Source: Betaproteobacteria bacterium Ga0077523
GTDB taxonomy: Bacteria; Pseudomonadota; Gammaproteobacteria; Burkholderiales; Ga0077523
NCBI GenBank assembly: GCA_001464695.1
Contig: LNDQ01000120.1
Coordinates: forward strand, 62,001 to 126,000
Direction of reading: 5' to 3'
Length of the DNA: 64,000 nt
Numbering within the stretch: position 1 is the stretch's first letter; each line of letters begins with the position of its first letter. A program made the translations under genes and the position numbers. Positions 1 to 64,000 of this stretch are shown here, one piece after another. The notes beneath the pieces were generated by a model, which was not told where the DNA came from, searched no databases, and worked only from the letters and a program-made list of their open reading frames with translations.

Positions 1-257
1 TGGATCGGATCCCAGTTGACGGACGCAAACATGTTGAGCCCGATGATCTCGATCGCGATGAAGCCGCAGATGAGCGACAGCAGCCCCGTGGTGCCGAGAT
101 AGATGGGGCCGATCTGCGCATCGCCAAACTTGCCGAGGAGGTGCATGAAGCCCGGTTTGCCCGAGCGCTGCCAGACACTGCCTGCCGGCAACGCAACGCC
201 TGCGTACGCAGGGCCGTGCACTTGAATGCGCGTGAAGATGTTCTGGTACTCCGCCAT
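1..257 (-). CDS. pufM: Photosynthetic reaction centre M subunit (partial, N-terminal part)
   Basis: Membrane subunit that, with PufL, binds the special-pair bacteriochlorophylls, bacteriopheophytins and quinones of a type-II reaction centre. Only the first 85 codons are present; the gene runs off the left edge of the window. The translation begins [18 protein letters not shown], the characteristic PufM amino terminus, and continues through [18 protein letters not shown] into the first membrane helix and the motif FASVNWDP. It starts 24 bases after the pufL stop, so it is the next gene of the same puf operon. Any pufC or other downstream gene lies outside the window. The family assignment is secure; whether the gene is intact cannot be judged. 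Confidence 0.95.
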
Positions 258-281
258 GGTGATCCCCTTTTGTCGTTCTGG

Positions 282-1103
282 TTACCAGATCGGGAGGTTG
301 AGCCACCACCCCCACCATTCAGGCCAGCCACGGGTCCAGAACGGGCCGCTGATGATGATGCAGACCGCGCTCCAGAACACCGCACTCAATGCGAGGAACA
401 GCCCGAGCCGATGGATGCCGAGCGGTCCGATGGAGTAGCCGATGGTGTCGCGGAAGAATGTGTTCTCGTGCTCCGGTGTCTTCATGCGCTCACCCTTGCC
501 CGGATTGGTGGCCGAGAGGATCAACGCGCCGTGCAGCGACAGCGCGAGACACGTGGTGAAGAAGAAGCTCACCGCGATCATGTGCGCCGGGTTGTAGTGG
601 AAGTGCAGATACTGGTAGCCGGTATTCGACACCCAGTCGAGATGGCTCAGGATGCCGTAGGGAAAACCGTGGCCCCAGGCACCGAGCAGCAGCGGGCGGA
701 ACACGACCAGCGTCACGTACGCGAGGATCGCGAAACTGAACGCGAAGGGCACGTGGTAGCCGATGCCGAGCTTGCGACAGATCTCCACTTCGCGCAGGGC
801 CCACGAGCAGAACGAGCCGACCGCGCAGATGGTGATGAGCTGCCATAACCCGCCCTCCTTCAGCGGCGCGAACCGGAGCCCGTAGCTCAAGTCCGGCGGC
901 GCTATATTGATCTGCCAGAGGTTCCACGTCGGACCGATGGCGGCTCCGTACACGATCAGCGCCGTACCGAGCGTGGCGAAGAAGATCGTGGTGACACCGA
1001 AAAAGCCCACGTAGAACGGGCCTACCCAGAAATCGAACAGGTCGCCTCCGAGCAGCGTTCCACCGCGAACGCGGTATTTCCTTTCAAAGCTGAGCATCGA
1101 CAT
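282..1103 (-). CDS. pufL: Photosynthetic reaction centre L subunit
   Basis: L subunit of the type-II photosynthetic reaction centre, 273 residues, close to the usual 270-280. It has five hydrophobic membrane spans and the expected ligand histidines: SHLDWVSN (accessory bacteriochlorophyll region), HFHYNPAHM (special-pair histidine), SLHGALIL and the later [11 protein letters not shown] (non-haem iron ligands). The amino terminus [21 protein letters not shown] is diagnostic. A strong ribosome site GGGAGGA lies about 8 bases before the start. It follows pufA after a 117-base spacer carrying a hairpin and precedes pufM by 24 bases. The gene appears intact. Confidence 0.98.
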
Positions 1104-1165
1104 CGCTGCTTCCTCCCTTGGAACGCGCCCCGTCGCGGGCTGCTTGTCCTGGCACTCGAGGGTTG

Positions 1166-1201
1166 CGGACGGCGTCGGGACTTCACCGCCCGGCGCGTCC
1201 G
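1166..1201 (-). promoter_or_regulatory. Hairpin in the pufA-pufL spacer
   Basis: A GC-rich inverted repeat with outer arms CGGACG and CGTCCG and an inner CGGG/CCCG pairing lies in the 117-base gap between pufA and pufL. In Rhodobacter, hairpins in this spacer protect the antenna part of the puf mRNA and help raise antenna over reaction-centre expression. A similar role here is inference from position. There is no T-run, so it is unlikely to be a simple terminator. Confidence 0.45.
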
Positions 1202-1220
1202 CGTCCCTCCACGACCGCAG

Positions 1221-1403
1221 CTACTTCTGGGCTGCCGGCACCGCGGGCGGCGTGCCGCCACCGTGCGCCTTCGAACCCTCGATCCAGTTGAACTTGTCGG
1301 TGCTGAGCAGGATGAAATGGATCAGCAGTGCCAGCACGAACAAGAAGGTGAACAACGCGATCAAGGACCTGCGCGGGTCGAACAGAAGCCAGATTCTCCA
1401 CAT
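1221..1403 (-). CDS. pufA: Light-harvesting complex 1 alpha polypeptide
   Basis: Core antenna alpha subunit, 60 residues with one membrane helix. The start [13 protein letters not shown] is the classic LH1-alpha amino terminus. The helix contains the bacteriochlorophyll-ligating histidine in [12 protein letters not shown], followed by the usual FNWIEG. After that comes an Ala/Pro/Gly-rich tail ending AVPAAQK. A ribosome site AGGAG precedes the start. It lies 12 bases downstream of the pufB-like gene and belongs to the puf operon. It should pair with PufB (1671-1823) to form the LH1 ring around the reaction centre. Confidence 0.97.
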
Positions 1404-1415
1404 GTTTCTCGTCTC

Positions 1416-1640
1416 CTAAGTGAGATGCGACATAAAGGTGTAGACCGCCGTTTTCACGCCCCCGACCATCGATCGCTCCCCTGCGGCCCCGGGCAACCAG
1501 GTCCGCCACTGCAGCGCGAACGTCTGCGCCACCAGTGCCACGAGAAGCAGGACGATGAAGCTCGACAGGAAGATGACGCCGAATCCGTTCGACCCGTTGT
1601 GCGCGAGCGCCGTTGGTGACTGGTTCCGTTCATCAGACAT
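1416..1640 (-). CDS. PufB-like LH1 beta paralogue lacking the bacteriochlorophyll histidine
   Basis: A 74-residue single-span protein encoded between pufB and pufA. Over 30 residues beginning GFGVIFLSSFIV and ending WRTWL it aligns without gaps to PufB of the same operon, with 14 identities by eye including the SFIV and VA blocks and the W-x-x-W-L end. The two conserved histidines of LH1 beta are replaced: the Mg ligand (PufB IVAHILAW) is Gln here (LVAQTFAL), and the earlier FHGIF is FGVIF. About 24 extra residues follow the helix, ending YTFMSHLT. A strong ribosome site AAGGAGGG sits 7 bases before ATG, so it is probably well translated. By analogy with PufX, PufW and protein-U, which sit in LH1 without binding pigment, it may cap or open the ring. 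This is inference; I do not recognise a named family. Confidence 0.85.
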   Translation of the reverse strand: MSDERNQSPTALAHNGSNGFGVIFLSSFIVLLLVALVAQTFALQWRTWLPGAAGERSMVGGVKTAVYTFMSHLT

Positions 1641-1670
1641 TTGCGAGCCCTCCTTCGGGGTAGTGACCTG

Positions 1671-1823
1671 TTACAACCAGGGCTTCCAGCTCCACGCCAG
1701 GATGTGCGCGACGATGGCAATCACCGTGAAGACGATGAAGCTCGTCATGAAGATGCCGTGAAACTGCCTGGCTTCGTCTTCCGTCAGCCCGGAAAGCGAG
1801 CCTGTTCTTTGCATGTCAGCCAT
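1671..1823 (-). CDS. pufB: Light-harvesting complex 1 beta polypeptide
   Basis: Core antenna beta subunit of 50 residues. It has the typical acidic amphipathic head [16 protein letters not shown], the helix with ligand histidine [10 protein letters not shown], and the terminal SWKPWL that stops right after the tryptophan, all diagnostic of LH1 beta. Ribosome site GGAGG lies 8 bases before the ATG. It is the first puf gene and begins about 100 bases after the bchZ stop. No pufQ-like gene is visible in that gap. The pufB-like paralogue follows after 30 bases. Confidence 0.96.
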
Positions 1824-1894
1824 GTATCAAGCCTCCAGATTGGTCTTGCGACCGTTACCGCACCCCACAGCGCGCGGCGGAAATCGCCGCAGCG

Positions 1895-1911
1895 AAGATT
1901 CTTCGAATCTT
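1895..1911 (-). other. Hairpin between bchZ and pufB
   Basis: A perfect inverted repeat, AAGATTC-GAA-GAATCTT on the minus strand, lies 13 bases after the bchZ stop. It has no following T-run, so it is more likely an RNA processing or stability element, or part of a puf control region, than a terminator. The function is not shown by the sequence. Confidence 0.4.
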
Positions 1912-1923
1912 TGGAAGGAGCGC

Positions 1924-3328
1924 TCACGCGGCGATCCCTTCGGTCAAGGCAGTGCGCGAACGCTCCACGCGCGCCGTCGTGACGCGCAACTCGCCTGCAC
2001 GCCGAGCATCGCGCTCGGCACGATCGCGGATGCGCTTCGCTGCCGATATCTGAACCAGGACCGGTTGCGTCGCCACGACCTCCGCGAGCAACTGGTGCGC
2101 GTCCGCGTCCCATGGCAGCTCGTTCGACGCGCCGACCCGTGCCGGCGTGGCTTCGACCCGATCGAGATCGGTGCCGAGCGGCAGTAGCGCCCCCGTATCC
2201 CATGAACGGCGTGCCGGTATGGCGGCGGATGATCGCCCCCGGGAACGAGGCCGGGATATACATGGAGCGGCCGCCCAGTTCCGCCGAGTACATGCGCTCG
2301 TTGTAGCTGCCGAACAACACGAGCGGCGGCTTGTCCTTGAGCGCCTGGCGCACCGCGTCGTTGTCGGGCTTGACGCCCGGACGACGCGCGAACGCGAACG
2401 TGCACGGCAAGCCCATCTCCGTTTCAAGAAAGTGCCGCACACCTCGTGCGTAGGTCTCGTTGGCCACGATGGCGAAGCTCGCGGTGCCGAAGAAGTCCTG
2501 GGTGACCGACCGCCACAGGTCCCAGAGCGGCTTCACCGTGGTGTGCTTCTCGCGCTCGATGAACGGCTCGGGATCGAGGCCGAGCAGTTCGCCCAGCGTG
2601 CGGAGGAATTTCGTCGTGCTGTGCAGTCCGATCGGTGCCTGGAGGTACGGTCGCTCGAGCGCTTCGCACAGCATCCGCCCGTACTCACGGTACATGCAGA
2701 CGTTGACGTCGGCGTCGATGAGCTTCGGCACATCGGCCAGGTGACTCCCGAGCGGGAACACGAGGTTGATCTCGGCGCCGATACCCTCCACGAGCCGCCG
2801 GATTTCGGCGAGGTCGGAGGGCATGTTGAAGTAACCGTAGCTCGGCCCGATGATGTTGACGCGCGGCTTCTCACCCAGCTTGCGCTCCTTGCGGGCCGGA
2901 ATCTTCTTCAGACCGTACTCGGTCCAGAGCCAGAACATCGCGCGATTGGCACTCTGCCACTGGTCCTCGTCGATGGTGCGCGGCAGGAAGCGCTTGATGT
3001 TCGTGCCTTCGGGCGTCACGCCGCCGCCGATCATCTCGGCGATGGAGCCGGTCACCACGACCGCGGGCTGGTCCGGGTCGAGCACCTTGTGCGCCCGTTT
3101 CATCGCGCCTTCGGTGCCGTGCTGGCCGAGTTCTTCTTCGCCCAGGCCCGTTACCACGATCGGCAGTTCATGCGGCGGCAGCGCGTCGGTGTAGTGCAGG
3201 ACCGAAGTCACCGGCAGGTTCTCGCAGCCCACCGGGCCGTCGATGATGACCTGCAGGCCCTTGATGGCGGTGAAGACATACACCGCGCCCCAGTAGCCGC
3301 CCGCGCGATCGTGGTCGAGGACCAGCAT
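1924..3328 (-). pseudogene. bchZ: Chlorophyllide a reductase subunit Z, with internal deletion and frameshift
   Basis: BchZ pairs with BchY as the catalytic part of chlorophyllide a reductase (COR), which with the Fe protein BchX reduces ring B of (bacterio)chlorophyllide. From ATG at 3328 (sharing one base with the bchY stop) the protein reads as normal Bch[21 protein letters not shown], the P-cluster-type region [13 protein letters not shown], and on to [15 protein letters not shown]. At about 2181-2190 the reading frame is lost. The expected carboxy-terminal part ([17 protein letters not shown], then [13 protein letters not shown]) continues in another frame to a stop at 1924. From family knowledge about 15-20 residues between these blocks are missing, and the net change is not a multiple of three. 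It is either a real inactivating deletion or a sequence/assembly error. The rest looks under normal constraint. Confidence 0.85.
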
Positions 3329-4956
3329 CAGATCGGGTCCTCGATCTTGGACTTCTTCGCCAGCTTCTCCAGTTGCTTGCGATAGGCCGCGCGGAACTCG
3401 GGGCGATCCTTTGGCGTGTCTTCCCAGATACCGGCTGCATGACCCTCGCCGACCCCGGTGAAAAATTCCTTCATGGTGTCGAAGCGCGCCTTGTTGGCAA
3501 GCGCTCCGCCAATCACCTGGGCGAGTGATCCCGCTCCGGCCACACCCATCAGCGGCCGCGCCGAGATGAGGTTCGTGAAATAGAGTCCGGGAATCGCGCG
3601 TTCCTTCGCGGCCTGCACCACCGGCGTCGTGCCGATCGCAAGGTCGGGCTCGAATTCCGCCATCGCGGCAAGATCCTGTTCCAGGGAAGCGCGGTACTGC
3701 ACGCGGACACCCTTCCCTTCGAGCCATTCTCTGTCCGGGTCGGACCAGCGGGTCCGCGGACAGGCGGTACCCACGTATCGGACATCCGCGCCGCTCTCGA
3801 TCAGCAGTCGCGCCACCAGCAATTCCGAACCTTCGTAGCCCGAGAGAGTTACGCGGCCCTTGATCGGTGTTCGATCCAGTGCGCTTCGAATTGCGGGCAG
3901 GATCTTGTTCTTGGTCGCGCCCACCAGATCGCTGGCGATCCCGCACGCGTCCCCGATCGCGTCAAGCCAGGCGGCGGTGCCGTCATAGCCCACTGGGGCG
4001 GAACCGACGATGGTGCGCCCTGCCGCCTCGAACTCCCGCATCGAGGCGGTGTAGAAAGGGTGGATCGCGGCCACGACGGCACAGTCGAGCGCGGCATAAA
4101 GCTCACGCCACTCGCGCGTGGGCACCACCGGACCGGCCGCGAGGCCGAGTGGTTCGAGCATCATGCCGATGCCCACCGGGTCGGCCGGAAACATCTCGCC
4201 GAGAAACGTGACGGTCGGCTTGTCGCTCACGCCATTGCGTGGCGCAGCCACCGGACCCTGCTCGGCTTCGGTGCGGGCGTAGTGAAGCATCGCTCCAGCC
4301 AGCACGTCCTTCGCTTCTGCGTGCGTCGGTACGCCGAAGCCCGGCACGTCGATGCCGACGATGCGCACCCCGTTGATCTCCTTGGGCAGAAGCCGAAGCG
4401 GCACACCTGAGGCAGAGGGCACGCAGAGGTTTGTCACGACCACGGCGTCGTAGAGCGCCGGGTCGGCGAGCTTGAACACCGCTTCGCGGATGTCCTCGAA
4501 CAGCTTGCCGGTGACCAGGGTCTCCGAGTTAAACGGTACGTAGCCCACGGTGCGCTTCGCCCCGTAGAAGTGCGACGTGAACGTGAGCCCGTAGACGCAG
4601 CACGCCGAGCCGGACAGCACGGTCGCGGTACGGCGCATGCGCAAGCCCACGCGCAGGGAACCGAAGGCGGGACACATGCTCTGCGGCTGGTCGTGCGGCC
4701 CGATGGGATAGTCGGCCGCGTAACGCTGCAGGGTTTCGCTGTTGCCGGCAGCCGCGGCCGCGGCACGCAACTGCTCCTTGCCGGAATGACAACCCAGACC
4801 GTCGGATGCCGTCGCCGCGACGTTGATCGGAATGACGCGCTTCTCCACCACCGGCTCCGCCCCATCGTTGGTCATGGGAGCGGCGCCCGCCGCGTCGTAG
4901 ACCAACTCGGCGCCGGGCGGCGGTTGCAGCAACTCTGGGGGCGTCTTCGCGTTCAT
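3328..4956 (-). CDS. bchY: Chlorophyllide a reductase subunit Y
   Basis: NifD-like alpha subunit of the COR catalytic component, 542 residues, which forms the BchYZ heterotetramer and holds the substrate site and an Fe-S cluster. Cysteines of the cluster region are seen in [34 protein letters not shown] and [12 protein letters not shown]. The carboxy half contains the nitrogenase-type Rossmann blocks ([33 protein letters not shown]). It lies 27 bases after bchX, and its TGA stop overlaps the bchZ ATG by one base, so the two are translationally coupled. The gene is intact. Confidence 0.96.
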
Positions 4957-4983
4957 CGAATCAAGTCGCGTCCTGGAGTCGAA

Positions 4984-6003
4984 TCAAGCCGCGTCGTAGA
5001 CCACTTCGAGCGACTTGTGCTCGATCTCGGTCTTGCCGACCATATCGAACAGGGTCGCCGGTTCCAGCACCACGTTGCGACCCACCACGTCTCCGGAGAA
5101 GAGCCCCAGCAGACCGTCCTGCGTCAGCGGGGTCGGCCGCAATGGCGGTGCTTCGGCAACGTTGGTCGCGAGTTCCTCGAACACCGAGGCCCACTGGCCA
5201 CCGGGGCGACCGATGATTTCGTAGTTGGCGCTCTTGCGACGGATGTCCTCGTGGGCAGGAATCGCTGCCAATACCGGGACACCGACGGCCTTGGCGAACG
5301 CCTGGGCCTCGCCCGTGCCATCGTCCTTGTTGATCACGAGGCCGGCGACGCCGACATTGCCGCCGAGCTTGCGGAAGTACTCCACCGCCGAGCACACGTT
5401 GTTCGCGACGTACAACGACTGCAGGTCATTCGAGCCGACCACGATGACCTTCTGGCACATGTCGCGCGCGATCGGCAGACCGAACCCGCCGCACACGACA
5501 TCGCCGAGAAAATCGAGCAGGACGTAATCGAAGCCCCACTCGTGGAAGCCGAGTTTCTCGAGCGTCTCGAAGCCATGGATGATGCCGCGACCGCCGCAGC
5601 CGCGGCCCACTTCGGGACCACCGAGTTCCATGGCGAACACGCCGTCGCGCTTGAAGCAGACGTCGCCGATGGCGACCTGCTCGCCGGCCAGCTTCTTCTT
5701 CGACGAGGTCTCGATGATGGTGGGGCAGGCCTTGCCGCCGAACAGCAGGCTCGTGGTGTCGCTCTTCGGATCGCAGCCGATCAGCAGCACCTTCTTGCCC
5801 TGCTGCGCCATCATGTACGACAGGTTGGCGAGCGTGAAACTCTTGCCGATGCCGCCCTTGCCGTAGATCGCGATGATCTGCGTGGTCTTGGTGGGCGCGG
5901 CCGTGGAAACCGGATCGGGCTCGATGGCGGCTTCGGCGCGCAGGCGGTCCTTCATGCTGAACTTGACCGGTACCGCGACGTTGCTGGCGCAGGCGTCGTT
6001 CAT
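4984..6003 (-). CDS. bchX: Chlorophyllide a reductase iron protein
   Basis: NifH/BchL-like ATPase that feeds electrons to BchYZ, 339 residues. After a 40-residue leader the P-loop is IIAIYGKGGIGKSFTLANLS. Cluster-binding cysteines are in GPEVGRGCGGRGI and GDVVCGGFGLPIARDM, and the switch regions are clear (LLIGCDPKSDTTSLLFGG). The ATG at 6003 overlaps the bchC TGA in an ATGA arrangement, which fixes the start. Downstream bchY begins after 27 bases. The dimer would bridge a single 4Fe-4S cluster, as in nitrogenase Fe protein. Confidence 0.97.
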   Translation of the reverse strand: MNDACASNVAVPVKFSMKDRLRAEAAIEPDPVSTAAPTKTTQIIAIYGKGGIGKSFTLANLSYMMAQQGKKVLLIGCDPKSDTTSLLFGGKACPTIIETSSKKKLAGEQVAIGDVCFKRDGVFAMELGGPEVGRGCGGRGIIHGFETLEKLGFHEWGFDYVLLDFLGDVVCGGFGLPIARDMCQKVIVVGSNDLQSLYVANNVCSAVEYFRKLGGNVGVAGLVINKDDGTGEAQAFAKAVGVPVLAAIPAHEDIRRKSANYEIIGRPGGQWASVFEELATNVAEAPPLRPTPLTQDGLLGLFSGDVVGRNVVLEPATLFDMVGKTEIEHKSLEVVYDAA

Positions 6004-6950
6004 GAGTACGCTCTCCAATCGAGGATCATTTTGAGACAGCTCGGGTCGCCGAACGCCGTGCGATAGGCCTCCGGGGCATCGCCTGCATCGCGGCGGTGAG
6101 TGATGAGTCCGTCGAGCGACAGTCGTCCCGACTCGGCCAGCTCGCGCACGGTCGTGAGATCCGGCTCGCGCCACTCGGCCGCGACACGAATACGCGCCTC
6201 GCGCATGAACGCCGGCGGAAACGTGAAGGACAACGGCTCGCTGTAGAACCCGGCGAGCACGACTTCGCCTCCGGGAGCAAGCCGCGAGATCAGTGTATCG
6301 AGCAATGCCGAGTCGCCGCTCACGTCGCAGATCGTGCGGTAGTCACGGCGCGGATCGTCCTTCGGGTCGATGACGCTGTAGCCTTCGGCACCCTCGGCAC
6401 GATCGGCGTTGCGCTCCCACACCACGGGGTGCGCGCCGGCGATCACCGCCAGGCGCGCGATCAGGCGTCCGAGCACGCCGTGACCGACGATCAGGTCGGG
6501 TTGGTGCGCGTTCGCGCCACCGATCGCGTGATGCGCTGTCGCCGCCAGAGCCAGCAGCACGCCTTGCTCGCCCAGCCGTTCGTCGAAGGGAACGACCTTC
6601 GATTGCGGCACCACGACGCGCGCCGCAGCGCCCCCGAACAGACCGCGCACGTCGCCGAAGCAGCGCGCCCCGGGCACGAACACCCGGTCACCCAACCGGG
6701 CGGTGGTACCGACGCCTACGGCGCTCACCCGCCCCACGGACTCGTAGCCAGGTACCAACGGGTAGCCCATTCCCGGGAACGGCGGCATGCGACCGGACCA
6801 GAGCAACCGCTCGGTCCCGGTACTGATGCCGCTCCACTCGATGTCGACGACCACGTCTTCAGCGCCCGGCGGGGAGAGTGCCAGACGGCTGAGCACGAGA
6901 TGCTCGGGTTCTTCGAGCACGACAGCCAGCGTGTTCATCGCAGGACTCAT
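6000..6950 (-). CDS. bchC: 2-desacetyl-2-hydroxyethyl bacteriochlorophyllide a dehydrogenase
   Basis: Medium-chain dehydrogenase that oxidises the C3 hydroxyethyl group to acetyl, a late step to bacteriochlorophyll a. The protein has 316 residues. Visible features are the MDR catalytic-domain start with SGISTGTERLLWSGRMP, the conserved PLVPGYESVGRV, and a Rossmann segment LIVGHGVLGRLIARLAV. The start may be M1 (6950) or M5 (6938). Two PpsR/CrtJ boxes lie 50 to 95 bases upstream, overlapping the end of crtF, matching the known regulated bchC promoter of purple bacteria. Its stop overlaps the bchX start. Confidence 0.95.
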   Translation of the reverse strand: MSPAMNTLAVVLEEPEHLVLSRLALSPPGAEDVVVDIEWSGISTGTERLLWSGRMPPFPGMGYPLVPGYESVGRVSAVGVGTTARLGDRVFVPGARCFGDVRGLFGGAAARVVVPQSKVVPFDERLGEQGVLLALAATAHHAIGGANAHQPDLIVGHGVLGRLIARLAVIAGAHPVVWERNADRAEGAEGYSVIDPKDDPRRDYRTICDVSGDSALLDTLISRLAPGGEVVLAGFYSEPLSFTFPPAFMREARIRVAAEWREPDLTTVRELAESGRLSLDGLITHRRDAGDAPEAYRTAFGDPSCLKMILDWRAYS

Positions 6951-7000
6951 TGTGTCGAGCGCTGACCGCAGCTCGTTATCGAATGCTGAGTGTCCATGAG

Positions 7001-7044
7001 TGTCAGTCTACTCGGACATGTTGTAGTGTCAAGTTGGATTAACG
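7001..7044. promoter_or_regulatory. Tandem PpsR/CrtJ operator upstream of bchC
   Basis: A perfect palindrome TGTCAGTCTACTCGGACA (TGTC-N10-GACA) at 7001-7018 is followed after 8 bases by a near-match, TGT-N12-ACG, at 7027-7044. PpsR/CrtJ represses photosynthesis genes under oxygen at TGT-N12-ACA, and in R. capsulatus the bchC promoter has two such boxes 8 bases apart. The arrangement therefore matches the known bchC operator. The second box runs into the end of crtF. No ppsR gene is in this window. Confidence 0.8.
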
Positions 7045-8181
7045 CCCCGAGCCGTCAACCATCGGCTCGGCCGCCAGCAGGCACGTCTGCAGCGGGATGC
7101 GCGTTCGCATCCAGCGCGGGCGCCGGAAGCCCGCCGCCCGCAGTAGCGCCTCGATCGCGGCCCGGGTGCGCGGCCGCCCCTGGCCCATTGCCATGAGATA
7201 GAAGCCGAAATAGGCGTCTCCCACCGGTTCGGCGCCGCGGGTCCCGGCCAAGGGTTCGGCCAGCAAGAGCGTCCCGTCTGGCGGCAGCGCCCGGCGGACC
7301 GCTACCAGGATCGAAAGGGCTTGCGCATCATCGTGGTCGTGGATGACGCGGATCAGGGAGATGACGTCTGCGCCCGCCGGCAGCGGGTCCACGTGGAAGT
7401 CGCCACCCACCGCGATAGCTCGATCGGCAAGGCCGGCGGCGGCGAATCGGGAGCGTGCCCGCTCCGCGACCGGTGGCAGGTCGAACAGGATCACCCGGAG
7501 GCCCGGCGCCCGCTGCGCCGCACTCGCCAGGAACGAACCGTCGCCCCCGCCCACGTCGAGCAGGCATTGGTGCCGGTACATCGGGTAGGCGTCCAGGATT
7601 TCCCCGGCAACCAGCGGCTGCGATGCGGCCATCAGCCGCGTGTAGGCGCTCACGTGTTCCCCGCAGAGATCGATCGGACGATCGGACGACGCGTAGGACC
7701 AGTAGCGCGAAAGCCCGGTGTCCCGTCGCTCGCCTCGCAATAGCGCGACCGGGTCATCGAGATCCCCATACAGCACGCTGTGATGCTCGACCATGGCCGC
7801 GAGGCCGGTATTCCCGACCATCGGCGCGCCCAGCGGGCCGAGCGCATAGCGCTCGTCGCCACGCTTCTCCACCAGACGAAGCGCGGTGGCAGCGGCGAGC
7901 AGTCGATCAGCACTTTCGCCGGACAACGACATTTTACGAGCCAGTTCGGCTGTAGTTTGCGGGCGTTCGGCGAGAATCTCGAACAACCGCAAGCGCACGC
8001 AGGCGAGCAGGATCTGGGTGTAGACGAAGCCCGCGCACAGATCGAACAGCTGTCGCGCCCGTCGACGAGCGATCGGTCGGGTCAGCGGGAACGCCGCCGC
8101 CCACCGCTGAAACCGCGGGCTCGCCAACAGCCGGTCGCGCGTCGCCAGCCAGCGTTGGGACCAGGCAGCGTCCACGGACAC
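7039..8181 (-). CDS. crtF: Demethylspheroidene O-methyltransferase
   Basis: SAM-dependent methyltransferase that methylates the 1-hydroxyl of demethylspheroidene-type carotenoids, 380 residues. It has an amino-terminal winged-helix dimerisation domain (about 45-130, with AELARKMSLSGESADRLL), then the SAM motif HQCLLDVGGGDGSFLASAA, DLPPVAERA and the acceptor-side ISLIRVIHDHDD. This is plant O-methyltransferase architecture, as in CrtF. It sits between crtE and bchC in the conserved crtEF-bchCXYZ-puf superoperon order, which supports the substrate assignment. Its last bases overlap the second PpsR box. Confidence 0.93.
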   Translation of the reverse strand: MSVDAAWSQRWLATRDRLLASPRFQRWAAAFPLTRPIARRRARQLFDLCAGFVYTQILLACVRLRLFEILAERPQTTAELARKMSLSGESADRLLAAATALRLVEKRGDERYALGPLGAPMVGNTGLAAMVEHHSVLYGDLDDPVALLRGERRDTGLSRYWSYASSDRPIDLCGEHVSAYTRLMAASQPLVAGEILDAYPMYRHQCLLDVGGGDGSFLASAAQRAPGLRVILFDLPPVAERARSRFAAAGLADRAIAVGGDFHVDPLPAGADVISLIRVIHDHDDAQALSILVAVRRALPPDGTLLLAEPLAGTRGAEPVGDAYFGFYLMAMGQGRPRTRAAIEALLRAAGFRRPRWMRTRIPLQTCLLAAEPMVDGSGR

Positions 8182-8209
8182 TGTTCAGTGCGCCGTGCCG
8201 TGACAGCCC

Positions 8210-9106
8210 TCAGGCGGCCCGCCGAGCAAGCTCCTTGGGCAGGAAGTGCGCGGACTCCATGGTGATGAGGGCCCGCAGGTCGTCGCGCCCCGGACATGGT
8301 GGTATGGAGTCCACGGCACTCGTGACGAGATACTCGAAGCGATCCTGCGCACCGATCAACCCGAGATCGCGCACCGCGCTCGGGCGCCCGAGCACCGCAT
8401 CGCGGCCGGTGGGCTTGCCCAGTTCGGTCGCATCCGACACCACGTCGCGCAGGTCGTCCGCCACCTGGAAAGCCTCGCCGAGACACTCGCCCAGGGTGCG
8501 CCACTGGCCTGGCTCCGAGTAACCGGCAGCGGTCGCACCCGCCACCGTCGCCGCCGCGAACAGCGCTCCGGTCTTGGCCCGCTGGTAGTCGGCCAGGCTC
8601 ACGTGGGGTTCACATTCCCAGGCTTGTCCGGCCACGATGCCGGCGGGCATCCCCACGGCACGACTCACGATCATCGTGAGCGGCCCCAGCCGGTGCGGCG
8701 CCGTGGTCACGCCGCGGGCCAGGGTCTGGAATGCCAGCACGATCAAGGCGTCCCCCGCGAGCACGGCGAGGCGTTCACCGAAGGCACGGTGCACCGAGGC
8801 CTTGCCGCGCCGGGTGGCCGCGTCATCGAAGCAGGGCAGATCGTCGTGAACCAGCGAAGCGCAATGCAGCAACTCGATTGCGGCCGCCGCCGCATCGGCC
8901 ACGCCGGGATCGTCTTCGCTGCACGCACACGCCACAGCGAGACACAGCCTCGGACGAACCCGGGCACCGCCGGGAAACACCGCGTAACGCAAGGCGGCTG
9001 CTAGGCGTGGAGGGCAGCCGGGCGCTTCGGTGTGAGCCACCGCGGCCGCGAGGTGCTGCTCGATGGCCACCGCCAGCGCTTTCTCGACCCGTGTGATGCC
9101 GTCCAT
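8210..9106 (-). CDS. crtE: Geranylgeranyl diphosphate synthase
   Basis: Trans-prenyltransferase making C20 diphosphate for phytoene and for the bacteriochlorophyll tail, 298 residues. First aspartate-rich motif LVHDDLPCFDD (about residues 84-95), second motif FQVADDLRDV, and the GGARVRPRL substrate region are all present. The ribosome site AGGAGG precedes the ATG. It is the first gene of the minus-strand superoperon that runs through crtF, bchCXYZ and puf. A PpsR/CrtJ box lies in the 116-base gap shared with the divergent crtD. Confidence 0.95.
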   Translation of the reverse strand: MDGITRVEKALAVAIEQHLAAAVAHTEAPGCPPRLAAALRYAVFPGGARVRPRLCLAVACACSEDDPGVADAAAAAIELLHCASLVHDDLPCFDDAATRRGKASVHRAFGERLAVLAGDALIVLAFQTLARGVTTAPHRLGPLTMIVSRAVGMPAGIVAGQAWECEPHVSLADYQRAKTGALFAAATVAGATAAGYSEPGQWRTLGECLGEAFQVADDLRDVVSDATELGKPTGRDAVLGRPSAVRDLGLIGAQDRFEYLVTSAVDSIPPCPGRDDLRALITMESAHFLPKELARRAA

Positions 9107-9156
9107 GCGTGCCTCCTGTTATCCGTTGATCGTAATTTCTACTTGTCACTTTGGAC

Positions 9157-9174
9157 TGTAAGTTAATATAGACA
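9157..9174. promoter_or_regulatory. PpsR/CrtJ operator between crtE and crtD
   Basis: The sequence TGTAAGTTAATATAGACA fits TGT-N12-ACA exactly. It lies in the AT-richer divergent spacer, 51 bases from the crtE start and 49 from the crtD start, so one site may repress both directions. A weaker half-match starts at 9144 (TGTC-N10-G then TAA). The motif meaning is established for PpsR/CrtJ; the role here is inferred from position. Confidence 0.75.
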
Positions 9175-9222
9175 CACAGTTCCGGTCGAGTCAACGAATG
9201 CTTGTCGGAGGCGTGGCAGCGG

Positions 9223-10713
9223 ATGGGTGCGAACCGCGTAGCGGTGATCGGGGCGGGCATCGGAGGTTTGGCGACAGCGCTGGAACTGTCGGCGCGTGGC
9301 ATCGAAGTGCTCGTCTTCGAGCGCGCCGCCGCACCCGGCGGCAAGATGCGCGAAGCGTCAGCCGGCATCGCCCGCGTCGACGCAGGACCGACGGTGCTCA
9401 CCATGCGCTGGGTCTTCGACGAACTGTTCGAGGCCGTCGGGGCGTCGTTGACCGACGCGCTGACGCTGCGCGGCGTCGATACCCTGGCACGCCACGCGTG
9501 GAACGACTCGGAACGGCTCGATCTGTATGCCGATGAGTCGCAGTCGATCGATGCCATCGGCACCTTCGCGGGCGCCACGGAAGCGCGGGCCTATCGCGCA
9601 TTCGCCGACCGCGCCCGCCGCGTCTACCGCACCCTCGAAGGTCCGTTCATTCGCGCGAGTCGGCCCAGCCCGCTCGAACTGACGCGCCGTGCCGGCTGGA
9701 GCGGTCTTAACGATCTCTGGCGCATCTCGCCCTTCACGACGCTGGCGCGCGCCCTGGGCCAGCATTTCCGCGATCCGCGGCTGCGCCAGCTGTTCGGCCG
9801 CTACGCCACCTACTGCGGCTCGTCGCCGTTCCACGCACCGGCCACGTTGATGCTGGTCGCGCACGTGGAACGCGAAGGTGTCTGGCTCGTCGAAGGCGGC
9901 ATGCATCGCATCGCACAGGTGCTCGCGCGACTGGCCGTCGATCGGGGCGCCAGTATCCGCTACGGCGCCGACGTGACCGACGTGCACGTCGAAGGCGGCA
10001 AGGTCGCTGCAATCGTGCTCGCCACCGGCGAGCGCCTCGCCGTGGACGCCGTCGTCGTGAACGCCGACGCAGCCGCCGTGGCATCCGGCAAGCTCGGTCC
10101 GGGCATCGCGCGCGCAGTGCCGGCCATTCCACGCGCCGCACGCTCGCTGTCGGCCATGACGTGGACCTGCATGGCGAAGACGGCCGGGTTCCCTCTGACG
10201 CGCCACACCGTGTTCTTTTCGCGCGACTACCCCGCCGAGTTCGAGGACCTGCTGCGCCACGATCGGGTGCCTGCGGAACCCACGGTGTACGTCTGCGCTC
10301 AGGACCGCGACGACCATGGCGTCCTGTCGACCACCGGCGCCGAACGGCTGCTCTGTCTGGTCAATGCCCCGCCCAGCGGCGACGTGCGCCGCTTCGAGCC
10401 TCTCGAGACGGCGCAATGCGAAGCGCGGATGTTCGCGATGCTCGCGCGTTGCGGCCTGCAGGTCGAACCACGCCACAAGGTCGTGACCACGCCGGCCGAT
10501 TTCGAACGCCTGTTCCCAGCAACCGGCGGCGCCCTGTACGGCCGCGCATCGCACGGCTGGGCAGCGTCGTTCCGGCGACCCGGAGCACGGACCCGTGTTC
10601 CGGGTTTGTATCTCGCGGGCGGCAGCGTGCATCCGGGGCCGGGCGTGCCCATGGCCGCGCTGTCGGGGCGCCTCGCGAGCCGCGCGCTCCTCGAGGACTT
10701 CGGTGCGCTTTGA
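9223..10713 (+). CDS. crtD: Hydroxyneurosporene/methoxyneurosporene 3,4-desaturase
   Basis: FAD-dependent carotenoid C-3,4 desaturase of the CrtI family, about 496 residues. The amino-terminal dinucleotide fold is VAVIGAGIGGLATALELSAR, followed by APGGKM and VDAGPTVLTMRWVFDELF, and the carboxy-terminal FAD block is GLYLAGGSVHPGPGVPMAAL. CrtD rather than CrtI is inferred from pairing with crtC, from divergence from the true CrtI at 12830-14362, and from cluster position. ATG 9223 is chosen because GGAG lies upstream; an in-frame TTG at 9202 has no ribosome site. The last 11 bases overlap the start of crtC. Confidence 0.93.
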   Translation: MGANRVAVIGAGIGGLATALELSARGIEVLVFERAAAPGGKMREASAGIARVDAGPTVLTMRWVFDELFEAVGASLTDALTLRGVDTLARHAWNDSERLDLYADESQSIDAIGTFAGATEARAYRAFADRARRVYRTLEGPFIRASRPSPLELTRRAGWSGLNDLWRISPFTTLARALGQHFRDPRLRQLFGRYATYCGSSPFHAPATLMLVAHVEREGVWLVEGGMHRIAQVLARLAVDRGASIRYGADVTDVHVEGGKVAAIVLATGERLAVDAVVVNADAAAVASGKLGPGIARAVPAIPRAARSLSAMTWTCMAKTAGFPLTRHTVFFSRDYPAEFEDLLRHDRVPAEPTVYVCAQDRDDHGVLSTTGAERLLCLVNAPPSGDVRRFEPLETAQCEARMFAMLARCGLQVEPRHKVVTTPADFERLFPATGGALYGRASHGWAASFRRPGARTRVPGLYLAGGSVHPGPGVPMAALSGRLASRALLEDFGAL

Positions 10714-11644
10714 CTTCGATCAGCCCGTCGCCCTCAACGGCTACGTGTGGTGGTACCTCGACGCCATGAGCGACGACGGCAGGCACGGGCTTACCATCAT
10801 CGCGTTCGTCGGCAGCGTGTTCTCGCCCTACTACGCGCGAGCGCGCCGGCGCGGCGCCGGCGATCCCGAGAACTATTGCGCCCTCAACGTCGCGCTGTAC
10901 GGCGACGGCGGCAAGCGCTGGGCGCTCACGGAACGATCGCGCGCGGCACTGCGGCGCACCGCCACGTCGCTCGCGATCGGTCCCAGCGCCATCGAATGGG
11001 ATGGTGCGGCCCTGGTGATCCACGTCGACGAGATCACCGCTCCGCTGCCCGCGCGCGTGCGCGGTACGGTACGTCTGCACCCTTCCGAGCCTCCTGGTCA
11101 CACCTACTTTCTCGATGGCGTGGGTCGGCAGCGGTGGTCGCCGCTCGCACCGTGCTCGCGCGTCGAAGTGGCGCTCTCTCGCCCTGGCCTCCAGTGGTCG
11201 GGCTCGGCTTACCTCGATTCCAATGCGGGCGATGCTCCACTCGAGCACGACTTCGTGCGCTGGGACTGGTCGCGCGCTCGGGTCGACGGCGGGTCGGCCA
11301 TTCTGTATGACGTCACGCGCCGCAGCGGCGAGTCGTTCTCGCTGGCGCTACGCTGCGACCATGCTGGCCGCATCGAGGACTTCCAACCACCGCCGCGGGC
11401 ACCGCTGCCGCCCGGTCTGATCTGGCGCATCGCGCGCAACACCCGTGCGGAGCACGGTCACGCACCCGTCGTAGCGCAGACACTGGAGGACACGCCGTTC
11501 TACGCACGGTCGGTCGTGACCACACGACTGCTGGGACAGCCGGTCACCGCCATGCACGAAAGCCTGTCGCTCGATCGCTTTCGATCGGGATGGGTGCAGA
11601 TGCTGTTGCCGTTTCGCATGCCGCGCAGGCGCACGCACGGCTAG
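10703..11644 (+). CDS. crtC: Carotenoid 1,2-hydratase
   Basis: Adds water across the C1-C2 double bond of neurosporene or lycopene, needed before CrtD and CrtF act. The protein has 313 residues from GTG 10703, which lies inside the end of crtD (11-base overlap). This start gives the family amino terminus RFDFDQPVALNGYVWWYLDAMSDDG; a longer upstream frame is only crtD shadow. Other family blocks are FVGSVFSPYYARARR, PENYCALNVALYG and SAYLDSNAGDAPLE. Its TAG stop shares the palindrome CTAG with the stop of the convergent small ORF at 11641-11793. Confidence 0.93.
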   Translation: MRFDFDQPVALNGYVWWYLDAMSDDGRHGLTIIAFVGSVFSPYYARARRRGAGDPENYCALNVALYGDGGKRWALTERSRAALRRTATSLAIGPSAIEWDGAALVIHVDEITAPLPARVRGTVRLHPSEPPGHTYFLDGVGRQRWSPLAPCSRVEVALSRPGLQWSGSAYLDSNAGDAPLEHDFVRWDWSRARVDGGSAILYDVTRRSGESFSLALRCDHAGRIEDFQPPPRAPLPPGLIWRIARNTRAEHGHAPVVAQTLEDTPFYARSVVTTRLLGQPVTAMHESLSLDRFRSGWVQMLLPFRMPRRRTHG

Positions 11645-11793
11645 TCAGCGCCGGGGGCACGCTCCGATCGCGCATCGCGTTCGCGCCGCTCGCGATAGCG
11701 CTTCAGCTGCACCAGCTCCCAGACGGCGAATCCCAACGCGACGCCCGCACCGAACAAGAGCTCGAGCAGGAACAGCACGTTGCCCGACATCAT
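11641..11793 (-). CDS. Small membrane protein downstream of crtB
   Basis: A 50-residue open frame beginning MMSGNVLFLLELLFGAG, with one hydrophobic helix (about residues 5-28) and a strongly charged tail rich in Arg and Glu (LKRYRERRERDARSE). It starts 3 bases after the crtB stop, so it is likely translated by coupling, and it fills the gap between crtB and crtC. The stop codon shares CTAG with the crtC stop. I do not recognise a family. A role in carotenoid enzyme complex or membrane association is only suggested by position. Confidence 0.65.
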   Translation of the reverse strand: MMSGNVLFLLELLFGAGVALGFAVWELVQLKRYRERRERDARSERAPGAD

Positions 11794-11796
11794 GCG

Positions 11797-12849
11797 TCAG
11801 CCGGTGCCGGCCTGGCGCTGCAGATGCTGGTGGCGCTCGTGCTGCTCGAGACGAGTGAACAGTTCAATCAGCCATTCGACGTGCTCGGTGAGACTGCGTC
11901 GTGCCATCGCCGCCGGTGCGGGCGAGGCAGCCACAGCCTCGACGAGAAAGCGCGTCGCCGCGAGCGGCGCTCCGGCGCTGCTGCCCTGCGGCAAGCCAGC
12001 TTCGATCACTGCACGGCCGGCGAGCCACACCTTGCGTTGTCCCGATACGGTGGCACGGCTCGACACCGAGTCGAGGCCCTGTCGCTCCACCGCTCGCCCG
12101 ATCTCCGCGTAGACGATGCGCGCGGCATGCATCCCGGGCCGGTACGCCAACGGCAGGCGCGCGATGCCGGAGCCGGCCCGCTCGTACAGGCAGTCGGCCA
12201 CGTCGAGCAGTCGTTGCACGACCGTGCCGAGTGACGCGGAATACTCGGGTGCGCGTAGCCAGGCATGGGGATCGATCCCGGCCTCGCGCAGCCACGCGAG
12301 CGGCAGATAGATGCGACCCGACCGGGCATCTTCACCGACGTCGCGCGCGATGTTGGTCAACTGCATCGCCACGCCCATGTCGCAGGCGCGAGCGACGACT
12401 TCGGGCACGCGCCCGCCCATGAGCACGCTCATCATCGCGCCCACGGTGCCGGCCACCCGCGCCGCGTAGTCGAGCAAGTCTTCCAGCGTCTCGTAGCGGC
12501 GGCCCGCGGCGTCCCATTCGAAACCCTGCAACAGTGCCTCGGGCAGCGCGCGCGGGATCGAGAAGCGCGCCACGACATCGGCCAGCGCCCGGTCGGCAGC
12601 GACCGGTAGCGGGCGGCCTTCGTAGATGCACGCCAGCCTGTTGCGCAGCCCATCGAGTGCGCCCGGACCATCCTCGCCCAGATCGACCGCGTCGTCGGCA
12701 AGGCGACAGAAGGCGTAGAGCGCGCTGGCCGGTTCGCGCATGCTTCGCGGCAACAACAGGGACGCAGCGAAGAACGTGCGCGACCCGCCCCGCAGCAGCA
12801 GGCCGCACTGGGCGAGATCGGACCGGGAGTCAGGCGAAGACGGCTGCAT
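11797..12849 (-). CDS. crtB: Phytoene synthase
   Basis: Condenses two geranylgeranyl diphosphates to phytoene, the first committed carotenoid step, 350 residues. Substrate-binding aspartate motifs are CRLADDAVDLGED and the second, AMQLTNIARDVGEDARSGRIYLP. The early GGSRTFFAASLLLP is typical. The ATG at 12849 (MQPSSPDSRSDLAQCG) gives normal family length and overlaps the end of crtI by 20 bases; the frame extends upstream only as antisense-free shadow of crtI. The crtI-crtB pair is the usual purple-bacterial arrangement. Confidence 0.95.
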   Translation of the reverse strand: MQPSSPDSRSDLAQCGLLLRGGSRTFFAASLLLPRSMREPASALYAFCRLADDAVDLGEDGPGALDGLRNRLACIYEGRPLPVAADRALADVVARFSIPRALPEALLQGFEWDAAGRRYETLEDLLDYAARVAGTVGAMMSVLMGGRVPEVVARACDMGVAMQLTNIARDVGEDARSGRIYLPLAWLREAGIDPHAWLRAPEYSASLGTVVQRLLDVADCLYERAGSGIARLPLAYRPGMHAARIVYAEIGRAVERQGLDSVSSRATVSGQRKVWLAGRAVIEAGLPQGSSAGAPLAATRFLVEAVAASPAPAAMARRSLTEHVEWLIELFTRLEQHERHQHLQRQAGTG

Positions 12850-14362
12850 CGGGCACCACCGTATCGAGCACGCGTGCGGAGGAGAGGACACCCGGCAGAC
12901 CGGCACCCGGATGCGTCCCGGCGCCGACCAGGTAGAGGCGCTCGACCTCCTCGCTGCGATTGTGAGGACGGAACCACGCGCTCTGCGTGAGCACGGGCTC
13001 CATGCCGAAAGCCGCACCGCGGAACGAGAGCAGGCGATCCTGGAAATCCTGCGGTGTGAGCAGGCGCGAGGTCACGACTTGGGCCTCGAGGTCGGGCAAC
13101 AGCGTCTCGCTCAGGTACTTCGCGATGGCACGACGATAGGTCTCGCCCTGCGTCGACCAATCGGTGCCGCTGTCGAGATGCGGGACAGGCGAGAGCACGT
13201 AGAACGCATCGCAGCCCTCGGGCGCGAGCGATGGATCAGTCGCCGTCGGCCGATGCAGGTACAGGCTGAAATCGGTGGCGAGCACCTTGCGCTTGAAGAT
13301 GTCGCCGAGCAGCCCGCGATACCGTGGCCCGAGCAAGATGGTGTGATGCGGCACGTCAGGATAGCGGCGCCGCGTGCCGAAATACCACACGAAGAGGCTC
13401 ATGGAATGGCGCGACCGCTCGATGCGCCGGTCGGTCCAGCGACGCCGTGTCGCCTTGGGCAGCAGGTACCGATAGGTCCATGCGGCATCCGCGTTCGACA
13501 CCACCACGTCCGCACGGAGGGTCTCGCCCGACGCGAGCCTCACACCGGTGGCCGCACCGCGTTCGACCGTGATCTCCCGCACTTCCGAATTGCAGCGGAG
13601 CACGCCGCCCTGTCCTGCGATCAGGCCGACCAGGCCTTGCACGAGCCGGCCGGTACCACCCATCGCGAAATGCACACCCCAGCGCCGCTCCAGGAACGCG
13701 ATCAGGCTGTACACGGACGTGGTCGTGAACGGATTGCCGCCCACCAGCAGCGGATGGAAGCTCAGCACGGTGCGCAACCGCTCGTCGCGGATGTGCTTCG
13801 CCACCATGCCGTAGACGGTGCGATAGCTCTCGAGCCGCAGCAGGTCCGGCAACACCTTCACCATGTCCTTCCACGAGCCGAAGGGCACGTGGCCGAGTTG
13901 CTCGAAGCCGATGCGATAGGTTGCCTCACTCAGCTTCATGAAGCGCTCGTAGCCCTCGACGTCGGCCGGCGAGAACCTGGCGACCTGCCCGCGCATGGCG
14001 GCCGGGTCACCCGAATAGTCGAACACCTGTCCGTCGTGGAAGCGGATCCGGTAGAACGGGTCGACCGGCCGCAACTCGACGTCGTCGCCCAAGCGCTTGC
14101 CGCACAGCGCCCACAGCTCTTCGAACAGGAAGGGCGCGGTCACGATGGTCGGCCCGGCATCGAACGTGAAACCGTCTTGCCGATACACGTAGGCTCGACC
14201 GCCCGGCGCATCGAGCTTCTCGAGGACCGTGACCCGATAACCACGGGCGCCCAGGCGCACCGCCGCCGCCAGGCCGCCGAAACCGCTGCCGATCACGACC
14301 GCATGCGGCTTGCGCGCCGAGGTCGGACTGACAACTGTACGTGACACATCGACTGTCAACAT
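12830..14362 (-). CDS. crtI: Phytoene desaturase
   Basis: FAD enzyme that introduces three or four double bonds into phytoene (neurosporene or lycopene), 510 residues. FAD fold HAVVIGSGFGGLAAAVRL near residue 20, GPTIVTAPFLFEELWALC, the substrate segment LLVGGNPFTTTSVYSLI, and the CrtI carboxy-terminal signature LVGAGTHPGAGLPGVL are all present. Whether it stops at three steps (spheroidene) or four (spirilloxanthin) cannot be read from the sequence. It heads the crtI-crtB-small ORF unit, with bchO 30 bases upstream. Confidence 0.96.
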   Translation of the reverse strand: MLTVDVSRTVVSPTSARKPHAVVIGSGFGGLAAAVRLGARGYRVTVLEKLDAPGGRAYVYRQDGFTFDAGPTIVTAPFLFEELWALCGKRLGDDVELRPVDPFYRIRFHDGQVFDYSGDPAAMRGQVARFSPADVEGYERFMKLSEATYRIGFEQLGHVPFGSWKDMVKVLPDLLRLESYRTVYGMVAKHIRDERLRTVLSFHPLLVGGNPFTTTSVYSLIAFLERRWGVHFAMGGTGRLVQGLVGLIAGQGGVLRCNSEVREITVERGAATGVRLASGETLRADVVVSNADAAWTYRYLLPKATRRRWTDRRIERSRHSMSLFVWYFGTRRRYPDVPHHTILLGPRYRGLLGDIFKRKVLATDFSLYLHRPTATDPSLAPEGCDAFYVLSPVPHLDSGTDWSTQGETYRRAIAKYLSETLLPDLEAQVVTSRLLTPQDFQDRLLSFRGAAFGMEPVLTQSAWFRPHNRSEEVERLYLVGAGTHPGAGLPGVLSSARVLDTVVPDAAVFA

Positions 14363-14392
14363 GGTCGACGCGAGTGTAACAGCGTCTCCGGG

Positions 14393-15286
14393 CTACGCGA
14401 TAGCGGGCAGAACCCCGGTTTCGGCGGCAAAACGGATGGTCAGGTCCGCGACCTCCCGGGGGCGCTCCTCGTGAGCCAGGTGACCAGCGCCGGCCAGCGG
14501 CACGATGGCCGCCTCGGGCAACAGAGCGCAGACGCGGCGGGCCTCGGCCGGCGGCACGGTCAGGTCGTTGGTTCCGACCACCTGGAGCAGCCGCGGCTGC
14601 AAGCGTGGCAGATCGCGTTCGAGCGGATGCACGTCCCACTGGGCCATCATGTCCAGGGCGGCGGCGGCGTGGCGGGGGCTGCGGATCAAGCGGCCGTACA
14701 GGGCGAGCCCCTCGGCATCGAGGGTGGACCCGGTACCCCGCACGAGACGTTCGACCACGATCGGATCCGACGCGCGCCATGCAAACAGGCGCGGCACGAG
14801 CGACGTGGCGGCGAACAGGCGTGCGAGCGGCGCGAAGACGACGCCCGGAAGCCCGCGCAGCGGCAACAGCGCGCCGTTGAGGCTCAGCAACCCCGCCACC
14901 GGCAGGCGACCGTCGAGGCTCATGCGCGCGACGATGGCCGCCCCTGCTGAGTGCCCCGCGGCCAGCACCGGCCGCACACCAAGGGTGGCGAGCAGCGCAG
15001 CCAGGGCTTCCGCCATGCCCGGCAACGACAGGCCACCGGGCCGCGGCGTGTGCGTGAAACCGTGTCCCGGCAGGTCGGGCGCGACCACGGTGAAGTGTTG
15101 CGCCAGCAGCGGCATCAGGCCGCGCCAGGAATGCGTCGCGGACCCGGTGCCGTGCGCGAGCAGCAGCACCGGACCGCTACCCATGCGCTGCACGTGCCAG
15201 CGCAGGCCCGCAGACTGCACGAAACTGCTCGCTTCGCGGTGCGGCCAGTCGCGCCCTTCCACTTCCCACCGCAAGGATTCGGTCAT
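14393..15286 (-). CDS. bchO: Alpha/beta hydrolase of the Mg-chelatase locus
   Basis: BchO is an alpha/beta-hydrolase-fold protein co-encoded with bchD and bchI and presumed to assist magnesium chelation or Mg-protoporphyrin handling. The 297 residues show the oxyanion block LLLAHGTGSATHSWRGL, the nucleophile elbow AAGHSAGAAIVARM, DLTVPPAEARR and the late GAGHLAHEERP histidine. ATG at 15286 overlaps the bchD TGA (ATGA), confirming the bchI-bchD-bchO order. The exact reaction of BchO is not established. Confidence 0.92.
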   Translation of the reverse strand: MTESLRWEVEGRDWPHREASSFVQSAGLRWHVQRMGSGPVLLLAHGTGSATHSWRGLMPLLAQHFTVVAPDLPGHGFTHTPRPGGLSLPGMAEALAALLATLGVRPVLAAGHSAGAAIVARMSLDGRLPVAGLLSLNGALLPLRGLPGVVFAPLARLFAATSLVPRLFAWRASDPIVVERLVRGTGSTLDAEGLALYGRLIRSPRHAAAALDMMAQWDVHPLERDLPRLQPRLLQVVGTNDLTVPPAEARRVCALLPEAAIVPLAGAGHLAHEERPREVADLTIRFAAETGVLPAIA

Positions 15287-17058
15287 GACCGGCGTGGAAC
15301 TACCGCCCTCACGGCCACTGATAGCGCATTCGCATCGGCATGGGGCAGCGGCAGGTAGCGGGCGCCCATCTCGCGCGCGAGTTGCTCGGCTTGCGGTTGC
15401 GGGCGCGGTGACGTGTCGAGCACGATCGCAGCCACACCGGCAACCCGGAAGCGGCGCGCTGCAGACTGCGCGTCGGCTTCCGCCTGCGGACGACCCGGCT
15501 TGCCGTCGCGGGCGATGTTGGCGCGGCCGTCGGTGAGCAGGATGACGCTGGGCGTCTCGCCCTTGCGGCGAACGCCGTCGACCAGTGCCGCGGCCGCATC
15601 CAGCCCTGCAGCGAGCGGCGTGCCGCCGCCACCGGGCAGGCCCGCGAGGCTGCGCTTCGCCCGCACGAGCGAGCGCGTGGGCGGCAGCAACAACTCCGCA
15701 CGCTCGCCGCGGAACGCGATCAGTGCGACCTGATCGCGGCGCACGTAGCTCTGCGCCAGCAACAACTCCACGGCACCCTTCGCTTCCGCGAGGCGATGCA
15801 AGGCCGACGATCCCGACGCATCGACGACGAAGATCGTGGTGGTCTGCGCACGCTGCTTGAAACGCGTCACCCGAAAATCCTCCGGCCGCACGTCGATGCG
15901 CGCAGCGGCTTCGCTGCGACCTTGCTCGCGTCTGCGCAGCGGCTGCCAGGGCGCGGCATTGCGCAAGGTCTCGACGACGTTCAAGCGCGCACCACCGCGA
16001 GGTTCACCGCGGCGCGTCCCGGCCGGACGGCCGCGCAGGCGCGATTGCTTCAGCGCACCGGCACGTCCGCCGGAACCACCTTGAGACGATTGCCCCTGAC
16101 CAGCCGCCAGCTGGGCTAGTAGTGCTGCAGGCAGCGCAGCCTTCGCAGCCTCGAGTACCAGGTCGTCGAGGGGTCGATCGAGCGGATCACGTTGCTCGGC
16201 CCCGTCTTGCTCGTCGGCTTGTGACGGCGTAGGCGCTTCCTGCTCGTCGGCCGGCCCGGCGGGTGGCGCCGGCAATTGCGTGGCGCGGGCAGCGAACACC
16301 AGTCGGCCCGCGATGACGGCATCCTCCTCCGCCACGATCGTGCGCCCGGCCAATGCCGCCGACACGCACGCGGCACGCAACGCGAAATGCACGGCGCGCA
16401 ACGACGCGATCCCGAGCGCCATCGCCGTCGCCGTCAGCGCCTCGAACACTGCGTCGCTTGCACGCACGTTCGGCAAGCCTGCCCGCGCCGCCACCAAGTC
16501 GGCCGTCACGGCCGCAGCGTCGGCCAGATCACGCATCGACACGCGTTCGAGATCGATGTGGAATGCCAGGCGATCGATCAGACTCGATGGCGGGCGCTCG
16601 TCGGGCTCGGCCCCTTCGTCGAAGGCGATCACACCGAACCGCGCGGGGATGTGCAATGCGAGACCGTCGCGTTCCACATGGAGCTCGCCGCGATCCAGCG
16701 CTGACGAGATGCGCGCAGCGGTTGCTTCCGACACCCGTTCCGCCATCGCCAGCAGCGCGATGCCACCGTGCACCTCGCTCAGCACACCGCGCTCCGCGAC
16801 CGGCCGGCCCGCCTGCAGCGTGGCGGCAAGATCGAGCCCGCCGAGCAGCCTCCCATCGGCAATGTGCAACGGGATCGTGCGAACCGGCGCATCCTCCGGC
16901 AGGTGCGCGCGCAGCGTTTCGACCCAGCGGTCGCGCACCGGTCCGGCGCGGGCACGCAACGCCACGCCGCCGAGACCCGCGGGATCGATCGCACACAGCG
17001 TCGCCGCGAGCACTGCGTCGGCCCAGACGCGGCTCCCGGCGTCGCCCGGACCGTTCAC
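15283..17058 (-). CDS. bchD: Magnesium chelatase subunit D
   Basis: The 591-residue platform subunit of Mg-protoporphyrin chelatase. The amino half is a degenerate AAA+ domain without a good Walker A. The middle is a Pro/Asp/Glu-rich linker ([17 protein letters not shown]) followed by a Gly/Arg-rich stretch. The carboxy half is an integrin-type A domain with the MIDAS motif [13 protein letters not shown] and [16 protein letters not shown] at 17058 overlaps the bchI TGA (GTGA), and a longer frame upstream is bchI shadow. It works with BchI and BchH; bchH is not in the window. Confidence 0.95.
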
Positions 17059-18092
17059 GCCGCGAACATCTCCGCGAGTGCGCGCTCGACGCGCGTGGTC
17101 GAACCGGTATCGTCGAGCGGATCGCGGCGCAGGCGATGGCGCAACGCCGATGGCGCGACGCGCTTGAGATGTTCGTCCGACACCGCCGCATCGCCGTCGA
17201 GCGCTGCCAGGGCCCGTGCGGCCCGCATCAGCGTCAACTCGCCGCGCAGTCCGTCGGTGCCGAGCCGCATGCACAGGTCCGCGGCTCGCTCGAGCGCCGC
17301 ATCGGACACCACCACGGACGGCAGACGCTCGCGTGCAGCCACGATCCGGCGCCGCACCTTCGACTCCTCCGCCTTGAAGCGCGCGGAAAACGCTTCGGGG
17401 TCGCGGTCGTAAGCATCGCGACGCCGCACCACTTCGACCCGCACCTTGAGATCACCGGGGGTGCGCACTTCGAGCGACAAGCCGAAGCGGTCGAGCAGCT
17501 GCGGGCGCAGCTCGCCCTCCTCGGGGTTGCCGCTGCCCACCAGGACGAAGCGTGCCGGATGCCGCACCGAGAGCCCCTCGCGTTCGACCACGTTCTCGCC
17601 GGATGCAGCCACGTCGAGCAACAGGTCGACCAGGTGATCCTCCAGCAGGTTCACCTCGTCGATGTAGAGGAAGCCTCGATGGGCCCGTGCCAGCAGTCCG
17701 GGTTCGAACGCCTTCACACCGTGCGCCAGTGCACGCTCGAGATCGAGAGCACCGACCACCCGGTCTTCGGTGGCACCCAGCGGCAAGTCCACCACCGGCA
17801 CGGGAACCTGCACACTCTTCAGCTTGCCGGCACCGCGGCAAGCCTCGCACAGTCCGGCAGGCCTGTCGGGCTCGCAGCCGTAAGGACAACCGGCGACAGC
17901 CCGCATCGGCGGCAGCAGCGCCGCGAGCGCTCGCACCGCAGTGGACTTGCCCGTGCCCCGATCACCGAACACGAGCACACCGCCGACGCTCTGGTCCACG
18001 GCGGCGATCAGCAGGGCGAGCTTCATCTCGTCCTGGCCGACGATCGCAGAAAACGGAAACGGTGCGGGGCGGCTCACCGATGTCGTCGTCAT
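17055..18092 (-). CDS. bchI: Magnesium chelatase ATPase subunit I
   Basis: AAA+ ring ATPase that drives insertion of magnesium into protoporphyrin IX with BchD and BchH, 345 residues. Walker A is [18 protein letters not shown], Walker B is [15 protein letters not shown], and the arginine-finger/sensor region is [14 protein letters not shown]. The family-specific Cys-rich insert [17 protein letters not shown] is present. It is the first gene of the bchI-bchD-bchO run and marks the right edge of the photosynthesis cluster. panC begins 18 bases upstream on the same strand, so transcription from the panB-panC direction may enter it. Confidence 0.97.
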
Positions 18093-18110
18093 GAGCGCTG
18101 CGTCGACACT

Positions 18111-18947
18111 TCAGGCCGGCGCGAGAATTTCGAGATTGTCGATGAGCCGCGTCTGCCCGAGGCGGGCGGCACCGAGCACGACGAGTTCGCGCTCGTCGGC
18201 GTCGGGCTGCATCAGCGTACGGCGGCTGCGCACCACGACGTAGTCCACGTGCCAGCGATGGCGCGCGAGCAACGCATCGGCGGCGAACTCCAGCGCTTCA
18301 AAATTTCGATCGCCGGATTCGACCGCCTGCTTCACTTGCCGGAGGGCCTCGTTGAGGCGCGGCGCCTCATTGCGCTCCTCGGGACTCAGGTAGCGATTGC
18401 GCGACGACAATGCGAGCCCATCGTCGGCGCGCACAGTCTCTGCGGGAATGATGGAAAGCGGCAACGCGAGCTGATCGACCATGTGCCGAACGATGGAGAG
18501 CTGCTGGTAGTCCTTCTTGCCGAACACCGCGAGTTGCGGCTGCACCATGTTGAAGAGCTTCAGCACGACCGTGGAAACCCCACGGAAATGTCCGGGACGG
18601 AAGCGGCCTTCCAGCTTGTTGGCGATGGCGGGCGGCTCGACGATGAAGACCTGGCGTTCGGGATACATCTGCGTTTCGTCCGGCGCGAACACCACGCTGT
18701 TGCCGGCCGCCTCGAGCTTCTCGCAATCGTCCTCGAAGGTGCGCGGGTACTTGTCGAAGTCCTCGCCCTGGATGAACTGCAGGCGGTTCACGAAGATGCT
18801 GGTCACCACGAACGGTGCCCGCGCAAGACCGATGCGCACCAGGCTCAAGTGCCCGTCGTGGATGTTGCCCATGGTGGGTACCAGCGCAACCTCGGGCTCG
18901 CGCCGCAATCGGGCACGCAACTCGGGTATGGTTCGGATGATTTCCAT
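18111..18947 (-). CDS. panC: Pantoate-beta-alanine ligase
   Basis: Joins pantoate and beta-alanine with ATP to make pantothenate, the last step of vitamin B5 synthesis; cytosolic, 278 residues. HIGH-type nucleotide motif VPTMGNIHDGHLSL, pantoate-binding FGKKDYQQL and the KMSKS-equivalent GLALSSRNRYLS are visible. It lies downstream of panB on the same strand, the two separated by a dispersed repeat of about 80 bases. It is followed 18 bases later by bchI, an unusual neighbour that probably marks the cluster boundary. Confidence 0.96.
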   Translation of the reverse strand: MEIIRTIPELRARLRREPEVALVPTMGNIHDGHLSLVRIGLARAPFVVTSIFVNRLQFIQGEDFDKYPRTFEDDCEKLEAAGNSVVFAPDETQMYPERQVFIVEPPAIANKLEGRFRPGHFRGVSTVVLKLFNMVQPQLAVFGKKDYQQLSIVRHMVDQLALPLSIIPAETVRADDGLALSSRNRYLSPEERNEAPRLNEALRQVKQAVESGDRNFEALEFAADALLARHRWHVDYVVVRSRRTLMQPDADERELVVLGAARLGQTRLIDNLEILAPA

Positions 18948-18955
18948 GGGTCAGT

Positions 18956-19034
18956 GCCGCCGGGCCGCCCCAAGGCACTGACGCGCCCCCTCGGGGGGCA
19001 GCGACCACAGGGAGCGTGGGGGCCGTTTCATCCC
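18956..19034 (-). repeat. Dispersed repeat type A, copy 1
   Basis: About 80 bases between panB and panC. The minus strand reads GGCCCCCACGCTCCC, then GGTCGCTGCCCCCCGAGGGG, then GCCTTGGGGCGGCCCGGCG. It matches 24653-24732 over almost its whole length and 52046-52092 in part. It is palindrome-rich (CCCCCC/GGGGGG) and resembles intergenic repeats I recall from Burkholderiales genomes. Confidence 0.8.
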
Positions 19035-19057
19035 TTGCGCGACGCGGAACGAGCGCG

Positions 19058-19888
19058 TCAGTAGCAGTATTCCGGACTGGGGAACGTACGGGCCTTGACC
19101 TCGCGCACGAAGTTCTCGACCGCCTCCTGGATGCTGCCCGCACCCGCCATGAAGTTCTTCACGAACTTCGCCTTGCGGCCCGGGAAGAAGTCGATCATGT
19201 CGTAGAGCAGCAGGATCTGACCGGAACAATCGGGCCCGGCACCGATGCCGATGGTCGGAATCGACAGCGACTCGGTCACCGCCTTGCCGAGCGCCGTGGG
19301 GATCGCCTCGAAGACGATCATCACGGCACCGGCGCCCTCGATCGCCTTGGCATCGTCGATCACCCGCTGGGCGGCTGCGTCGGTCTTGCCCTGCACCTTG
19401 AAGCCGCCCAGCGCGTTCACCGCCTGCGGCGTGAGCCCGAGGTGACCGCACACCGGGATGCCGCGCGCCGAGAGAAACTCGACAGTCGGTGCCATCACGG
19501 CACCGCCTTCCAGCTTGATCATGTGCGCGCCGGCGGCCATCAGCTTCGCGGCGTTCTCGAACGCCTGCTGCGGACTCCCCTGGTAGCTGCCGAAGGGCAT
19601 GTCGCCCAGCACGATGGCGCGTTTGGCACCGCGCGCGACGCAGCGCGTGTGATAGACCGCATCGTCGATGCTGACCGACAGCGTGGAGTCACCTCCCTGC
19701 ACCAGCATGCCGAGCGAATCGCCGACCAGGATGATCTCGACACCGGCGTTTTCCACGACCGACGCCGCGGTCGCGTCGTAGCAGGCCACCATCGTGATGG
19801 GCTCGCGCGCCTGGGTCATCTTCTGGATGGTGGCCAGCGTGACTCGACCCGCAGGTTTTGCCTTGTCTCCCGACGGACTTGTGTACAT
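19058..19888 (-). CDS. panB: 3-methyl-2-oxobutanoate hydroxymethyltransferase
   Basis: Transfers a hydroxymethyl group from methylenetetrahydrofolate to alpha-ketoisovalerate to give ketopantoate, 276 residues. TIM-barrel blocks are clear: MVACYDATAASVVENAGVE, ILVGDSLGMLVQGGDSTL (metal-binding Asp), MIKLEGG, GHLGLTPQAVNALGGF and IGIGAGPDCSGQILLLYDM. It sits between the deoxynucleoside kinase and panC on the minus strand and is probably transcribed with them. Confidence 0.97.
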   Translation of the reverse strand: MYTSPSGDKAKPAGRVTLATIQKMTQAREPITMVACYDATAASVVENAGVEIILVGDSLGMLVQGGDSTLSVSIDDAVYHTRCVARGAKRAIVLGDMPFGSYQGSPQQAFENAAKLMAAGAHMIKLEGGAVMAPTVEFLSARGIPVCGHLGLTPQAVNALGGFKVQGKTDAAAQRVIDDAKAIEGAGAVMIVFEAIPTALGKAVTESLSIPTIGIGAGPDCSGQILLLYDMIDFFPGRKAKFVKNFMAGAGSIQEAVENFVREVKARTFPSPEYCY

Positions 19889-19909
19889 CCGTTCTCTCCG
19901 CTTAAAGCG

Positions 19910-20566
19910 TCAGCCGCCGATATTGAAGAACTCGCGGCGGCCCCGCATCTCCGTGATGCGGCGCAACAGTAACGCAAAATCTTCGGCCCTATCAACAAAG
20001 TTGAGGCGCTCGCTGTTGACCACCAGCACCGGGGCAGCCGCATAGTCGTGGAAGAACCGGCTGTAGGTCTCGGCCAGCCGCGCGAGGTAGCCGTCGGTCA
20101 CGCCGCGCTCGTAGGCGATGCCGCGCCGCTTGACGCGCTCGGCCAGCACCCGGGGCGAAGCCTGCAGGTAGATCACCAGGTCGGGCATGGGAGCCTGGGG
20201 CGCCAGGTGCGCGTGGATCTTCTGATAGAGCTCGAACTCGTCGTCGGCGAGGGTCAGCCGCGCAAACAGCGTGTCCTTCTCGAAGCAGAAGTCCGCCACC
20301 GTGACGCGCCGAAACAGGTCGGTCTGGCGTAACGTGCGTACCTGATCGGTGCGCTGGAACAGGAAGAAAAGCTGGGTCGCGAGCGCGTGCCGTTCCGGGT
20401 CGTCGTAGAAAAGCGGGAGGAACGGATTGGTGTCCGGATCCTCCAGCATCAATTCGGCGCCGACCGCGTCGGCCAGTTTGCGCGCGAGACTGGTCTTGCC
20501 CGCGCCGATCGGACCTTCGACGGCGATGTAGCGCAGGCGCTCGGGCAGCACCGTCGCGCCCGTCAT
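19910..20566 (-). CDS. Deoxynucleoside kinase
   Basis: Phosphorylates deoxynucleosides (deoxyadenosine/deoxyguanosine kinase type) for salvage, 218 residues. P-loop YIAVEGPIGAGKTSLARKLA near residue 13, the ERS/DRY-equivalent VADFCFEKDTLFARLTL, and the LID region LAERVKRRGIAYERGV are visible. Substrate preference cannot be read. In many relatives folK lies between this gene and pcnB; here only 16 bases separate them, so folK is absent from this position. Confidence 0.88.
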   Translation of the reverse strand: MTGATVLPERLRYIAVEGPIGAGKTSLARKLADAVGAELMLEDPDTNPFLPLFYDDPERHALATQLFFLFQRTDQVRTLRQTDLFRRVTVADFCFEKDTLFARLTLADDEFELYQKIHAHLAPQAPMPDLVIYLQASPRVLAERVKRRGIAYERGVTDGYLARLAETYSRFFHDYAAAPVLVVNSERLNFVDRAEDFALLLRRITEMRGRREFFNIGG

Positions 20567-20582
20567 GGGCGAAGCCCTCCGA

Positions 20583-21989
20583 TCACGATTCGGTGTCGGC
20601 CGAGTGTTCGTCGGGCGATGTGCTCGCGTCTTCGCCCTCCGCGCGCTTGCCGCGGCGGCGGCGGCGGCGCTTGCGCCCCGTACCCGCGCCCTGTTCCGGT
20701 GCCAGCAGCATGCGCTCGCGTTCTTCGTGGGAGGCGTCCTGGAAGCGGGTCCACCAATCCCCCACTTCCGCGTCGATCTCCCCGCTTTCGCAGCGGAGCA
20801 GCAAAAAGTCGTAGCCTGCGCGGAATTTCGGGTTCTCGAGCACGCGCCAGGGCCGCTTGCCCGAGCGTTGGGTGAAGCGCGACTGCAGCAGCCAGATCTC
20901 CTTCATGTCGGTACCGAACCGCCGCGGGATCGAAATCTTCTCCGCCTGCACCGACAGCACTTCATCCATCGCCTCGTGCAACGCCGGAATCGGCGGCACC
21001 CCGCGATCCTGGGCTCCCTTCCAGGCTGCCAGAACCTCGTGCCACAGCAGCGCGGCGAACAGGAAGGCCGGCGACACGGTCTTGTCCTCGAGAATACGTT
21101 CGTCGGTACGCTGCAACGCCAGCATCACGAAGCGCTCGCCCAGCGGCTGCTCCAGGATCACGTCGAGCATCGGCAGCAGCCCGTGATGCAGGCCCTGCTC
21201 GCGCAAGCGCGCCACGCACTCCACCGCATGACCGGACAGCAGCAGCTTCAGCATCTCTTCGAACAGGCGCGCGGCCGGGACGTTCTGCAGCAGCGGCGCC
21301 ATCTCGGCAATGGGCGCGCGCGTGCCGCGTTCGATGGTGAGCCCGAGCTTCGCGGACAACCGCACCGCCCGCAGCATGCGAACGGGATCTTCCCGGAAGC
21401 GCTCGCGCGGGTCGCCGATCATGCGCAGGACTCGCGCCTCGAGATCCTTCACGCCGCCGCAGTAGTCCAGGATCTCCTCGGTGCTCGGGTCGTAGTACAA
21501 GGCGTTGACGGTGAAGTCGCGGCGCAGCGCATCCTCGGCCTGGGACCCGAAGACGTTGTCGCGCAGCAGCCGGCCGTGCTCGTCCTTCACCTGATCGTCG
21601 TCGCCGGCGCCCTGGAGCGCGCGAAACGTCGACACCTCGATGGTGTCCTGCCCGCACATGCAATGCACGATGCGAAAGCGCCGCCCGATCACGCGCGAGC
21701 GGCGAAATGCACCCTGCACCTCCTCGGGCGTGGCGTCGGTCGCCACGTCGAAGTCCTTCGGCTCGAGGTCGAGCAACAGATCGCGCACGGCACCGCCGAC
21801 GACGTAAGCCCGGTAGCCCTTGGATTGCAGGCTTTCGGTGACGCGCCGCGCACAGGAGCTGATGCGGTTCCGCTCGACGCCATGCTTGTCGAGACGGATG
21901 GTCAGGGGTTCACCGCCGGCCCGGCCCGTCTTCCCGGCGCCACCGCGGGCGCCGCGGGAAAACATTTTGTCGAGCAGCTTCTTGATCAT
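20583..21989 (-). CDS. pcnB: Poly(A) polymerase I
   Basis: Adds poly(A) tails to RNA and marks it for decay; class II nucleotidyltransferase, 468 residues from ATG 21989 (MIKKLLDKMFSRGARGG). Catalytic motif YVVGGAVRDLLLDLEPKDFDV with the DxD pair, then RRSRVIGRRFRIVH and DALRRDFTVNALYYDP. The carboxy-terminal end is basic (RKRRRRRRGKRAEGE), typical of PcnB rather than a CCA-adding enzyme. An upstream in-frame extension exists but has no family content. Confidence 0.93.
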   Translation of the reverse strand: MIKKLLDKMFSRGARGGAGKTGRAGGEPLTIRLDKHGVERNRISSCARRVTESLQSKGYRAYVVGGAVRDLLLDLEPKDFDVATDATPEEVQGAFRRSRVIGRRFRIVHCMCGQDTIEVSTFRALQGAGDDDQVKDEHGRLLRDNVFGSQAEDALRRDFTVNALYYDPSTEEILDYCGGVKDLEARVLRMIGDPRERFREDPVRMLRAVRLSAKLGLTIERGTRAPIAEMAPLLQNVPAARLFEEMLKLLLSGHAVECVARLREQGLHHGLLPMLDVILEQPLGERFVMLALQRTDERILEDKTVSPAFLFAALLWHEVLAAWKGAQDRGVPPIPALHEAMDEVLSVQAEKISIPRRFGTDMKEIWLLQSRFTQRSGKRPWRVLENPKFRAGYDFLLLRCESGEIDAEVGDWWTRFQDASHEERERMLLAPEQGAGTGRKRRRRRRGKRAEGEDASTSPDEHSADTES

Positions 21990-22152
21990 TGACGACGCGC
22001 GCCGTGAGCAGCCGCGGGGCCGATTCACCAAGCCAGGGAGTATACACGGCGACCCGCCGGCGCCGATCGCCGCACCTGCCCATGGTGGCTGAGAATCACA
22101 TCCACGGCACAGCGTTGCCAGGCAGAACACGGAGGAACAGCTTCTTCCTGCA

Positions 22153-22812
22153 TCAACGCAGGCTGATCACCATCCACCCGTTGGCGACGGCGTGCTCCTT
22201 CAGCGTTTCATCCGGGTCCACGGCCACCGGATGGGTCGCCTTGCTGAGCAGGGGCAGGTCGTTCAGCGAATCGCTGTAGAACCAGGTCTCCTCGAAGGAA
22301 CCCCAGGTGAGCCCCAGCCCGGCAAGCCAGGATTCCACACGCGCGACCTTGCCTTCACGAAATGCGGGAAGACCCTGCACGCCGCCGGTGAATTCGCCGT
22401 CCGGCCGTTCCTCCGGATCCGTGGCCACCAGATTCTCGATGCCGAACTCGCGCGCGATCGGGCGCGTCACGAAACTGTTGGTGGCGGTGACGACCACGCG
22501 CGCATCGCCCGCGTGGCTCTCCACGAGGTCACGCGCCTTCTGCGTGATCATCGGCATGATCTTGCGGTTCATGTAGTCGCGATGCCACTTCTCGAGCTGT
22601 TCGCGCGGATGGCGTGCCAGCGGCTTCAGCTGGAAATCCAGGAACTCGTGGATGTCGAGCGTCCCGGCGCGATACTGGTCATAGAAATGCTGATTGCGCG
22701 CCTCGAACAACTCGCGATCGAGCACCCCTTGCTCGATCAGGAACTGCGCCCACTCGAAATCGCTGTCGCCGGCGAGCAGGGTGTTGTCGAGATCGAAGAG
22801 CGCGAGCTTCAA
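22153..22812 (-). CDS. HAD-IB family phosphatase (SerB-like)
   Basis: A 219-residue haloacid-dehalogenase-superfamily hydrolase. Catalytic motif I is LALFDLDNTLLAGD (Asp nucleophile and acid/base), motif II is VVVTATNSFVTRP, motif III Lys is in FREGKVARVES, and motif IV is FYSDSLNDLPLLS. An all-alpha cap lies between motifs I and II, as in subclass IB phosphoserine-phosphatase-like proteins. The substrate is unknown; homoserine/serine phosphate or similar is possible. The start overlaps the hda stop (ATGA), so the two are cotranslated. Confidence 0.88.
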   Translation of the reverse strand: MKLALFDLDNTLLAGDSDFEWAQFLIEQGVLDRELFEARNQHFYDQYRAGTLDIHEFLDFQLKPLARHPREQLEKWHRDYMNRKIMPMITQKARDLVESHAGDARVVVTATNSFVTRPIAREFGIENLVATDPEERPDGEFTGGVQGLPAFREGKVARVESWLAGLGLTWGSFEETWFYSDSLNDLPLLSKATHPVAVDPDETLKEHAVANGWMVISLR

Positions 22813-23501
22813 GAGGTGCTTTCCTGGAACGAGTCGGATGTCGGTAGCGCGGTATCGTGCAGCAGATCGCGCAGCAGCGGCAGCGTGATCGCGCGTTGGG
22901 TCTCGAGCGAGTACCGATCGAGTGCGTCGAGAGTCGCCACGAGCGAGCGGAGGTCACGCCTTCCGTGGCGCAACAAGTATGCCGAGACTTCCGCAGGCAG
23001 ACGCAAGCCTCGCGCCCGAGCGTGCCGCTCGAGCGCGGCAATCTTCTCACCGTCGGTCAGCGCATGCACCTGGTATACGAGCCCCCAGGCAAGCCGGGTG
23101 ACCAGATCCGCACGCAACGGCAGTTGAGCTGGTGCTGCGTTGCCCGCGGCCAGCAGGCACCCGCCGCAGTCGCGCAGTTCGTTGTAGAGGCAGAACAGGT
23201 CACCCTGGGCCGTGCCGTCGAGCCGCTCCACGTCGTCCACCAGCACGAGCGCCGAACCATCGGCACTTGCCTCGGGAAACCACATCGGCTGCCGTCCCGC
23301 CGCTGACGCATGCGCGGCCGCCGCCTGCAGGAGGTGGGTGCGGCCGCTGCCCGCCTCGCCCCAGCAATAGACCATGCGCTCGGACGACTGCGGCACACAC
23401 TGCGCACGCAACGCATCCAGCAGCTCCGCATTGCGACCCGCGACGAAATTGTCGAAGCCGGGTGCGGGCGGATCGGCAAGCCCCAAGGCAAGTTGCTTCA
23501 T
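22809..23501 (-). CDS. hda: DnaA regulatory inactivator Hda
   Basis: A DnaA-like AAA+ protein that, with the sliding clamp, stimulates hydrolysis of DnaA-bound ATP after initiation, 230 residues. The extreme amino terminus MKQLALGL resembles the clamp-binding motif. The modified Walker [20 protein letters not shown], Walker [12 protein letters not shown] and sensor region [16 protein letters not shown] are visible. It starts divergently from purM with about 100 bases between, and its stop overlaps the HAD phosphatase start. Confidence 0.93.
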
Positions 23502-23599
23502 CCGACGGATTATACAAACGAGGCTGCCGCGAGGATCGATCGGTTAGAATCCGCAGTCCGATCGCTCGCTCTTTCTTTCCTCTTGCCGCCTCGCCCGAC

Positions 23600-24646
23600 G
23601 TGACTCCCGACCGCCCTGCAGCCGGACTTTCCTATCGTGACGCCGGTGTCGACATCGACGCCGGCGACGCCCTGGTCGAACGCATCAAGCCGCTCGCCCG
23701 CACCACGCTGCGCGAGGGAGTGCTCGCCGGCATCGGCGGTTTCGGTGCGCTCTTCGAAATCCCCAAACGGTATCGCGAGCCGGTGCTGGTGTCGGGCACC
23801 GACGGCGTGGGGACCAAACTGAAGCTCGCGTTTCACCTGAATCGCCACGACACCGTCGGCATCGACCTGGTGGCGATGAGCGTCAACGACATCCTGGTGC
23901 AGGGTGCCGAGCCGCTGTTCTTCCTGGACTACTTTGCGTGCGGCAGGTTGCACGTCGACACGGCCGCTGCGGTCGTGAGCGGCATCGCCGAGGGCTGCCG
24001 GCAAGCGGGCTGCGCGTTGATCGGCGGCGAGACGGCCGAGATGCCCGGCATGTATCCGGATGGCGAGTACGACCTGGCGGGCTTCGCGGTGGGTGCGGTG
24101 GAGAAATCCGCGATCATCGACGGGCGCTCCATCCAGGCCGGCGACGCCGTCATCGCACTCGCCTCGAGCGGACCGCACAGCAACGGCTATTCGCTGGTTC
24201 GACGCATCGTCGAGGTGAGTCACGCCGACCTGTCAGCGAATTTCCATGACCGTCCGTTAGGGGAGGCATTGCTGGCCCCGACGCGCATCTACGTGAAACC
24301 TGTGTTGCAGTTGCTCGCAAAAGTTCCCGTGAAAGGCATCGCGCACATCACCGGCGGCGGCATCGTCGAGAACGTGCCGCGCGTGCTGCCGGACGCCGTC
24401 AAGGCAATCATCCGTCGCGACTCGTGGAGCTTGCCACCGGTGTTCGCCTGGCTGCAGGCGCAAGGCAAGGTCGCCGACGCAGAGATGCATCGCGTCTTCA
24501 ATTGCGGCATCGGCATGGTCCTGGTACTCGCTCGCGAGCACGTATCGGCTGCGCTCGAAAGCCTGGCAGCCGACGGTGAGCAAGCGTGGCTCGCGGGCGA
24601 GATTGCGCCGCGTACAGCCGACGAACCAGCGGCGATTGTCGTCTAG
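23600..24646 (+). CDS. purM: Phosphoribosylformylglycinamidine cyclo-ligase (AIR synthetase)
   Basis: Closes the imidazole ring in de novo purine synthesis, 348 residues. GTG 23600 gives the family start with [20 protein letters not shown], followed by [16 protein letters not shown], the [19 protein letters not shown] block and [20 protein letters not shown]. The last is the ATP-binding, metal-binding region. The open frame extends far upstream but only as shadow of hda. A spacer of about 100 bases shared with hda should hold the promoter. purN follows after a dispersed repeat. Confidence 0.96.
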
Positions 24647-24652
24647 GACCAT

Positions 24653-24732
24653 GATGGAACGGGCCCCCACACTCCCTGCGGTCGCTGCCCCCCAAGGGGA
24701 CGCGTCAGCGCCTTGGGGCGGCCCGGCGACGT
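24653..24732 (+). repeat. Dispersed repeat type A, copy 2
   Basis: About 80 bases between purM and purN. It reads GGGCCCCCACACTCCCTGCG, GTCGCTGCCCCCCAAGGGG, then CGCCTTGGGGCGGCCCGGCG, and is close to identical to the inverse complement of 18956-19034. It ends 4 bases before the purN ATG, so it provides the purN leader. Confidence 0.8.
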
Positions 24733-24736
24733 TGAC

Positions 24737-25366
24737 ATGAAACGAATCGTCGTCCTGATCTCCGGACGCGGCAGCAATCTCAAGGCTCTGCTCGAAGCCG
24801 GATTGCCTGTGGTTGCAGTGATATCGAATCAGCCCGATGCGGGCGGACTCGCCATCGCCCGCGCACACGGCGCCGCGACGGCGGTGGTCGACCATCGCGC
24901 ATACACGGGCCGCGACGCGTTCGACGCAGCGCTTGCCACCGCGATCGACCATTTTCGTCCCGACCTGGTGGTGCTGGCCGGCTTCATGCGCATCCTCACG
25001 GCAGGTTTCGTCGAACGCTACGCGCAGCGCCTCATCAACATCCATCCATCGCTGCTGCCGGCATTCACCGGGCTCGACACCCATCGCCGCGCCCTCGAGG
25101 CGGGCGTGAAACTGCACGGCTGCACAGTGCACTTCGTCACGGCGGCGCTCGATCACGGCCCGATCATCGCGCAGGCCGCCGTGCCGGTGCTCGCCGGTGA
25201 CGATGAAGCCACACTCGCCGCACGGGTCCTGGCACAGGAGCACCGCGTGTTTCCCGCGGCCGTGCGGTGGTTCCTCGAAGGCCGTCTCACGATCGATGGC
25301 ATGGGCGTGCGTGTCGATGCACCCGTCGAACCCCTGGCCGCGTTGTGCGCACCGGAGGCCGCATGA
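24737..25366 (+). CDS. purN: Phosphoribosylglycinamide formyltransferase
   Basis: Transfers formyl from 10-formyltetrahydrofolate to GAR in purine synthesis, 209 residues. It begins MKRIVVLISGRGSNLKALLE, with the phosphate loop SGRGSN. The catalytic Asn/His region is YAQRLINIHPSLLPAFTGLD, and the Asp is in VTAALDHGPIIAQAAVPV. ATG 24737 is the family start; an in-frame ATG 24 bases earlier lies inside the repeat. The stop overlaps the next gene's ATG (ATGA). Confidence 0.96.
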   Translation: MKRIVVLISGRGSNLKALLEAGLPVVAVISNQPDAGGLAIARAHGAATAVVDHRAYTGRDAFDAALATAIDHFRPDLVVLAGFMRILTAGFVERYAQRLINIHPSLLPAFTGLDTHRRALEAGVKLHGCTVHFVTAALDHGPIIAQAAVPVLAGDDEATLAARVLAQEHRVFPAAVRWFLEGRLTIDGMGVRVDAPVEPLAALCAPEAA

Positions 25367-26067
25367 AGATCCTTCTCGCACTGCTCACGTTGGCGGCCGT
25401 GGTTTCCTCTGCCCACGCCGCCGGTATTCCGACTCGCGTCGAGATGGACGTCTCGGTGGAGGCGAAGGGCTTCACCGTCGGCGTCGGCCGCGACACGTTC
25501 GAACATGACGGCAAGACCTACACCGTCAGCACGGAGGCCCGGACGGTGGGCATCGCCCGCGCGCTCAAGAAGATGGACGAGAAGCGCGAGAGTCGCGGCC
25601 TCATCACCGAGCGCGGCCTGCGTCCGCTGTCGTTCAAGCAATCGCGTACCGGCAAGGCCCCGAACGCCGCGTCCTTCGATTGGGACAAGGGCGAGCTCAC
25701 CATGGACGAGGGCGGCGAGATCGAGAAGGTGCCGCTCACGGCAGGAACTCTCGATCAGGCCACCCTCGCCTACGCGTTCTTGTTCACCGAGCCGCCGAAG
25801 GCCGAGACCTTCAAAGTCAATGTGACCGACGGCCGCAAGCTGCAGGAGTACGAACTCGCCCTGGTCGGCCGCGAGAAGATCGAAACCGATCTCGGTGAAC
25901 TCGACACGCTCCATTTTCGCAAGGTCCAGAAGGGCGACGACAAGCGCGGCTTCGAGTTCTGGCTGGCGCTCGAACATCACCGGCTACCGGTGCGCATCCG
26001 CATCGTGGAAAAGGACGGCACCGCGTTCGATTCGACCGTCACGAAGATCACTTACCCCGGCAAATGA
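25363..26067 (+). CDS. DUF3108 family periplasmic protein
   Basis: A 234-residue protein with a clear Sec signal peptide (MKILLALLTLAAVVSSAHAA, cleavage after AHA/A). The mature part is beta-rich with the DUF3108 pattern VEAKGFTVGVGRDTFEHDG, repeated YTVSTEARTVGIARAL, and LALEHHRLPVRIRIVEKDG near the end. The function of this family is not established; relatives are commonly encoded beside purN in betaproteobacteria. It is coupled on both sides: ATG overlaps the purN stop and its TGA overlaps the rsmB ATG. Confidence 0.88.
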   Translation: MKILLALLTLAAVVSSAHAAGIPTRVEMDVSVEAKGFTVGVGRDTFEHDGKTYTVSTEARTVGIARALKKMDEKRESRGLITERGLRPLSFKQSRTGKAPNAASFDWDKGELTMDEGGEIEKVPLTAGTLDQATLAYAFLFTEPPKAETFKVNVTDGRKLQEYELALVGREKIETDLGELDTLHFRKVQKGDDKRGFEFWLALEHHRLPVRIRIVEKDGTAFDSTVTKITYPGK

Positions 26068-27356
26068 TCTCCGAACCGCGTGTGCGCGAGCGCTCCGAGA
26101 CGGAGCTCACGCCGTCTCGTCTGGGCATGGTCGTCGACGCGCTATCCGTCGTCCTGCCGCTCGAGCGCCCGGCCGACGCGGTGCTGCGTTCGTGGTTCAG
26201 GGACAATCCCCAGCTCGGTGCCCGCGATCGCTCCCTGGTCGCGGACACGGTCTTCGCCACGCTGCGGCATCTGCGCTGGCTCGAGCACCTGGCAGGCGGC
26301 CGCGGGCCGCGCCGGCTGGTGCTCGCCTGCCTGACGCGCATCGCCGGTTACAACCTGCGGGCGCTCCAGAAGGGGCTGTGGCCGGGCGAGGCCGAATGGC
26401 TCGGAGAACTGCGGACCCGCGAGGACACGGCCCCCGACGCCGTGCGGTTGTCGATGCCGGACTGGTTGTGGGAGCGGCTCGGGAGCGCGTTTCCCGATGC
26501 GGAGCGCACCGCGCTGGCACGCAGCCTGTTGTCGACGGCCCCGATGGACCTGCGCGTCAACACCCTGCGCGCGCGTCGCGACGAGGTTCTCGCGACGCTG
26601 CACGCGAGCGACATCGAGGCAGCGGCGACACCGCTCTCCCCCGTGGGCGTGCGCGTCAAGGGCAAGCCGGCGCTGGAGCGGCATGCGCTGCTGACCGGTG
26701 GCCTCGCGGAAGTGCAGGACGAAGGCAGTCAGATCGTGGCATTGCTGGTCGATGCACGGCGCCACCAGATGGTGGTGGACTTCTGTGCAGGGGCGGGCGG
26801 CAAGACCCTTGCGCTCGGTGCTGCCATGCGCTCCGAAGGTCGCTTGTACGCTTTCGACACGTCCGAGAAGCGACTCGCCAATCTCAAGCCGCGCCTGCGG
26901 CGCTCCGGCCTGTCGAACGTGCATCCGCAATTGATCGATTCGGAGAACGACGCGCGCGTGAAGCGACTCGCCGGCAAGATCGATCGCGTGCTGGTGGATG
27001 CACCCTGCAGCGGCAACGGCACCCTGCGACGCAATCCCGATCTGAAATGGAGAATGAGCCCGGAAGCACTTGCGGAACTGGCCGCCAAGCAGACGTCCAT
27101 CCTGCGCGCAGCGGCGCGCCTGCCCAAACCCGGCGGTCGCATCGTGTACGCCACCTGCAGCCTGCTGCCCGAGGAGAACGAGGCGATCGTCGAAGCATTC
27201 CTCGGCGAGCACGAAGGCTGGTCGCTGCTCGATGTCGGCGAACTGTTGCGCCAAGCCCAGATCGCGCTCGATGTGTCCGGTCCCTACCTGCGATTGACGC
27301 CATCCCACCACCACACCGACGGCTTCTTCGCCGCCGTGCTCGCGCGCCCTTCGTGA
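26064..27356 (+). CDS. rsmB: 16S rRNA m5C967 methyltransferase
   Basis: RsmB/NOP2-type SAM-dependent RNA methyltransferase, 430 residues. The amino-terminal NusB-like helical domain spans about 1-140. The catalytic domain has MVVDFCAGAGGKTLALGAAM (motif I), RVLVDAPCSGNGTLRRNPD with the PCS motif, and VYATCSLLPEENEAIV with the second, nucleophilic cysteine. Both cysteines needed for m5C chemistry are present. The start overlaps the DUF3108 stop. RsmB with an amino-terminal domain is favoured, but another m5C target is possible. Confidence 0.9.
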   Translation: MISEPRVRERSETELTPSRLGMVVDALSVVLPLERPADAVLRSWFRDNPQLGARDRSLVADTVFATLRHLRWLEHLAGGRGPRRLVLACLTRIAGYNLRALQKGLWPGEAEWLGELRTREDTAPDAVRLSMPDWLWERLGSAFPDAERTALARSLLSTAPMDLRVNTLRARRDEVLATLHASDIEAAATPLSPVGVRVKGKPALERHALLTGGLAEVQDEGSQIVALLVDARRHQMVVDFCAGAGGKTLALGAAMRSEGRLYAFDTSEKRLANLKPRLRRSGLSNVHPQLIDSENDARVKRLAGKIDRVLVDAPCSGNGTLRRNPDLKWRMSPEALAELAAKQTSILRAAARLPKPGGRIVYATCSLLPEENEAIVEAFLGEHEGWSLLDVGELLRQAQIALDVSGPYLRLTPSHHHTDGFFAAVLARPS

Positions 27357-27400
27357 CGCAGAGCGGGTGCTAGAATCGGCCGGATCGTCAGCGACATTCG

Positions 27401-28717
27401 ATGGCCGCCCCCGACACCCTACCACCGCCGAATCTGATCCTCGAGCTCGTATCGGAGATCGAGACCGTCTCGATCGCCCGGCAGCTCGGCGTGATTCTCG
27501 TCTGTCTTTGCGTGTCGTGGCTGGTGGGCAGGATTCTGCGACCCAGGTTGAAGAGTGCGCGGGCCCATGCGGGCCTGGAAGATGAAGCGCTCAAGTTCGG
27601 TGCAGGCGGCCTCGATCGCGTCCTGAACCCGGCAGTCGTGTGGGTTCTATTGCTGATCGGGCGCGCCGTGCTGCATCACCACGGGCTGCCGATCAAGCTT
27701 CTCAATGTCGCGATCCCGCTCTCGTCGTCGCTCGTCATCATCCGCATCGCGGTGTACCTGCTGCGCCAGGCATTCCCCACCGGCAGTGGGGTGCGCAATT
27801 CGGAGCGGGCGATCGCCTGGACCATGTGGATCGGTGCGGTGCTGCACATCACCGGCCTGCTGCCGCACATCCGCGCGTGGATGGACGAACTTGCGCTGCC
27901 GCTGGGTACCCATCGGATCTCGTTGCTGAACGTCATCGAGGGCACGTTCTCCGTAGCGGTGACAATCCTCGTGGCCATGTGGATCGGCCGCCTGGTGGAA
28001 AACCGGGTGATGGCGCTCCAGCGAATGGATGTAAGCCTGCGCGTCGTGATAGCGAAGGCAGTGAAGGCCATCTTCCTGGTCTTCGCAGTGCTGATCGCAT
28101 TGCCGCTCGTGGGCATCGACGTCACCGTGCTTTCGGTGTTCGGTGGCGCCGTGGGCGTAGGGCTGGGCTTCGGCCTGCAGAAGATCGCGGCGAACTACAT
28201 CAGCGGCTTTGCGATCCTCCTCGACCGTTCCGTCAAGCTGGGCGATCTGGTGACCATCGACAATCGCCACGGCGAAGTGACGCGCCTCACGGCGCGCTAT
28301 GTGGTGGTACGCAGCGGTGACGGCACGGAGGCGATCATCCCGAACGAGTCGGTCATCACGTCGACCGTGCTCAACCACTCGTATTCCGATCGGCTGGCCC
28401 GGGTCGACCTCTCGATCCAGGTGGCTTATCAAACGGACCTCAGGGCGGCACTGGAGACGCTGCTCACCGTGGCACGGGCTGCAGCGCGTGTCGTGAAAGA
28501 GCCGGCACCGGTCGCGTTCGTCAAGAACTTCGGCGAGAGCGGCATCGATCTCGAGCTGATGGTCTGGATCACCGATCCCGAGGCCGGGCGCGCCAACCTG
28601 CGCTCCGACCTGAGTCTCGCTATCTACGATGCGTTCCGCGCCCAGGGCATCGAGATCCCGTTTCCACAGCGGGAGGTACGGGTTCTTGGCGGGGTTTCCC
28701 TACAAGACAGCGGCTGA
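27401..28717 (+). CDS. MscS family mechanosensitive ion channel
   Basis: A 438-residue inner-membrane channel with several amino-terminal spans (about 25-45, 75-95, 105-125, 135-155, 185-205) before the MscS pore domain. The pore helix VFGGAVGVGLGFGLQKIAANYISGF (here described in part) is Gly/Ala rich, and the beta domain follows with DRSVKLGDLVTIDNRHGEV and IPNESVITSTVLNHSY. These are hallmark MscS blocks. It presumably releases solutes on osmotic downshock. It lies alone downstream of rsmB, with a promoter-like sequence for the next gene just after it. Confidence 0.92.
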   Translation: MAAPDTLPPPNLILELVSEIETVSIARQLGVILVCLCVSWLVGRILRPRLKSARAHAGLEDEALKFGAGGLDRVLNPAVVWVLLLIGRAVLHHHGLPIKLLNVAIPLSSSLVIIRIAVYLLRQAFPTGSGVRNSERAIAWTMWIGAVLHITGLLPHIRAWMDELALPLGTHRISLLNVIEGTFSVAVTILVAMWIGRLVENRVMALQRMDVSLRVVIAKAVKAIFLVFAVLIALPLVGIDVTVLSVFGGAVGVGLGFGLQKIAANYISGFAILLDRSVKLGDLVTIDNRHGEVTRLTARYVVVRSGDGTEAIIPNESVITSTVLNHSYSDRLARVDLSIQVAYQTDLRAALETLLTVARAAARVVKEPAPVAFVKNFGESGIDLELMVWITDPEAGRANLRSDLSLAIYDAFRAQGIEIPFPQREVRVLGGVSLQDSG

Positions 28718-28731
28718 AATCTTGCTTGGTG

Positions 28732-28759
28732 TTGACTGTCACGGGCACGACCCCATATT
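28732..28759 (+). promoter_or_regulatory. Sigma70-like promoter before the desaturase
   Basis: TTGACT at 28732-28737 and CATATT at 28754-28759 are separated by 16 bases and lie about 85 bases before the desaturase start. This is a reasonable -35/-10 pair in otherwise GC-rich DNA. Confidence 0.4.
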
Positions 28760-28844
28760 TCAGCGGCGGGTTTGACCTGGCGCAGGGCCCGGACGCATGG
28801 GGTTCCTGTACAATCTGCAGTGCTGCCCACTTCCCGAGGTATTC

Positions 28845-29996
28845 ATGCTAATCAATGGTTTGATCGATCTTCCCTGGTGGGGCTACGTGCTCGTCGCGTT
28901 AGGGCTCACTCACGTGACGATCGCCGGCGTGACGATCTTCCTGCACCGCCATCAGGCGCACCGTGCACTGGATCTGCACCCGATTCCCAGCCATTTCTTC
29001 CGCTTCTGGCTCTGGTTCACGACCGGCATGGTCACCAAGGAGTGGGCCGCCATCCATCGGAAGCACCACGCCAAGTGCGAGACGCCTGAAGATCCCCACA
29101 GCCCGCAGGTTCTGGGCATCAACAAGGTGATGTGGGAAGGCGCCGAACTCTATCGCCAGGAAGGCAAGAATGCGCTCACCCTGGAAAAGTACGGTCACGG
29201 CACGCCCGACGACTGGGTTGAACGCAACGTCTACTCCAGGCACACCACGCTCGGCATCGGCCTGCAACTCATCCTGAACGTCGTTCTGTTCGGACCCGTG
29301 GGCCTCAGCATCTGGGCCGTCCAGATGGCCTGGATTCCCATCTTCGCCGCCGGTGTCATCAACGGCATCGGCCACTACTGGGGCTATCGCAACTTCGCGG
29401 CCGACGACGCCAGCCGGAATATCGTGCCCTGGGGCATCCTGATCGGCGGTGAAGAACTGCACAACAACCACCACGCCTATGCGTCCTCGGCGCGCCTGTC
29501 GAGCAAGTGGTACGAGTTCGACATCGGCTGGGCATACATCCGCATCATGGAGATCCTGGGGCTCGCCAAGGTGAAGAAGCTGGCGCCGAAGGTCCGCATG
29601 GAATTCGGCAAATCCCACGTCGATCTGGCAACGCTGCACGCCGTCATCACGCATCGCTACGATGTCCTCGCGCGGTATGCCCGCTCGCTCAAGGCCACGT
29701 GGACCGAAGAGGCGCACAAGCTGCGCATCGATCGCGAATCGGCGAAGCGCCTGTTGCACAGCGACGAACAACAGTTGCCCCATCAGGATCGGGTCCGCCT
29801 GAACGAACTGCTCGCCAACAGCAAGGTGCTGGCGACAGTGCATTCGATGCGTCAGGAGCTCGCCCAGGTGTGGCAACGTTCCACCGCCTCGAAGGAGCAG
29901 CTGGTGAAGCACCTCGAAGACTGGTGCCACCGGGCGGAGCGCAGCGGCATCGTGCCGTTGCAGGAATTCTCCCGGCAGCTGCGCAGCTACGCCTGA
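28845..29996 (+). CDS. Acyl-CoA/fatty acid desaturase
   Basis: Membrane di-iron desaturase, 383 residues from ATG 28845, which has GAGG 5 bases upstream; an in-frame ATG 48 bases earlier has no ribosome site. The three histidine boxes are HRHQAHRAL, HRKHHAKCETPEDPH and GEELHNNHHAYASSA. These are typical of delta-9-type acyl desaturases. Hydrophobic spans lie at about 5-25, 45-60 and 130-170. The carboxy-terminal 130 residues are charged and helical, longer than in many relatives. It ends at a bidirectional terminator shared with rpmG. Confidence 0.93.
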   Translation: MLINGLIDLPWWGYVLVALGLTHVTIAGVTIFLHRHQAHRALDLHPIPSHFFRFWLWFTTGMVTKEWAAIHRKHHAKCETPEDPHSPQVLGINKVMWEGAELYRQEGKNALTLEKYGHGTPDDWVERNVYSRHTTLGIGLQLILNVVLFGPVGLSIWAVQMAWIPIFAAGVINGIGHYWGYRNFAADDASRNIVPWGILIGGEELHNNHHAYASSARLSSKWYEFDIGWAYIRIMEILGLAKVKKLAPKVRMEFGKSHVDLATLHAVITHRYDVLARYARSLKATWTEEAHKLRIDRESAKRLLHSDEQQLPHQDRVRLNELLANSKVLATVHSMRQELAQVWQRSTASKEQLVKHLEDWCHRAERSGIVPLQEFSRQLRSYA

Positions 29997-30018
29997 CACC
30001 GGGCGAGCCGCCCAAACA

Positions 30019-30049
30019 AAAAGCCCGCTTGAAGAGCGGGCTTTTTTTG
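30019..30049. terminator. Bidirectional terminator between desaturase and rpmG
   Basis: Stem AAGCCCGCT / AGCGGGCTT with a 5-base loop, flanked by A-run on the left and seven T on the right. It can stop transcripts from the plus-strand desaturase and from minus-strand rpmB-rpmG. Confidence 0.9.
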
Positions 30050-30073
30050 TGGCCGCGGCCGGACCAGCAAGCT

Positions 30074-30229
30074 CTACTTGAGCTTCGTTTCCTTGTAGAG
30101 CACGTGCTTGCGGGCCTTGGGATCGTACTTCTTGATCTCCATCTTCTCGGGCATCGTGCGCTTGTTCTTCGTGGTCGTGTAGAAATGGCCGGTGCCGGCA
30201 GTGGACTCGAGCTTGATCTTGTCGCGCAT
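30074..30229 (-). CDS. rpmG: 50S ribosomal protein L33
   Basis: Large-subunit ribosomal protein of 51 residues. It begins [20 protein letters not shown] and ends [10 protein letters not shown], matching the cysteine-free type of L33. It follows rpmB by 13 bases on the minus strand, the usual rpmB-rpmG pair. The true start is the ATG at 30229; the longer frame overlaps rpmB and is not coding. The zinc-binding cysteines of the other L33 type are absent, as expected for this class. Confidence 0.96.
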
Positions 30230-30242
30230 GGGTACGGCTCCG

Positions 30243-30479
30243 TCAGATGCGTTCGCCGGCGGCACGCAGTTCGGCCAGGACGGCATCGATGCCGTTCTTG
30301 TCGATGGTGCGCAGGGCGGCGTTGGTGAGGCGCAGCGAGATGTAGCGGTTCTCGCTCTCGACCCAGATGCGGCGGTACTGCAGGTTCGGCAGGAACCGGC
30401 GCTTGGTCTTGTTGTTGGCGTGGGAAACATTGTTGCCAACCATCGGCTTCTTGCCGGTGATCTTGCAGACGCGGGCCAT
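30243..30479 (-). CDS. rpmB: 50S ribosomal protein L28
   Basis: Large-subunit ribosomal protein of 78 residues. It begins [20 protein letters not shown] and continues [20 protein letters not shown], the standard L28 sequence. It is the first gene of the rpmB-rpmG operon. A promoter is expected in the 128 bases between it and radC; an AT-rich TTTATAC is visible there in plus orientation. Confidence 0.97.
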
Positions 30480-30607
30480 GATCTAGAACTCCAGAGAAGG
30501 GCTCAGAAAAGTCGGCCTTTATACCACAGGCCCGCTTGGGCGCTCAAGAGTCGGGGCCGGCCCGTCCTCCGCGCTCCAGCGATCCCCTCGCCGGGTGGCT
30601 CACGCCG

Positions 30608-31285
30608 CTAGAGCAGCCCCCGCTCGGCGAAGGACATGGCTCCACCCCGGCCCACGACGAAGTGATCCAGCACCCGGACATCGATCAGCGCCAGGGCCTG
30701 CCGGAGCACCCGGGTCAGGTCCTCGTCCGCCTGGCTGGGCTCGGCCACGCCGGAGGGGTGGTTGTGGGCGAAGATGACCGCGGCAGCATTGTGGGTCAAG
30801 GCCTGTTTGACCACTTCACGGGGGTAGACGCTGGTCTGCGTGAGAGTGCCCGCAAACAGTTCCTCCAGCGCCAGAACGCGGTTCTGGGCGTCCACGAAGA
30901 TCACCACGAAGACCTCGCGGGACAGGTTCTGGAGTTTCAACCGGAGGTAGCTCTTGACCGCCTCGGGGGTCGACAGCACGTCCGCCTGATCCATGGACTC
31001 GCGCAGCGCCCGGCGCGCCATTTCCATGACGGCTTGCAGCATGACGTACTTGGCCTCCCCCATGCCGGGTACGGCGCTGACGGCACCGAGGCTCGCGGCG
31101 AACAGCCCGTTCAGGCTGCGGAAGCGCTCCTTCAACTCGCGGGCGACGTCGATCGCGCTTTTCCCCGCCACCCCGCTCGTGCGCAGGAAGATCGCGATCA
31201 GCTCGGCATCCGAAAGCGCCTGGGCGCCCAGGGACAGGAGCTTCTCACGCGGCTGCTCGCCTTCCGGCCAATCCTTGATCGCCAT
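30608..31285 (-). CDS. radC: RadC family JAMM-domain protein
   Basis: The protein has 225 residues. The amino-terminal helix-hairpin-helix region has [20 protein letters not shown] and [14 protein letters not shown]. The carboxy-terminal JAMM metalloprotease-like domain has the metal motif [20 protein letters not shown]. RadC was first linked to DNA repair, but its biochemical role is not established. ATG 31285 gives the family start [20 protein letters not shown]. It is divergent from coaBC with a 75-base spacer. The frame upstream of this start is shadow of coaBC. Confidence 0.95.
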
Positions 31286-31360
31286 CGGTGTCTGCGGCCG
31301 TGTCGAGGGTCGGCCGGGCAGTTTACACTTGCACGGCTTCCCCCCCATTCCCCGCGCTCC

Positions 31361-32554
31361 ATGAGCAAATCCGCACAACGTCGCCTGGTACTCGGCTTGA
31401 CCGGCGGCATCGCCGCTTACAAGGCCGCCGAACTGACGCGGCTGCTGATCGGGCAGAACGCGACCGTGCAGGTCGTGATGACCGACGCCGCCACGCGGTT
31501 CATTTCCGCTGCGACGATGCAGGCGCTGTCGGGCGGCCCGGTGTACACGGATCTCTGGGACGGGCGCGTCGACAACGGCATGGCGCACATCGAGCTCTCG
31601 CGCGGTGCCGATCTGATCGCGGTCGCCCCGGCCAGCGCCGACTTCCTGGCGAAGCTTGCGCACGGCCTGTGCGACGACCTGCTCTCGACCCTGTGCCTCG
31701 CCCGCGATTGTCCGCTGCTGGTGGCACCGGCCATGAACCGCCAGATGTGGGAACACCCGGCCACGCAACGCAACGTCGCGCAGTTGCGCGCGGACGGAAT
31801 AGCGGTGCTCGGGCCGGACAGCGGCTCGCAGGCGTGCGGTGAATCGGGCATGGGACGCATGCTGGAACCGGAGTCGCTCGCCGACGAGATCCTCGCGTGG
31901 TTCGAGCCCAAGGTGTTCGCGGGCTATCGCGTGCTGGTCACCGCCGGTCCGACGTTCGAGCGCATCGATGCCGTGCGCGGCATCACCAACCCCAGTTCCG
32001 GCAAGATGGGGTTCGCCGTGGCCCGTGCAGCCAAGGAAGCGGGCGCCGAAGTGACGCTCGTGAGCGGGCCGACGACTCTCGCTGCCCCGACCGGGATCAC
32101 GATCAAGCGGGTCACCAGTGCGCAGGAGATGCTCGGGGCCGTGGAGGCTGCCGTCGGTACCTGCGACATCTTCATCAGCGTCGCCGCGGTCGCGGACTAC
32201 ACCCCGCTCAATCCGCAGGAGCAGAAGATGAAGAAGGATGCGCGCATCCTGTCGCTCGAACTGGCGCCAACGCCGGACATCCTGGCCAACGTCGCGAGTC
32301 GCGCCAATCCTCCGTTCTGCGTCGGCTTCGCCGCCGAGAGCGAACGTCTCGACGAATACGCAGAGGCCAAGCGCAAACGCAAGCACCTGCCGCTGCTCGC
32401 GGCGAACATCGCCCAGCAATCCATCGGGGCCGACGAGAGCGAATTGATCCTCTTCGACGACCAGGGCCGCCATCCGTTGCCGCGCGCACCGAAGCTCGAA
32501 CAGGCGCGCAAGCTCATCGCGCACATCGCCAGGCTGTATCCGGCAAGCCACTGA
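31361..32554 (+). CDS. coaBC: Bifunctional phosphopantothenoylcysteine decarboxylase/synthetase
   Basis: Two coenzyme A steps in one protein, 397 residues. The CoaC half (about 1-180) is a flavoprotein with [19 protein letters not shown], the [20 protein letters not shown] block and [16 protein letters not shown]. The active cysteine is in [12 protein letters not shown]. The CoaB half (about 185-397) has [30 protein letters not shown] and a substrate loop rich in Lys. Its stop is 4 bases before dut, the common coaBC-dut pairing. Confidence 0.96.
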
Positions 32555-32558
32555 ACCG

Positions 32559-33008
32559 ATGCCCTCGATCGACCTGCGCGTTCTGGACGAACGCATCCGC
32601 GAACTGCTGCCCGCCTACGCCACGACCGGATCGGCAGGATTGGACTTGCGCGCGTGCATCGACGCCCCTCTCACGCTAGCACCCGGTGCCACGGAACTCG
32701 TGCCCACCGGCATCGCCATTCACATCGCCGATCCGGGGCTGGCGGCGATGATCCTTCCGCGCAGCGGTCTCGGTCACAAGCACGGCATCGTGCTCGGCAA
32801 CCTGGTCGGGCTCATCGATTCCGACTACCAGGGGCAGCTCTTCGTCTCCACCTGGAATCGGGGTTCAGCGGCCTTCGTGCTGAACCCGCTGGAGCGGCTC
32901 GCTCAGATGGTCATCGTGCCGGTGGTGCAAGCAACTTTCCGCGTGGTCGAATCGTTCGGGGATTCGACCCGCGGTGCCGGCGGCTTCGGGAGCACCGGCA
33001 AGAGCTAG
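32559..33008 (+). CDS. dut: dUTP diphosphatase
   Basis: Trimeric dUTPase that keeps uracil out of DNA and supplies dUMP, 149 residues. All five motifs are visible: GSAGLDLRA (1), [15 protein letters not shown] (2), [11 protein letters not shown] (3), [11 protein letters not shown] (4) and the Gly-rich tail [12 protein letters not shown] (5). It follows coaBC by 4 bases and is convergent with the methanol-oxidation cytochrome. Confidence 0.97.
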
Positions 33009-33039
33009 CGCGTTCGCGATGACGAACGCGCGCTGTGCG

Positions 33040-33471
33040 TTACTGCTTGGCTGACGCGAGATCGTCCTGGATCTTCTTTTCCTGAAGCGTCCGGATGTAG
33101 GCGATGATGTTCACGATCTCTTCCTGGCTGAGACTGGTGGCGAAGGCGCCCATCTTGGTGCCCGGACGACCGGCCGCAATCGTCGCGTAAATCGCGGACG
33201 ACTTGCTGCCCCATTTGTACTTCTGACAGGCGAGGCACACGCTGCTGCTGCCGCCCCGGCCGAGCGGCGTGTGGCAGTAGGAGCACCGGGCGCCGTAGCG
33301 TTCCTTGCCGTTCTCGAGCGCCTTCGCATCGTCCACCGGAATCGGCATGTCGTTTTCCATGCCGTGCCGGTCGATCTCTTCGCCTTCCGCAGCGATCGTG
33401 GCGGTCACGCTCCCGGCGCCGAACGCCAAGGCGCACAGAACGGTCGCGATCCACTTCATGCCAGTACCCAT
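33040..33471 (-). CDS. xoxG: Periplasmic c-type cytochrome of the methanol oxidation locus
   Basis: A 143-residue secreted cytochrome, with signal peptide WIATVLCALAFGAG to about ATIAA. One haem site CSYCH is near residue 63-67, and the likely axial Met is in GTKMGAF. It also has a second CxxC, CLACQ, about 15 residues later; this four-cysteine pattern is, as far as I recall, a feature of the methanol-metabolism-related cytochrome family. ATG 33471 has GGAGGAGG 7 bases upstream. It is 26 bases downstream of xoxJ and presumably accepts electrons from XoxF. The symbol xoxG is by locus and is tentative. Confidence 0.8.
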   Translation of the reverse strand: MGTGMKWIATVLCALAFGAGSVTATIAAEGEEIDRHGMENDMPIPVDDAKALENGKERYGARCSYCHTPLGRGGSSSVCLACQKYKWGSKSSAIYATIAAGRPGTKMGAFATSLSQEEIVNIIAYIRTLQEKKIQDDLASAKQ

Positions 33472-33497
33472 GATGTTGCCTCCTCCTCGTTGATGAT

Positions 33498-34352
33498 CTA
33501 CGACGCGAACGGCGGATAGAACGGCACGCCGTAGCGCTCGACGATTTCCTTGATCTTGCCGGTTTCGAGCAACTCGCCGAGCCCTTCATCAATGAAGGCT
33601 CGCAGCGACTTGTCTTCCTTGCGCACCACCCAGGCGGCATTGAACCGCAGGCCATCCAGCGGCACGAACCCCGGGACCATCTTGAAGGTCGCCTTGGGAT
33701 AGTCGGTCTGAATGGTGCCGAGCGTCGTCGAGAACAACATGCCGGCGTCGACCTCGCCCTTCATCATCGCGTCCAGCATGCGCTTGCTCCCCATGAAGAG
33801 TTCGCGCGGAATCTTGTTCATGAACAGATAGTCGTCCATCGGCGTGGACATCGACACGCCCACCTTGATGTCTGCTTCCTTGAATTCGGCGAGTGTGGTC
33901 TTGTCCGCGGCCTTGCCCTGCGTCACCAGGACATACCCCATGCCGAGATACGGGCGCGTGAACGCGAGTTTGCCCATCAGCATGTCGTCCTCTCCGTTGT
34001 CCGACATGCCCAGGAAAACGTCGCATTTGCGCGCCAGGATGGACTGCCGGAAAGCACGCGAGGTACCCCCGCGGGAGGCGGTATTCACCCACACGAGGTC
34101 GAGGCGCATGCCGGCGCGCTTCGCCACAGCCCGAAGGATCTCGACGTCGAACCCGGGCGGATCGCTGTTCTGCTGCGCGTGCGGATACTCGTAGGGATCG
34201 GCACAGGCGGTCAGCATGCCGCGGGCCTTGGCACGCACCAGCGCGTCGCTCGACTCGAGCGGATCAGCCTCGCCTTCCGCGGCGAACGCCTGGACGGCAA
34301 GGAAAGCCGCCCCAACCAACATCAGATATCGCACCAATCGTAGCTTGTTCAA
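33498..34352 (-). CDS. xoxJ: XoxJ/MoxJ-type periplasmic solute-binding-like protein
   Basis: A type-2 periplasmic-binding-protein fold encoded with PQQ methanol dehydrogenases and thought to help XoxF mature or activate, 284 residues from TTG 34352. That start has GGAGGAG 6 bases upstream and gives a signal peptide KLRLVRYLMLVGAAFLAVQA with cleavage after AFA. Two ATGs further upstream lack a ribosome site. Family blocks include LTACADPYEYPHAQQNSDPPG, ILARKCDVFLGMSDNGED and LAFTRPYLGMGYVLV. It lies between the xoxF terminator and the cytochrome gene. Confidence 0.88.
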   Translation of the reverse strand: MNKLRLVRYLMLVGAAFLAVQAFAAEGEADPLESSDALVRAKARGMLTACADPYEYPHAQQNSDPPGFDVEILRAVAKRAGMRLDLVWVNTASRGGTSRAFRQSILARKCDVFLGMSDNGEDDMLMGKLAFTRPYLGMGYVLVTQGKAADKTTLAEFKEADIKVGVSMSTPMDDYLFMNKIPRELFMGSKRMLDAMMKGEVDAGMLFSTTLGTIQTDYPKATFKMVPGFVPLDGLRFNAAWVVRKEDKSLRAFIDEGLGELLETGKIKEIVERYGVPFYPPFAS

Positions 34353-34496
34353 ACCGTACTCCTCCTCGACCGCACCGCACATCGTCACTGCAGCTGCGCG
34401 GTTTAACCTGCCCGGATGCCGTCGGTCATCCAACGCATAGCCCCGCAGACCGGTTCACAGACTGTAGTTCGAAGCAGGGTCGAAAAACAGCGCGAC

Positions 34497-34541
34497 CCCA
34501 AAAAAACAACAGGGGAGGGCAGCAGCTTCGCCCTCCCCTGT
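34497..34541 (-). terminator. Terminator after xoxF
   Basis: A 12-base perfect stem (ACAGGGGAGGGC / GCCCTCCCCTGT) with a 9-base loop is followed, on the minus strand, by a T-rich run including seven T. It lies 52 bases after the xoxF stop and separates xoxF from xoxJ and the cytochrome, so xoxF mRNA may be made in excess. Confidence 0.9.
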
Positions 34542-34592
34542 TTCTTTGCCGACTGCCTGCCCGAGCTTTTCAGCCCAGGCAGTTCAACCCTA

Positions 34593-36329
34593 TCAGTCCA
34601 GCGCGAAGACCGTCAGGCCACCGCCCTTGGAGTGCTTCTTGTACCAATCAGCGTAGTGCAGGGGCCAGATGCCGCCGCCGCCCGCGCCCCACACGATCGC
34701 CACGTACTGCTTGCCGTTGGCGGTGTAGGTGGTCGGGTTGCCGTAGACACCGGAACCCAACTGGAAGGACCAGAGGTGCTCACCGGTCTCGTCATTCAGG
34801 GCATTGAAGTACCCTTGCGGATCACCGTAGAACACCAGGCCGCCGCCGGTGGCCAGCATGCCGCCGGTCGCAGGCTCGGACTGGGACTTCGACCAGACCA
34901 GCGCACCCGTCGCGGCGTCGAACGCCTTGATGTGGCCGGCACCGGCGTTGAAGTTCAGCACCTTGGCACCGAGGTACCATTCGCCGCGCTTCCACTCCAT
35001 CTTCTTGGCCTGGAGGTCCATCGCGAAGTCATACACCGGCACGTAAACCATCTTCGTGCGGCGGCTGTACGCCATCGGGTGCCACTCCTTGCCGCCGTCC
35101 AGGGACGGGGCGATGTCGGTCGTGACCTTGTCGTACACGACGTCCTTCTCGGGCCAGTTGTAGACGGGCTTGCAGTTGTTGGCCGGGGTAATCGGCTTGG
35201 TCCAGTTCACGCGTTGCAGAGCCGTGACCCAGACGCACTTGTGCTCTTGACCCGCCTTGCTCTTGACGGTGTTCACGCGGTCGATGCCGTAGATGTGACC
35301 GTTGCGCGAACCGTGGAGCCAAAGCTTCTTGCCGCCGACGTCGGCCAGAATCATTTCATTCACGCCGTCGTAGTCGTACGGATCGTTCGGCGTGTAGTTG
35401 AAATAGCTCCGGATCTTGCCGGTGTCGGGATCCATGGCCAGGTTGCTGTTGGTGAACAGGTTGTCACCGAGGCGCACATGGCGGTCGAAGTCCGGGCCGG
35501 GGTTGCCGACGGGCCAGTAGAGCGTGTTGGTGTCCTTGTCATAGGAACCCGTGATCCACGCCGAACCACCGCCGTACTTCCACGACTCGCCGGCCCACGT
35601 ATCGTTGCCAGGCTCGCCCGGGCCCGGGATCGTGTAGGTCTTCCACACGGGGGCGCCGGTATCCGCGTCGATCGCCGCGATCCAGCCGCGAACGCCGTAC
35701 TCGGCGCCGGCCGTACCGAAGATGATCTTGTTGCGCAGAGCCATCGGCATGATCGTGAAGGTCTCGGCGTAGGTGTAGTCACCCATCTTCTTGTCCCAGA
35801 CCACCTTGCCGGTCGCGTTGTCGAGCGCAACGATGTGCGCGTCGAGGGTCGCGAGGTACACCTTGTTCTTGTAGACGGCGACGCCGCGGTTCACGACGTC
35901 ACAGCACAGCTTCGGAAACACGTCGCCGGGCAATTCGCGCTCGTACTTCCAGTTGACCTTGCCGGTCGCGCCGTCGACGGACCAGACCTTGTTGTACGAA
36001 GAGGTCACGTACACGGTGCCGTTCACGACCACGGCCTGGCTGTCCTGGCCGTCCAGCACGCCGAACGAAAGCTGCCACGCGGCCTTCAGGTTTTTGACGT
36101 TCGACTGGTTGACCTGCGTCAGCGGGCTGTAGCGCGTGGTCTGGTAGTCACGGCCGTACAGGAGCCAGTTCTGCGCGTCCTTGTCGGCGTTGAGCAGCAT
36201 GTCGTCGGTCACGTAGTTCGGATAGAGCTTGGCAGCAGCTTCATCCAAACCTTGCGCCCATGCGCCGCCGGAAGCGAGCGCGAAGGCGGCGACGACTGCT
36301 GCACGATTCAGCAACAGTTGCTTCACCAT
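34593..36329 (-). CDS. xoxF: Lanthanide-dependent methanol dehydrogenase XoxF
   Basis: Periplasmic PQQ alcohol dehydrogenase oxidising methanol, 578 residues with a signal peptide ending SGGAWA/QG. The eight-bladed propeller repeats are clear. The vicinal disulfide is FPKLCCDVVNRG, the tryptophan-docking and metal-ligand Glu region is NDTWAGESWKYGGG, and the catalytic Asp region is TPNDPYDYDGVNEM. The extra Asp two residues after the catalytic Asp (DYD) marks XoxF rather than calcium-type MxaF. No mxaI is nearby. The gene has its own terminator and a 279-base upstream region with an inverted repeat. Confidence 0.95.
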   Translation of the reverse strand: MVKQLLLNRAAVVAAFALASGGAWAQGLDEAAAKLYPNYVTDDMLLNADKDAQNWLLYGRDYQTTRYSPLTQVNQSNVKNLKAAWQLSFGVLDGQDSQAVVVNGTVYVTSSYNKVWSVDGATGKVNWKYERELPGDVFPKLCCDVVNRGVAVYKNKVYLATLDAHIVALDNATGKVVWDKKMGDYTYAETFTIMPMALRNKIIFGTAGAEYGVRGWIAAIDADTGAPVWKTYTIPGPGEPGNDTWAGESWKYGGGSAWITGSYDKDTNTLYWPVGNPGPDFDRHVRLGDNLFTNSNLAMDPDTGKIRSYFNYTPNDPYDYDGVNEMILADVGGKKLWLHGSRNGHIYGIDRVNTVKSKAGQEHKCVWVTALQRVNWTKPITPANNCKPVYNWPEKDVVYDKVTTDIAPSLDGGKEWHPMAYSRRTKMVYVPVYDFAMDLQAKKMEWKRGEWYLGAKVLNFNAGAGHIKAFDAATGALVWSKSQSEPATGGMLATGGGLVFYGDPQGYFNALNDETGEHLWSFQLGSGVYGNPTTYTANGKQYVAIVWGAGGGGIWPLHYADWYKKHSKGGGLTVFALD

Positions 36330-36551
36330 TGAAGTACCTCCCGAAGTCGGGCCCGCGATCGTTCGACCGGTGGCCCTTGGTTTTGAGTATTACTTGGTAT
36401 TGCTTGGAACTGCAGAACTGACCGAAGAAGCGCGCGAATCAAGCCTTCCGGCGCGACGCGACGTTAAGGTAACCCCGTAGGCTTGTCAACCAGTTCCACC
36501 CTCGGTGACCCCGCGGAAACCCGCGCCGCTATTGCGTTGCACAAGCCTCGC

Positions 36552-36574
36552 GTTGGACAAGTCGAGTGTCCAAC
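36552..36574. promoter_or_regulatory. Inverted repeat upstream of xoxF
   Basis: Arms GTTGGACA and TGTCCAAC, 8 bases each and perfect, are separated by 7 bases. It lies 222 bases before the xoxF start and 34 bases after the stop of the upstream phosphatase gene. With no T-run, it looks more like a dyad operator than a terminator. Its binding protein is unknown. Confidence 0.45.
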
Positions 36575-36608
36575 AGATCGGCTTGCCACCCGCTGCCCAC
36601 AACCGCCT

Positions 36609-37802
36609 TCAATGAAGCAGGACGGTGAGGATCGAAGCGTCGTCGAAACCCGCGCCGCCCGCGAGATGGTCGTTCAGGTCACCCCGGACCCGTGCGGCAC
36701 GCGCTTCCGGGGGGGCCGCGCGCAAGCTGCGGTGCAGCCGCTCGGGCCCGAAGGGCTCGCCGCTCGCGCTCTGGCAATCCGTGACGCCGTCGGAGTGGAC
36801 CACGATCTGCCCCGCATCGCCCCACCGCAACACGTCGCACCGGTGATCGAACTCAGCCTCGCTCAGGATGCCGAGCGGCACGTGGGCCGCCGGGTGGGTC
36901 GATAGCGTCGCCCCGGCTCCGTCGAGCAGCAGCGCCGCCGGCATTCCGCCGTTCCAGATCTCCAGGGACCTTGCGCCCTCGTCGACCACCATGAGCACCG
37001 CCGCGAGATAGCGGCCGACCGGCAGCAGGTCGCGCAGGCGGGCGTTGATCTCGCGCACGATCGCGCGGAGCGGCAACCCCTTCTGCGCCATGCCGTAGAA
37101 CACTTGCAGGGCCGGCAGCAGGCTCACCGACGCCGTCAGGCCGTGACCGGTCGCATCGCCCAGCATCGCGTAGAGGTGCCCGGTCGGCGCCCGGGCCGCT
37201 GCCACCGCATCGCCGCTGAAGCGCGACGAGGGGAGTACTTCCCACGCGAGCAGCGGATCGTTCAGGCCCTGGCGACGAACCATGTTGCCGATCAAGGCGT
37301 TGGCGACCTGCTCCTCCACCTGGCGCTCGTCGCTCAGGCGCTCGAGCCGTGCGGCCTGCTCCACCAGCTGGGTCTGCATGACAGCGATGCGCTGGAACGA
37401 TCGGATTTTCGCCTTGAGCACCGAGAGGTTGATCGGCTTGACCAAGTAGTCGTCGCCACCGGCCTCGAGGGCGCGCACCACGTCGTCCTCGGTGTCGAGG
37501 GCCGAAAGCAGAATCACCGGGACCCAGCGACCGGCGGCGATCTCGCGCAATCGGCGCGTGGCCGCGATGCCGTCCATGGTGGGCATGACCACGTCCATCA
37601 ACACGAGATCGGGGCGCTCGCGCTCGAACTGCGCGAGCGCCTCCCCGCCGTCCGCGGCCACGACCACTTCGTGGCCTTCGCGTGTGAGGAACCCGCGCAG
37701 CAACGCGATGACCGCAGCCGAGTCGTCCGCCACGAGAATGCGCAGGCTCGTGCTCGGCGCGACGGGGCGGGCAACCACGACCGCCGCCGTGGTCGCGGTC
37801 AC
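36609..37802 (-). CDS. Response regulator with SpoIIE-type PP2C phosphatase domain
   Basis: The protein has 397 residues. An amino-terminal receiver (about 18-140) has LRILVADDSAAVIALLRGF, the phosphoacceptor in PDLVLMDVVMPTMDG and YLVKPINLSVL. A coiled linker follows, then a PP2C_2 domain (about 190-397) with metal-binding blocks AMLGDATGHGLTASVSLL, QIVVHSDGVTDCQ and GFDDASILTVL. Such proteins dephosphorylate STAS anti-sigma-factor antagonists when activated. GTG 37802 overlaps the TGA of the preceding RR-ATPase gene (GTGA). It is the last gene of the three-gene signalling operon and lies 279 bases before xoxF. The cognate antagonist is not in the window. Confidence 0.9.
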   Translation of the reverse strand: MTATTAAVVVARPVAPSTSLRILVADDSAAVIALLRGFLTREGHEVVVAADGGEALAQFERERPDLVLMDVVMPTMDGIAATRRLREIAAGRWVPVILLSALDTEDDVVRALEAGGDDYLVKPINLSVLKAKIRSFQRIAVMQTQLVEQAARLERLSDERQVEEQVANALIGNMVRRQGLNDPLLAWEVLPSSRFSGDAVAAARAPTGHLYAMLGDATGHGLTASVSLLPALQVFYGMAQKGLPLRAIVREINARLRDLLPVGRYLAAVLMVVDEGARSLEIWNGGMPAALLLDGAGATLSTHPAAHVPLGILSEAEFDHRCDVLRWGDAGQIVVHSDGVTDCQSASGEPFGPERLHRSLRAAPPEARAARVRGDLNDHLAGGAGFDDASILTVLLH

Positions 37803-38704
37803 TGCGCGAGGCGCACGGTCACGCGCACCTCGTTGCCGGCCCCGATGTACTCGAGGTCGGGAAAGCAGAGCTGACGCGCGAGCGCGATGCCGCGGCCGTT
37901 GGGTTCGAACGCCCGCCTGGGATCGAAATCGAGGTAGGCGCGCCAGTCGAACCCCGGGCCGTCGTCGCGCACGTGCACCGTCACCGCGTCGCCGCTGTGG
38001 CCGTAGTGGACCTGGACCCACTTGTCGCGAAACTCGGGCAACGTGAGGCGGTGTGCGACTTCGGCCTCCCAGCGGCCCGACTTGAGCAGCTCCGCCTTCT
38101 CGTCTAGCGAGATGCCGAGATTGCCGTGCTCGACGGCGTTCACGAACATCTCGAGCAACCCGAGGCCGGCATTCGGGCGGCCGGGCAGGCACGCAGCCAG
38201 CGCCACCGCCAGATGACGGGCCTCGGCCAGAGTCTGGAACCGGAAGTGCGCATCGGTGATGAGCCGCAACGTCTGCGGCTCGACCGCGGCGGCCTGCGCC
38301 ATCTCGCGCCACGCCTGACGATCGACCACCGCGGCCCGCACCACCGTGGCGAGCACTTCGCCGTCGAACGGTTTGGTGAGGTAGTAGTAGGCGCCGTTGC
38401 GGATACCCTCCAGCACCTGCTCCTTCGCCGCTGCCGCCGTCTGCATGATCACCGGCAGGTGTCGGAAGCGCGCCTCCTGCTTGACCCGCTTCAGCAGCTC
38501 CAGCCCATCGAGCCGCGGCATCATCCGATCGAGGATCAGTGCGTCGAAATCGTCCCCGGAGGATTCCTTGAGGATGGCCCATGCCTCCTCGCCGTCGGTC
38601 GCGTTGACGATGGCGTAGTGATCGCCCTCCAGATGCTCGGCGATGATCTCGAGATTGAAAGGCTCGTCGTCGACGACGAGCAGCCTCGTGGCACTGGTGT
38701 TCAT
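37799..38704 (-). CDS. Response regulator fused to anti-sigma-type ATPase domain
   Basis: The protein has 301 residues. The receiver (about 7-125) has LLVVDDEPFNLEIIAEHL, phosphoacceptor DALILDRMMPRLDG and YYYLTKPFDG. The carboxy part (about 150-300) is an RsbW-like HATPase_c_2 domain with the N-box LLEMFVNAVEHGNLG, then VHVRDDGPGFDW and NGRGIALARQL. Such domains bind ATP and may phosphorylate or sequester a STAS antagonist or sigma factor. The start and stop overlap both neighbours (ATGA and GTGA), so the three proteins are made together. The partner is unknown. Confidence 0.88.
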   Translation of the reverse strand: MNTSATRLLVVDDEPFNLEIIAEHLEGDHYAIVNATDGEEAWAILKESSGDDFDALILDRMMPRLDGLELLKRVKQEARFRHLPVIMQTAAAAKEQVLEGIRNGAYYYLTKPFDGEVLATVVRAAVVDRQAWREMAQAAAVEPQTLRLITDAHFRFQTLAEARHLAVALAACLPGRPNAGLGLLEMFVNAVEHGNLGISLDEKAELLKSGRWEAEVAHRLTLPEFRDKWVQVHYGHSGDAVTVHVRDDGPGFDWRAYLDFDPRRAFEPNGRGIALARQLCFPDLEYIGAGNEVRVTVRLAQ

Positions 38705-41700
38705 GCGACTTGCCTCCTTGCGTGGTCTTGCGCCGCATCGGCGCCGACCGGTTCGCGCGGCAGTTCCACGATCAGGTCCGCGCCTCCGGCCGAATTGTTG
38801 TGCGCCCAGATGCGGCCACCGTGGGCGGTCACGATTTCACGGCAGATTGCGAGCCCGAGCCCGGTGCCGCCGGCACCGCTCTTGGTCTTGCTGCTCTGGA
38901 CGAACTTCTCGAATACCGCATCGAGTTCCGATTCCGGGATGCCGACACCCTCGTCGGTCACCGTGAGACGCCAGCCCGCCAGCGTCCCCGCATCGTCCTG
39001 GCGGCGGCCCGCAGGCAGATCCGTCGCCTCGATCCGCACCCGCACACGGCGTCCGGGGGGCGTGAACTTGACGGCGTTCCACACGAGGTTGCGCACGACC
39101 TGGCCGATGCGCGTCGGGTCGAACCACGCCCGGTGGTCGACCATGTCGGCGCTGAACTCCAGTTGCACACCCCGTTCGCGCGACAGCGGATCGATCTCGT
39201 GCAGCACCGCCTGGGTCGTCGCGCGCAGGTCGGCATGTTCGAAATCGTAGTGCATCGCTCCCGCATCCATCTTGGACAAGTCGAGCAGGTCGTTCAACAG
39301 CGCGAGGAGGCGCTCGCCGCTCTGATCGATGCGACCGAAGTACTGCTTCAGCTTGTCGGCGGCCTCGCCGCTGTCGGCGGTGCGCTTCAAGCCCAGGCGC
39401 GAGAACGACAGGATCGCGTGCATCGGGGTGCGCAACTCGTGGGACATGTTCGCAAGGAACTCCGACTTCGACCGGTTTGCCGCTTCCGCGGCGTTCTTCG
39501 CGGCGAGCAGCTCGGCGGTCCGCTCGAGGACCAGCCGCTCGAGTTCGTCGCGATGCACCTGCAGGGCCTCCTGCGCATTCTTGAGGACGGTGATATCGAC
39601 GTGCCCGCCCAGCATCCGCAGCGCGTGCCCGCCGGCGTCGCGCTCAATGTTGGCCCGCGACAGGATCCAGATCCAGTGGCCGTCGCGGTGCTGCATGCGG
39701 AATTCCGCCTCGAAGGTGGAGGCCGATACCAGACATTGCTCGATGCGACGCATTGCTCCGGGCAGATCGTCCGGATGCACACGCGACTGCCAGGCATCCC
39801 ACGAGCTTTGCATCTCGTGCTCGGCGTAGCCGAGCTGGCGCTTGTTCTGGGGCGAGATCAGGACCGCGTTGGTGCGGACGTCCCACGACCACAGACCCAC
39901 GTCGGCCGCCAGGACTGCGGCTTGCAGGAACGACTCGCTTTCACGCAGCGCGTTCTCCGCCACGCGCCGGGCGTTCTCGGTTTCGGCGTTGAGCGCGGCA
40001 AGTGCCAGGTACTCGCCGATTTCCTGCGCGGTCGCGATCTCGTGGCCGGTCCAGCTGTGCGAGTGCGCGTCCAGCAGCGAGATCACGCCCACCAACCGCC
40101 CGCCCTTCAGGATCGGGATGTCCAGCACGGCACCGATTCCTCCCGTCTCCACTGCGGCCGTGCGAGCGCCGGAGCGCGAGCTCACGTCATCGACCGGTGC
40201 GATGGAACCGTTGCGCAACACGGCAAGATGCTCGGGATGGACTGCAAGGTCCGCCTCGAATCCCGGCAGCGGCGGGCCCGAGGGCGCGACACCGGCATAG
40301 CTCACGACCAGGTGTCCGCTCGCATCCACGTCGGCATGCACGATGCGCTTGTCCGGAAAGCACTCGCGCAGCAGATCCACCGCGAGGTGCAGCACTTCGG
40401 ACAGCGCAGCGCCACGGGCCATGGCGGCCGCCAGCTCGTTCAACACCCGCAGGCGTGCCTGTGTCGTGATGAGTTCCTGTTCGGCGAGTTTGCGTTCGTG
40501 GATGTCGATCGTGCTGCCGATCACGTACTCGGTACCGTCGGCGAGGCGCACGGCGGCCTTGGTCTTGAGGAGCCAGCGACCGTCGGTGTCGCCCAGTTTG
40601 CGCAGGTAGATCTCCGATCGCGCCGAAGCGCCGGACGCGAACAGGCGATCGTCCTCGGCCCATGCGGCCTCGGCGAACTCGCGCGGGAACATGTCGAAGT
40701 CGGACTTGCCGAGCAGCGTCGTGCGCGCCTCGCCGAACAGGGTACAGAAGGCGTCGTTCACCATCACCCAACGATGCGCGCGATCCTTGACGTAGGTCGG
40801 ATTGGGCAGTGTGTTGATCATCGCGTCCAGGAATTCCCGGCTGCGCTCGACCTCGCGGGACACGCGCTTCCAGTCGGTCATGTCGGTCGAAACGCACACC
40901 ACATAGCGGCTGCGATCCGGCAGCGTAACGCTCGCCTTGGTCTTGAGCAGCCATGCGTCCGCGAGGCTCGCGTTGACCGGTGGGCCTTCGAAGATGACCG
41001 GGCGCGCCCCGTCCAGCGCGAGGTCGTCCTGGCGGTCGAACATGCGCGCTTTCTCGGGACCGAAGATCTCCGAGTTGGTCTTGCCCACGGCGAAGTCCCG
41101 CTCGAAGCCGAGTATGCGCGACATCGCCTTGTTGGCGACGAGCCACCGGTGCGACGCGTCCTTGACATAGACGCCTTGCGGAATGGCATCGACCACCGCA
41201 TCGAGAAACTGCTTGCTCTCCAGCAACGCGCGTTCGGCCTGCTTCTGCGCGGTGATGTCCCACAGCGAACCGAGCAGCAGTTTCTCGCCGCCCGGGAGCG
41301 TGACTGCCTGCTTGTTCTTGAGGACCCAGCGCCGCGCACCGACCGCCGTGATGTACTCCTCCTCGAGCGAAAGGACTTCACCGTGCTCGAGCACGCGGTC
41401 GTCCTGGGCCCAGAATTCCCGAGCCTGCTCTTCCGGAAAGAAGTCGAAGTCGGTACGGCCGATGAAATCCGTTTCCGGGCGGCCCAGGAACGCACCTCCT
41501 GCCTCGTTCATCATCACCCATCGATGCTCGCGATCCTTCGCAAACACCATGGCCGGCATGGCGCGTACCACCGAGTCGAGGAACTGTCGGGCTCGCTCTG
41601 CCTCCAATACCGCTTCGCGCAGCGGCGTCACGTCGTAGACCGCGGACACGATCCCGCGCTTGCCCCCGGGCAAGGTCACTGCCCGCTTGCGTTTCATCAC

Positions 41701-44700
41701 CCAGATCTTGCGTCCGTCCGGCCGCGTCATCTGCATCTCGGAATCGACCTTGCCATCGGCTGAAGCGAGCACCCCTTCGTCTTCGGCCCGTATCTGCGCA
41801 GCCTCGCTGGCCGGGTAGACATCGAAGTCGGTCCTGTTGAGGAAATACTCCGGTGGCTGACCCCAGATGTCCAGACAACCCTGACCGACGATCACCATGC
41901 GGAAATGCTCGTCCTTCAGCGCCACACCCATCGGCACCGATTCGAGCACCGCGGCGAGCAGTGCCCGCGTCTCATCGATGTCGAGCTCGCGCTGCTTGCG
42001 TTCCGAGACGTCGGAGATGTAGCCGTTCCAGATGGTCGAGCCGTCCGGCTCGCGGCGCGGGGTGGCGTAACCTTCGATCCACAGGGTGCGCCCGCCCGGC
42101 TGGACCACACGGTACTCGTGTCGCCACGGTTCGAGCGTTTCGCGCGAGCGCTGAATCGAGGTCACCGTCGGGACGATGTCGTCGGCATGGATGGATTGCA
42201 GGACGCAACCGGCATCTGCCATCACCTGCTCGGGGGTCACCCCGTAGATGTCGCGCACGCCGTCACTGGCGAACGGAAAGTGCGAGGATCCGTCGCTGCG
42301 TACCCGGTACTGGTAGATCATCCCCGGTACGTGGCGGGCGATCTCGCGCAGCCGCTCTTCGGCTTCGCGTCGCGCCGTGATGTCGACCGTCGCCCCCACC
42401 ACGAAGGACTCGCCGGTCGGCAGCGTCACGAGGCGCTTGCGCTTGATCGCGTGCACCGTCGCACCGTCGACCGCGAAGGTGTCTTCCTCGTCGAGCGTGC
42501 GCCCGGTTGCGAAGACTTCATCGTCCTCGGCCCACACCCGAGCGACCTCGTCCGGCGGACGGAATTCGGCATCGGTCTTGCCGACGAAGGTCGCGTCGGG
42601 CCGCCCGATGAATCGGCGGCCGGCTTCGTTGATGAACAGCCAGCGATGCTCGCGATCCTTCGCGTACACACCGGCCGGCACCGCGTCGAGCACCGCGTCG
42701 AGGAACGCCCGGGCCCGCAATGCATCCTGCTCTGCGTTCTTGAGCGCGGTCACGTCGAGCAGCTTCGCGAGCAGATAGCGCTTGCCGCTCGGCATGTCCA
42801 CGACGCGCTTCACCTTCACCACCCAGCGCGCTTCGCCTGCGGCGGTGACGAAACGCTCCTCGGCGGTGAAGCTGCCGCCGCTCGCGAACAGGCGTTCGTC
42901 CTGCTCCCAGTTGATTTCGGCCTGCTCGGCCCCGAAGATGTCACGGTCGGTCTTGCCGATGAGGGCCTGCCCCTCGATGCCGTGGAAGGCGAGCACGGCA
43001 TGGTTCGCCATGACGAAGCGATGGTCCTCGTCCTTCACGACCAGCGGCATGGGCGAGGCATCGAGTATCGCCTCGAGGAAGCGCCGGTTCTCCTCGGCCT
43101 CGAACTCGGCGCGCTTGCGCTCCGTGATGTCCACCTTGGCGCCGATGATGAACCGTTCGCCGTTGGGCAGCGTCACCGCCTTCTTCGACTTGAGATACCA
43201 GCCCTCGCGTCCGTCCGGGAAGCGGAAGCTCTCCTCGTTCGTCTGGGTCTCGTCGGACGCAAATGCGGCTGTATCCTGGGCGGCGTACGCGGCCGCCACT
43301 TCGGGCGGGTGACGATCGAAATCGGAGTGCCCGATCACGTGCTCGCGCGTCCAGCCATGCTCGGCGAGCGCCGCCTTGTTGAAGACGACCCAGCGATGGT
43401 CCCGGTCCTTCACGAATATGAGGAACGGGATCGCGTCGAGCACGGTCTCGAGGAAGTCGCGCTGGCGCTGAAGTTCCTCGCGCAAACCGCGCGCCTCGCC
43501 CGTGTCCAGCATGTTGAGCAACACCAGCGACTCACCGTTCTGCGCGACCAGACGGCACTTGCTCACCGTCATGTGGCGCGGCCGACCGCGAATCAGGTAT
43601 GAACCTTCGTACTGCTCCGCGACACCAGTCGCGAGCACGCGGTCGTCGGAAGCAATGTAGCGACTTACGTCCTGCCCGGGGAAGAGCTCCTGGTCGGTAC
43701 GGCCGATGATCTTCTCGCGGCCCATGCCGATCCACTCGCTGTAGGCAGCATTTACGTAGCGGAAGCGGTGCTGCGGATCCTTGGCAGCGAGCGGTGCGGG
43801 AATGGCATCGAGAACGATCCCGAGATAGTCGCCTGCGTCGGTCGCCGTCGCGCCGGTCAGGGCGTGCATCGCGCCGGCGCGATCGCGGCTGCGGATCGCC
43901 GCGCCGGCCACGAGGAAGAGTATCAACGACGCGGCCGAGCCCAGGGCGAGTATGCGCGGCCCGCTCATCGCGCGACCGGTGTCGAAATGGGCACCGGGAG
44001 TGACCCGCAGGCCCCAGGTCGTTTCCCCGCGCACGACCAGACGCGTTGCCAGCAGGTTCAGGCCGGCCCGAGCACCGCGCCCGGTGGATGCGATCGCGGG
44101 CAACGAGTCCACGTTGCTGCCCTCGACGAGTTCGACGCGCACGTCGGCGAACGGTCCGAGGACTTCGCGCGCGAGCGCGTCGAGACTCACGACCGCCGCG
44201 ACGAAGCCCCGATGGCGCACTTCGCGCAACGCCGGGCCGGCGTCGTGCAGTCCGGGCGGCATCACCGGCTGGAACACGACCACGCCGGCGCCGCTGACCG
44301 GATCAGGGTCGGTCACGAGTTGCACCCGCGACGAATAGGCCGGCCGGCCGGTCCAGAGCGCGCGCATCATCGCTTCCCGGCGTACCGCCTCCGCGAACCG
44401 GTCGAAGCCGAGCATGGGTTGCGCGTGGCCGGGCGGTACCGCGACCAGCGCCGCGGGGTAGGTGACCCGGGCGCCCGACCGCGGCCAGACGGTGTAGTCC
44501 GCCACCCCGGCGAGCCGCATGCGGTGCTTGTGGACCGGCACGGCGGCGGCCGGCACCTGGGGCAGGAATTCGAGGGACACCAACCCGGGCAGTGCCCCGA
44601 AAGCGTCCAGTTCGCCGACGAAATCGCGCCATTCCTGCGGTGAAGCGCCCTCGCGCGTCGCCATCCAGGCGGTCGCCGCGCGCAGCGTCTGCTCGTAGGC

Positions 44701-44919
44701 CGCCAGCGCCGCGTCCAGGCTGCGGCGCGCCGCGTCCGCCTGCCGTGCGAGGCGCTCCCGGTTATGCTCCCGTTGCCGGTCGGTTTCGACCCCCCACCAG
44801 CCGATGGTCACCGCCAGACCGAGGGCGAGGACGATCCAGGGGGTGGGCGCCCGCATCCAGGCCGGCACCGCCGGCCCGCCGTGACCCGGCCGGCGCATCG
44901 AGGAAAACCACGGGACCAT
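38701..44919 (-). CDS. Giant membrane histidine kinase with CHASE, ten PAS and one GAF domain
   Basis: About 2070 residues. Order: membrane span (about 28-44), periplasmic CHASE-like domain (75-300, with FAEAVRREAMMRALWTGRPA), second span (324-343), then nine consecutive PAS units of about 125 residues from about 365. Most carry a motif like FLDAVLDAIPQGVYVKD..HRW...N.A. A GAF domain (about 1490-1660), a tenth PAS (to about 1790), HisKA with H-box FLANMSHELRTPMHAIL, and HATPase_c with DEGVGIPESELDAVF and GTGLGLAICREIV follow. There is no receiver on the kinase; two regulators are coupled downstream by ATGA overlap. The start may be 44919 or 44898; the former overlaps the divergent DUF192 start codon. 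The ligand is unknown. Confidence 0.9.
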   Translation of the reverse strand: MVPWFSSMRRPGHGGPAVPAWMRAPTPWIVLALGLAVTIGWWGVETDRQREHNRERLARQADAARRSLDAALAAYEQTLRAATAWMATREGASPQEWRDFVGELDAFGALPGLVSLEFLPQVPAAAVPVHKHRMRLAGVADYTVWPRSGARVTYPAALVAVPPGHAQPMLGFDRFAEAVRREAMMRALWTGRPAYSSRVQLVTDPDPVSGAGVVVFQPVMPPGLHDAGPALREVRHRGFVAAVVSLDALAREVLGPFADVRVELVEGSNVDSLPAIASTGRGARAGLNLLATRLVVRGETTWGLRVTPGAHFDTGRAMSGPRILALGSAASLILFLVAGAAIRSRDRAGAMHALTGATATDAGDYLGIVLDAIPAPLAAKDPQHRFRYVNAAYSEWIGMGREKIIGRTDQELFPGQDVSRYIASDDRVLATGVAEQYEGSYLIRGRPRHMTVSKCRLVAQNGESLVLLNMLDTGEARGLREELQRQRDFLETVLDAIPFLIFVKDRDHRWVVFNKAALAEHGWTREHVIGHSDFDRHPPEVAAAYAAQDTAAFASDETQTNEESFRFPDGREGWYLKSKKAVTLPNGERFIIGAKVDITERKRAEFEAEENRRFLEAILDASPMPLVVKDEDHRFVMANHAVLAFHGIEGQALIGKTDRDIFGAEQAEINWEQDERLFASGGSFTAEERFVTAAGEARWVVKVKRVVDMPSGKRYLLAKLLDVTALKNAEQDALRARAFLDAVLDAVPAGVYAKDREHRWLFINEAGRRFIGRPDATFVGKTDAEFRPPDEVARVWAEDDEVFATGRTLDEEDTFAVDGATVHAIKRKRLVTLPTGESFVVGATVDITARREAEERLREIARHVPGMIYQYRVRSDGSSHFPFASDGVRDIYGVTPEQVMADAGCVLQSIHADDIVPTVTSIQRSRETLEPWRHEYRVVQPGGRTLWIEGYATPRREPDGSTIWNGYISDVSERKQRELDIDETRALLAAVLESVPMGVALKDEHFRMVIVGQGCLDIWGQPPEYFLNRTDFDVYPASEAAQIRAEDEGVLASADGKVDSEMQMTRPDGRKIWVMKRKRAVTLPGGKRGIVSAVYDVTPLREAVLEAERARQFLDSVVRAMPAMVFAKDREHRWVMMNEAGGAFLGRPETDFIGRTDFDFFPEEQAREFWAQDDRVLEHGEVLSLEEEYITAVGARRWVLKNKQAVTLPGGEKLLLGSLWDITAQKQAERALLESKQFLDAVVDAIPQGVYVKDASHRWLVANKAMSRILGFERDFAVGKTNSEIFGPEKARMFDRQDDLALDGARPVIFEGPPVNASLADAWLLKTKASVTLPDRSRYVVCVSTDMTDWKRVSREVERSREFLDAMINTLPNPTYVKDRAHRWVMVNDAFCTLFGEARTTLLGKSDFDMFPREFAEAAWAEDDRLFASGASARSEIYLRKLGDTDGRWLLKTKAAVRLADGTEYVIGSTIDIHERKLAEQELITTQARLRVLNELAAAMARGAALSEVLHLAVDLLRECFPDKRIVHADVDASGHLVVSYAGVAPSGPPLPGFEADLAVHPEHLAVLRNGSIAPVDDVSSRSGARTAAVETGGIGAVLDIPILKGGRLVGVISLLDAHSHSWTGHEIATAQEIGEYLALAALNAETENARRVAENALRESESFLQAAVLAADVGLWSWDVRTNAVLISPQNKRQLGYAEHEMQSSWDAWQSRVHPDDLPGAMRRIEQCLVSASTFEAEFRMQHRDGHWIWILSRANIERDAGGHALRMLGGHVDITVLKNAQEALQVHRDELERLVLERTAELLAAKNAAEAANRSKSEFLANMSHELRTPMHAILSFSRLGLKRTADSGEAADKLKQYFGRIDQSGERLLALLNDLLDLSKMDAGAMHYDFEHADLRATTQAVLHEIDPLSRERGVQLEFSADMVDHRAWFDPTRIGQVVRNLVWNAVKFTPPGRRVRVRIEATDLPAGRRQDDAGTLAGWRLTVTDEGVGIPESELDAVFEKFVQSSKTKSGAGGTGLGLAICREIVTAHGGRIWAHNNSAGGADLIVELPREPVGADAAQDHARRQVA

Positions 44920-45412
44920 GAACTTGAGCTTGAAGCGCCAGGATTCCAATCCACCGTTAACGTCGCCGCCCCGCAGGGCTTTAATCGGCTTGGGGCTCGC
45001 CGCCGCCCTGCTGTTGGCACCCGGCCCGGCGGTAGCCGACCCCCTGCTCACCTTCCCCTTGCGCATCAAGGGTCATTCCCTGCGGGTCGAGCTCGCGAAC
45101 ACGGAAGAGACACGCCGCACCGGCCTCATGCACCGCCGCTCCATGGGCGAGAACCAGGGGATGCTGTTCGTCTACGAACAGCCTGGATTGCACGCCATGT
45201 GGATGAAGAACACCCTGATTCCGCTGTCCGTGGCGTTCCTCGACGGTGACGGGCGCATCATCAACATCGAGGACATGGAACCGCAGACGCTCGATGCGCA
45301 CGGCGCCGCGGCCGAAGCCTCCTATTCGCTCGAGATGAACCGCGGCTGGTTCGCGAAGCGCGGCATCCGGCCGGGCGATCGCCTCGAGGGCCTCAAGTCG
45401 ATTCCGAAGTAG
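44918..45412 (+). CDS. DUF192 family secreted protein
   Basis: The protein has 164 residues. A basic leader followed by LIGLGLAAALLLAPGPAVAD forms a signal peptide. The mature DUF192 domain has FPLRIKGHSLRVELANTEET, TGLMHRRSMGENQGMLFVYE and HAMWMKNTLIPLSVAFLDGD. The function of the family is not established. The first ATG overlaps the possible first ATG of the divergent kinase on the other strand (CATG), so one of the two starts may be further in; GAGG lies about 14 bases upstream, a weak site. It is convergent with sodB across a terminator. Confidence 0.88.
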   Translation: MNLSLKRQDSNPPLTSPPRRALIGLGLAAALLLAPGPAVADPLLTFPLRIKGHSLRVELANTEETRRTGLMHRRSMGENQGMLFVYEQPGLHAMWMKNTLIPLSVAFLDGDGRIINIEDMEPQTLDAHGAAAEASYSLEMNRGWFAKRGIRPGDRLEGLKSIPK

Positions 45413-45438
45413 CGCCGGAACAGCGGATACCAATGAAA

Positions 45439-45464
45439 AGGGCTGCCACGAGGCAGCCCTACGG
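45439..45464. terminator. Terminator between DUF192 gene and sodB
   Basis: Perfect 9-base stem AGGGCTGCC / GGCAGCCCT with a 4-base loop. On the minus strand it is followed by TTTTC, so it best serves sodB; the plus-strand side has no T-run. Confidence 0.75.
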
Positions 45465-45481
45465 TGCGGCGCAGAGCGGGA

Positions 45482-46063
45482 TCAGGCGAAATTCTTCGCC
45501 GCGAAGTCCCAGTTGACCAGCGCGTTCAGGAACGTCTCCACGAACTTCGCGCGCGCATTGCGGTAGTCGATGTAGTACGCGTGCTCCCACACGTCGATGG
45601 TGACGAGCGCCTTGTCGGCGGTGGTGAGCGGCGTAGCGGCGTTGGACGTGTTGACGATGTCGACCGAGCCGTCGGCCTTCTTCACGAGCCAGGTCCAGCC
45701 GGAACCGAAGTTGCCCACCGCGCTCTTCGAGAATGCTTCCTTGAAGGCATCGAACGAGCCCCACTTCTTGTCGATCGCCGCCGCGAGCGCGCCCGCGGGC
45801 TTGCCGCCGCCGCCGGGCTTCATGCTGTTCCAGAAGAACGTGTGGTTCCAGACCTGCGCGGAGTTGTTGAACACGCCGCCCGAGGACTTCTTCACGATGT
45901 CCTCGAGGCCGAGGTTCTCGAACTCGGTACCCTTGATGAGGTTGTTGAGATTGGTGACGTAGGTCTGGTGATGCTTGCCGTAGTGGAACTCGAAGGTTTC
46001 CTTGGAGATGCTGGGGGCAAGCGCGTCCATCGCGTACGGCAGCGGAGGCAGGGTATGTTCCAT
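45482..46063 (-). CDS. sodB: Superoxide dismutase [Fe]
   Basis: Converts superoxide to peroxide and oxygen, 193 residues. It begins [20 protein letters not shown]. Metal ligands are seen as His in [15 protein letters not shown], His in [12 protein letters not shown], and Asp/His in [17 protein letters not shown]. The GGGGKP insert and the [12 protein letters not shown] block fit the iron type, although Fe/Mn preference needs assay. No signal peptide, so it is cytosolic. It is followed by a terminator. Confidence 0.96.
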
Positions 46064-46149
46064 CGGGAGGTCTCCAGGCGGGATGTGCAGGCAGGCGCGG
46101 ATTGTAGCGCATCGACCTCACGCCCGACGGCGGCCGACATCGCCCCAAT

Positions 46150-46992
46150 CTACTCGGCGGACTCCACGTGCACGATCACGGCAGTCGCGTCGTTGCGCCC
46201 CATGTACTGGAGCTGACGATCGATGGAGCTCTTCGCGAGCTGGTCCGCCCCGGCCTGGGGATCGACACCGCGGTCGAGCGCATCGTGCAGCGCGCGCTCG
46301 CCGAGCACCTCCCAGACCCCGTCGGAAACGATCAGGAACCGGTCGTCGACCTGAAGTTCGCCTTCGCCGAACTGGGCGACCAGATGCGTGTCGAGCCCGA
46401 CCGCTCGCCGCAGCACGTGACGCATGTCGCGCCGCGGCCAGGTGTGGTCGGTGGTGAGCTGTCGCAGTACCGCCGCGCGCCGGCGATACACACGCGTGTC
46501 GCCGACGTGCGCTACGTAGTAGTGCGCATCCTTGAACAGCAGCAAGGACACCGTGCTCACCATGCCCTCGCCGTCTGGCCGGCGCAGGTTCTCGCCCACG
46601 AGCCAGTCGTTGATCGCACGCAGTACCTGGTCCAGCGCACGGCCGATGTTCCAGTGCGCGGGAGTGTCGTAGTAGTCCTCGAGCAGCGAGCGCACCGTCG
46701 CTTCGGCAGCAGTGCGCGCACCGGCGTCGCCGCTCACGCCGTCCGCCACGGCAATGGCCAGCCCGCGCGCGGCGATCGCTGCCGTGCCCGGATTGGCGAT
46801 GCCGTAGAAGTCTTCGTTCGCCTTGCCGGCACCTCGCGATGCATGACCCACGCGCACCTGCAGACCCGCTGCACCGACCGCGTTGCCGAGTCGAATGGGC
46901 CCGAGCAGCAGCGGCCGGGTCGAACTCTGTGCGGGCACCGGTACCGAGCGCAACGCGACCGTGGCCGTCACGGTGTCATCGGGCCTCGCCAT
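46150..46992 (-). CDS. PP2C-family serine/threonine phosphatase
   Basis: The protein has 280 residues from ATG 46992. Metal-binding motifs of the Stp1 type are visible: GKANEDFYGI, IAVADGVSGDAGARTA, HVGDTRVYRRR, FLIVSDGVWEVLG and GRNDATAVIVHV. It therefore removes phosphate from Ser/Thr of unknown partners. A paired kinase, often adjacent in this family, is not seen. The gene overlaps the end of ybiB by 17 bases. A longer reading frame starting at 47025 lies wholly within ybiB. Confidence 0.88.
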   Translation of the reverse strand: MARPDDTVTATVALRSVPVPAQSSTRPLLLGPIRLGNAVGAAGLQVRVGHASRGAGKANEDFYGIANPGTAAIAARGLAIAVADGVSGDAGARTAAEATVRSLLEDYYDTPAHWNIGRALDQVLRAINDWLVGENLRRPDGEGMVSTVSLLLFKDAHYYVAHVGDTRVYRRRAAVLRQLTTDHTWPRRDMRHVLRRAVGLDTHLVAQFGEGELQVDDRFLIVSDGVWEVLGERALHDALDRGVDPQAGADQLAKSSIDRQLQYMGRNDATAVIVHVESAE

Positions 46993-48019
46993 GCCGCGGC
47001 TCCGTCCCGATGCTGCGGCCACCACGACGCGGGGCGCGCCCCGTCGAAAGGCCGCCGGCCTCCACCGCGGCGATGGCCTTCGCCTGATTCATGTTATCGG
47101 TGTAGCCGCACGCGTAGAGGCAGCACGCGAGCTGGTTCACGATCGGATGCGGCAGTGGCGTCTCCGCCGCCAGCGCGCGCCGGATCCATGCTGCTGTCGC
47201 ATGGGCATCCACCGCCGTCAGGAGTCCATGCACCGCCTTGCCCGGCCCCATCTCTTCCTCGAACAACGCGGTGCGCGTGCCGTCGGAGATCCGGTCGATC
47301 TGCGGCCGATGCAGCGCGTTCGCCACCGGCTCGCCTTCGGCACTGCGCAGCAGCAAGGCATGCGCGCCGGTCGATACGAGGACCTCGGCGAGCACCTCGA
47401 GACGATCGGCCGTGGCAGCACCGACCAGTTGCACCGCTTCGCCTCCGAACGGATCGATGAGCTTCGCCACCAGGTGCGGACTGGAGCGGATGCCGAGGCG
47501 GCCCTTCAACGCGAGCATCTCGGCGAGGCCGGGGCACAACACCGCGGTGGGAACGAAGGCGAGTCCTTCCTCCGACAGGGCAGTGCGAGCCGCACGCAGA
47601 TTCCCCGAAGGCATGATCCCGAGCTCGCGCAGGATGTACGCAGCCGCCACGCGTCCTCCACCTTCCAGCGTGCCATGCACGAGGACTGGAATGCCCAGCC
47701 GTTGCAGCAGCAGCGCCAGCAAAGGCAGCAGGTTCGGACTTTCGCGCGCCCCCCCGTAGGCCGGAATCACCACGGGGCGCAGTCGCTCCGCCGCGATGTC
47801 GAGCGCATAGACGCGCTCGGCGCAGGCGCGCTGGAAACCGATCAACTCTTCCGCGGATGCCTGGCGCATCGACAGGGCCGCGAAGATCGCGCCGAGTTCC
47901 ACGTCGGGAACCCCGCCGTCCAGCATCGCCGAGAACAGATCGTGCGCCTCGGCTTCGGTGAGTCCCGGATGCTGATCGCCGCCTGCGACGATGGTCTTGA
48001 GGTACTGGGTGAAGGACAT
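46976..48019 (-). CDS. ybiB: YbiB/TrpD2-family DNA-binding protein
   Basis: Resembles anthranilate phosphoribosyltransferase in fold (glycosyltransferase family 3), 347 residues from ATG 48019 (MSFTQYLKTIVAGGD). It has the helical amino-terminal domain (EAEAHDLFSAMLDGGVPDVE, GFQRACAERV) and the PRPP-loop-like VVIPAYGGARESPNLLPLLA, ending in the helix YACGYTDNMNQAKAIAAVEAG. E. coli YbiB binds nucleic acid and has no transferase activity, so an enzymatic role is not assumed. No SOS box is seen upstream. Confidence 0.85.
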   Translation of the reverse strand: MSFTQYLKTIVAGGDQHPGLTEAEAHDLFSAMLDGGVPDVELGAIFAALSMRQASAEELIGFQRACAERVYALDIAAERLRPVVIPAYGGARESPNLLPLLALLLQRLGIPVLVHGTLEGGGRVAAAYILRELGIMPSGNLRAARTALSEEGLAFVPTAVLCPGLAEMLALKGRLGIRSSPHLVAKLIDPFGGEAVQLVGAATADRLEVLAEVLVSTGAHALLLRSAEGEPVANALHRPQIDRISDGTRTALFEEEMGPGKAVHGLLTAVDAHATAAWIRRALAAETPLPHPIVNQLACCLYACGYTDNMNQAKAIAAVEAGGLSTGRAPRRGGRSIGTEPRHGEAR

Positions 48020-48331
48020 CGTGTGCGCAGTGCGGCCGACCGTCGGCCACGCCTCCTCGAAAAGTGTTGTTCTTGCGCTTCGCCCCCGATCGAATCGCCA
48101 CTGGACAACCAAACGCTTGCACGGTGTGTCAGCAACCGATGTGCCAATGGTCATCGCGTTGCACATCAACGAGTTGAGTCTGGACACGCGCGATCGTGAC
48201 CCGGTCACGCCAAGCCCCGGTGCAGACCGCGGTGCTACCGCCCTAAGTTGGTGCGGCTTCGCTTGCCGGATCGGCCTGGCGCGGGCTGCCCCCAGGGGGA
48301 AGGGCCACAGGCCCGTCGGGCGGACGTCATG
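48020..48331. other. Intergenic region between ybiB and the deacetylase gene
   Basis: About 310 bases without a supportable gene. The left two-thirds should hold the ybiB promoter; no clear -10/-35 pair or dyad was identified. The right end carries repeat type B (48268-48326). Confidence 0.6.
48268..48326 (+). repeat. Dispersed repeat type B, copy 1
   Basis: The sequence has GGGCTGCCCCCAGGGGGAAG followed by GGCCACAGGCCCGTCGGG and ends GTCAT. It matches 61697-61758 with a handful of differences, in the same orientation and in each case immediately before the 3' end of a minus-strand gene. Confidence 0.65.
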
Positions 48332-49270
48332 TCAACGTACGAGTAGTTCGGCGACCACGTTGTTCCAGGCCGCCGCCAGGTTGGGTCGGCTGTAACCGCC
48401 ACCGCCGAAGGCCATCAGGCGGCCGTGCGCCTGGGCGTCCGCGAGCCGCCGCAGGCTGCGCGCCGCGTGAGCATGCACGGCCGGCGAGTACTCCAGGCTC
48501 GCGAGCGGGTCGCCCTTGAGTCCGTCGGCCCCGCACTGGAAGACATAGAACTCCGCCGGATGCTGCTCGAAATGCGCCTCCACCCGGCGCCAGGCCGTGA
48601 AGAACTCCAGATCCCCCGCACCGGCGGGCAGCGGCAGGTTGAGCTTCGTTCCCGCCGCTGCGCCCTTGCCTGTCTCATGCGCGTGCCCGGTGCCCGGATA
48701 CAGCGACCGCCCGTCCTGGTGGATGTCGGCGAAGATCAGGTCGGGGTCGTCCTCGAAAGCGTAGAAGACCCCGTCGCCGTGATGCACGTCGATGTCGATG
48801 TAGGCCACGCGCCGCACGCCATAGGTGCGCCGCAGCGTCTCGATGACCACGCCCAGATCGTTGAAGACGCAGAAGCCCGCAGCATGGTTGCGCCCCGCGT
48901 GATGCAGGCCGCCGATCGGCTGGAAGGTGCGAAGCGCATCGCCGCGCATGATGGTGTCGAGGCCATCCAGGGCTGCAGCCACGACGGTAGCGCTGGTGGC
49001 GTACACGGCGGGGAAAACGGGCGTGTCGCCGCTGTCGAGCAGCTTCAACCCGTCGCGTTCGGCATTCGCCACCTTGTCGACGAAGGCGCGCGTGTGGAAA
49101 CGTTCGATCGCGTCGCGCGCTGCCGGCTGGGTCGGGGCACCGACCTTCGCACGCTTGTCCAGGCCGCGCGCCTGAGTCTCGCGGAAGAATGCGCCCTGGC
49201 GATCCATGCCGAGCGGATGGCCGTCGAGAAATCCGTAGCGGCCGAGCACTTCACCGACGTAGAGGTTCAC
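48332..49270 (-). CDS. Histone-deacetylase-family hydrolase (AcuC/acetylpolyamine type)
   Basis: Zinc-dependent amidohydrolase of the arginase/deacetylase fold, 312 residues from GTG 49270. Family blocks are FQPIGGLHHAGRNHAAGFCVFNDL (shown here in name only), the metal site YIDIDVHHGDGVFYAF, LIFADIHQDGRSLYPGTG and the final MAFGGGGYSRPN. The substrate may be an acetylated protein, polyamine or acetoin-related molecule. GGAGG 8 bases before GTG 49270 supports this start. An in-frame GTG at 49393 would add a leader with SRRRRELLRG and a hydrophobic stretch resembling a Tat signal. Confidence 0.85.
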   Translation of the reverse strand: MNLYVGEVLGRYGFLDGHPLGMDRQGAFFRETQARGLDKRAKVGAPTQPAARDAIERFHTRAFVDKVANAERDGLKLLDSGDTPVFPAVYATSATVVAAALDGLDTIMRGDALRTFQPIGGLHHAGRNHAAGFCVFNDLGVVIETLRRTYGVRRVAYIDIDVHHGDGVFYAFEDDPDLIFADIHQDGRSLYPGTGHAHETGKGAAAGTKLNLPLPAGAGDLEFFTAWRRVEAHFEQHPAEFYVFQCGADGLKGDPLASLEYSPAVHAHAARSLRRLADAQAHGRLMAFGGGGYSRPNLAAAWNNVVAELLVR

Positions 49271-49376
49271 GCGTGCATCCTCCGCTGCGAAGGTACGCCC
49301 AATTCCGAATCCGGTCGTGCATAGAGCAACAGTGCCGCGCAGCAGTTCGCGGCGGCGCCTCGACTGCAGAACGGCT

Positions 49377-49682
49377 TCAGAGGGGTGCGCCACAGTTCCA
49401 GCACAGCTCGAAGTTGCCGGGATTGCGTTCCCGGCAGGCAGCACAGAAGACATCGGCCCCGACCGCCACGGGATGCTCGAACGACCCCACGATCTCACGC
49501 GCCCGCACCATGTCGGCGGCCCGCTCGATCCAGACTTCGGGCCAGGCGTGCGTGAACGGAATCTCGCCCATGCCGCTTTGCGCGTTCTCGTTGAATACGT
49601 GGGCCTCGATGCCGGCATGCGCGAGCAACTGTCGCAGCAGATGAGCGTCGGGTAACGTGGCGGCGGAGTAAAGGCGCAGCAT
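49377..49682 (-). CDS. DUF2007 protein with carboxy-terminal zinc ribbon
   Basis: The protein has 101 residues. The amino part is the DUF2007 ferredoxin-like signal-transducing fold (MLRLYSAATLPDAHLLRQLL, AHVFNENAQSGMGEIPFTHA, WPEVWI). The end has two CxxC pairs, FCAACRERNPGNFELCWNC, consistent with a zinc ribbon. The function is unknown; the family is PII-like in fold. It lies 49 bases past the radical SAM gene and its last bases overlap the possible long form of the deacetylase. Confidence 0.85.
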   Translation of the reverse strand: MLRLYSAATLPDAHLLRQLLAHAGIEAHVFNENAQSGMGEIPFTHAWPEVWIERAADMVRAREIVGSFEHPVAVGADVFCAACRERNPGNFELCWNCGAPL

Positions 49683-49731
49683 GCGAGGATTCTACGCACG
49701 CACCGGCCGGGAGGCACTCCCGCGGGCCCGC

Positions 49732-50826
49732 TCAGAACAGCGCCATCTGCCCCGCGAGTTTCTGCGCCCGGAACTGCGAGGTGTCGAGCCCCATGCGCTC
49801 GCCGTTCAGATCGAGACGCTTGCACGCTTTCTCGAACCGCTGGGCAAGCAATTCGGCGAGCAGGCCTTGACCGCGCAAGCGCGATCCGAACTCCGGATCG
49901 TTCTCGCGGCCGGCGCGCATCTGCCGCACGCGGCTCATCACGTGCTCGGCCTTGAGCGGATAGTGGTTCTGCAGCCAATCCTTGAACAGCTCCTTGATCT
50001 CGTAGGGCAGGCGCAGCAGCACATACCCCGCATGGCGGGCCCCCGCCTCGGCTGCGGTTTCGAGAATGCGCTCGAGGCCATCATCGGTTAGGAACGGAAT
50101 GATGGGTGCCACCATCACGCCGGTCGGCACGCCGGCATCGGCCAGGGCGCGGATCGCCTCGATGCGCCGCGTCGGGCTGCTCGCCCTCGGCTCCAGGCGG
50201 CGGGCGATGCCATGGTCGAGGGTGGTCACGCTCACGAACACCTTCACGAGCTTCTTCCGCGCCATGGGCACCAGCAGGTCGAGATCGCGCAGCACCAGTG
50301 CATTCTTGGTGATGATCGCGAACGGGTGATCGCAGGCCGCCAGCACCTCGATGACGGAACGGGTGATGCGGTAGTCGCGCTCCACCGGTTGATACGGATC
50401 GGTGTTGGCGCCGATCGAGATCGACTCGCAGCGGTACCCGGGCTTCGCGAGTTCCTGGCGCAACAGCTCCGCCGCGTTCACCTTGGCGAACAGGCGCGTC
50501 TCGAAATCGAGGCCGGGCGACAGGTCGAGGTAGGCGTGGCTCGGCCGGGCATAACAGTAGATGCACCCGTGTTCGCAACCCCGATAGGGATTGATCGAGG
50601 TCGTGAACGGCAGGTCGGGCGATTCGTTGCGGGTCAGGATGGAGCGCGCGCGCTCCTCCGTCACCTGGGTATCGAGCCGCGGCAGCTCTGCCTCCGGCTC
50701 CTGAGGCAACCAGCCGTCGTCCACCACCTCGCGCCGGACCGATTCGAAACGGCCCTCCGGATTGAGTGCGGCCCCCCGGCCTTTGGCGAGGCGGGCGGCA
50801 CTGCCATCGTGGGTTCTGAGCGACAT
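49732..50826 (-). CDS. PA0069-type radical SAM protein
   Basis: The protein has 364 residues. The radical SAM cluster motif is INPYRGCEHGCIYCYARPSH near residue 80-95, with the SplB-like blocks SISIGANTDPYQPVERDYRI and FAIITKNALVLRDLDLL after it. The amino-terminal KGRGAALNPEGRFE is typical of the PA0069/Rv2578c family, related to spore photoproduct lyase. The reaction is unknown. An SOS-type operator abuts the ATG, pointing to induction by DNA damage and a possible role in repair of DNA lesions (inference). Confidence 0.9.
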   Translation of the reverse strand: MSLRTHDGSAARLAKGRGAALNPEGRFESVRREVVDDGWLPQEPEAELPRLDTQVTEERARSILTRNESPDLPFTTSINPYRGCEHGCIYCYARPSHAYLDLSPGLDFETRLFAKVNAAELLRQELAKPGYRCESISIGANTDPYQPVERDYRITRSVIEVLAACDHPFAIITKNALVLRDLDLLVPMARKKLVKVFVSVTTLDHGIARRLEPRASSPTRRIEAIRALADAGVPTGVMVAPIIPFLTDDGLERILETAAEAGARHAGYVLLRLPYEIKELFKDWLQNHYPLKAEHVMSRVRQMRAGRENDPEFGSRLRGQGLLAELLAQRFEKACKRLDLNGERMGLDTSQFRAQKLAGQMALF

Positions 50827-50845
50827 ACTGTATTAATACACAGTG
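50826..50845. promoter_or_regulatory. LexA (SOS) box at the PA0069-type gene
   Basis: The sequence TACTGTATTAATACACAGTG contains CTGT-N8-ACAG and agrees with the LexA consensus TACTGT(AT)4ACAGTA at nearly every position. On the minus strand it ends directly at the ATG, so LexA bound here would block transcription start, and the mRNA leader must be very short or absent if this ATG is used. Confidence 0.85.
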
Positions 50846-50874
50846 GAACGCCTGAACGCAAGCACCGGAAACGA

Positions 50875-50900
50875 CGAAGCCCCGCACGGGCGGGGCTTCG
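50875..50900. terminator. Hairpin between hydrolase and radical SAM genes
   Basis: Perfect 11-base stem CGAAGCCCCGC / GCGGGGCTTCG with a 4-base loop. It lies between the arylformamidase-like gene (upstream start side is 51771, so it follows that gene) and the SOS box. No long T-run is seen, so it is a moderate terminator. Confidence 0.65.
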
Positions 50901-50922
50901 GAAACACTGCAGCAGCGCGGGC

Positions 50923-51771
50923 TCAGCCGAGCTTCATCATCCGGCACGCGGCCCTGAAGAGGTCCGACTTGCCGTCACCGAAGGTCTCCAGGATGCTGAA
51001 ATGATTGTCTTCGGGACAGGGCACGTCCTCGGCGATGACCGAGCCCCAGCGCGATTTCAGCAGCTGGTGCTGGTAATGGAAGCCGTCGATCTCCTTGCCC
51101 CCGACCGTCAGGTACAGCGGCGACGAAGTGGCCGGCGGCATGAACGCCGGGCTCGCCTTGAGCGCCGCGGCCTCGTCGAGGCGCGTATCGGCGTTGACCG
51201 AAGGCACCCGCATGATCTCGGTGAGGTCGTAGATGCCGCTCACCGACAGACCGCCCTGGACGATCTGGTCGGGCAGGTCCGTGCCGTAGCGTGGCCACTG
51301 GGCGGCCAGCATCATGGCCGTCAGGTGCCCGCCCGCCGAATGGCCGGCGACATACAGGGAGTTGCCCGAAGCGCCGTACCGGCTGGCGGTGCGGTACGAC
51401 CAGGCGGTGGCCTTCAGCATCTGCCGGACGATCTCTTCCAGCTTGACCGAAGGGCAGAGGGCGTAATTGGGCATGGCGACCGTGACGCCCAGCTTCACGA
51501 ACTCGTTGGCGATGAACGAATGATCGCGCTTGTCCAGCGACCGCCAGTAGCCGCCATGGATGAACATGAGCAGCGCCCGCGAGCGCCCTTCGGCCCGGAA
51601 GATGTCCACCTTCTCCATCGGGTGGTCGCCGTAGGCGACGTCGAGGTCGCAGTCGAGTTCGTCGCGGGCGATCTTGGACAGGCGGCCCCACCGATCGAAA
51701 TACTGCGCGAAATCGGTCACCGCCGCGCGATTGTTATAGCGCTTCTCGAATACGGCGGTTTGATCGTCCAT
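50923..51771 (-). CDS. Arylformamidase-like alpha/beta hydrolase
   Basis: The protein has 282 residues. It shows the oxyanion-hole motif LLMFIHGGYWRSLDKRDHSF, the HGGYW signature of kynurenine formamidase and related esterases. The nucleophile elbow is YVAGHSAGGHLTAMML and the catalytic histidine is in CPEDNHFSILE. A conserved amino-terminal stretch FEKRYNNRAAV is typical of this group. No kynurenine pathway genes are nearby, so the substrate is open. It is followed by a hairpin. Confidence 0.85.
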   Translation of the reverse strand: MDDQTAVFEKRYNNRAAVTDFAQYFDRWGRLSKIARDELDCDLDVAYGDHPMEKVDIFRAEGRSRALLMFIHGGYWRSLDKRDHSFIANEFVKLGVTVAMPNYALCPSVKLEEIVRQMLKATAWSYRTASRYGASGNSLYVAGHSAGGHLTAMMLAAQWPRYGTDLPDQIVQGGLSVSGIYDLTEIMRVPSVNADTRLDEAAALKASPAFMPPATSSPLYLTVGGKEIDGFHYQHQLLKSRWGSVIAEDVPCPEDNHFSILETFGDGKSDLFRAACRMMKLG

Positions 51772-52045
51772 GGCCCGGATCCCCTCGAATTCTTATAGAA
51801 CTGCGGCAGTCGCGCTGCTCGGGCGCGCTGCCTTGGCGTCATCGCAAAGGCGTTATTGAACCCAATAGCCCGGGGGGCTGTCCACTCCGCCGTTCGAAAA
51901 CCCTGAATAATTAGGGGAATAGCGGGGGCCTTTCATGGCCGATTCGGTGGGTGGGCGCTCGCCTCCGGGGTGACCCCGGGCCGGCTCGACCGGTTGCAGC
52001 GCCCGGTCCCGACAGCCCAGAATGCCGGCTCGCCTTCGGATCCCA

Positions 52046-52092
52046 AAGATGAAACGACCCCCATGCTCGCCGCTGTCGCTGGTCCACAGGGG
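52046..52092 (+). repeat. Dispersed repeat type A, degraded partial copy
   Basis: The sequence ATGAAACGACCCCCATGCTC then GCTGTCGCTG corresponds to the first half of the type A repeat (ATGAAACGGCCCCCACGCTC then GTGGTCGCTG) with several changes. The second half is missing. Confidence 0.6.
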
Positions 52093-52103
52093 CCCGCTTC
52101 TCA

Positions 52104-52203
52104 GAGCCCCTCTCCCCCCGGGAGAGGGGTTGGGGTGAGGGAGAGCGGCGACACAGGCGAGCGGCGTTTTCCCTCACCCTCGGTCCCTCTCCCGGAGGGA
52201 GAC
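52104..52203. repeat. Palindromic repeat type C
   Basis: Two hairpin units, CCCCTCTCC/GGAGAGGGG at 52107-52129 and CCCTCTCCC/GGAGGGAG at 52185-52200, flank a larger inverted pairing of GGGGTGAGGGA with TCCCTCACCCT. This resembles the CCCCTCTCCC-type intergenic repeats widespread in proteobacteria. It ends 45 bases before the sulfurtransferase start. Confidence 0.75.
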
Positions 52204-52248
52204 GTTTCGTGCCACGCAGGTCGCGCACCGCGCGGTGGAAAAACTGAC

Positions 52249-53121
52249 ATGACCGCCAGCTTCAAACACCCCGAATTCATCGTCGAAACCACCTGGCTTG
52301 CCGACCGCCTGACCGACCACGGCGTGGTCGTGCTGGATGGCACGACCCACCTGATGCCGCCCCCGCCCACCCCGTACAACGTGGTCTCGGGACGGGCCGA
52401 CTTCGAGCGCGGCCACATTCCCGGGGCGCAGTTCGTGGACATCGACAACGAGCTCTCCGACCCGGATCAGGCGCCGGGCCTGCACTTCATGCTGCCCTCC
52501 GCGGAACGGTTCGCCGCCGCCATGGGCCGGCTCGGCATTGCGAACGACACCATGGTGGTCTGCTACGCCACGGCGAACCACTGGTGGGCCACCCGCCTGT
52601 GGTGGACGCTGCGCGTGTTCGGTCACGACCGGGCCGCAGTCCTGAATGGCGGCTTCCAGCACTGGCAGGCGGAGCACCGGCCGGTCGAGACCGGACCCGG
52701 CAAGCCACGCGCGGCCACGACGTTCAGGGCGCGGTTCCGGCCGGAACTGGTCGCCGACAAGCAAGACGTGCTGACCGCCATCGGCGCAGGCGACGTCTGC
52801 ACGCTGAACGCGCTGCGGCCCGAGCAGCACGCCGGTACCGGCGGTACCGTCTACGGCCGCCTCGGGCACATCAAGGGCAGCGTGAACGTGCCCGCGGTCA
52901 ACGTGGTCGATGCGGACAACCTGTTCAAGCCGGCGGCCGAGCTGCGCAGAATGTTCGAAGGACCGCTCGCCAAGCCACGAGTCATCACCTACTGCGGCGG
53001 CGGCATCGCCGCCACCAGCACGACGCTGGTGCTGACGATGTTCGGTCATCCGGACGTGCGCGTCTACGACGCGTCGATGTCGGAGTGGGCAATCGACCCA
53101 TCGCTACCCATGGAGACGTGA
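52249..53121 (+). CDS. Two-domain rhodanese-type sulfurtransferase
   Basis: The protein has 290 residues with two rhodanese domains. The inactive amino domain has RADFERGHIPGAQFVDIDNE and VVCYATANHWWATRLWW. The catalytic domain has the active-site loop VITYCGGGIAATSTTLVL with a persulfide-forming cysteine. The CGGGIAA loop suggests a thiosulfate/3-mercaptopyruvate type enzyme whose donor is open. ATG 52249 was chosen because the frame upstream runs through repeats. It precedes the NAD-epimerase by 4 bases. Confidence 0.88.
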   Translation: MTASFKHPEFIVETTWLADRLTDHGVVVLDGTTHLMPPPPTPYNVVSGRADFERGHIPGAQFVDIDNELSDPDQAPGLHFMLPSAERFAAAMGRLGIANDTMVVCYATANHWWATRLWWTLRVFGHDRAAVLNGGFQHWQAEHRPVETGPGKPRAATTFRARFRPELVADKQDVLTAIGAGDVCTLNALRPEQHAGTGGTVYGRLGHIKGSVNVPAVNVVDADNLFKPAAELRRMFEGPLAKPRVITYCGGGIAATSTTLVLTMFGHPDVRVYDASMSEWAIDPSLPMET

Positions 53122-53125
53122 TCTC

Positions 53126-54097
53126 ATGTTCGAGCAATTCCCTGTCCGGTCCGCCGACTACGACGGCCCCGTTCTCGTCACCGGTGCCGGCGGCTGCATC
53201 GGCAGCTGGGCACTGGCGCTGCTGGTGCGCGCGGGCGTGCCGACTTTCGCGTTCGACCTGAAGGAAGACACGCGCCGGCCGAAGCTCATCATGTCCGATG
53301 CCGAGCTTGCGAAGGTGCGCTGGCTGACCGGCGACATCGCCGACACGAAGCGCGTTCGCGAAGTGATCGAGACCACCGGCGCGCGGGCCATCGTGCACCT
53401 CGCGGGATTGCAGGTGCCCTTCTGCAAGGCTGATCCGGTGGCGGGCGCGCAGGTGAACGTGGTCGGTACCGTGAACATCTTCGAGGCGGCGCGCGCTCTC
53501 GGCATCAAGCGCGTCGCCTACGCGAGTTCGATCGGCGCCCTCGGTGCCATTCCCGACAGTCCCTGGGGTGCAACCCTCTACGGCGCCTACAAGTACTGCA
53601 ACGAGCAGACCGCCAAGGTCTACTGGCAGGATTGGAAGGTGCCGAGCGTGGGCTTCCGTCCCGGCGTCGTGTACGGCATCGGCCGCGATCAGGGCCAGAC
53701 GTCGAAAACCACCGTGGCCCTGCTGGCCACCGTCGGCGGCAAACCCTACGACATTCCGTTCATCGGTCCGGTGTCGTGGCTGCACGCGGGCGAAGTCGCG
53801 AGCGCGTTCCTGAAAGCCGTGTCGCGCGAGCGCGAAGGTGCACCGGTGTTCGATATCAACGGCGTTTCCGAAACGGTGGAGAATTCGATCGCGCTGCTGA
53901 AGAAGATCGAGCCGGGAATGCAAGTCACCTGCTCCGGCAAGGCCCTGCCCTACCCCATGGATCTCTCCGACGATCCGCTGCGCGCGTATCTCGGCGACTA
54001 CGGCCGCGTCGAACTGGAAACCGGCATGCGCGACACCCTGGCCAGCTTTCGCGCGCTCGTCGCGCGTGGGCAACTCGATCCGGCAAGCATCGCGTGA
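53126..54097 (+). CDS. NAD-dependent epimerase/dehydratase (extended SDR)
   Basis: The protein has 323 residues. Cofactor motif VLVTGAGGCIGSWALALLV, NAD-binding VHLAGLQVPFCKADPVAGAQ, the Ser in AYASSIGALG and the catalytic YxxxK in LYGAYKYCNEQTAKVYW are all visible, with FRPGVVYGIGRDQG after them. These features fit an extended short-chain dehydrogenase acting on a sugar or similar substrate; which one is unknown. Its TGA overlaps the GTG of the TlpA gene. Confidence 0.88.
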   Translation: MFEQFPVRSADYDGPVLVTGAGGCIGSWALALLVRAGVPTFAFDLKEDTRRPKLIMSDAELAKVRWLTGDIADTKRVREVIETTGARAIVHLAGLQVPFCKADPVAGAQVNVVGTVNIFEAARALGIKRVAYASSIGALGAIPDSPWGATLYGAYKYCNEQTAKVYWQDWKVPSVGFRPGVVYGIGRDQGQTSKTTVALLATVGGKPYDIPFIGPVSWLHAGEVASAFLKAVSREREGAPVFDINGVSETVENSIALLKKIEPGMQVTCSGKALPYPMDLSDDPLRAYLGDYGRVELETGMRDTLASFRALVARGQLDPASIA

Positions 54098-54588
54098 GAG
54101 CGTATCTGGCGCGCGCACTGCTGGCCGCACTGGTCGCACTGGTCGCGGTCGATGCACGCGCGATCGTCGAGATCGACGAGCCCGCCCCACCGCTCAGGGG
54201 CACGCTGCTGTCGGGTGACAGATTCGATCTCGCCGCCTACAAGGGCAAGGTGGTGCTCGTGAACTTCTACTCGAGCTACTGCCGCCATTGCGCGCTGGAG
54301 ATCGGATCGATCGAGACCTATCGCGACGACATGAAGGATCGCGGATTCGAAGTGCTCGTGATCGCGATCGACCGCGCCGCAGACAAGGACCGTGTCGCCC
54401 ACGCGTTGAGCACCTACAACCTCCAGGGCGCAATGGCGGCCGAGCTCGAGGAAAGCGGCTTCGAACGCACCTATCCCACGCCCACCGCCTTCGTCATCGA
54501 CCGCGAAGGCGTCGTGCGCGCCAAGCTGTGGGGCGCGAAGACGCTGCCGCGCATGCGCGAACTGATGACGCCGTTCCTCGGCAAGTGA
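54094..54588 (+). CDS. TlpA-like periplasmic thioredoxin-fold protein
   Basis: The protein has 164 residues from GTG 54094. It has an amino-terminal signal peptide or anchor (LARALLAALVALVAVDARA) and a thioredoxin-like domain with the active site FYSSYCRHCALEIG (CxxC) and the cis-Pro region YPTPTAFVIDREG. AhpC/TSA-TlpA type redoxins reduce or protect periplasmic thiols. The gene overlaps both neighbours by 4 bases (GTGA at each end). Confidence 0.87.
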   Translation: MRAYLARALLAALVALVAVDARAIVEIDEPAPPLRGTLLSGDRFDLAAYKGKVVLVNFYSSYCRHCALEIGSIETYRDDMKDRGFEVLVIAIDRAADKDRVAHALSTYNLQGAMAAELEESGFERTYPTPTAFVIDREGVVRAKLWGAKTLPRMRELMTPFLGK

Positions 54589-55172
54589 GCCCGCTCATCA
54601 ACGCGGGGGCATCGACGCTGCTGATCGTGGACGTGCAGGCACGGCTGCTGCCGGCGATCCACGAGGGGCCGCGGGTGCTCGCCAACTGCATCTGGCTCGT
54701 GGAGGTTGCCCGAAGACTCGAAGTGCCGGTCATCGCTTCCGAGCAGTATCCGCAGGGCCTCGGTCACACGGCCCCCGAACTTGCAGCGGTGCTGCCGGCG
54801 GACAGCATCCGGACCAAGATTCACTTCTCCTGCGTCGCCGATGGCTGCTTCGACGACGTCGGAGTGATCCGGAGGCCCCAGATCGTGATCGCGGGCACCG
54901 AAGCGCACGTCTGCGTATTGCAGACTGCACTCGATCTCGCCGCTCTCGGCACCCAGGTCTTCGTCGTCGCCGACGCCGTCGGCTCGCGGCGCGCGGAAGA
55001 TCGAGAGCTGGCGCTCGCCCGCTTCCGCCAGCACGGCATCGACGTGGTTTCGCGCGAGATGGTGGCGTTCGAGTGGTTGCATCGGGCGGGTTCCGACGTG
55101 TTTCGGGAGGTTAGTCGCGAGTTTCTTCGCCCCCATCCCGGCCTTCCCCCGCCGTCGCGGGGGAAGGAGTGA
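54585..55172 (+). CDS. Isochorismatase-family cysteine hydrolase
   Basis: The protein has 195 residues from GTG 54585. The catalytic triad is Asp in TLLIVDVQARLLPAI, Lys in SIRTKIHFSC, and Cys in GTEAHVCVLQTALDLAALG, with the conserved cis-peptide before the Cys. It resembles YcaC-like hydrolases; the substrate is unknown. The last about 14 residues (RPHPGLPPPSRGKE) are read from a dispersed GC-rich repeat, so the natural end was probably just before. The stop overlaps the next gene's GTG. Confidence 0.87.
   Translation: MSPLINAGASTLLIVDVQARLLPAIHEGPRVLANCIWLVEVARRLEVPVIASEQYPQGLGHTAPELAAVLPADSIRTKIHFSCVADGCFDDVGVIRRPQIVIAGTEAHVCVLQTALDLAALGTQVFVVADAVGSRRAEDRELALARFRQHGIDVVSREMVAFEWLHRAGSDVFREVSREFLRPHPGLPPPSRGKE
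55130..55168. repeat. Hairpin repeat type D at the isochorismatase 3' end
   Basis: CCCCCATCCCGG followed by a perfect 11-base hairpin, CCTTCCCCCGC / GCGGGGGAAGG (55142-55167), with a 4-base loop. This looks like a common proteobacterial intergenic repeat. It supplies the last residues and stop of the preceding gene and lies against the next start. Confidence 0.75.
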
Positions 55173-56074
55173 TCACGGCCACGGGAGCGGTGAACTTGCG
55201 TGACGAACAAGGCTACATCCCGGTCGACGGTCATCGTGTTTGGTACCGCCGTGTCGGCAGCGGTGGCACGCCGCTGCTCCTGCTCCACGGTGGACCCGGT
55301 GCCGGTCACGACTACCTCGAGCCGCTCGAAGGGCTCGCGCGCGAACGCGAGGTCGTCTTCTTCGATCAACTGGGTTGCGGCCGCTCCGACCGACCCGACG
55401 ACCGTTCCCTCTGGCGCATCGAGCGTTTCGTGCGCGAAATCGACACCGTGCGCGCCGCGCTCGGCCTCGAGCGCATCCATCTGCTCGGGCAATCGTGGGG
55501 CGGCTGGCTCGGCATCGAGTACCTGCTCTCGCAGCCGCGCGGCATCGTCAGCGCGACCCTTGCCAGCACCTCGGCCAGCATCCCGCAGTTCGTGGCCGAA
55601 GCGAACCGCCTCAAGGCGCAACTGCCGCCGGAGATGGTGGCGGTGATGCAGCGCTGCGAAGCGGCCGGCGACTGGCGCAACCCGCAATACGAAGCGGCGG
55701 TCATGGAATTCTATCGACGCCACCTCTGCCGTCTCGATCCATGGCCCGACGCGCTGCTGCGCAGCGTGCGCAATCTCGACGCGAACGCCGTCTACGAAAC
55801 GATGAACGGCCCGAACGAGTTCATCGTGATCGGCAACCTGCGCGAGTGGGATCGCATCGCGCGCCTGGCCGAGATCCGCGTGCCGACTCTCATCACCGTG
55901 GGGCGGTTCGACGAGATCCCGCCGGTCTGCGCGGACACCATGTGCCGCGGCATCGCCGGCTCACGCGTGGTCGTGTTCGAGCAAAGCGGACACACCGCCC
56001 ATCTGGAGGAAACCGAACGCTATCTGCAGGTGGTGGGGGCTTTCCTGCGGGACGTCGAACGGTCCATCAGCTAG
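55169..56074 (+). CDS. Proline iminopeptidase-like alpha/beta hydrolase
   Basis: The protein has 301 residues from GTG 55169. It shows the PIP oxyanion block LLLLHGGPGAGHDYLEPL, FFDQLGCGRSDRPDDRSLWR, the nucleophile HLLGQSWGGWLGIEYL, Asp in TVGRFDEIPPVC, and His in SGHTAHLEETERYL. These features match S33 family peptidases. GTG 55169 has a purine-rich sequence only one base away, so TTG 55196, with GGGAG 8 bases upstream, is also possible. It closes the run of overlapping genes from 53126. Confidence 0.85.
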   Translation: MITATGAVNLRDEQGYIPVDGHRVWYRRVGSGGTPLLLLHGGPGAGHDYLEPLEGLAREREVVFFDQLGCGRSDRPDDRSLWRIERFVREIDTVRAALGLERIHLLGQSWGGWLGIEYLLSQPRGIVSATLASTSASIPQFVAEANRLKAQLPPEMVAVMQRCEAAGDWRNPQYEAAVMEFYRRHLCRLDPWPDALLRSVRNLDANAVYETMNGPNEFIVIGNLREWDRIARLAEIRVPTLITVGRFDEIPPVCADTMCRGIAGSRVVVFEQSGHTAHLEETERYLQVVGAFLRDVERSIS

Positions 56075-56097
56075 GGCCTGCGCTCCCGGGCGCGATT

Positions 56098-57552
56098 TCA
56101 TCGCGGCGGCGTCGCACCTGCCGCGATGCCCGCCACGGATTGCGTGCCCTGATCCGCGAGCGCCACCATGAACTGCTCGCGCGTGAGGCCGTTCAACAGC
56201 AACTCGCCGCGCTTCACGTCGATCTCGATGAGGTAGTTGGCACCCTTCAACCGCAGCGCTCCGTGCTGGGCCATCTGCTTCAACCGGCGATCGGCGAAAT
56301 GGTCGGCGAGCGCCTTCACCGCTTCCTGGTCGATTTTCTCGCCGGGCTTCGACAGCGCCGCATACGCCTTCGGCATCGACTGTTTCGCGAGCGCCAGGCG
56401 GGCCAGGCCCGGCGCAACCTCGATCGTGAACGTGCCCTGCAATCGTTCGACCCAGGCACTCGGCGATTGCGGTGCGCCGCCCGCACCGGCAGGCCCGAGC
56501 CCCAGATCGCCCGTGGCCGCAAATGCACCGTGCGGCGTTTCGACATCCATCTGTTTCAGTGCGAGCGACGGTGAGTGCGCGGCGATCGCTGCCAGCGCCT
56601 GGGTCACCAACACCATCGTCTTCTCGTTGCGTTCGGCGGCAGGCATGTCCGGGGCCAGTCGCGTGGTGCCGTCGAACAAGTCGGACAATGCCTTGCGATC
56701 GAGGCCGGACAATTCCACGTCCAGATTGGCGTTGCGGAACACCGGCTGGCGCTGTTCTCCGGTCATCATTTCGCCGCTGGCCGCACGCACGGTGTAACCG
56801 GCGAGCAGCGTCTTGCCCTGGTCCTTCTGGTAGCCGCCGAACGCCACGTCGCGCACCGCATAGCTGCCCAAGGGCGAGATGAGGCCCGCTTCGGCAATCG
56901 AGAGCGACGACGCGCCGGTCCAGTACAGGCTGTTCGGTCCGGTGGTCTTCCAGTCGACGTTGATGTTGAGACCGTCCAGGTGACCGCTGCCCGCGGGCGT
57001 GTCGAGAGCCAGCCGCGGCATCGTCACCATGCCACGCACCTGATCCGCGGCCGGATGCCCGATACTGCCCGAAAGGCCGCCCCAGACCACCTTGCCGCTC
57101 GATTGGTCCTGAGGCGACTTCTCGAATGCAGGCGACGCCACATCCGTATGCGAAGTGCCGTCGAAACCGACGACGGTCACCAGCGAGAGCGGCGGGCGGC
57201 CCTCGAAATAGTAGGCGATGGCGGGACGCGCCGCTTCCGGCCAGCGCACCGTGGTGACGATGCGACTCATGCCGAACGCGAGGCTCGGACCGTGATCGAT
57301 GCTGTGCTCCAGTTCGAATGCGAGCCGCTGCGAACCCCGCACCGCCACGCGCGTGATGGCGTGCGACTTCAAGGTGCCACGTTCGTAGGTCACGACGCTG
57401 AGGTCGAACGGCATCGCGGGGTCGGCCGACACCTGCGCCGCATACTCGCGGAAGCTCGCTTCGGTGTGCGACGCGCCCCACCACGTGACGCCGGCCCAGG
57501 AGGTTCCGGCCGCAGCGATGACCAGTCCGATGCCGATGAGTACCTTGTTCAT
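56098..57552 (-). CDS. DUF945 (YdgA-family) protein
   Basis: The protein has 484 residues from ATG 57552. It has a hydrophobic amino-terminal signal or anchor (MNKVLIGIGLVIAAAGTSWAG) and a long beta-rich body with repeats of the DUF945 kind (YERGTLKSHAITRV, GGYQKDQGKTLLAGYTVRA, LLLNGLTREQFMVAL). The function of this family is unknown. It is convergent with the iminopeptidase (23 bases apart). Confidence 0.82.
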   Translation of the reverse strand: MNKVLIGIGLVIAAAGTSWAGVTWWGASHTEASFREYAAQVSADPAMPFDLSVVTYERGTLKSHAITRVAVRGSQRLAFELEHSIDHGPSLAFGMSRIVTTVRWPEAARPAIAYYFEGRPPLSLVTVVGFDGTSHTDVASPAFEKSPQDQSSGKVVWGGLSGSIGHPAADQVRGMVTMPRLALDTPAGSGHLDGLNINVDWKTTGPNSLYWTGASSLSIAEAGLISPLGSYAVRDVAFGGYQKDQGKTLLAGYTVRAASGEMMTGEQRQPVFRNANLDVELSGLDRKALSDLFDGTTRLAPDMPAAERNEKTMVLVTQALAAIAAHSPSLALKQMDVETPHGAFAATGDLGLGPAGAGGAPQSPSAWVERLQGTFTIEVAPGLARLALAKQSMPKAYAALSKPGEKIDQEAVKALADHFADRRLKQMAQHGALRLKGANYLIEIDVKRGELLLNGLTREQFMVALADQGTQSVAGIAAGATPPR

Positions 57553-57775
57553 GTGCCCGCCCAACGGATGCGATGCGGTCCGGGGTGCGAAAACCGGGCC
57601 AGACGAGATCGGCACGATGACGTTTCACCGGCCCTTGGAACATGCCATTGTTCGGACTCGTGATTGCCGCAAGGTACCCGCGGCGAACCTCCCGAACCGG
57701 AAGGATTCGGCGCAGTCCGGGCCCGGGTGGTGGCTGGATCCGACGATGCCGCAAAACAACCGAAACCGACGCTGC

Positions 57776-58546
57776 TCAGAACCAGATCTCCATCCGCAGG
57801 CGACGCGCATCGCGCGGCGGCTCCGTCGCGGGGACGCGGTACGCCTCGCGCCGATGGATGAGCCACGCGACGTGAGCGAGCACGCATGCGTCGAGGATGT
57901 CGTCGACACCCACCGCCGTGCCGCCGAGGACGTACCGCGCCGTCATCGCGTCGGGCAGGCGCTCGCCGAACACTTCCCGCAGCAGGCGCACGCGTTCCTG
58001 TCGACCGGCTTCGGTGTGCTTGCGCGACGTGAGCGGGCGCCCGCTATTCAGGTGGCGAAACGCCAATTCGGGATGGGCTTCGCAGATGCGGTCCTGCACC
58101 GCAGGGGTCAGCATCGCGTCCACTTCGCGGATGCGCGGCTGGATGTTGAACGACTGGATCGACAGCCCGCCGCCCTGGCGGCGCATGGCCTCGGCGTGAT
58201 CGTGGGCGTCCAGCGCAGCACGGGCCGGAGGGCTGAAGATGCTCGACGTCCAGCCGGGCCCGAGCAGCGTGCGCGCATCGCCATCGCACCGGCGCCCGCC
58301 GGGCACGAAACGATCGGGCAAGCCGATCGGCATGTCGACGGCCGTGATCACGGGCTGATCGTCCAGTTCGACGACTTCCTGGAAGTGCCGGCACAGCCGC
58401 ACGTCCATGGCCACCGGGTGGCGCGTCTCGCTGCGGTAGCGGGCGAGCACGACCAGCCAGCCGCCACGGCAGCCGTCCACGCCGGCATACGGACGAACGT
58501 CCGGTTCGCCCGAGCCCGGGGATCTCGCGGAAAGTCGGTCCTGCAT
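57776..58546 (-). CDS. DUF429 family protein
   Basis: The protein has 256 residues. The DUF429 signature begins YAGVDGCRGGWLVVLARYRS, and later blocks include AVDMPIGLPDRFVPGGRRCD, RQGGGLSIQSFNI and VDDILDACVLAHVAWLIHRR. These proteins have an RNase H-like fold with conserved acidic residues (Asp in GVDG, Asp in AVDMP), but no activity is established. It is divergent from the M23 peptidase gene with 29 bases between. Confidence 0.85.
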   Translation of the reverse strand: MQDRLSARSPGSGEPDVRPYAGVDGCRGGWLVVLARYRSETRHPVAMDVRLCRHFQEVVELDDQPVITAVDMPIGLPDRFVPGGRRCDGDARTLLGPGWTSSIFSPPARAALDAHDHAEAMRRQGGGLSIQSFNIQPRIREVDAMLTPAVQDRICEAHPELAFRHLNSGRPLTSRKHTEAGRQERVRLLREVFGERLPDAMTARYVLGGTAVGVDDILDACVLAHVAWLIHRREAYRVPATEPPRDARRLRMEIWF

Positions 58547-58575
58547 GACCCGATCATACGTCGGGCGCCACCGGC

Positions 58576-59523
58576 ATGATCGTGGTGATCCTGGTCGCGG
58601 TAATGCAGGTGGCGCTGCCGATCGCTGCCCTGGTGTGGCTCGGTCGCACGAACTTCACGAGCCGATCCGAAACGGTCGCGCTGGCATGTCTCGCCGGCGC
58701 CTGGCTGATCGCCATCGCCCTTGCCGGTTTCTGGTTCGTCCTGCCGCGCTGGTTGCTGTGGGTGTACGGTCTCGCGTGGGCGTTCGTCAGCACGAGAGCG
58801 TGGACTCGCACCCGTCGCCAGGTTATCTGGCCGGTGAAGAACACGGCGCGTGTGCGTACCGTCTTCATCGCCCTGGCAACACTGGCCTGCGTCGCGTTGT
58901 GCGCTGAAGCGCTGACGGGTCGACGCGCCCCGGGTACGGACCTGGTTGACCTCGACTTTCCGCTGCGCGACGGTCGCTTCCTGGTGGCCAATGGCGGCAG
59001 CACGGCCCTCGTCAACGCGCACCTGGACACACTTCACGATCCCCGCTTCGCGCCGGTGCGCGGGCAATCCTATGCGCTCGACATCGTCGAGGTGAACGCG
59101 TTCGGCGTGCGGGCGTCGGTTCCGCTACCGAGCGATCCGGCGCGCTACGTCATCTTCGGTCGGCCGGTGCATGCTCCTTGCGCAGGCGTGGTGTCGCAGA
59201 TCGAGAACACCTTGCCCGACCTGTCGCCACCGCACACGGACGCTCGCAATCCGGCCGGCAATCGTGTGATCATCGATTGCGGCGGCTTCACCGTGCTGCT
59301 GGCCCATCTCAAGCGCGGCAGCGTCACGGTGACAGGCGGACAAAGAGTCGCTGCCGGCGCTATCGTCGGCGCCGTCGGGAACTCCGGCAACACGGACGAG
59401 CCTCACCTGCACGTGCATGCGCAGCGACCGGGCCGCGGCATCCTGCCGCTGGACGGTGAACCACTCGGCATGCGCTTTGGCGGCCGCTGGTACGTTCGCA
59501 ACGATCGCGTCCACGCACCCTGA
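58576..59523 (+). CDS. Membrane-anchored M23 (LytM) domain protein
   Basis: The protein has 315 residues with three or four hydrophobic spans in the first 110 residues (about 1-20, 35-60, 60-75, 92-112) and a carboxy-terminal LytM domain (about 155-300). The second zinc motif HLHVHAQRPGRG and GAIVGAVGNSGNTDEPHLHV are clear. The first, normally HxxxD, reads SYALDIVEV, so the histidine ligand is missing and catalysis is doubtful. It is followed by the LprI-type gene after 14 bases. Confidence 0.8.
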   Translation: MIVVILVAVMQVALPIAALVWLGRTNFTSRSETVALACLAGAWLIAIALAGFWFVLPRWLLWVYGLAWAFVSTRAWTRTRRQVIWPVKNTARVRTVFIALATLACVALCAEALTGRRAPGTDLVDLDFPLRDGRFLVANGGSTALVNAHLDTLHDPRFAPVRGQSYALDIVEVNAFGVRASVPLPSDPARYVIFGRPVHAPCAGVVSQIENTLPDLSPPHTDARNPAGNRVIIDCGGFTVLLAHLKRGSVTVTGGQRVAAGAIVGAVGNSGNTDEPHLHVHAQRPGRGILPLDGEPLGMRFGGRWYVRNDRVHAP

Positions 59524-59537
59524 AGGAGACCCTTTCG

Positions 59538-60284
59538 ATGCATCGAATCGCTGTCGTAGCGAGCGTGATCGCAGCCTGGTTCGCATGCGGCATGGCGCAA
59601 GCCGCCACGCCGAGCTTCGTGTGCACCAAGGCGAAGAGCTGGGTCGAAATCACCGTCTGCGGTTCGGAGCGGCTGTCCGAACTCGACCTGCAGCTTGCCG
59701 TCGCCTACGCGCGCCTGCTGAAGGTGGTGAGCGGGCCTGGCCGCAAGTCGCTCGAAGCGGAGCAGCGCACCTGGTGGGCGAGCCGCAACGACTGCCGCAA
59801 GGCGAGTGAGCCGATCGCGTGCCTCGAAGGCCGTTATGAACGGCAGATCACCACGCTCGAATCGCGTCCGGACTATCCGGGCGAAGCGGTCGCGAAGAAC
59901 GTCGAACTGCCCCCGGAATCGATCGCCAATGCCGGTCGCGGCTGGACCCGCGAACTGTCGAAGTACCAGCGCGCGCTGCGCGCGTGCCGCGAGGAAGCCG
60001 CCGTGGCAATCGGGAAGGTCCTGGTAGCCTGGCCGACGGGCGACGACGAATCCTCAGTGGGGACGCGCCTGGTGGACTGGAATCTCAAGGAGTGGGTCTG
60101 CGTGGCCCACGCCGACGGTCACAAGGTGTACCGCTTCGAAGCGCGCGATCCGCAGGAAGAGTTGCCGCCCTCAGGCCCGGTCTACCACCTCGGCGCGAAG
60201 GCCCCGCCAGGCTGCAAGACGGCGACGCAGGTGCTCGACATCAACGGCAAGGCTGCGGGCTGGATCAGCGAAGCCGACTGCTAG
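59538..60284 (+). CDS. LprI/DUF1311 domain secreted protein
   Basis: The protein has 248 residues. Signal peptide VVASVIAAWFACGMAQAA. The DUF1311 (lysozyme-inhibitor LprI-like) domain spans about 28-105, with cysteine pairs in FVCTKAKSWVEITVCGSERL and NDCRKASEPIACLEGRY, and the aromatic EAEQRTWWASRN. The remaining 140 residues have four more cysteines and no recognised family. ATG 59538 has AAGGAG upstream. Inhibition of lysozyme is a family suggestion, not shown here. Confidence 0.8.
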   Translation: MHRIAVVASVIAAWFACGMAQAATPSFVCTKAKSWVEITVCGSERLSELDLQLAVAYARLLKVVSGPGRKSLEAEQRTWWASRNDCRKASEPIACLEGRYERQITTLESRPDYPGEAVAKNVELPPESIANAGRGWTRELSKYQRALRACREEAAVAIGKVLVAWPTGDDESSVGTRLVDWNLKEWVCVAHADGHKVYRFEARDPQEELPPSGPVYHLGAKAPPGCKTATQVLDINGKAAGWISEADC

Positions 60285-60322
60285 CCCTGGTGGACCAGGG
60301 CCCTTTGACACGTAGAACGGCC

Positions 60323-61702
60323 CTAGAGCGATTCCAGAAACCGCAGCAACGCCGCGCGGTCCTCCTTCGCCATCGTGCGAAACGCCTCACGCGATACCGT
60401 CGCCTCGCCGCCGTGCCAGAAGATGGCCTCGGCAAGAGTGCGGGCGCGTCCGTCGTGCAGATAGGTTGCGACACCGTTGACCGTCTGCGTGAGTCCGATC
60501 CCCCACAAAGGCGTGGTGCGCCATTCGCTGCCGCTCGCGACGAAATCAGGGCGACGGTCCGCGAGCCCCTCACCCAGATCGTGCAGCAGCAGATCGGTGT
60601 AGGGACGGATCGTCTGATTCGATAGCGACGCATAGCCCGGTACCTCCGCCGTCTTCAATTCCGGCACGTGACAGACCGCGCAACGCGCCTCCGAAAACAC
60701 CTGTTCGCCGCGTTTCACATTCGGATCCTTCACGTCGCGGCGCGCCGGGACCGCAGTCGACTTGAGATGCGTCTCGACGGCCGCCCAGCGCACCTGCCCC
60801 AGTTCCGGCTTGCCGGCGGGCATCAGGTCGCGGCACGCCCCTTGTGGCCCGGGACAGTTCTGCTGCGGAAAATAGTCGCTGCTGACACCGATGTCGGCCG
60901 AGAACGCCGCGGCAATCTGCTGGCGCAAGGTGGAGTGTGTGGCCTTGTGGCCGAAGCGACCGATGCCTGCCCGCTTCTGGGCGTAGTCCCAGACCATGTT
61001 CGGACGGCCGCGAATGCCGTCGACCGGTGCACGCTCGGCGAGCGCGAGAATCACACTGTCAGGGACCGCATCGATGAGACCCGACCCCACGAGCGCGGGT
61101 GGCGTCCGCGGCGAGATCAGCAGTCCATCGCCGAACGGGCCGAAGTTGAGATTGCGGAACGACACCTCGGGTCGGCGCAACGCCACGGTCTCCCCATCGG
61201 CGAACGCGGCTGTCGACTCGATCCAGCGCACGTCGACGCTACCCTCTTCCGGCACGACGCGTTCGACGCCCTGCGTCTGCAACTGGTCGCCGTAGTTGGG
61301 ATCGGGCTCCGGACCGCCATACTCGTTGGTCCCCGGCAGGCTGAGGCGCACCACCATCGGATGAGCATCCGCGCCGCCGGCGATCGGTGCACCGCGACCA
61401 TTGCGTACGTGACAGTCACCGCACCCACGCGCGTTGAACGTCGGTCCCGCGCCCCACTCGCCTTGCTCGAACCAGAAGATGACCCAGCGCGTGTCGAAGA
61501 GCTCGTGACCGGTCTTGAAGCGCTTGCGCTGCTCCGCATCGAGCGCGGCGATCGGTTGCAGGTAAGCGCGCGGACTTGCATCCAGCACGGTAGCCTCGCC
61601 ACCGAGCAACGCAGCAGGATCGAGCGACGGCGCTTCGGCAGCACCGAGCGCGGCACTCAACACCGCCGCGCCAACCGTCCCGATCACCGCGCGCCGATGC
61701 AT
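60323..61702 (-). CDS. DUF1111 dihaem oxidoreductase-like protein
   Basis: The protein has 459 residues with a Sec-type leader (AVIGTVGAAVLSAALGAAEA). Two c-type haem motifs are visible, NARGCGDCHVRNGRG in the amino third and EARCAVCHVPELKTA in the carboxy third. It matches the DUF1111 (thiol oxidoreductase-like, CxxCH) family of periplasmic cytochromes. A peroxidase-like role is possible but not proven. Its neighbours give no pathway. Confidence 0.85.
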   Translation of the reverse strand: MHRRAVIGTVGAAVLSAALGAAEAPSLDPAALLGGEATVLDASPRAYLQPIAALDAEQRKRFKTGHELFDTRWVIFWFEQGEWGAGPTFNARGCGDCHVRNGRGAPIAGGADAHPMVVRLSLPGTNEYGGPEPDPNYGDQLQTQGVERVVPEEGSVDVRWIESTAAFADGETVALRRPEVSFRNLNFGPFGDGLLISPRTPPALVGSGLIDAVPDSVILALAERAPVDGIRGRPNMVWDYAQKRAGIGRFGHKATHSTLRQQIAAAFSADIGVSSDYFPQQNCPGPQGACRDLMPAGKPELGQVRWAAVETHLKSTAVPARRDVKDPNVKRGEQVFSEARCAVCHVPELKTAEVPGYASLSNQTIRPYTDLLLHDLGEGLADRRPDFVASGSEWRTTPLWGIGLTQTVNGVATYLHDGRARTLAEAIFWHGGEATVSREAFRTMAKEDRAALLRFLESL

Positions 61703-61758
61703 GCGGTCAGCCCGCGCTGGGCCTGCCCCCTGGGGGGAGAGGCCGCAGGCCTGTCGAG
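61697..61758 (+). repeat. Dispersed repeat type B, copy 2
   Basis: Between ilvE and the DUF1111 gene. It has GGGCCTGCCCCCTGGGGGGA then GAGGCCGCAGGCCTGTCGAG and ends GTCAT, matching 48268-48326. It overlaps the first codons of the DUF1111 gene by a few bases. Confidence 0.65.
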
Positions 61759-61773
61759 GGGGTCATAGGATTC

Positions 61774-62880
61774 CTATGCGACAGCGCGAGCGCGCGCCGG
61801 AACCTGCACGTCGATGATGCGCGTCCACCCGTACGGATCGGCGGCGCGGCCGTACTGGATATCGGTCAGCGCCCGGTAGAGAGTCTGAGCCACCGGTCCC
61901 GCGCGGCCGTCGCCGACCGCGTGGTCCGCGCCACGATGACCGATACGGCCGATCGGCACGATCACCGCCGCGGTGCCCATGCAGAACGCCTCGCTGATGC
62001 GACCCGCGTCGATGTCGGCGACGATTCCCTCCACATCTAGCCGCGCCTCGCGCACCGGATAACCAAGATCGGGCGCCAATCGCAGGATGGAATCGCGCGT
62101 GATGCCCGGCAGGATGCTGCCGGAGAGCGCGGGCGTCACGATCTCGCGGCCGTCGTAGACGAACGCCACGTTCATCGCACCCGCCTCCTCGATGTAGCGG
62201 CGTTCCACGGCATCGAGCCACAGGACTTGTTGGTAGCCGTTGGCGCGCGCCCGTTCGCTGGCCGCGAGGCTCGCCGCATAGTTGCCTGGTGTCTTTGCGG
62301 CACCGGTGCCGCCGCGTGCAGCACGGATGTGTTCCTCCGCCACCTGCACGCCCACCGGCTGAAAACCCGAGGCGAAGAACGGCCCGGCAGGGCTCAGCAC
62401 CACATAGTGAATGAACTCGCGTGCGGCACGCACTTCGAAAGTCGGTTCGGTGGCCGCCATCACCGGCCGCACGTAGAGCGAGGAGCCCTCACCCGTGGGC
62501 ACCCATTCGTGTTCGAGGCGCACCAGGGTCTCGATCGCCTCCACGAAGCTCTCCACCGGCAACGCCGGCATCGCCATGCGCTCCGCCGAACGATTGAAGC
62601 GCAGCGCATTGGCATCGGGCCGGAACAGGTTCACGCGCCCGTCCGGTCGCGCGTAGGCCTTCGTACCCTCGAAGATCGCCTGACCGGCGTGCAGGATCTG
62701 CGCACCGGGGTCGAGATCGAGCGGGCGTCGCGGCCCGATCGTGGCGTCGTGCCAGCCACGCGTTTCGTCCCATCGTTGCAGGAACATGCGGCGCGTGAAG
62801 ATGCGGCCGAAGGGCAGCGGGTCCGGCAAGCGGACCGGGCTCTGGTCCGACAGAGGTTCGATACGGATAGGCGTAGTCAC
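61774..62880 (-). CDS. ilvE: Branched-chain amino acid aminotransferase
   Basis: Fold-type IV PLP enzyme that transfers amino groups to the keto acids of Leu, Ile and Val, 368 residues. The PLP lysine region is GTGAAKTPGNYAASLAASER, the cofactor-binding EEAGAMNVAFVYDG and the substrate-side LYVRPVMAATEPTF are visible. GTG 62880 gives the family start and lies 1 base after the stop of the next upstream gene, so the two are coupled. Confidence 0.93.
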   Translation of the reverse strand: MTTPIRIEPLSDQSPVRLPDPLPFGRIFTRRMFLQRWDETRGWHDATIGPRRPLDLDPGAQILHAGQAIFEGTKAYARPDGRVNLFRPDANALRFNRSAERMAMPALPVESFVEAIETLVRLEHEWVPTGEGSSLYVRPVMAATEPTFEVRAAREFIHYVVLSPAGPFFASGFQPVGVQVAEEHIRAARGGTGAAKTPGNYAASLAASERARANGYQQVLWLDAVERRYIEEAGAMNVAFVYDGREIVTPALSGSILPGITRDSILRLAPDLGYPVREARLDVEGIVADIDAGRISEAFCMGTAAVIVPIGRIGHRGADHAVGDGRAGPVAQTLYRALTDIQYGRAADPYGWTRIIDVQVPARARAVA

Positions 62881-62881
62881 G

Positions 62882-63436
62882 TCAGCCACCTTCCACTGCC
62901 GTGGCGGCACGCGCTTCGCCGCTGCCGCCTTCGATGTCGTGCATCCAGTGCGGACGCATGCAGGCGTTCTCCGCGAACCACGCGTGCGACACGTGGCCGG
63001 GATGATTTTCCAGATATTCGAATGTCACGTTGAAATAGTCCGGGGAAGTCTTCCAGATGAAAGTGAGTTCACGCGATTCGCCCAGGCCCCCGTGCATCAG
63101 GGCGCGGGTCTCGACGCGCAGGGGTTGGCCGCGCACCGCGATTTCCTCGTTGGCGAGTGCCAGGATGTTGCGCACCGAAAGATCCACCCGCGGCTTGGCG
63201 TTGACCAGGATCAGGCGGTCCTCGCAGAACCAGAACTGGATCGATCGGGGGCCATCGGCGTCGCGCGGACCGGCCGCGAGCAGGAACTCGCGCGCGTTGC
63301 CGACCTGGTCGTAGCGCGCCGCGGCGAGCCGGATGACGTCCTCCCGGCTCATCCCGCTCTCGAAGCCGCCAGCGTCGAACGCAGGGGCTGCGCCGCTCGA
63401 AAGCGCCAGGGCCAGCGACGCGCACCACCGCACCAT
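62882..63436 (-). CDS. Secreted protein of unknown function upstream of ilvE
   Basis: A 184-residue protein from ATG 63436 with a short signal peptide (VRWCASLALALSSGAAPAFD). The body is beta-rich, with SIQFWFCEDRLILVNAKPRV, ELTFIWKTSPDYFNVTFEYL and a His/Glu-rich end. I do not recognise a family. The TGA lies 1 base before the ilvE GTG. A longer frame reaching 63778 overlaps the divergent MoxR gene and is not supported. Confidence 0.7.
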   Translation of the reverse strand: MVRWCASLALALSSGAAPAFDAGGFESGMSREDVIRLAAARYDQVGNAREFLLAAGPRDADGPRSIQFWFCEDRLILVNAKPRVDLSVRNILALANEEIAVRGQPLRVETRALMHGGLGESRELTFIWKTSPDYFNVTFEYLENHPGHVSHAWFAENACMRPHWMHDIEGGSGEARAATAVEGG

Positions 63437-63548
63437 GGGACCACTCCACCAGTGAAACCTGCCCGATTGTAGCCCGGTCGCTTGACCCTCGCGAAGGCTC
63501 CGTGCCAGCATCCCCCGGGCGTAGGCCGCGCATGACCCGAGAACGACA

Positions 63549-64000
63549 ATGAGCCAGGAGGAGAACGCACTCGCGGATTGGCGCGCCAGCGCACTCGCCA
63601 TCGAGTCGGCGGTCAATACCGTCGTCATCGGGCAGCGGCGCGCGGTACGCCTGATCGACGTCGCGCTGTTCGCACGCGGCCACGTGCTGCTGGAAGGCGA
63701 CGTGGGGGTAGGCAAGACCACGCTGCTGCGGGCGTTCGCGCGCGCCGTGGGCGGCAGCTTCAGCCGCATCGAGGGCACGGTGGACCTGATGCCGGCCGAC
63801 CTCCTCTATTACACCTATATCGGCGAGGATGGCCGGCCGCGCGTCGATCCCGGGCCGCTGGTGCGCAACAGCGACGACCTCGCCGTGCTGTTCTTCAACG
63901 AGATCAACCGCGCGCGGCCCCAGGTGCATTCGGTGCTGCTGCGCGTGATGGCCGAGCGCAGCGCTGCGGCCTTCGACCGCGAGTTCCGGTTTCCTCACCT
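63549..64000 (+). CDS. MoxR family AAA+ ATPase (partial)
   Basis: The first 150 residues of a MoxR-type ATPase that runs off the right edge. Walker A is VLLEGDVGVGKTTLLRAFA, the substrate-loop region MPADLLYYTYIGED follows, and Walker B is LAVLFFNEINRARPQVHSVL. MoxR ATPases are chaperones for maturation of enzyme complexes, including methanol dehydrogenases in some methylotrophs. Here the gene is 27 kb from xoxF, so a link is not established. Confidence 0.92.
   Translation, partial: MSQEENALADWRASALAIESAVNTVVIGQRRAVRLIDVALFARGHVLLEGDVGVGKTTLLRAFARAVGGSFSRIEGTVDLMPADLLYYTYIGEDGRPRVDPGPLVRNSDDLAVLFFNEINRARPQVHSVLLRVMAERSAAAFDREFRFPH

Follow-up and report, generated by a model that had tools for sequence, protein, structure and literature searches.

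PufX, protein W, protein-U and LH1 gamma are additional proteins of the purple-bacterial core complex, each small and with a single helix. ORF74, the protein dealt with here, is like them in being small and single-helix; the gamma-like protein of Rhodopila is described, in the part of the source available, as running opposite to alpha and beta. PufQ is another small protein of the operon, and in the available sections of PMC5725709 it is said to divert porphyrin flux through ferrochelatase in Rba. sphaeroides and is called not structural; the same sections report that its helix and C-terminus are conserved and its N-terminus is divergent, give its C-terminus as predicted to be cytoplasmic and cite an old remark that PufQ is similar to reaction-centre helices. 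According to the passages available, the NOR5/OM60 clade (Halieaceae) and Sphingomonadales lack pufQ (PMC3176799, PMC12654162).

The puf operon of Rvi. gelatinosus has two reported ORFs of unknown function, of which ORF1 precedes pufB and ORF2 precedes pufA (PMC12817894, citing Nagashima 1994); in the available section of that paper ORF2 is compared with PufA1/PufA2 and rejected as the source of pufA2, a comparison with LH1 beta being absent from the section. In Roseateles depolymerans a gene flanked by the locus tags of pufB and pufA is named ORF74, with no function given in the available part of PMC10037100, which also reports that in Roseateles pufA, pufB and ORF74 are co-transcribed in a major 1-kb transcript (citing Suyama 2002) and are the loci changing most under starvation. 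Both ORF2 and ORF74 lie upstream of pufA, as does the gene of the window, which by place, name or size, and taxon is very probably the same gene; the first-pass annotation had taken it for a new one, but on this identity it had already been named, though not characterised. A description of ORF74 or PufQ as an LH1-beta relative was not found in the literature searched, in so far as its texts were available (including PMC9640540, PMC5374385, PMC3176799 and PMC12654162), and Nagashima 1994 or Suyama 2002 may mention a beta likeness.

The puf locus of the window

The window is the whole 64,000-nt stretch of DNA analysed. Its minus strand carries, in this order, bchZ, pufB, ORF74, pufA, pufL and pufM, followed by pufC on the contig, as listed below with the method of identification in brackets.

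1924..3328, minus strand: bchZ with a frameshifting deletion of ~53 nt near 2184-2190, relative to locus L018
1671..1823, minus strand: pufB, short LH1 beta, 50 aa, both His present, tail absent (ORF and Pfam)
1416..1640, minus strand: ORF74, His-less LH1-beta paralogue, 74 aa (ORF, BLASTP and profile comparison)
1404..1418, minus strand: TAG stop codon of ORF74 merging into the ribosome site of pufA, a 12-nt junction laid out like the long-pufB/pufA junction of congeners
1221..1403, minus strand: pufA, LH1 alpha, 60 aa (ORF and Pfam)
282..1103, minus strand: pufL (ORF and reaction-centre search)
1..257, minus strand: 5' part of pufM (window coordinate converted; the rest of pufM, and pufC, fall outside the window, further along the contig)

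An intact reading frame of 74 codons between pufB and pufA, as claimed in the first-pass annotation, is thereby confirmed; it starts with ATG and is preceded by AAGGAGGG. The 14 gap-free identities with the PufB of the operon hold by eye, BLASTP giving 19/50 identities with one gap (E=6e-11), and the replacement of the ligand histidine by Gln and of the second histidine by Gly was read correctly for this copy. Pfam LHC genes in the whole genome number two, the window pufB and pufA. An AlphaFold model predicts a helix at residues 17-48 of ORF74 and a weak tail helix at 60-73; with a mean pLDDT of 62 (tail <60) it was kept out of fold searches. ORF74 is no assembly artefact, since it is present in G008 (99%) and G009 (77%) and has homologues in the single-contig genomes G268 and G074.

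Within the window bchZ, about 53 nt are missing around 2184-2190 in comparison with G008 (L018, 91-98% identical here) and the frame shifts before the C-terminal part; this deletion is either real or an assembly fault, the genome being a draft of 156 contigs. The usual C-terminal frame of bchZ ends at 1924, ~100 nt ahead of pufB, and there is therefore no room for pufQ.

Distribution, conservation and expression signals

A first search of 60 relatives gave 12 matches to ORF74, and profile A1, built of 12 ORF74 sequences, matched 48/399 genomes of the window's order (Burkholderiales). Two of these, G093 and G094, were dropped as marginal matches (E 5.0e-4 and 3.9e-4) in long frames, so that 46 puf regions remained, and ORF74 is present in 38 of them. 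The next gene is pufA on the same contig in 37 of the 38 loci, the contig ending in the other (L094), and none of the profile-A1 ORF74 matches has an internal stop. Among 369 genomes of the order, a search for reaction-centre genes recognised 45 as phototrophic, and 43 of these are within the puf-locus set; the two outside it are G155 and G304, the match of the latter to the first reaction-centre gene being partial. The loci of seven named relatives, all labelled Burkholderiales or Burkholderiaceae, likewise have ORF74 between pufB and pufA. Most of the puf operons found in the order thus include ORF74 as a regular component, and a small gene of this type is conserved between the antenna genes in many freshwater purple-type bacteria. 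Absence from close relatives, which the first-pass annotation had held against its own idea of a new ring component, applies to part of the window's genus, where five of the eight phototrophic genomes have ORF74 and the other three (G002, G006 and G007) have instead a single long PufB bearing the tail.

A class-level search matched 8/369 genomes, 2 of them members of the order; of the 6 matches outside it, 5 lie with puf operons whose betas are long or short, a PufQ-position protein being present in some of them and an ORF74 between pufB and pufA in none. The sixth, L114 (G675:C1:137500-143000), encodes an 88-aa beta-like helix protein (HIALWQWRPW) whose neighbours by eye resemble ABC ATPase and cytochrome c-biogenesis proteins, no puf genes being seen within 5.5 kb. 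On plasmids, tblastn with ORF74 returned three records, the best of which is a Methylobacterium puf region where the match was read as a long beta.

Two further observations concern individual lineages. In L075, L082 and L087 (G005, G245 and G216) an unusual type of pufB/pufA, its alpha starting MWRYWRIVDPRKAIIL, accompanies an ORF74 of normal type, which looks like an exchange of the antenna pair with ORF74 left in place. Genus g126 (G335, G307, G279; loci L084 and L086) comprises small phototrophic genomes, 85-87% complete, which have ORF74 without a pufC match in 3/3 cases.

The position of the ligand histidine is occupied in the 38 ORF74 by Gln (29), Thr (5), Ser (2), Leu (1) or Gly (1) and never by His, and the second histidine is kept in 2/38. 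The N-terminal EAxEFH motif of beta is lost as well, conservation of the N part being 0.33 in ORF74 vs 0.69 and 0.70 in the betas. The beta segment WRxWLPG is retained, together with the exit Trp (37/38) and an Ala four residues ahead of the ligand position (37/38). The best conserved part is the tail, with PG in 38/38 and VY and S in 37/38, and it is almost invariant over many families. The 24-residue tail pointed out in the first-pass annotation is there, but it is no added novelty, since long LH1 betas carry the same tail.

Conservation and dN/dS, named as checks in the first-pass annotation, both bore out a maintained gene: besides the distribution given above, mean pN/pS over 18 close pairs is 0.287 for ORF74, with 0.087 for pufB and 0.115 for pufA, three of the pairs resting on 62 codons and the ORF74 of L063 having been entered with a start 12-15 codons late. 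ORF74 is under purifying selection and evolves faster than pufB and pufA. The mean score of the ribosome sites (maximum 6) is 4.86 for ORF74 over 35 of the 38 loci (L055, L058 and L063 left out), 5.24 for pufB and 5.13 for pufA (45 loci each).

Relation to LH1 beta and PufQ, and the origin of ORF74

ORF74 is homologous to the long-tailed LH1 beta, and the ORF74s form one clade. Long-tailed betas, found in five Burkholderiales loci, in Rhodopila (7xxf) and in 8z81, have the helix, the Trp exit and a PGxxG..S...GVKxA tail in common with ORF74, whereas they keep the N-terminal motif and, as in all betas examined (86/86; 21/21 long, 65/65 short), the ligand His, and ORF74 has neither. Tail included, ORF74 matches the solved LH1 betas 8z81_B (E=1.3e-9) and 7xxf (E=3.7e-8). 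In hhalign the comparison with long betas gives prob 99.4 and a score of 106.6, which is beyond chance, the best of 40 segment-shuffled controls scoring 17.1, and bears out the reading of the gene as an LH1-beta paralogue; with short betas prob is 96.9 and the score 50.0 (shuffle maximum 22.7), a looser control in which segment shuffles reached prob 42.1. For these controls the N part, the helix and the C part of the template were each shuffled separately, in 40 rounds per comparison, and 20 reversed controls stayed at prob <=2.5. The long-beta hmmsearch model places 38/38 ORF74 over the best of 4800 decoys. Pfam LHC (PF00556) gave no match to the window ORF74 at E<=10, and its cut-off was reached by none of the 12 profile members, 2 of which matched below it (best E 0.32); on NCBIfam pufB (NF040862) the window ORF74 scores 16.2 of 61 bits, below the cut-off. 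ORF74 is best explained as a working member of the LH1-beta family of membrane proteins in which histidine-mediated binding of bacteriochlorophyll has been lost.

Two other affiliations were tried and rejected. An alpha-subunit origin is contradicted by an hhalign prob of 8.9, the highest of all comparisons with alpha (the ORF74-alpha shuffle control may rest on 39/40 shuffles), and by 0/85 alphas above decoys with the ORF74 model. As to a protein of PufX type, PF11511 matched neither the window ORF74 nor the 12 A1 members and found nothing over its cut-off in the nine genomes searched.

Between bchZ and pufB, the position of PufQ, 40 puf loci outside the order were inspected (5 class genomes, 11 plasmid records and 24 other genomes). 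An unannotated or hypothetical single-helix protein of 72-131 aa is found there in 12/40, PufQ in 16/40 (8 annotated pufQ on plasmids, 8 assigned by likeness) and neither in 12/40, by a hydrophobicity filter. These 12 proteins and those of three loci of genus g60 make up the 15 PufQ-position proteins (PQP).

L111, L112, L113, L117, L119, L158-L162, L164, L173, L095-L097: PQP, between bchZ and pufB

The PQP of Thiodictyon is THSYN_RS31365, annotated as hypothetical, and in g60 the start of PQP overlaps the bchZ stop by four bases, the same overlap with bchZ as described for pufQ of Rba. sphaeroides in the available part of PMC5725709. The PQP at L112:1578-1826 has His in the LH1-beta ligand column (FAHF) and is a possible intermediate; by eye the other PQP mostly have Arg in this column. 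PQP differ from ORF74 in that RLLP and SVFGEA...PFAFMG replace its WRSWLPG...AVYTFMSH.

By hhalign, PQP match ORF74 with prob 98.4 (score 74.8, shuffle maximum 15.0), long beta with 97.7 (63.3, maximum 13.5) and PufQ with 94.4 (41.2, maximum 16.5). The likeness of ORF74 to canonical PufQ is itself weak, with a direct prob of 64.0 over 31 columns (27.4, maximum 21.8), and PufQ against long beta gives prob 0.4. Over all 4800 decoys, the PQP model in hmmsearch places 15/16 PufQ, 38/38 ORF74, 21/21 long betas, 27/65 short betas and 0/85 alphas; the PufQ model places 3/15 PQP, 7/38 ORF74 and 0/86 betas, the ORF74 model 9/15 PQP and 1/16 PufQ, and the long-beta model 4/15 PQP and 0/16 PufQ. Pfam PufQ (PF05398) matched 1/10 PQP below threshold (E 0.021) and none of the 12 A1 ORF74 members; its cut-off was reached in 0/399 genomes of the order, three sub-threshold matches being found in other genomes. 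Both ORF74 and PQP are, on these profile comparisons, securely relatives of LH1 beta, and the bridge from ORF74 and beta to PufQ appears good, if indirect, resting on PQP and working in one direction. PQP as the link between ORF74, LH1 beta and canonical PufQ is new here.

ORF74 does not occupy the PufQ position, lying as it does between pufB and pufA. Upstream sequence was sufficient in 42/46 Burkholderiales loci, and among these ORF74 (34 loci) and PQP (3) are never together; the upstream scan was too short in 4/38 ORF74 loci (L060, L067, L072 and L076), some bchZ ends are crude, and a weak upstream candidate in L074 was taken as an out-of-frame stretch of bchZ. If ORF1 of Rvi. gelatinosus were a PQP, that operon would hold PQP and ORF2 together, against the pattern in the loci here.

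In every one of the 38 ORF74 carriers PufB is 47-52 aa long and lacks the tail. Of the eight loci lacking ORF74, five have a long tailed PufB and three, all g60, a short PufB with the extra ORF between bchZ and pufB. The ORF74-pufA junction spans 11-16 nt with the stop adjoining GAG or GGAG (7 loci) and is matched in layout by the long-pufB-pufA junction of 11-12 nt (5 loci); in two g60 loci the pufB-pufA junction is 73 nt, the comparison covering 14/46 loci in all. Since the 38 carriers have a short PufB and the five ORF74-less loci a PufB with the same tail and pufA junction, a tandem duplication of long pufB, which we infer to have taken place in an ancestor of the phototrophic Burkholderiales, is the probable origin of ORF74. 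The upstream copy would have kept pigment binding and lost its tail, and the downstream copy, ORF74, would have given up the ligands while retaining the helix, the Trp-rich exit and the tail. A correlated acquisition of ORF74 and disappearance of the tail from PufB fits in 38/38 cases, which amount to one independent pair on supported branches of the PufL tree (five on all branches), and no significance is attached to the correlation because that tree is poorly resolved. In the tree of beta-family proteins described below, the PufB of the window lies near the long betas of congeners and apart from the PufB of most carriers, which hints at tail loss more than once, the PufL tree being too poorly resolved to confirm it.

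A PufQ-position gene could alternatively have been relocated between pufB and pufA, an origin compatible with any reading of function. In a tree of 132 beta-family proteins, which is unrooted, with bootstrap not settled and long branches meeting, ORF74 falls on one side of a branch (99/92), as do the PufQ-position proteins (100/98), and both together on one side of another with all betas on the other (95/91). This grouping and the mutual exclusion in the 42 testable loci speak for relocation; the higher profile score of ORF74 with long beta than with PQP, its retained WRxWLPG segment and a pufA junction of long-pufB type speak against it, and we regard it as rather unlikely beside duplication.

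Functional readings

With about an even chance of being right, the reading that we favour over a fixed ring or quinone-gap subunit is that ORF74 helps, in the manner of PufQ, with bacteriochlorophyll supply or LH1 assembly. It is favoured because ORF74, like PufQ and PQP, is constrained in the C part over the N part and the long betas show the reverse (N part/helix/C part: ORF74 0.33/0.61/0.72, PufQ 0.54/0.68/0.67, PQP 0.37/0.55/0.50, long beta 0.69/0.76/0.60); PufQ and PQP are also, like ORF74, single-helix proteins of the same operon with a divergent N part and a conserved C part. The profile links through PQP, the mutual exclusion of ORF74 and PQP in the testable loci, the purifying selection, the co-transcription with pufB and pufA in Roseateles and the part of PufQ in porphyrin flux also count in its favour. 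Such a protein would be made together with alpha and beta and adjoin nascent LH1 or pigment-making enzymes in the membrane, where the conserved tail may serve as a binding surface; it would promote the supply of bacteriochlorophyll to the LH1-RC core or the orderly building of that core, and would not itself be one of the fixed subunits that carry pigment in the ring. Several findings count against this helper. The direct ORF74-PufQ match is weak and the PufQ end of the link one-directional, no genome of the order exceeds the PufQ cut-off, ORF74 and PQP are separate clades in the tree and PQP occurs beside a long beta in 10 loci. The C-terminus of LH1 beta is periplasmic, against the cytoplasmic one predicted for PufQ, and a subunit made in stoichiometric amounts is what a gene placed between pufB and pufA would lead one to expect. 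Five Burkholderiales loci have neither ORF74 nor PQP, and the helper must therefore be dispensable, unless the tail of the long beta replaces it.

The first-pass annotation had proposed a ring, gap or dimer role, for which no evidence of its own emerged; the lost N-terminal motif, the PufQ-like constraint and the PQP link point instead to an assembly or pigment-supply helper. ORF74 might nevertheless replace one or a few betas or cap the LH1 ring as a pigment-free gap or quinone channel with a periplasmic tail, a possibility that we hold to be the less probable. Its homology to LH1 beta across helix and tail would suit this, as would the exit Trp and the Ala ahead of the ligand position, ribosome sites that almost equal those of pufB and pufA on the pufBA message, and the absence of PufX over the Pfam cut-off from 9/9 genomes, 8 of them ORF74 carriers; the lost N-terminal motif and the three congeners that do with a His-bearing long beta would not. 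Searches of the PDB found no ORF74-type chain, no chain matching the one PufQ searched and no near-identical chain for one Burkholderiales PufB and the window PufL, from which we infer that no Burkholderiales RC-LH1 has been solved. Chlorophyll has Gln as a ligand in plant LHCII, Gln is also what most ORF74 have at the ligand position, and ORF74 could on that account be an odd pigmented beta with a spectrally distinct bacteriochlorophyll site; 9/38 copies have Thr, Ser, Leu or Gly there, the Gln ligand is therefore not required for retention of the gene, and we consider such a site improbable. Least credible is that ORF74 has no function itself and is a relic or a translation spacer: conservation of its N part is low, the gene evolves faster than its neighbours and is missing from 8/46 loci, but its pN/pS is well under 1, its frame is uninterrupted in all the profile-A1 matches and its tail hardly varies among families. 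A tail serving only as contact for the cytochrome subunit is likewise unlikely because g126 has ORF74 without a pufC match in 3/3 genomes.

In conclusion, a reading frame left functionless in the literature found is now given an identity, that of an LH1-beta paralogue without ligands, and is tied to PufQ, whose origin was found explained nowhere in the literature searched. PufQ, PQP and ORF74 may, with chances that we judge to be evenly balanced, form one superfamily of LH1-beta-derived helices that have mostly given up the ligand and now help with pigment supply and the assembly of the photosystem. If this is true, they would stand to purple bacteria as the LHC-like helper proteins stand to oxygenic phototrophs, and an antenna protein would have been reused for the control of pigment making.
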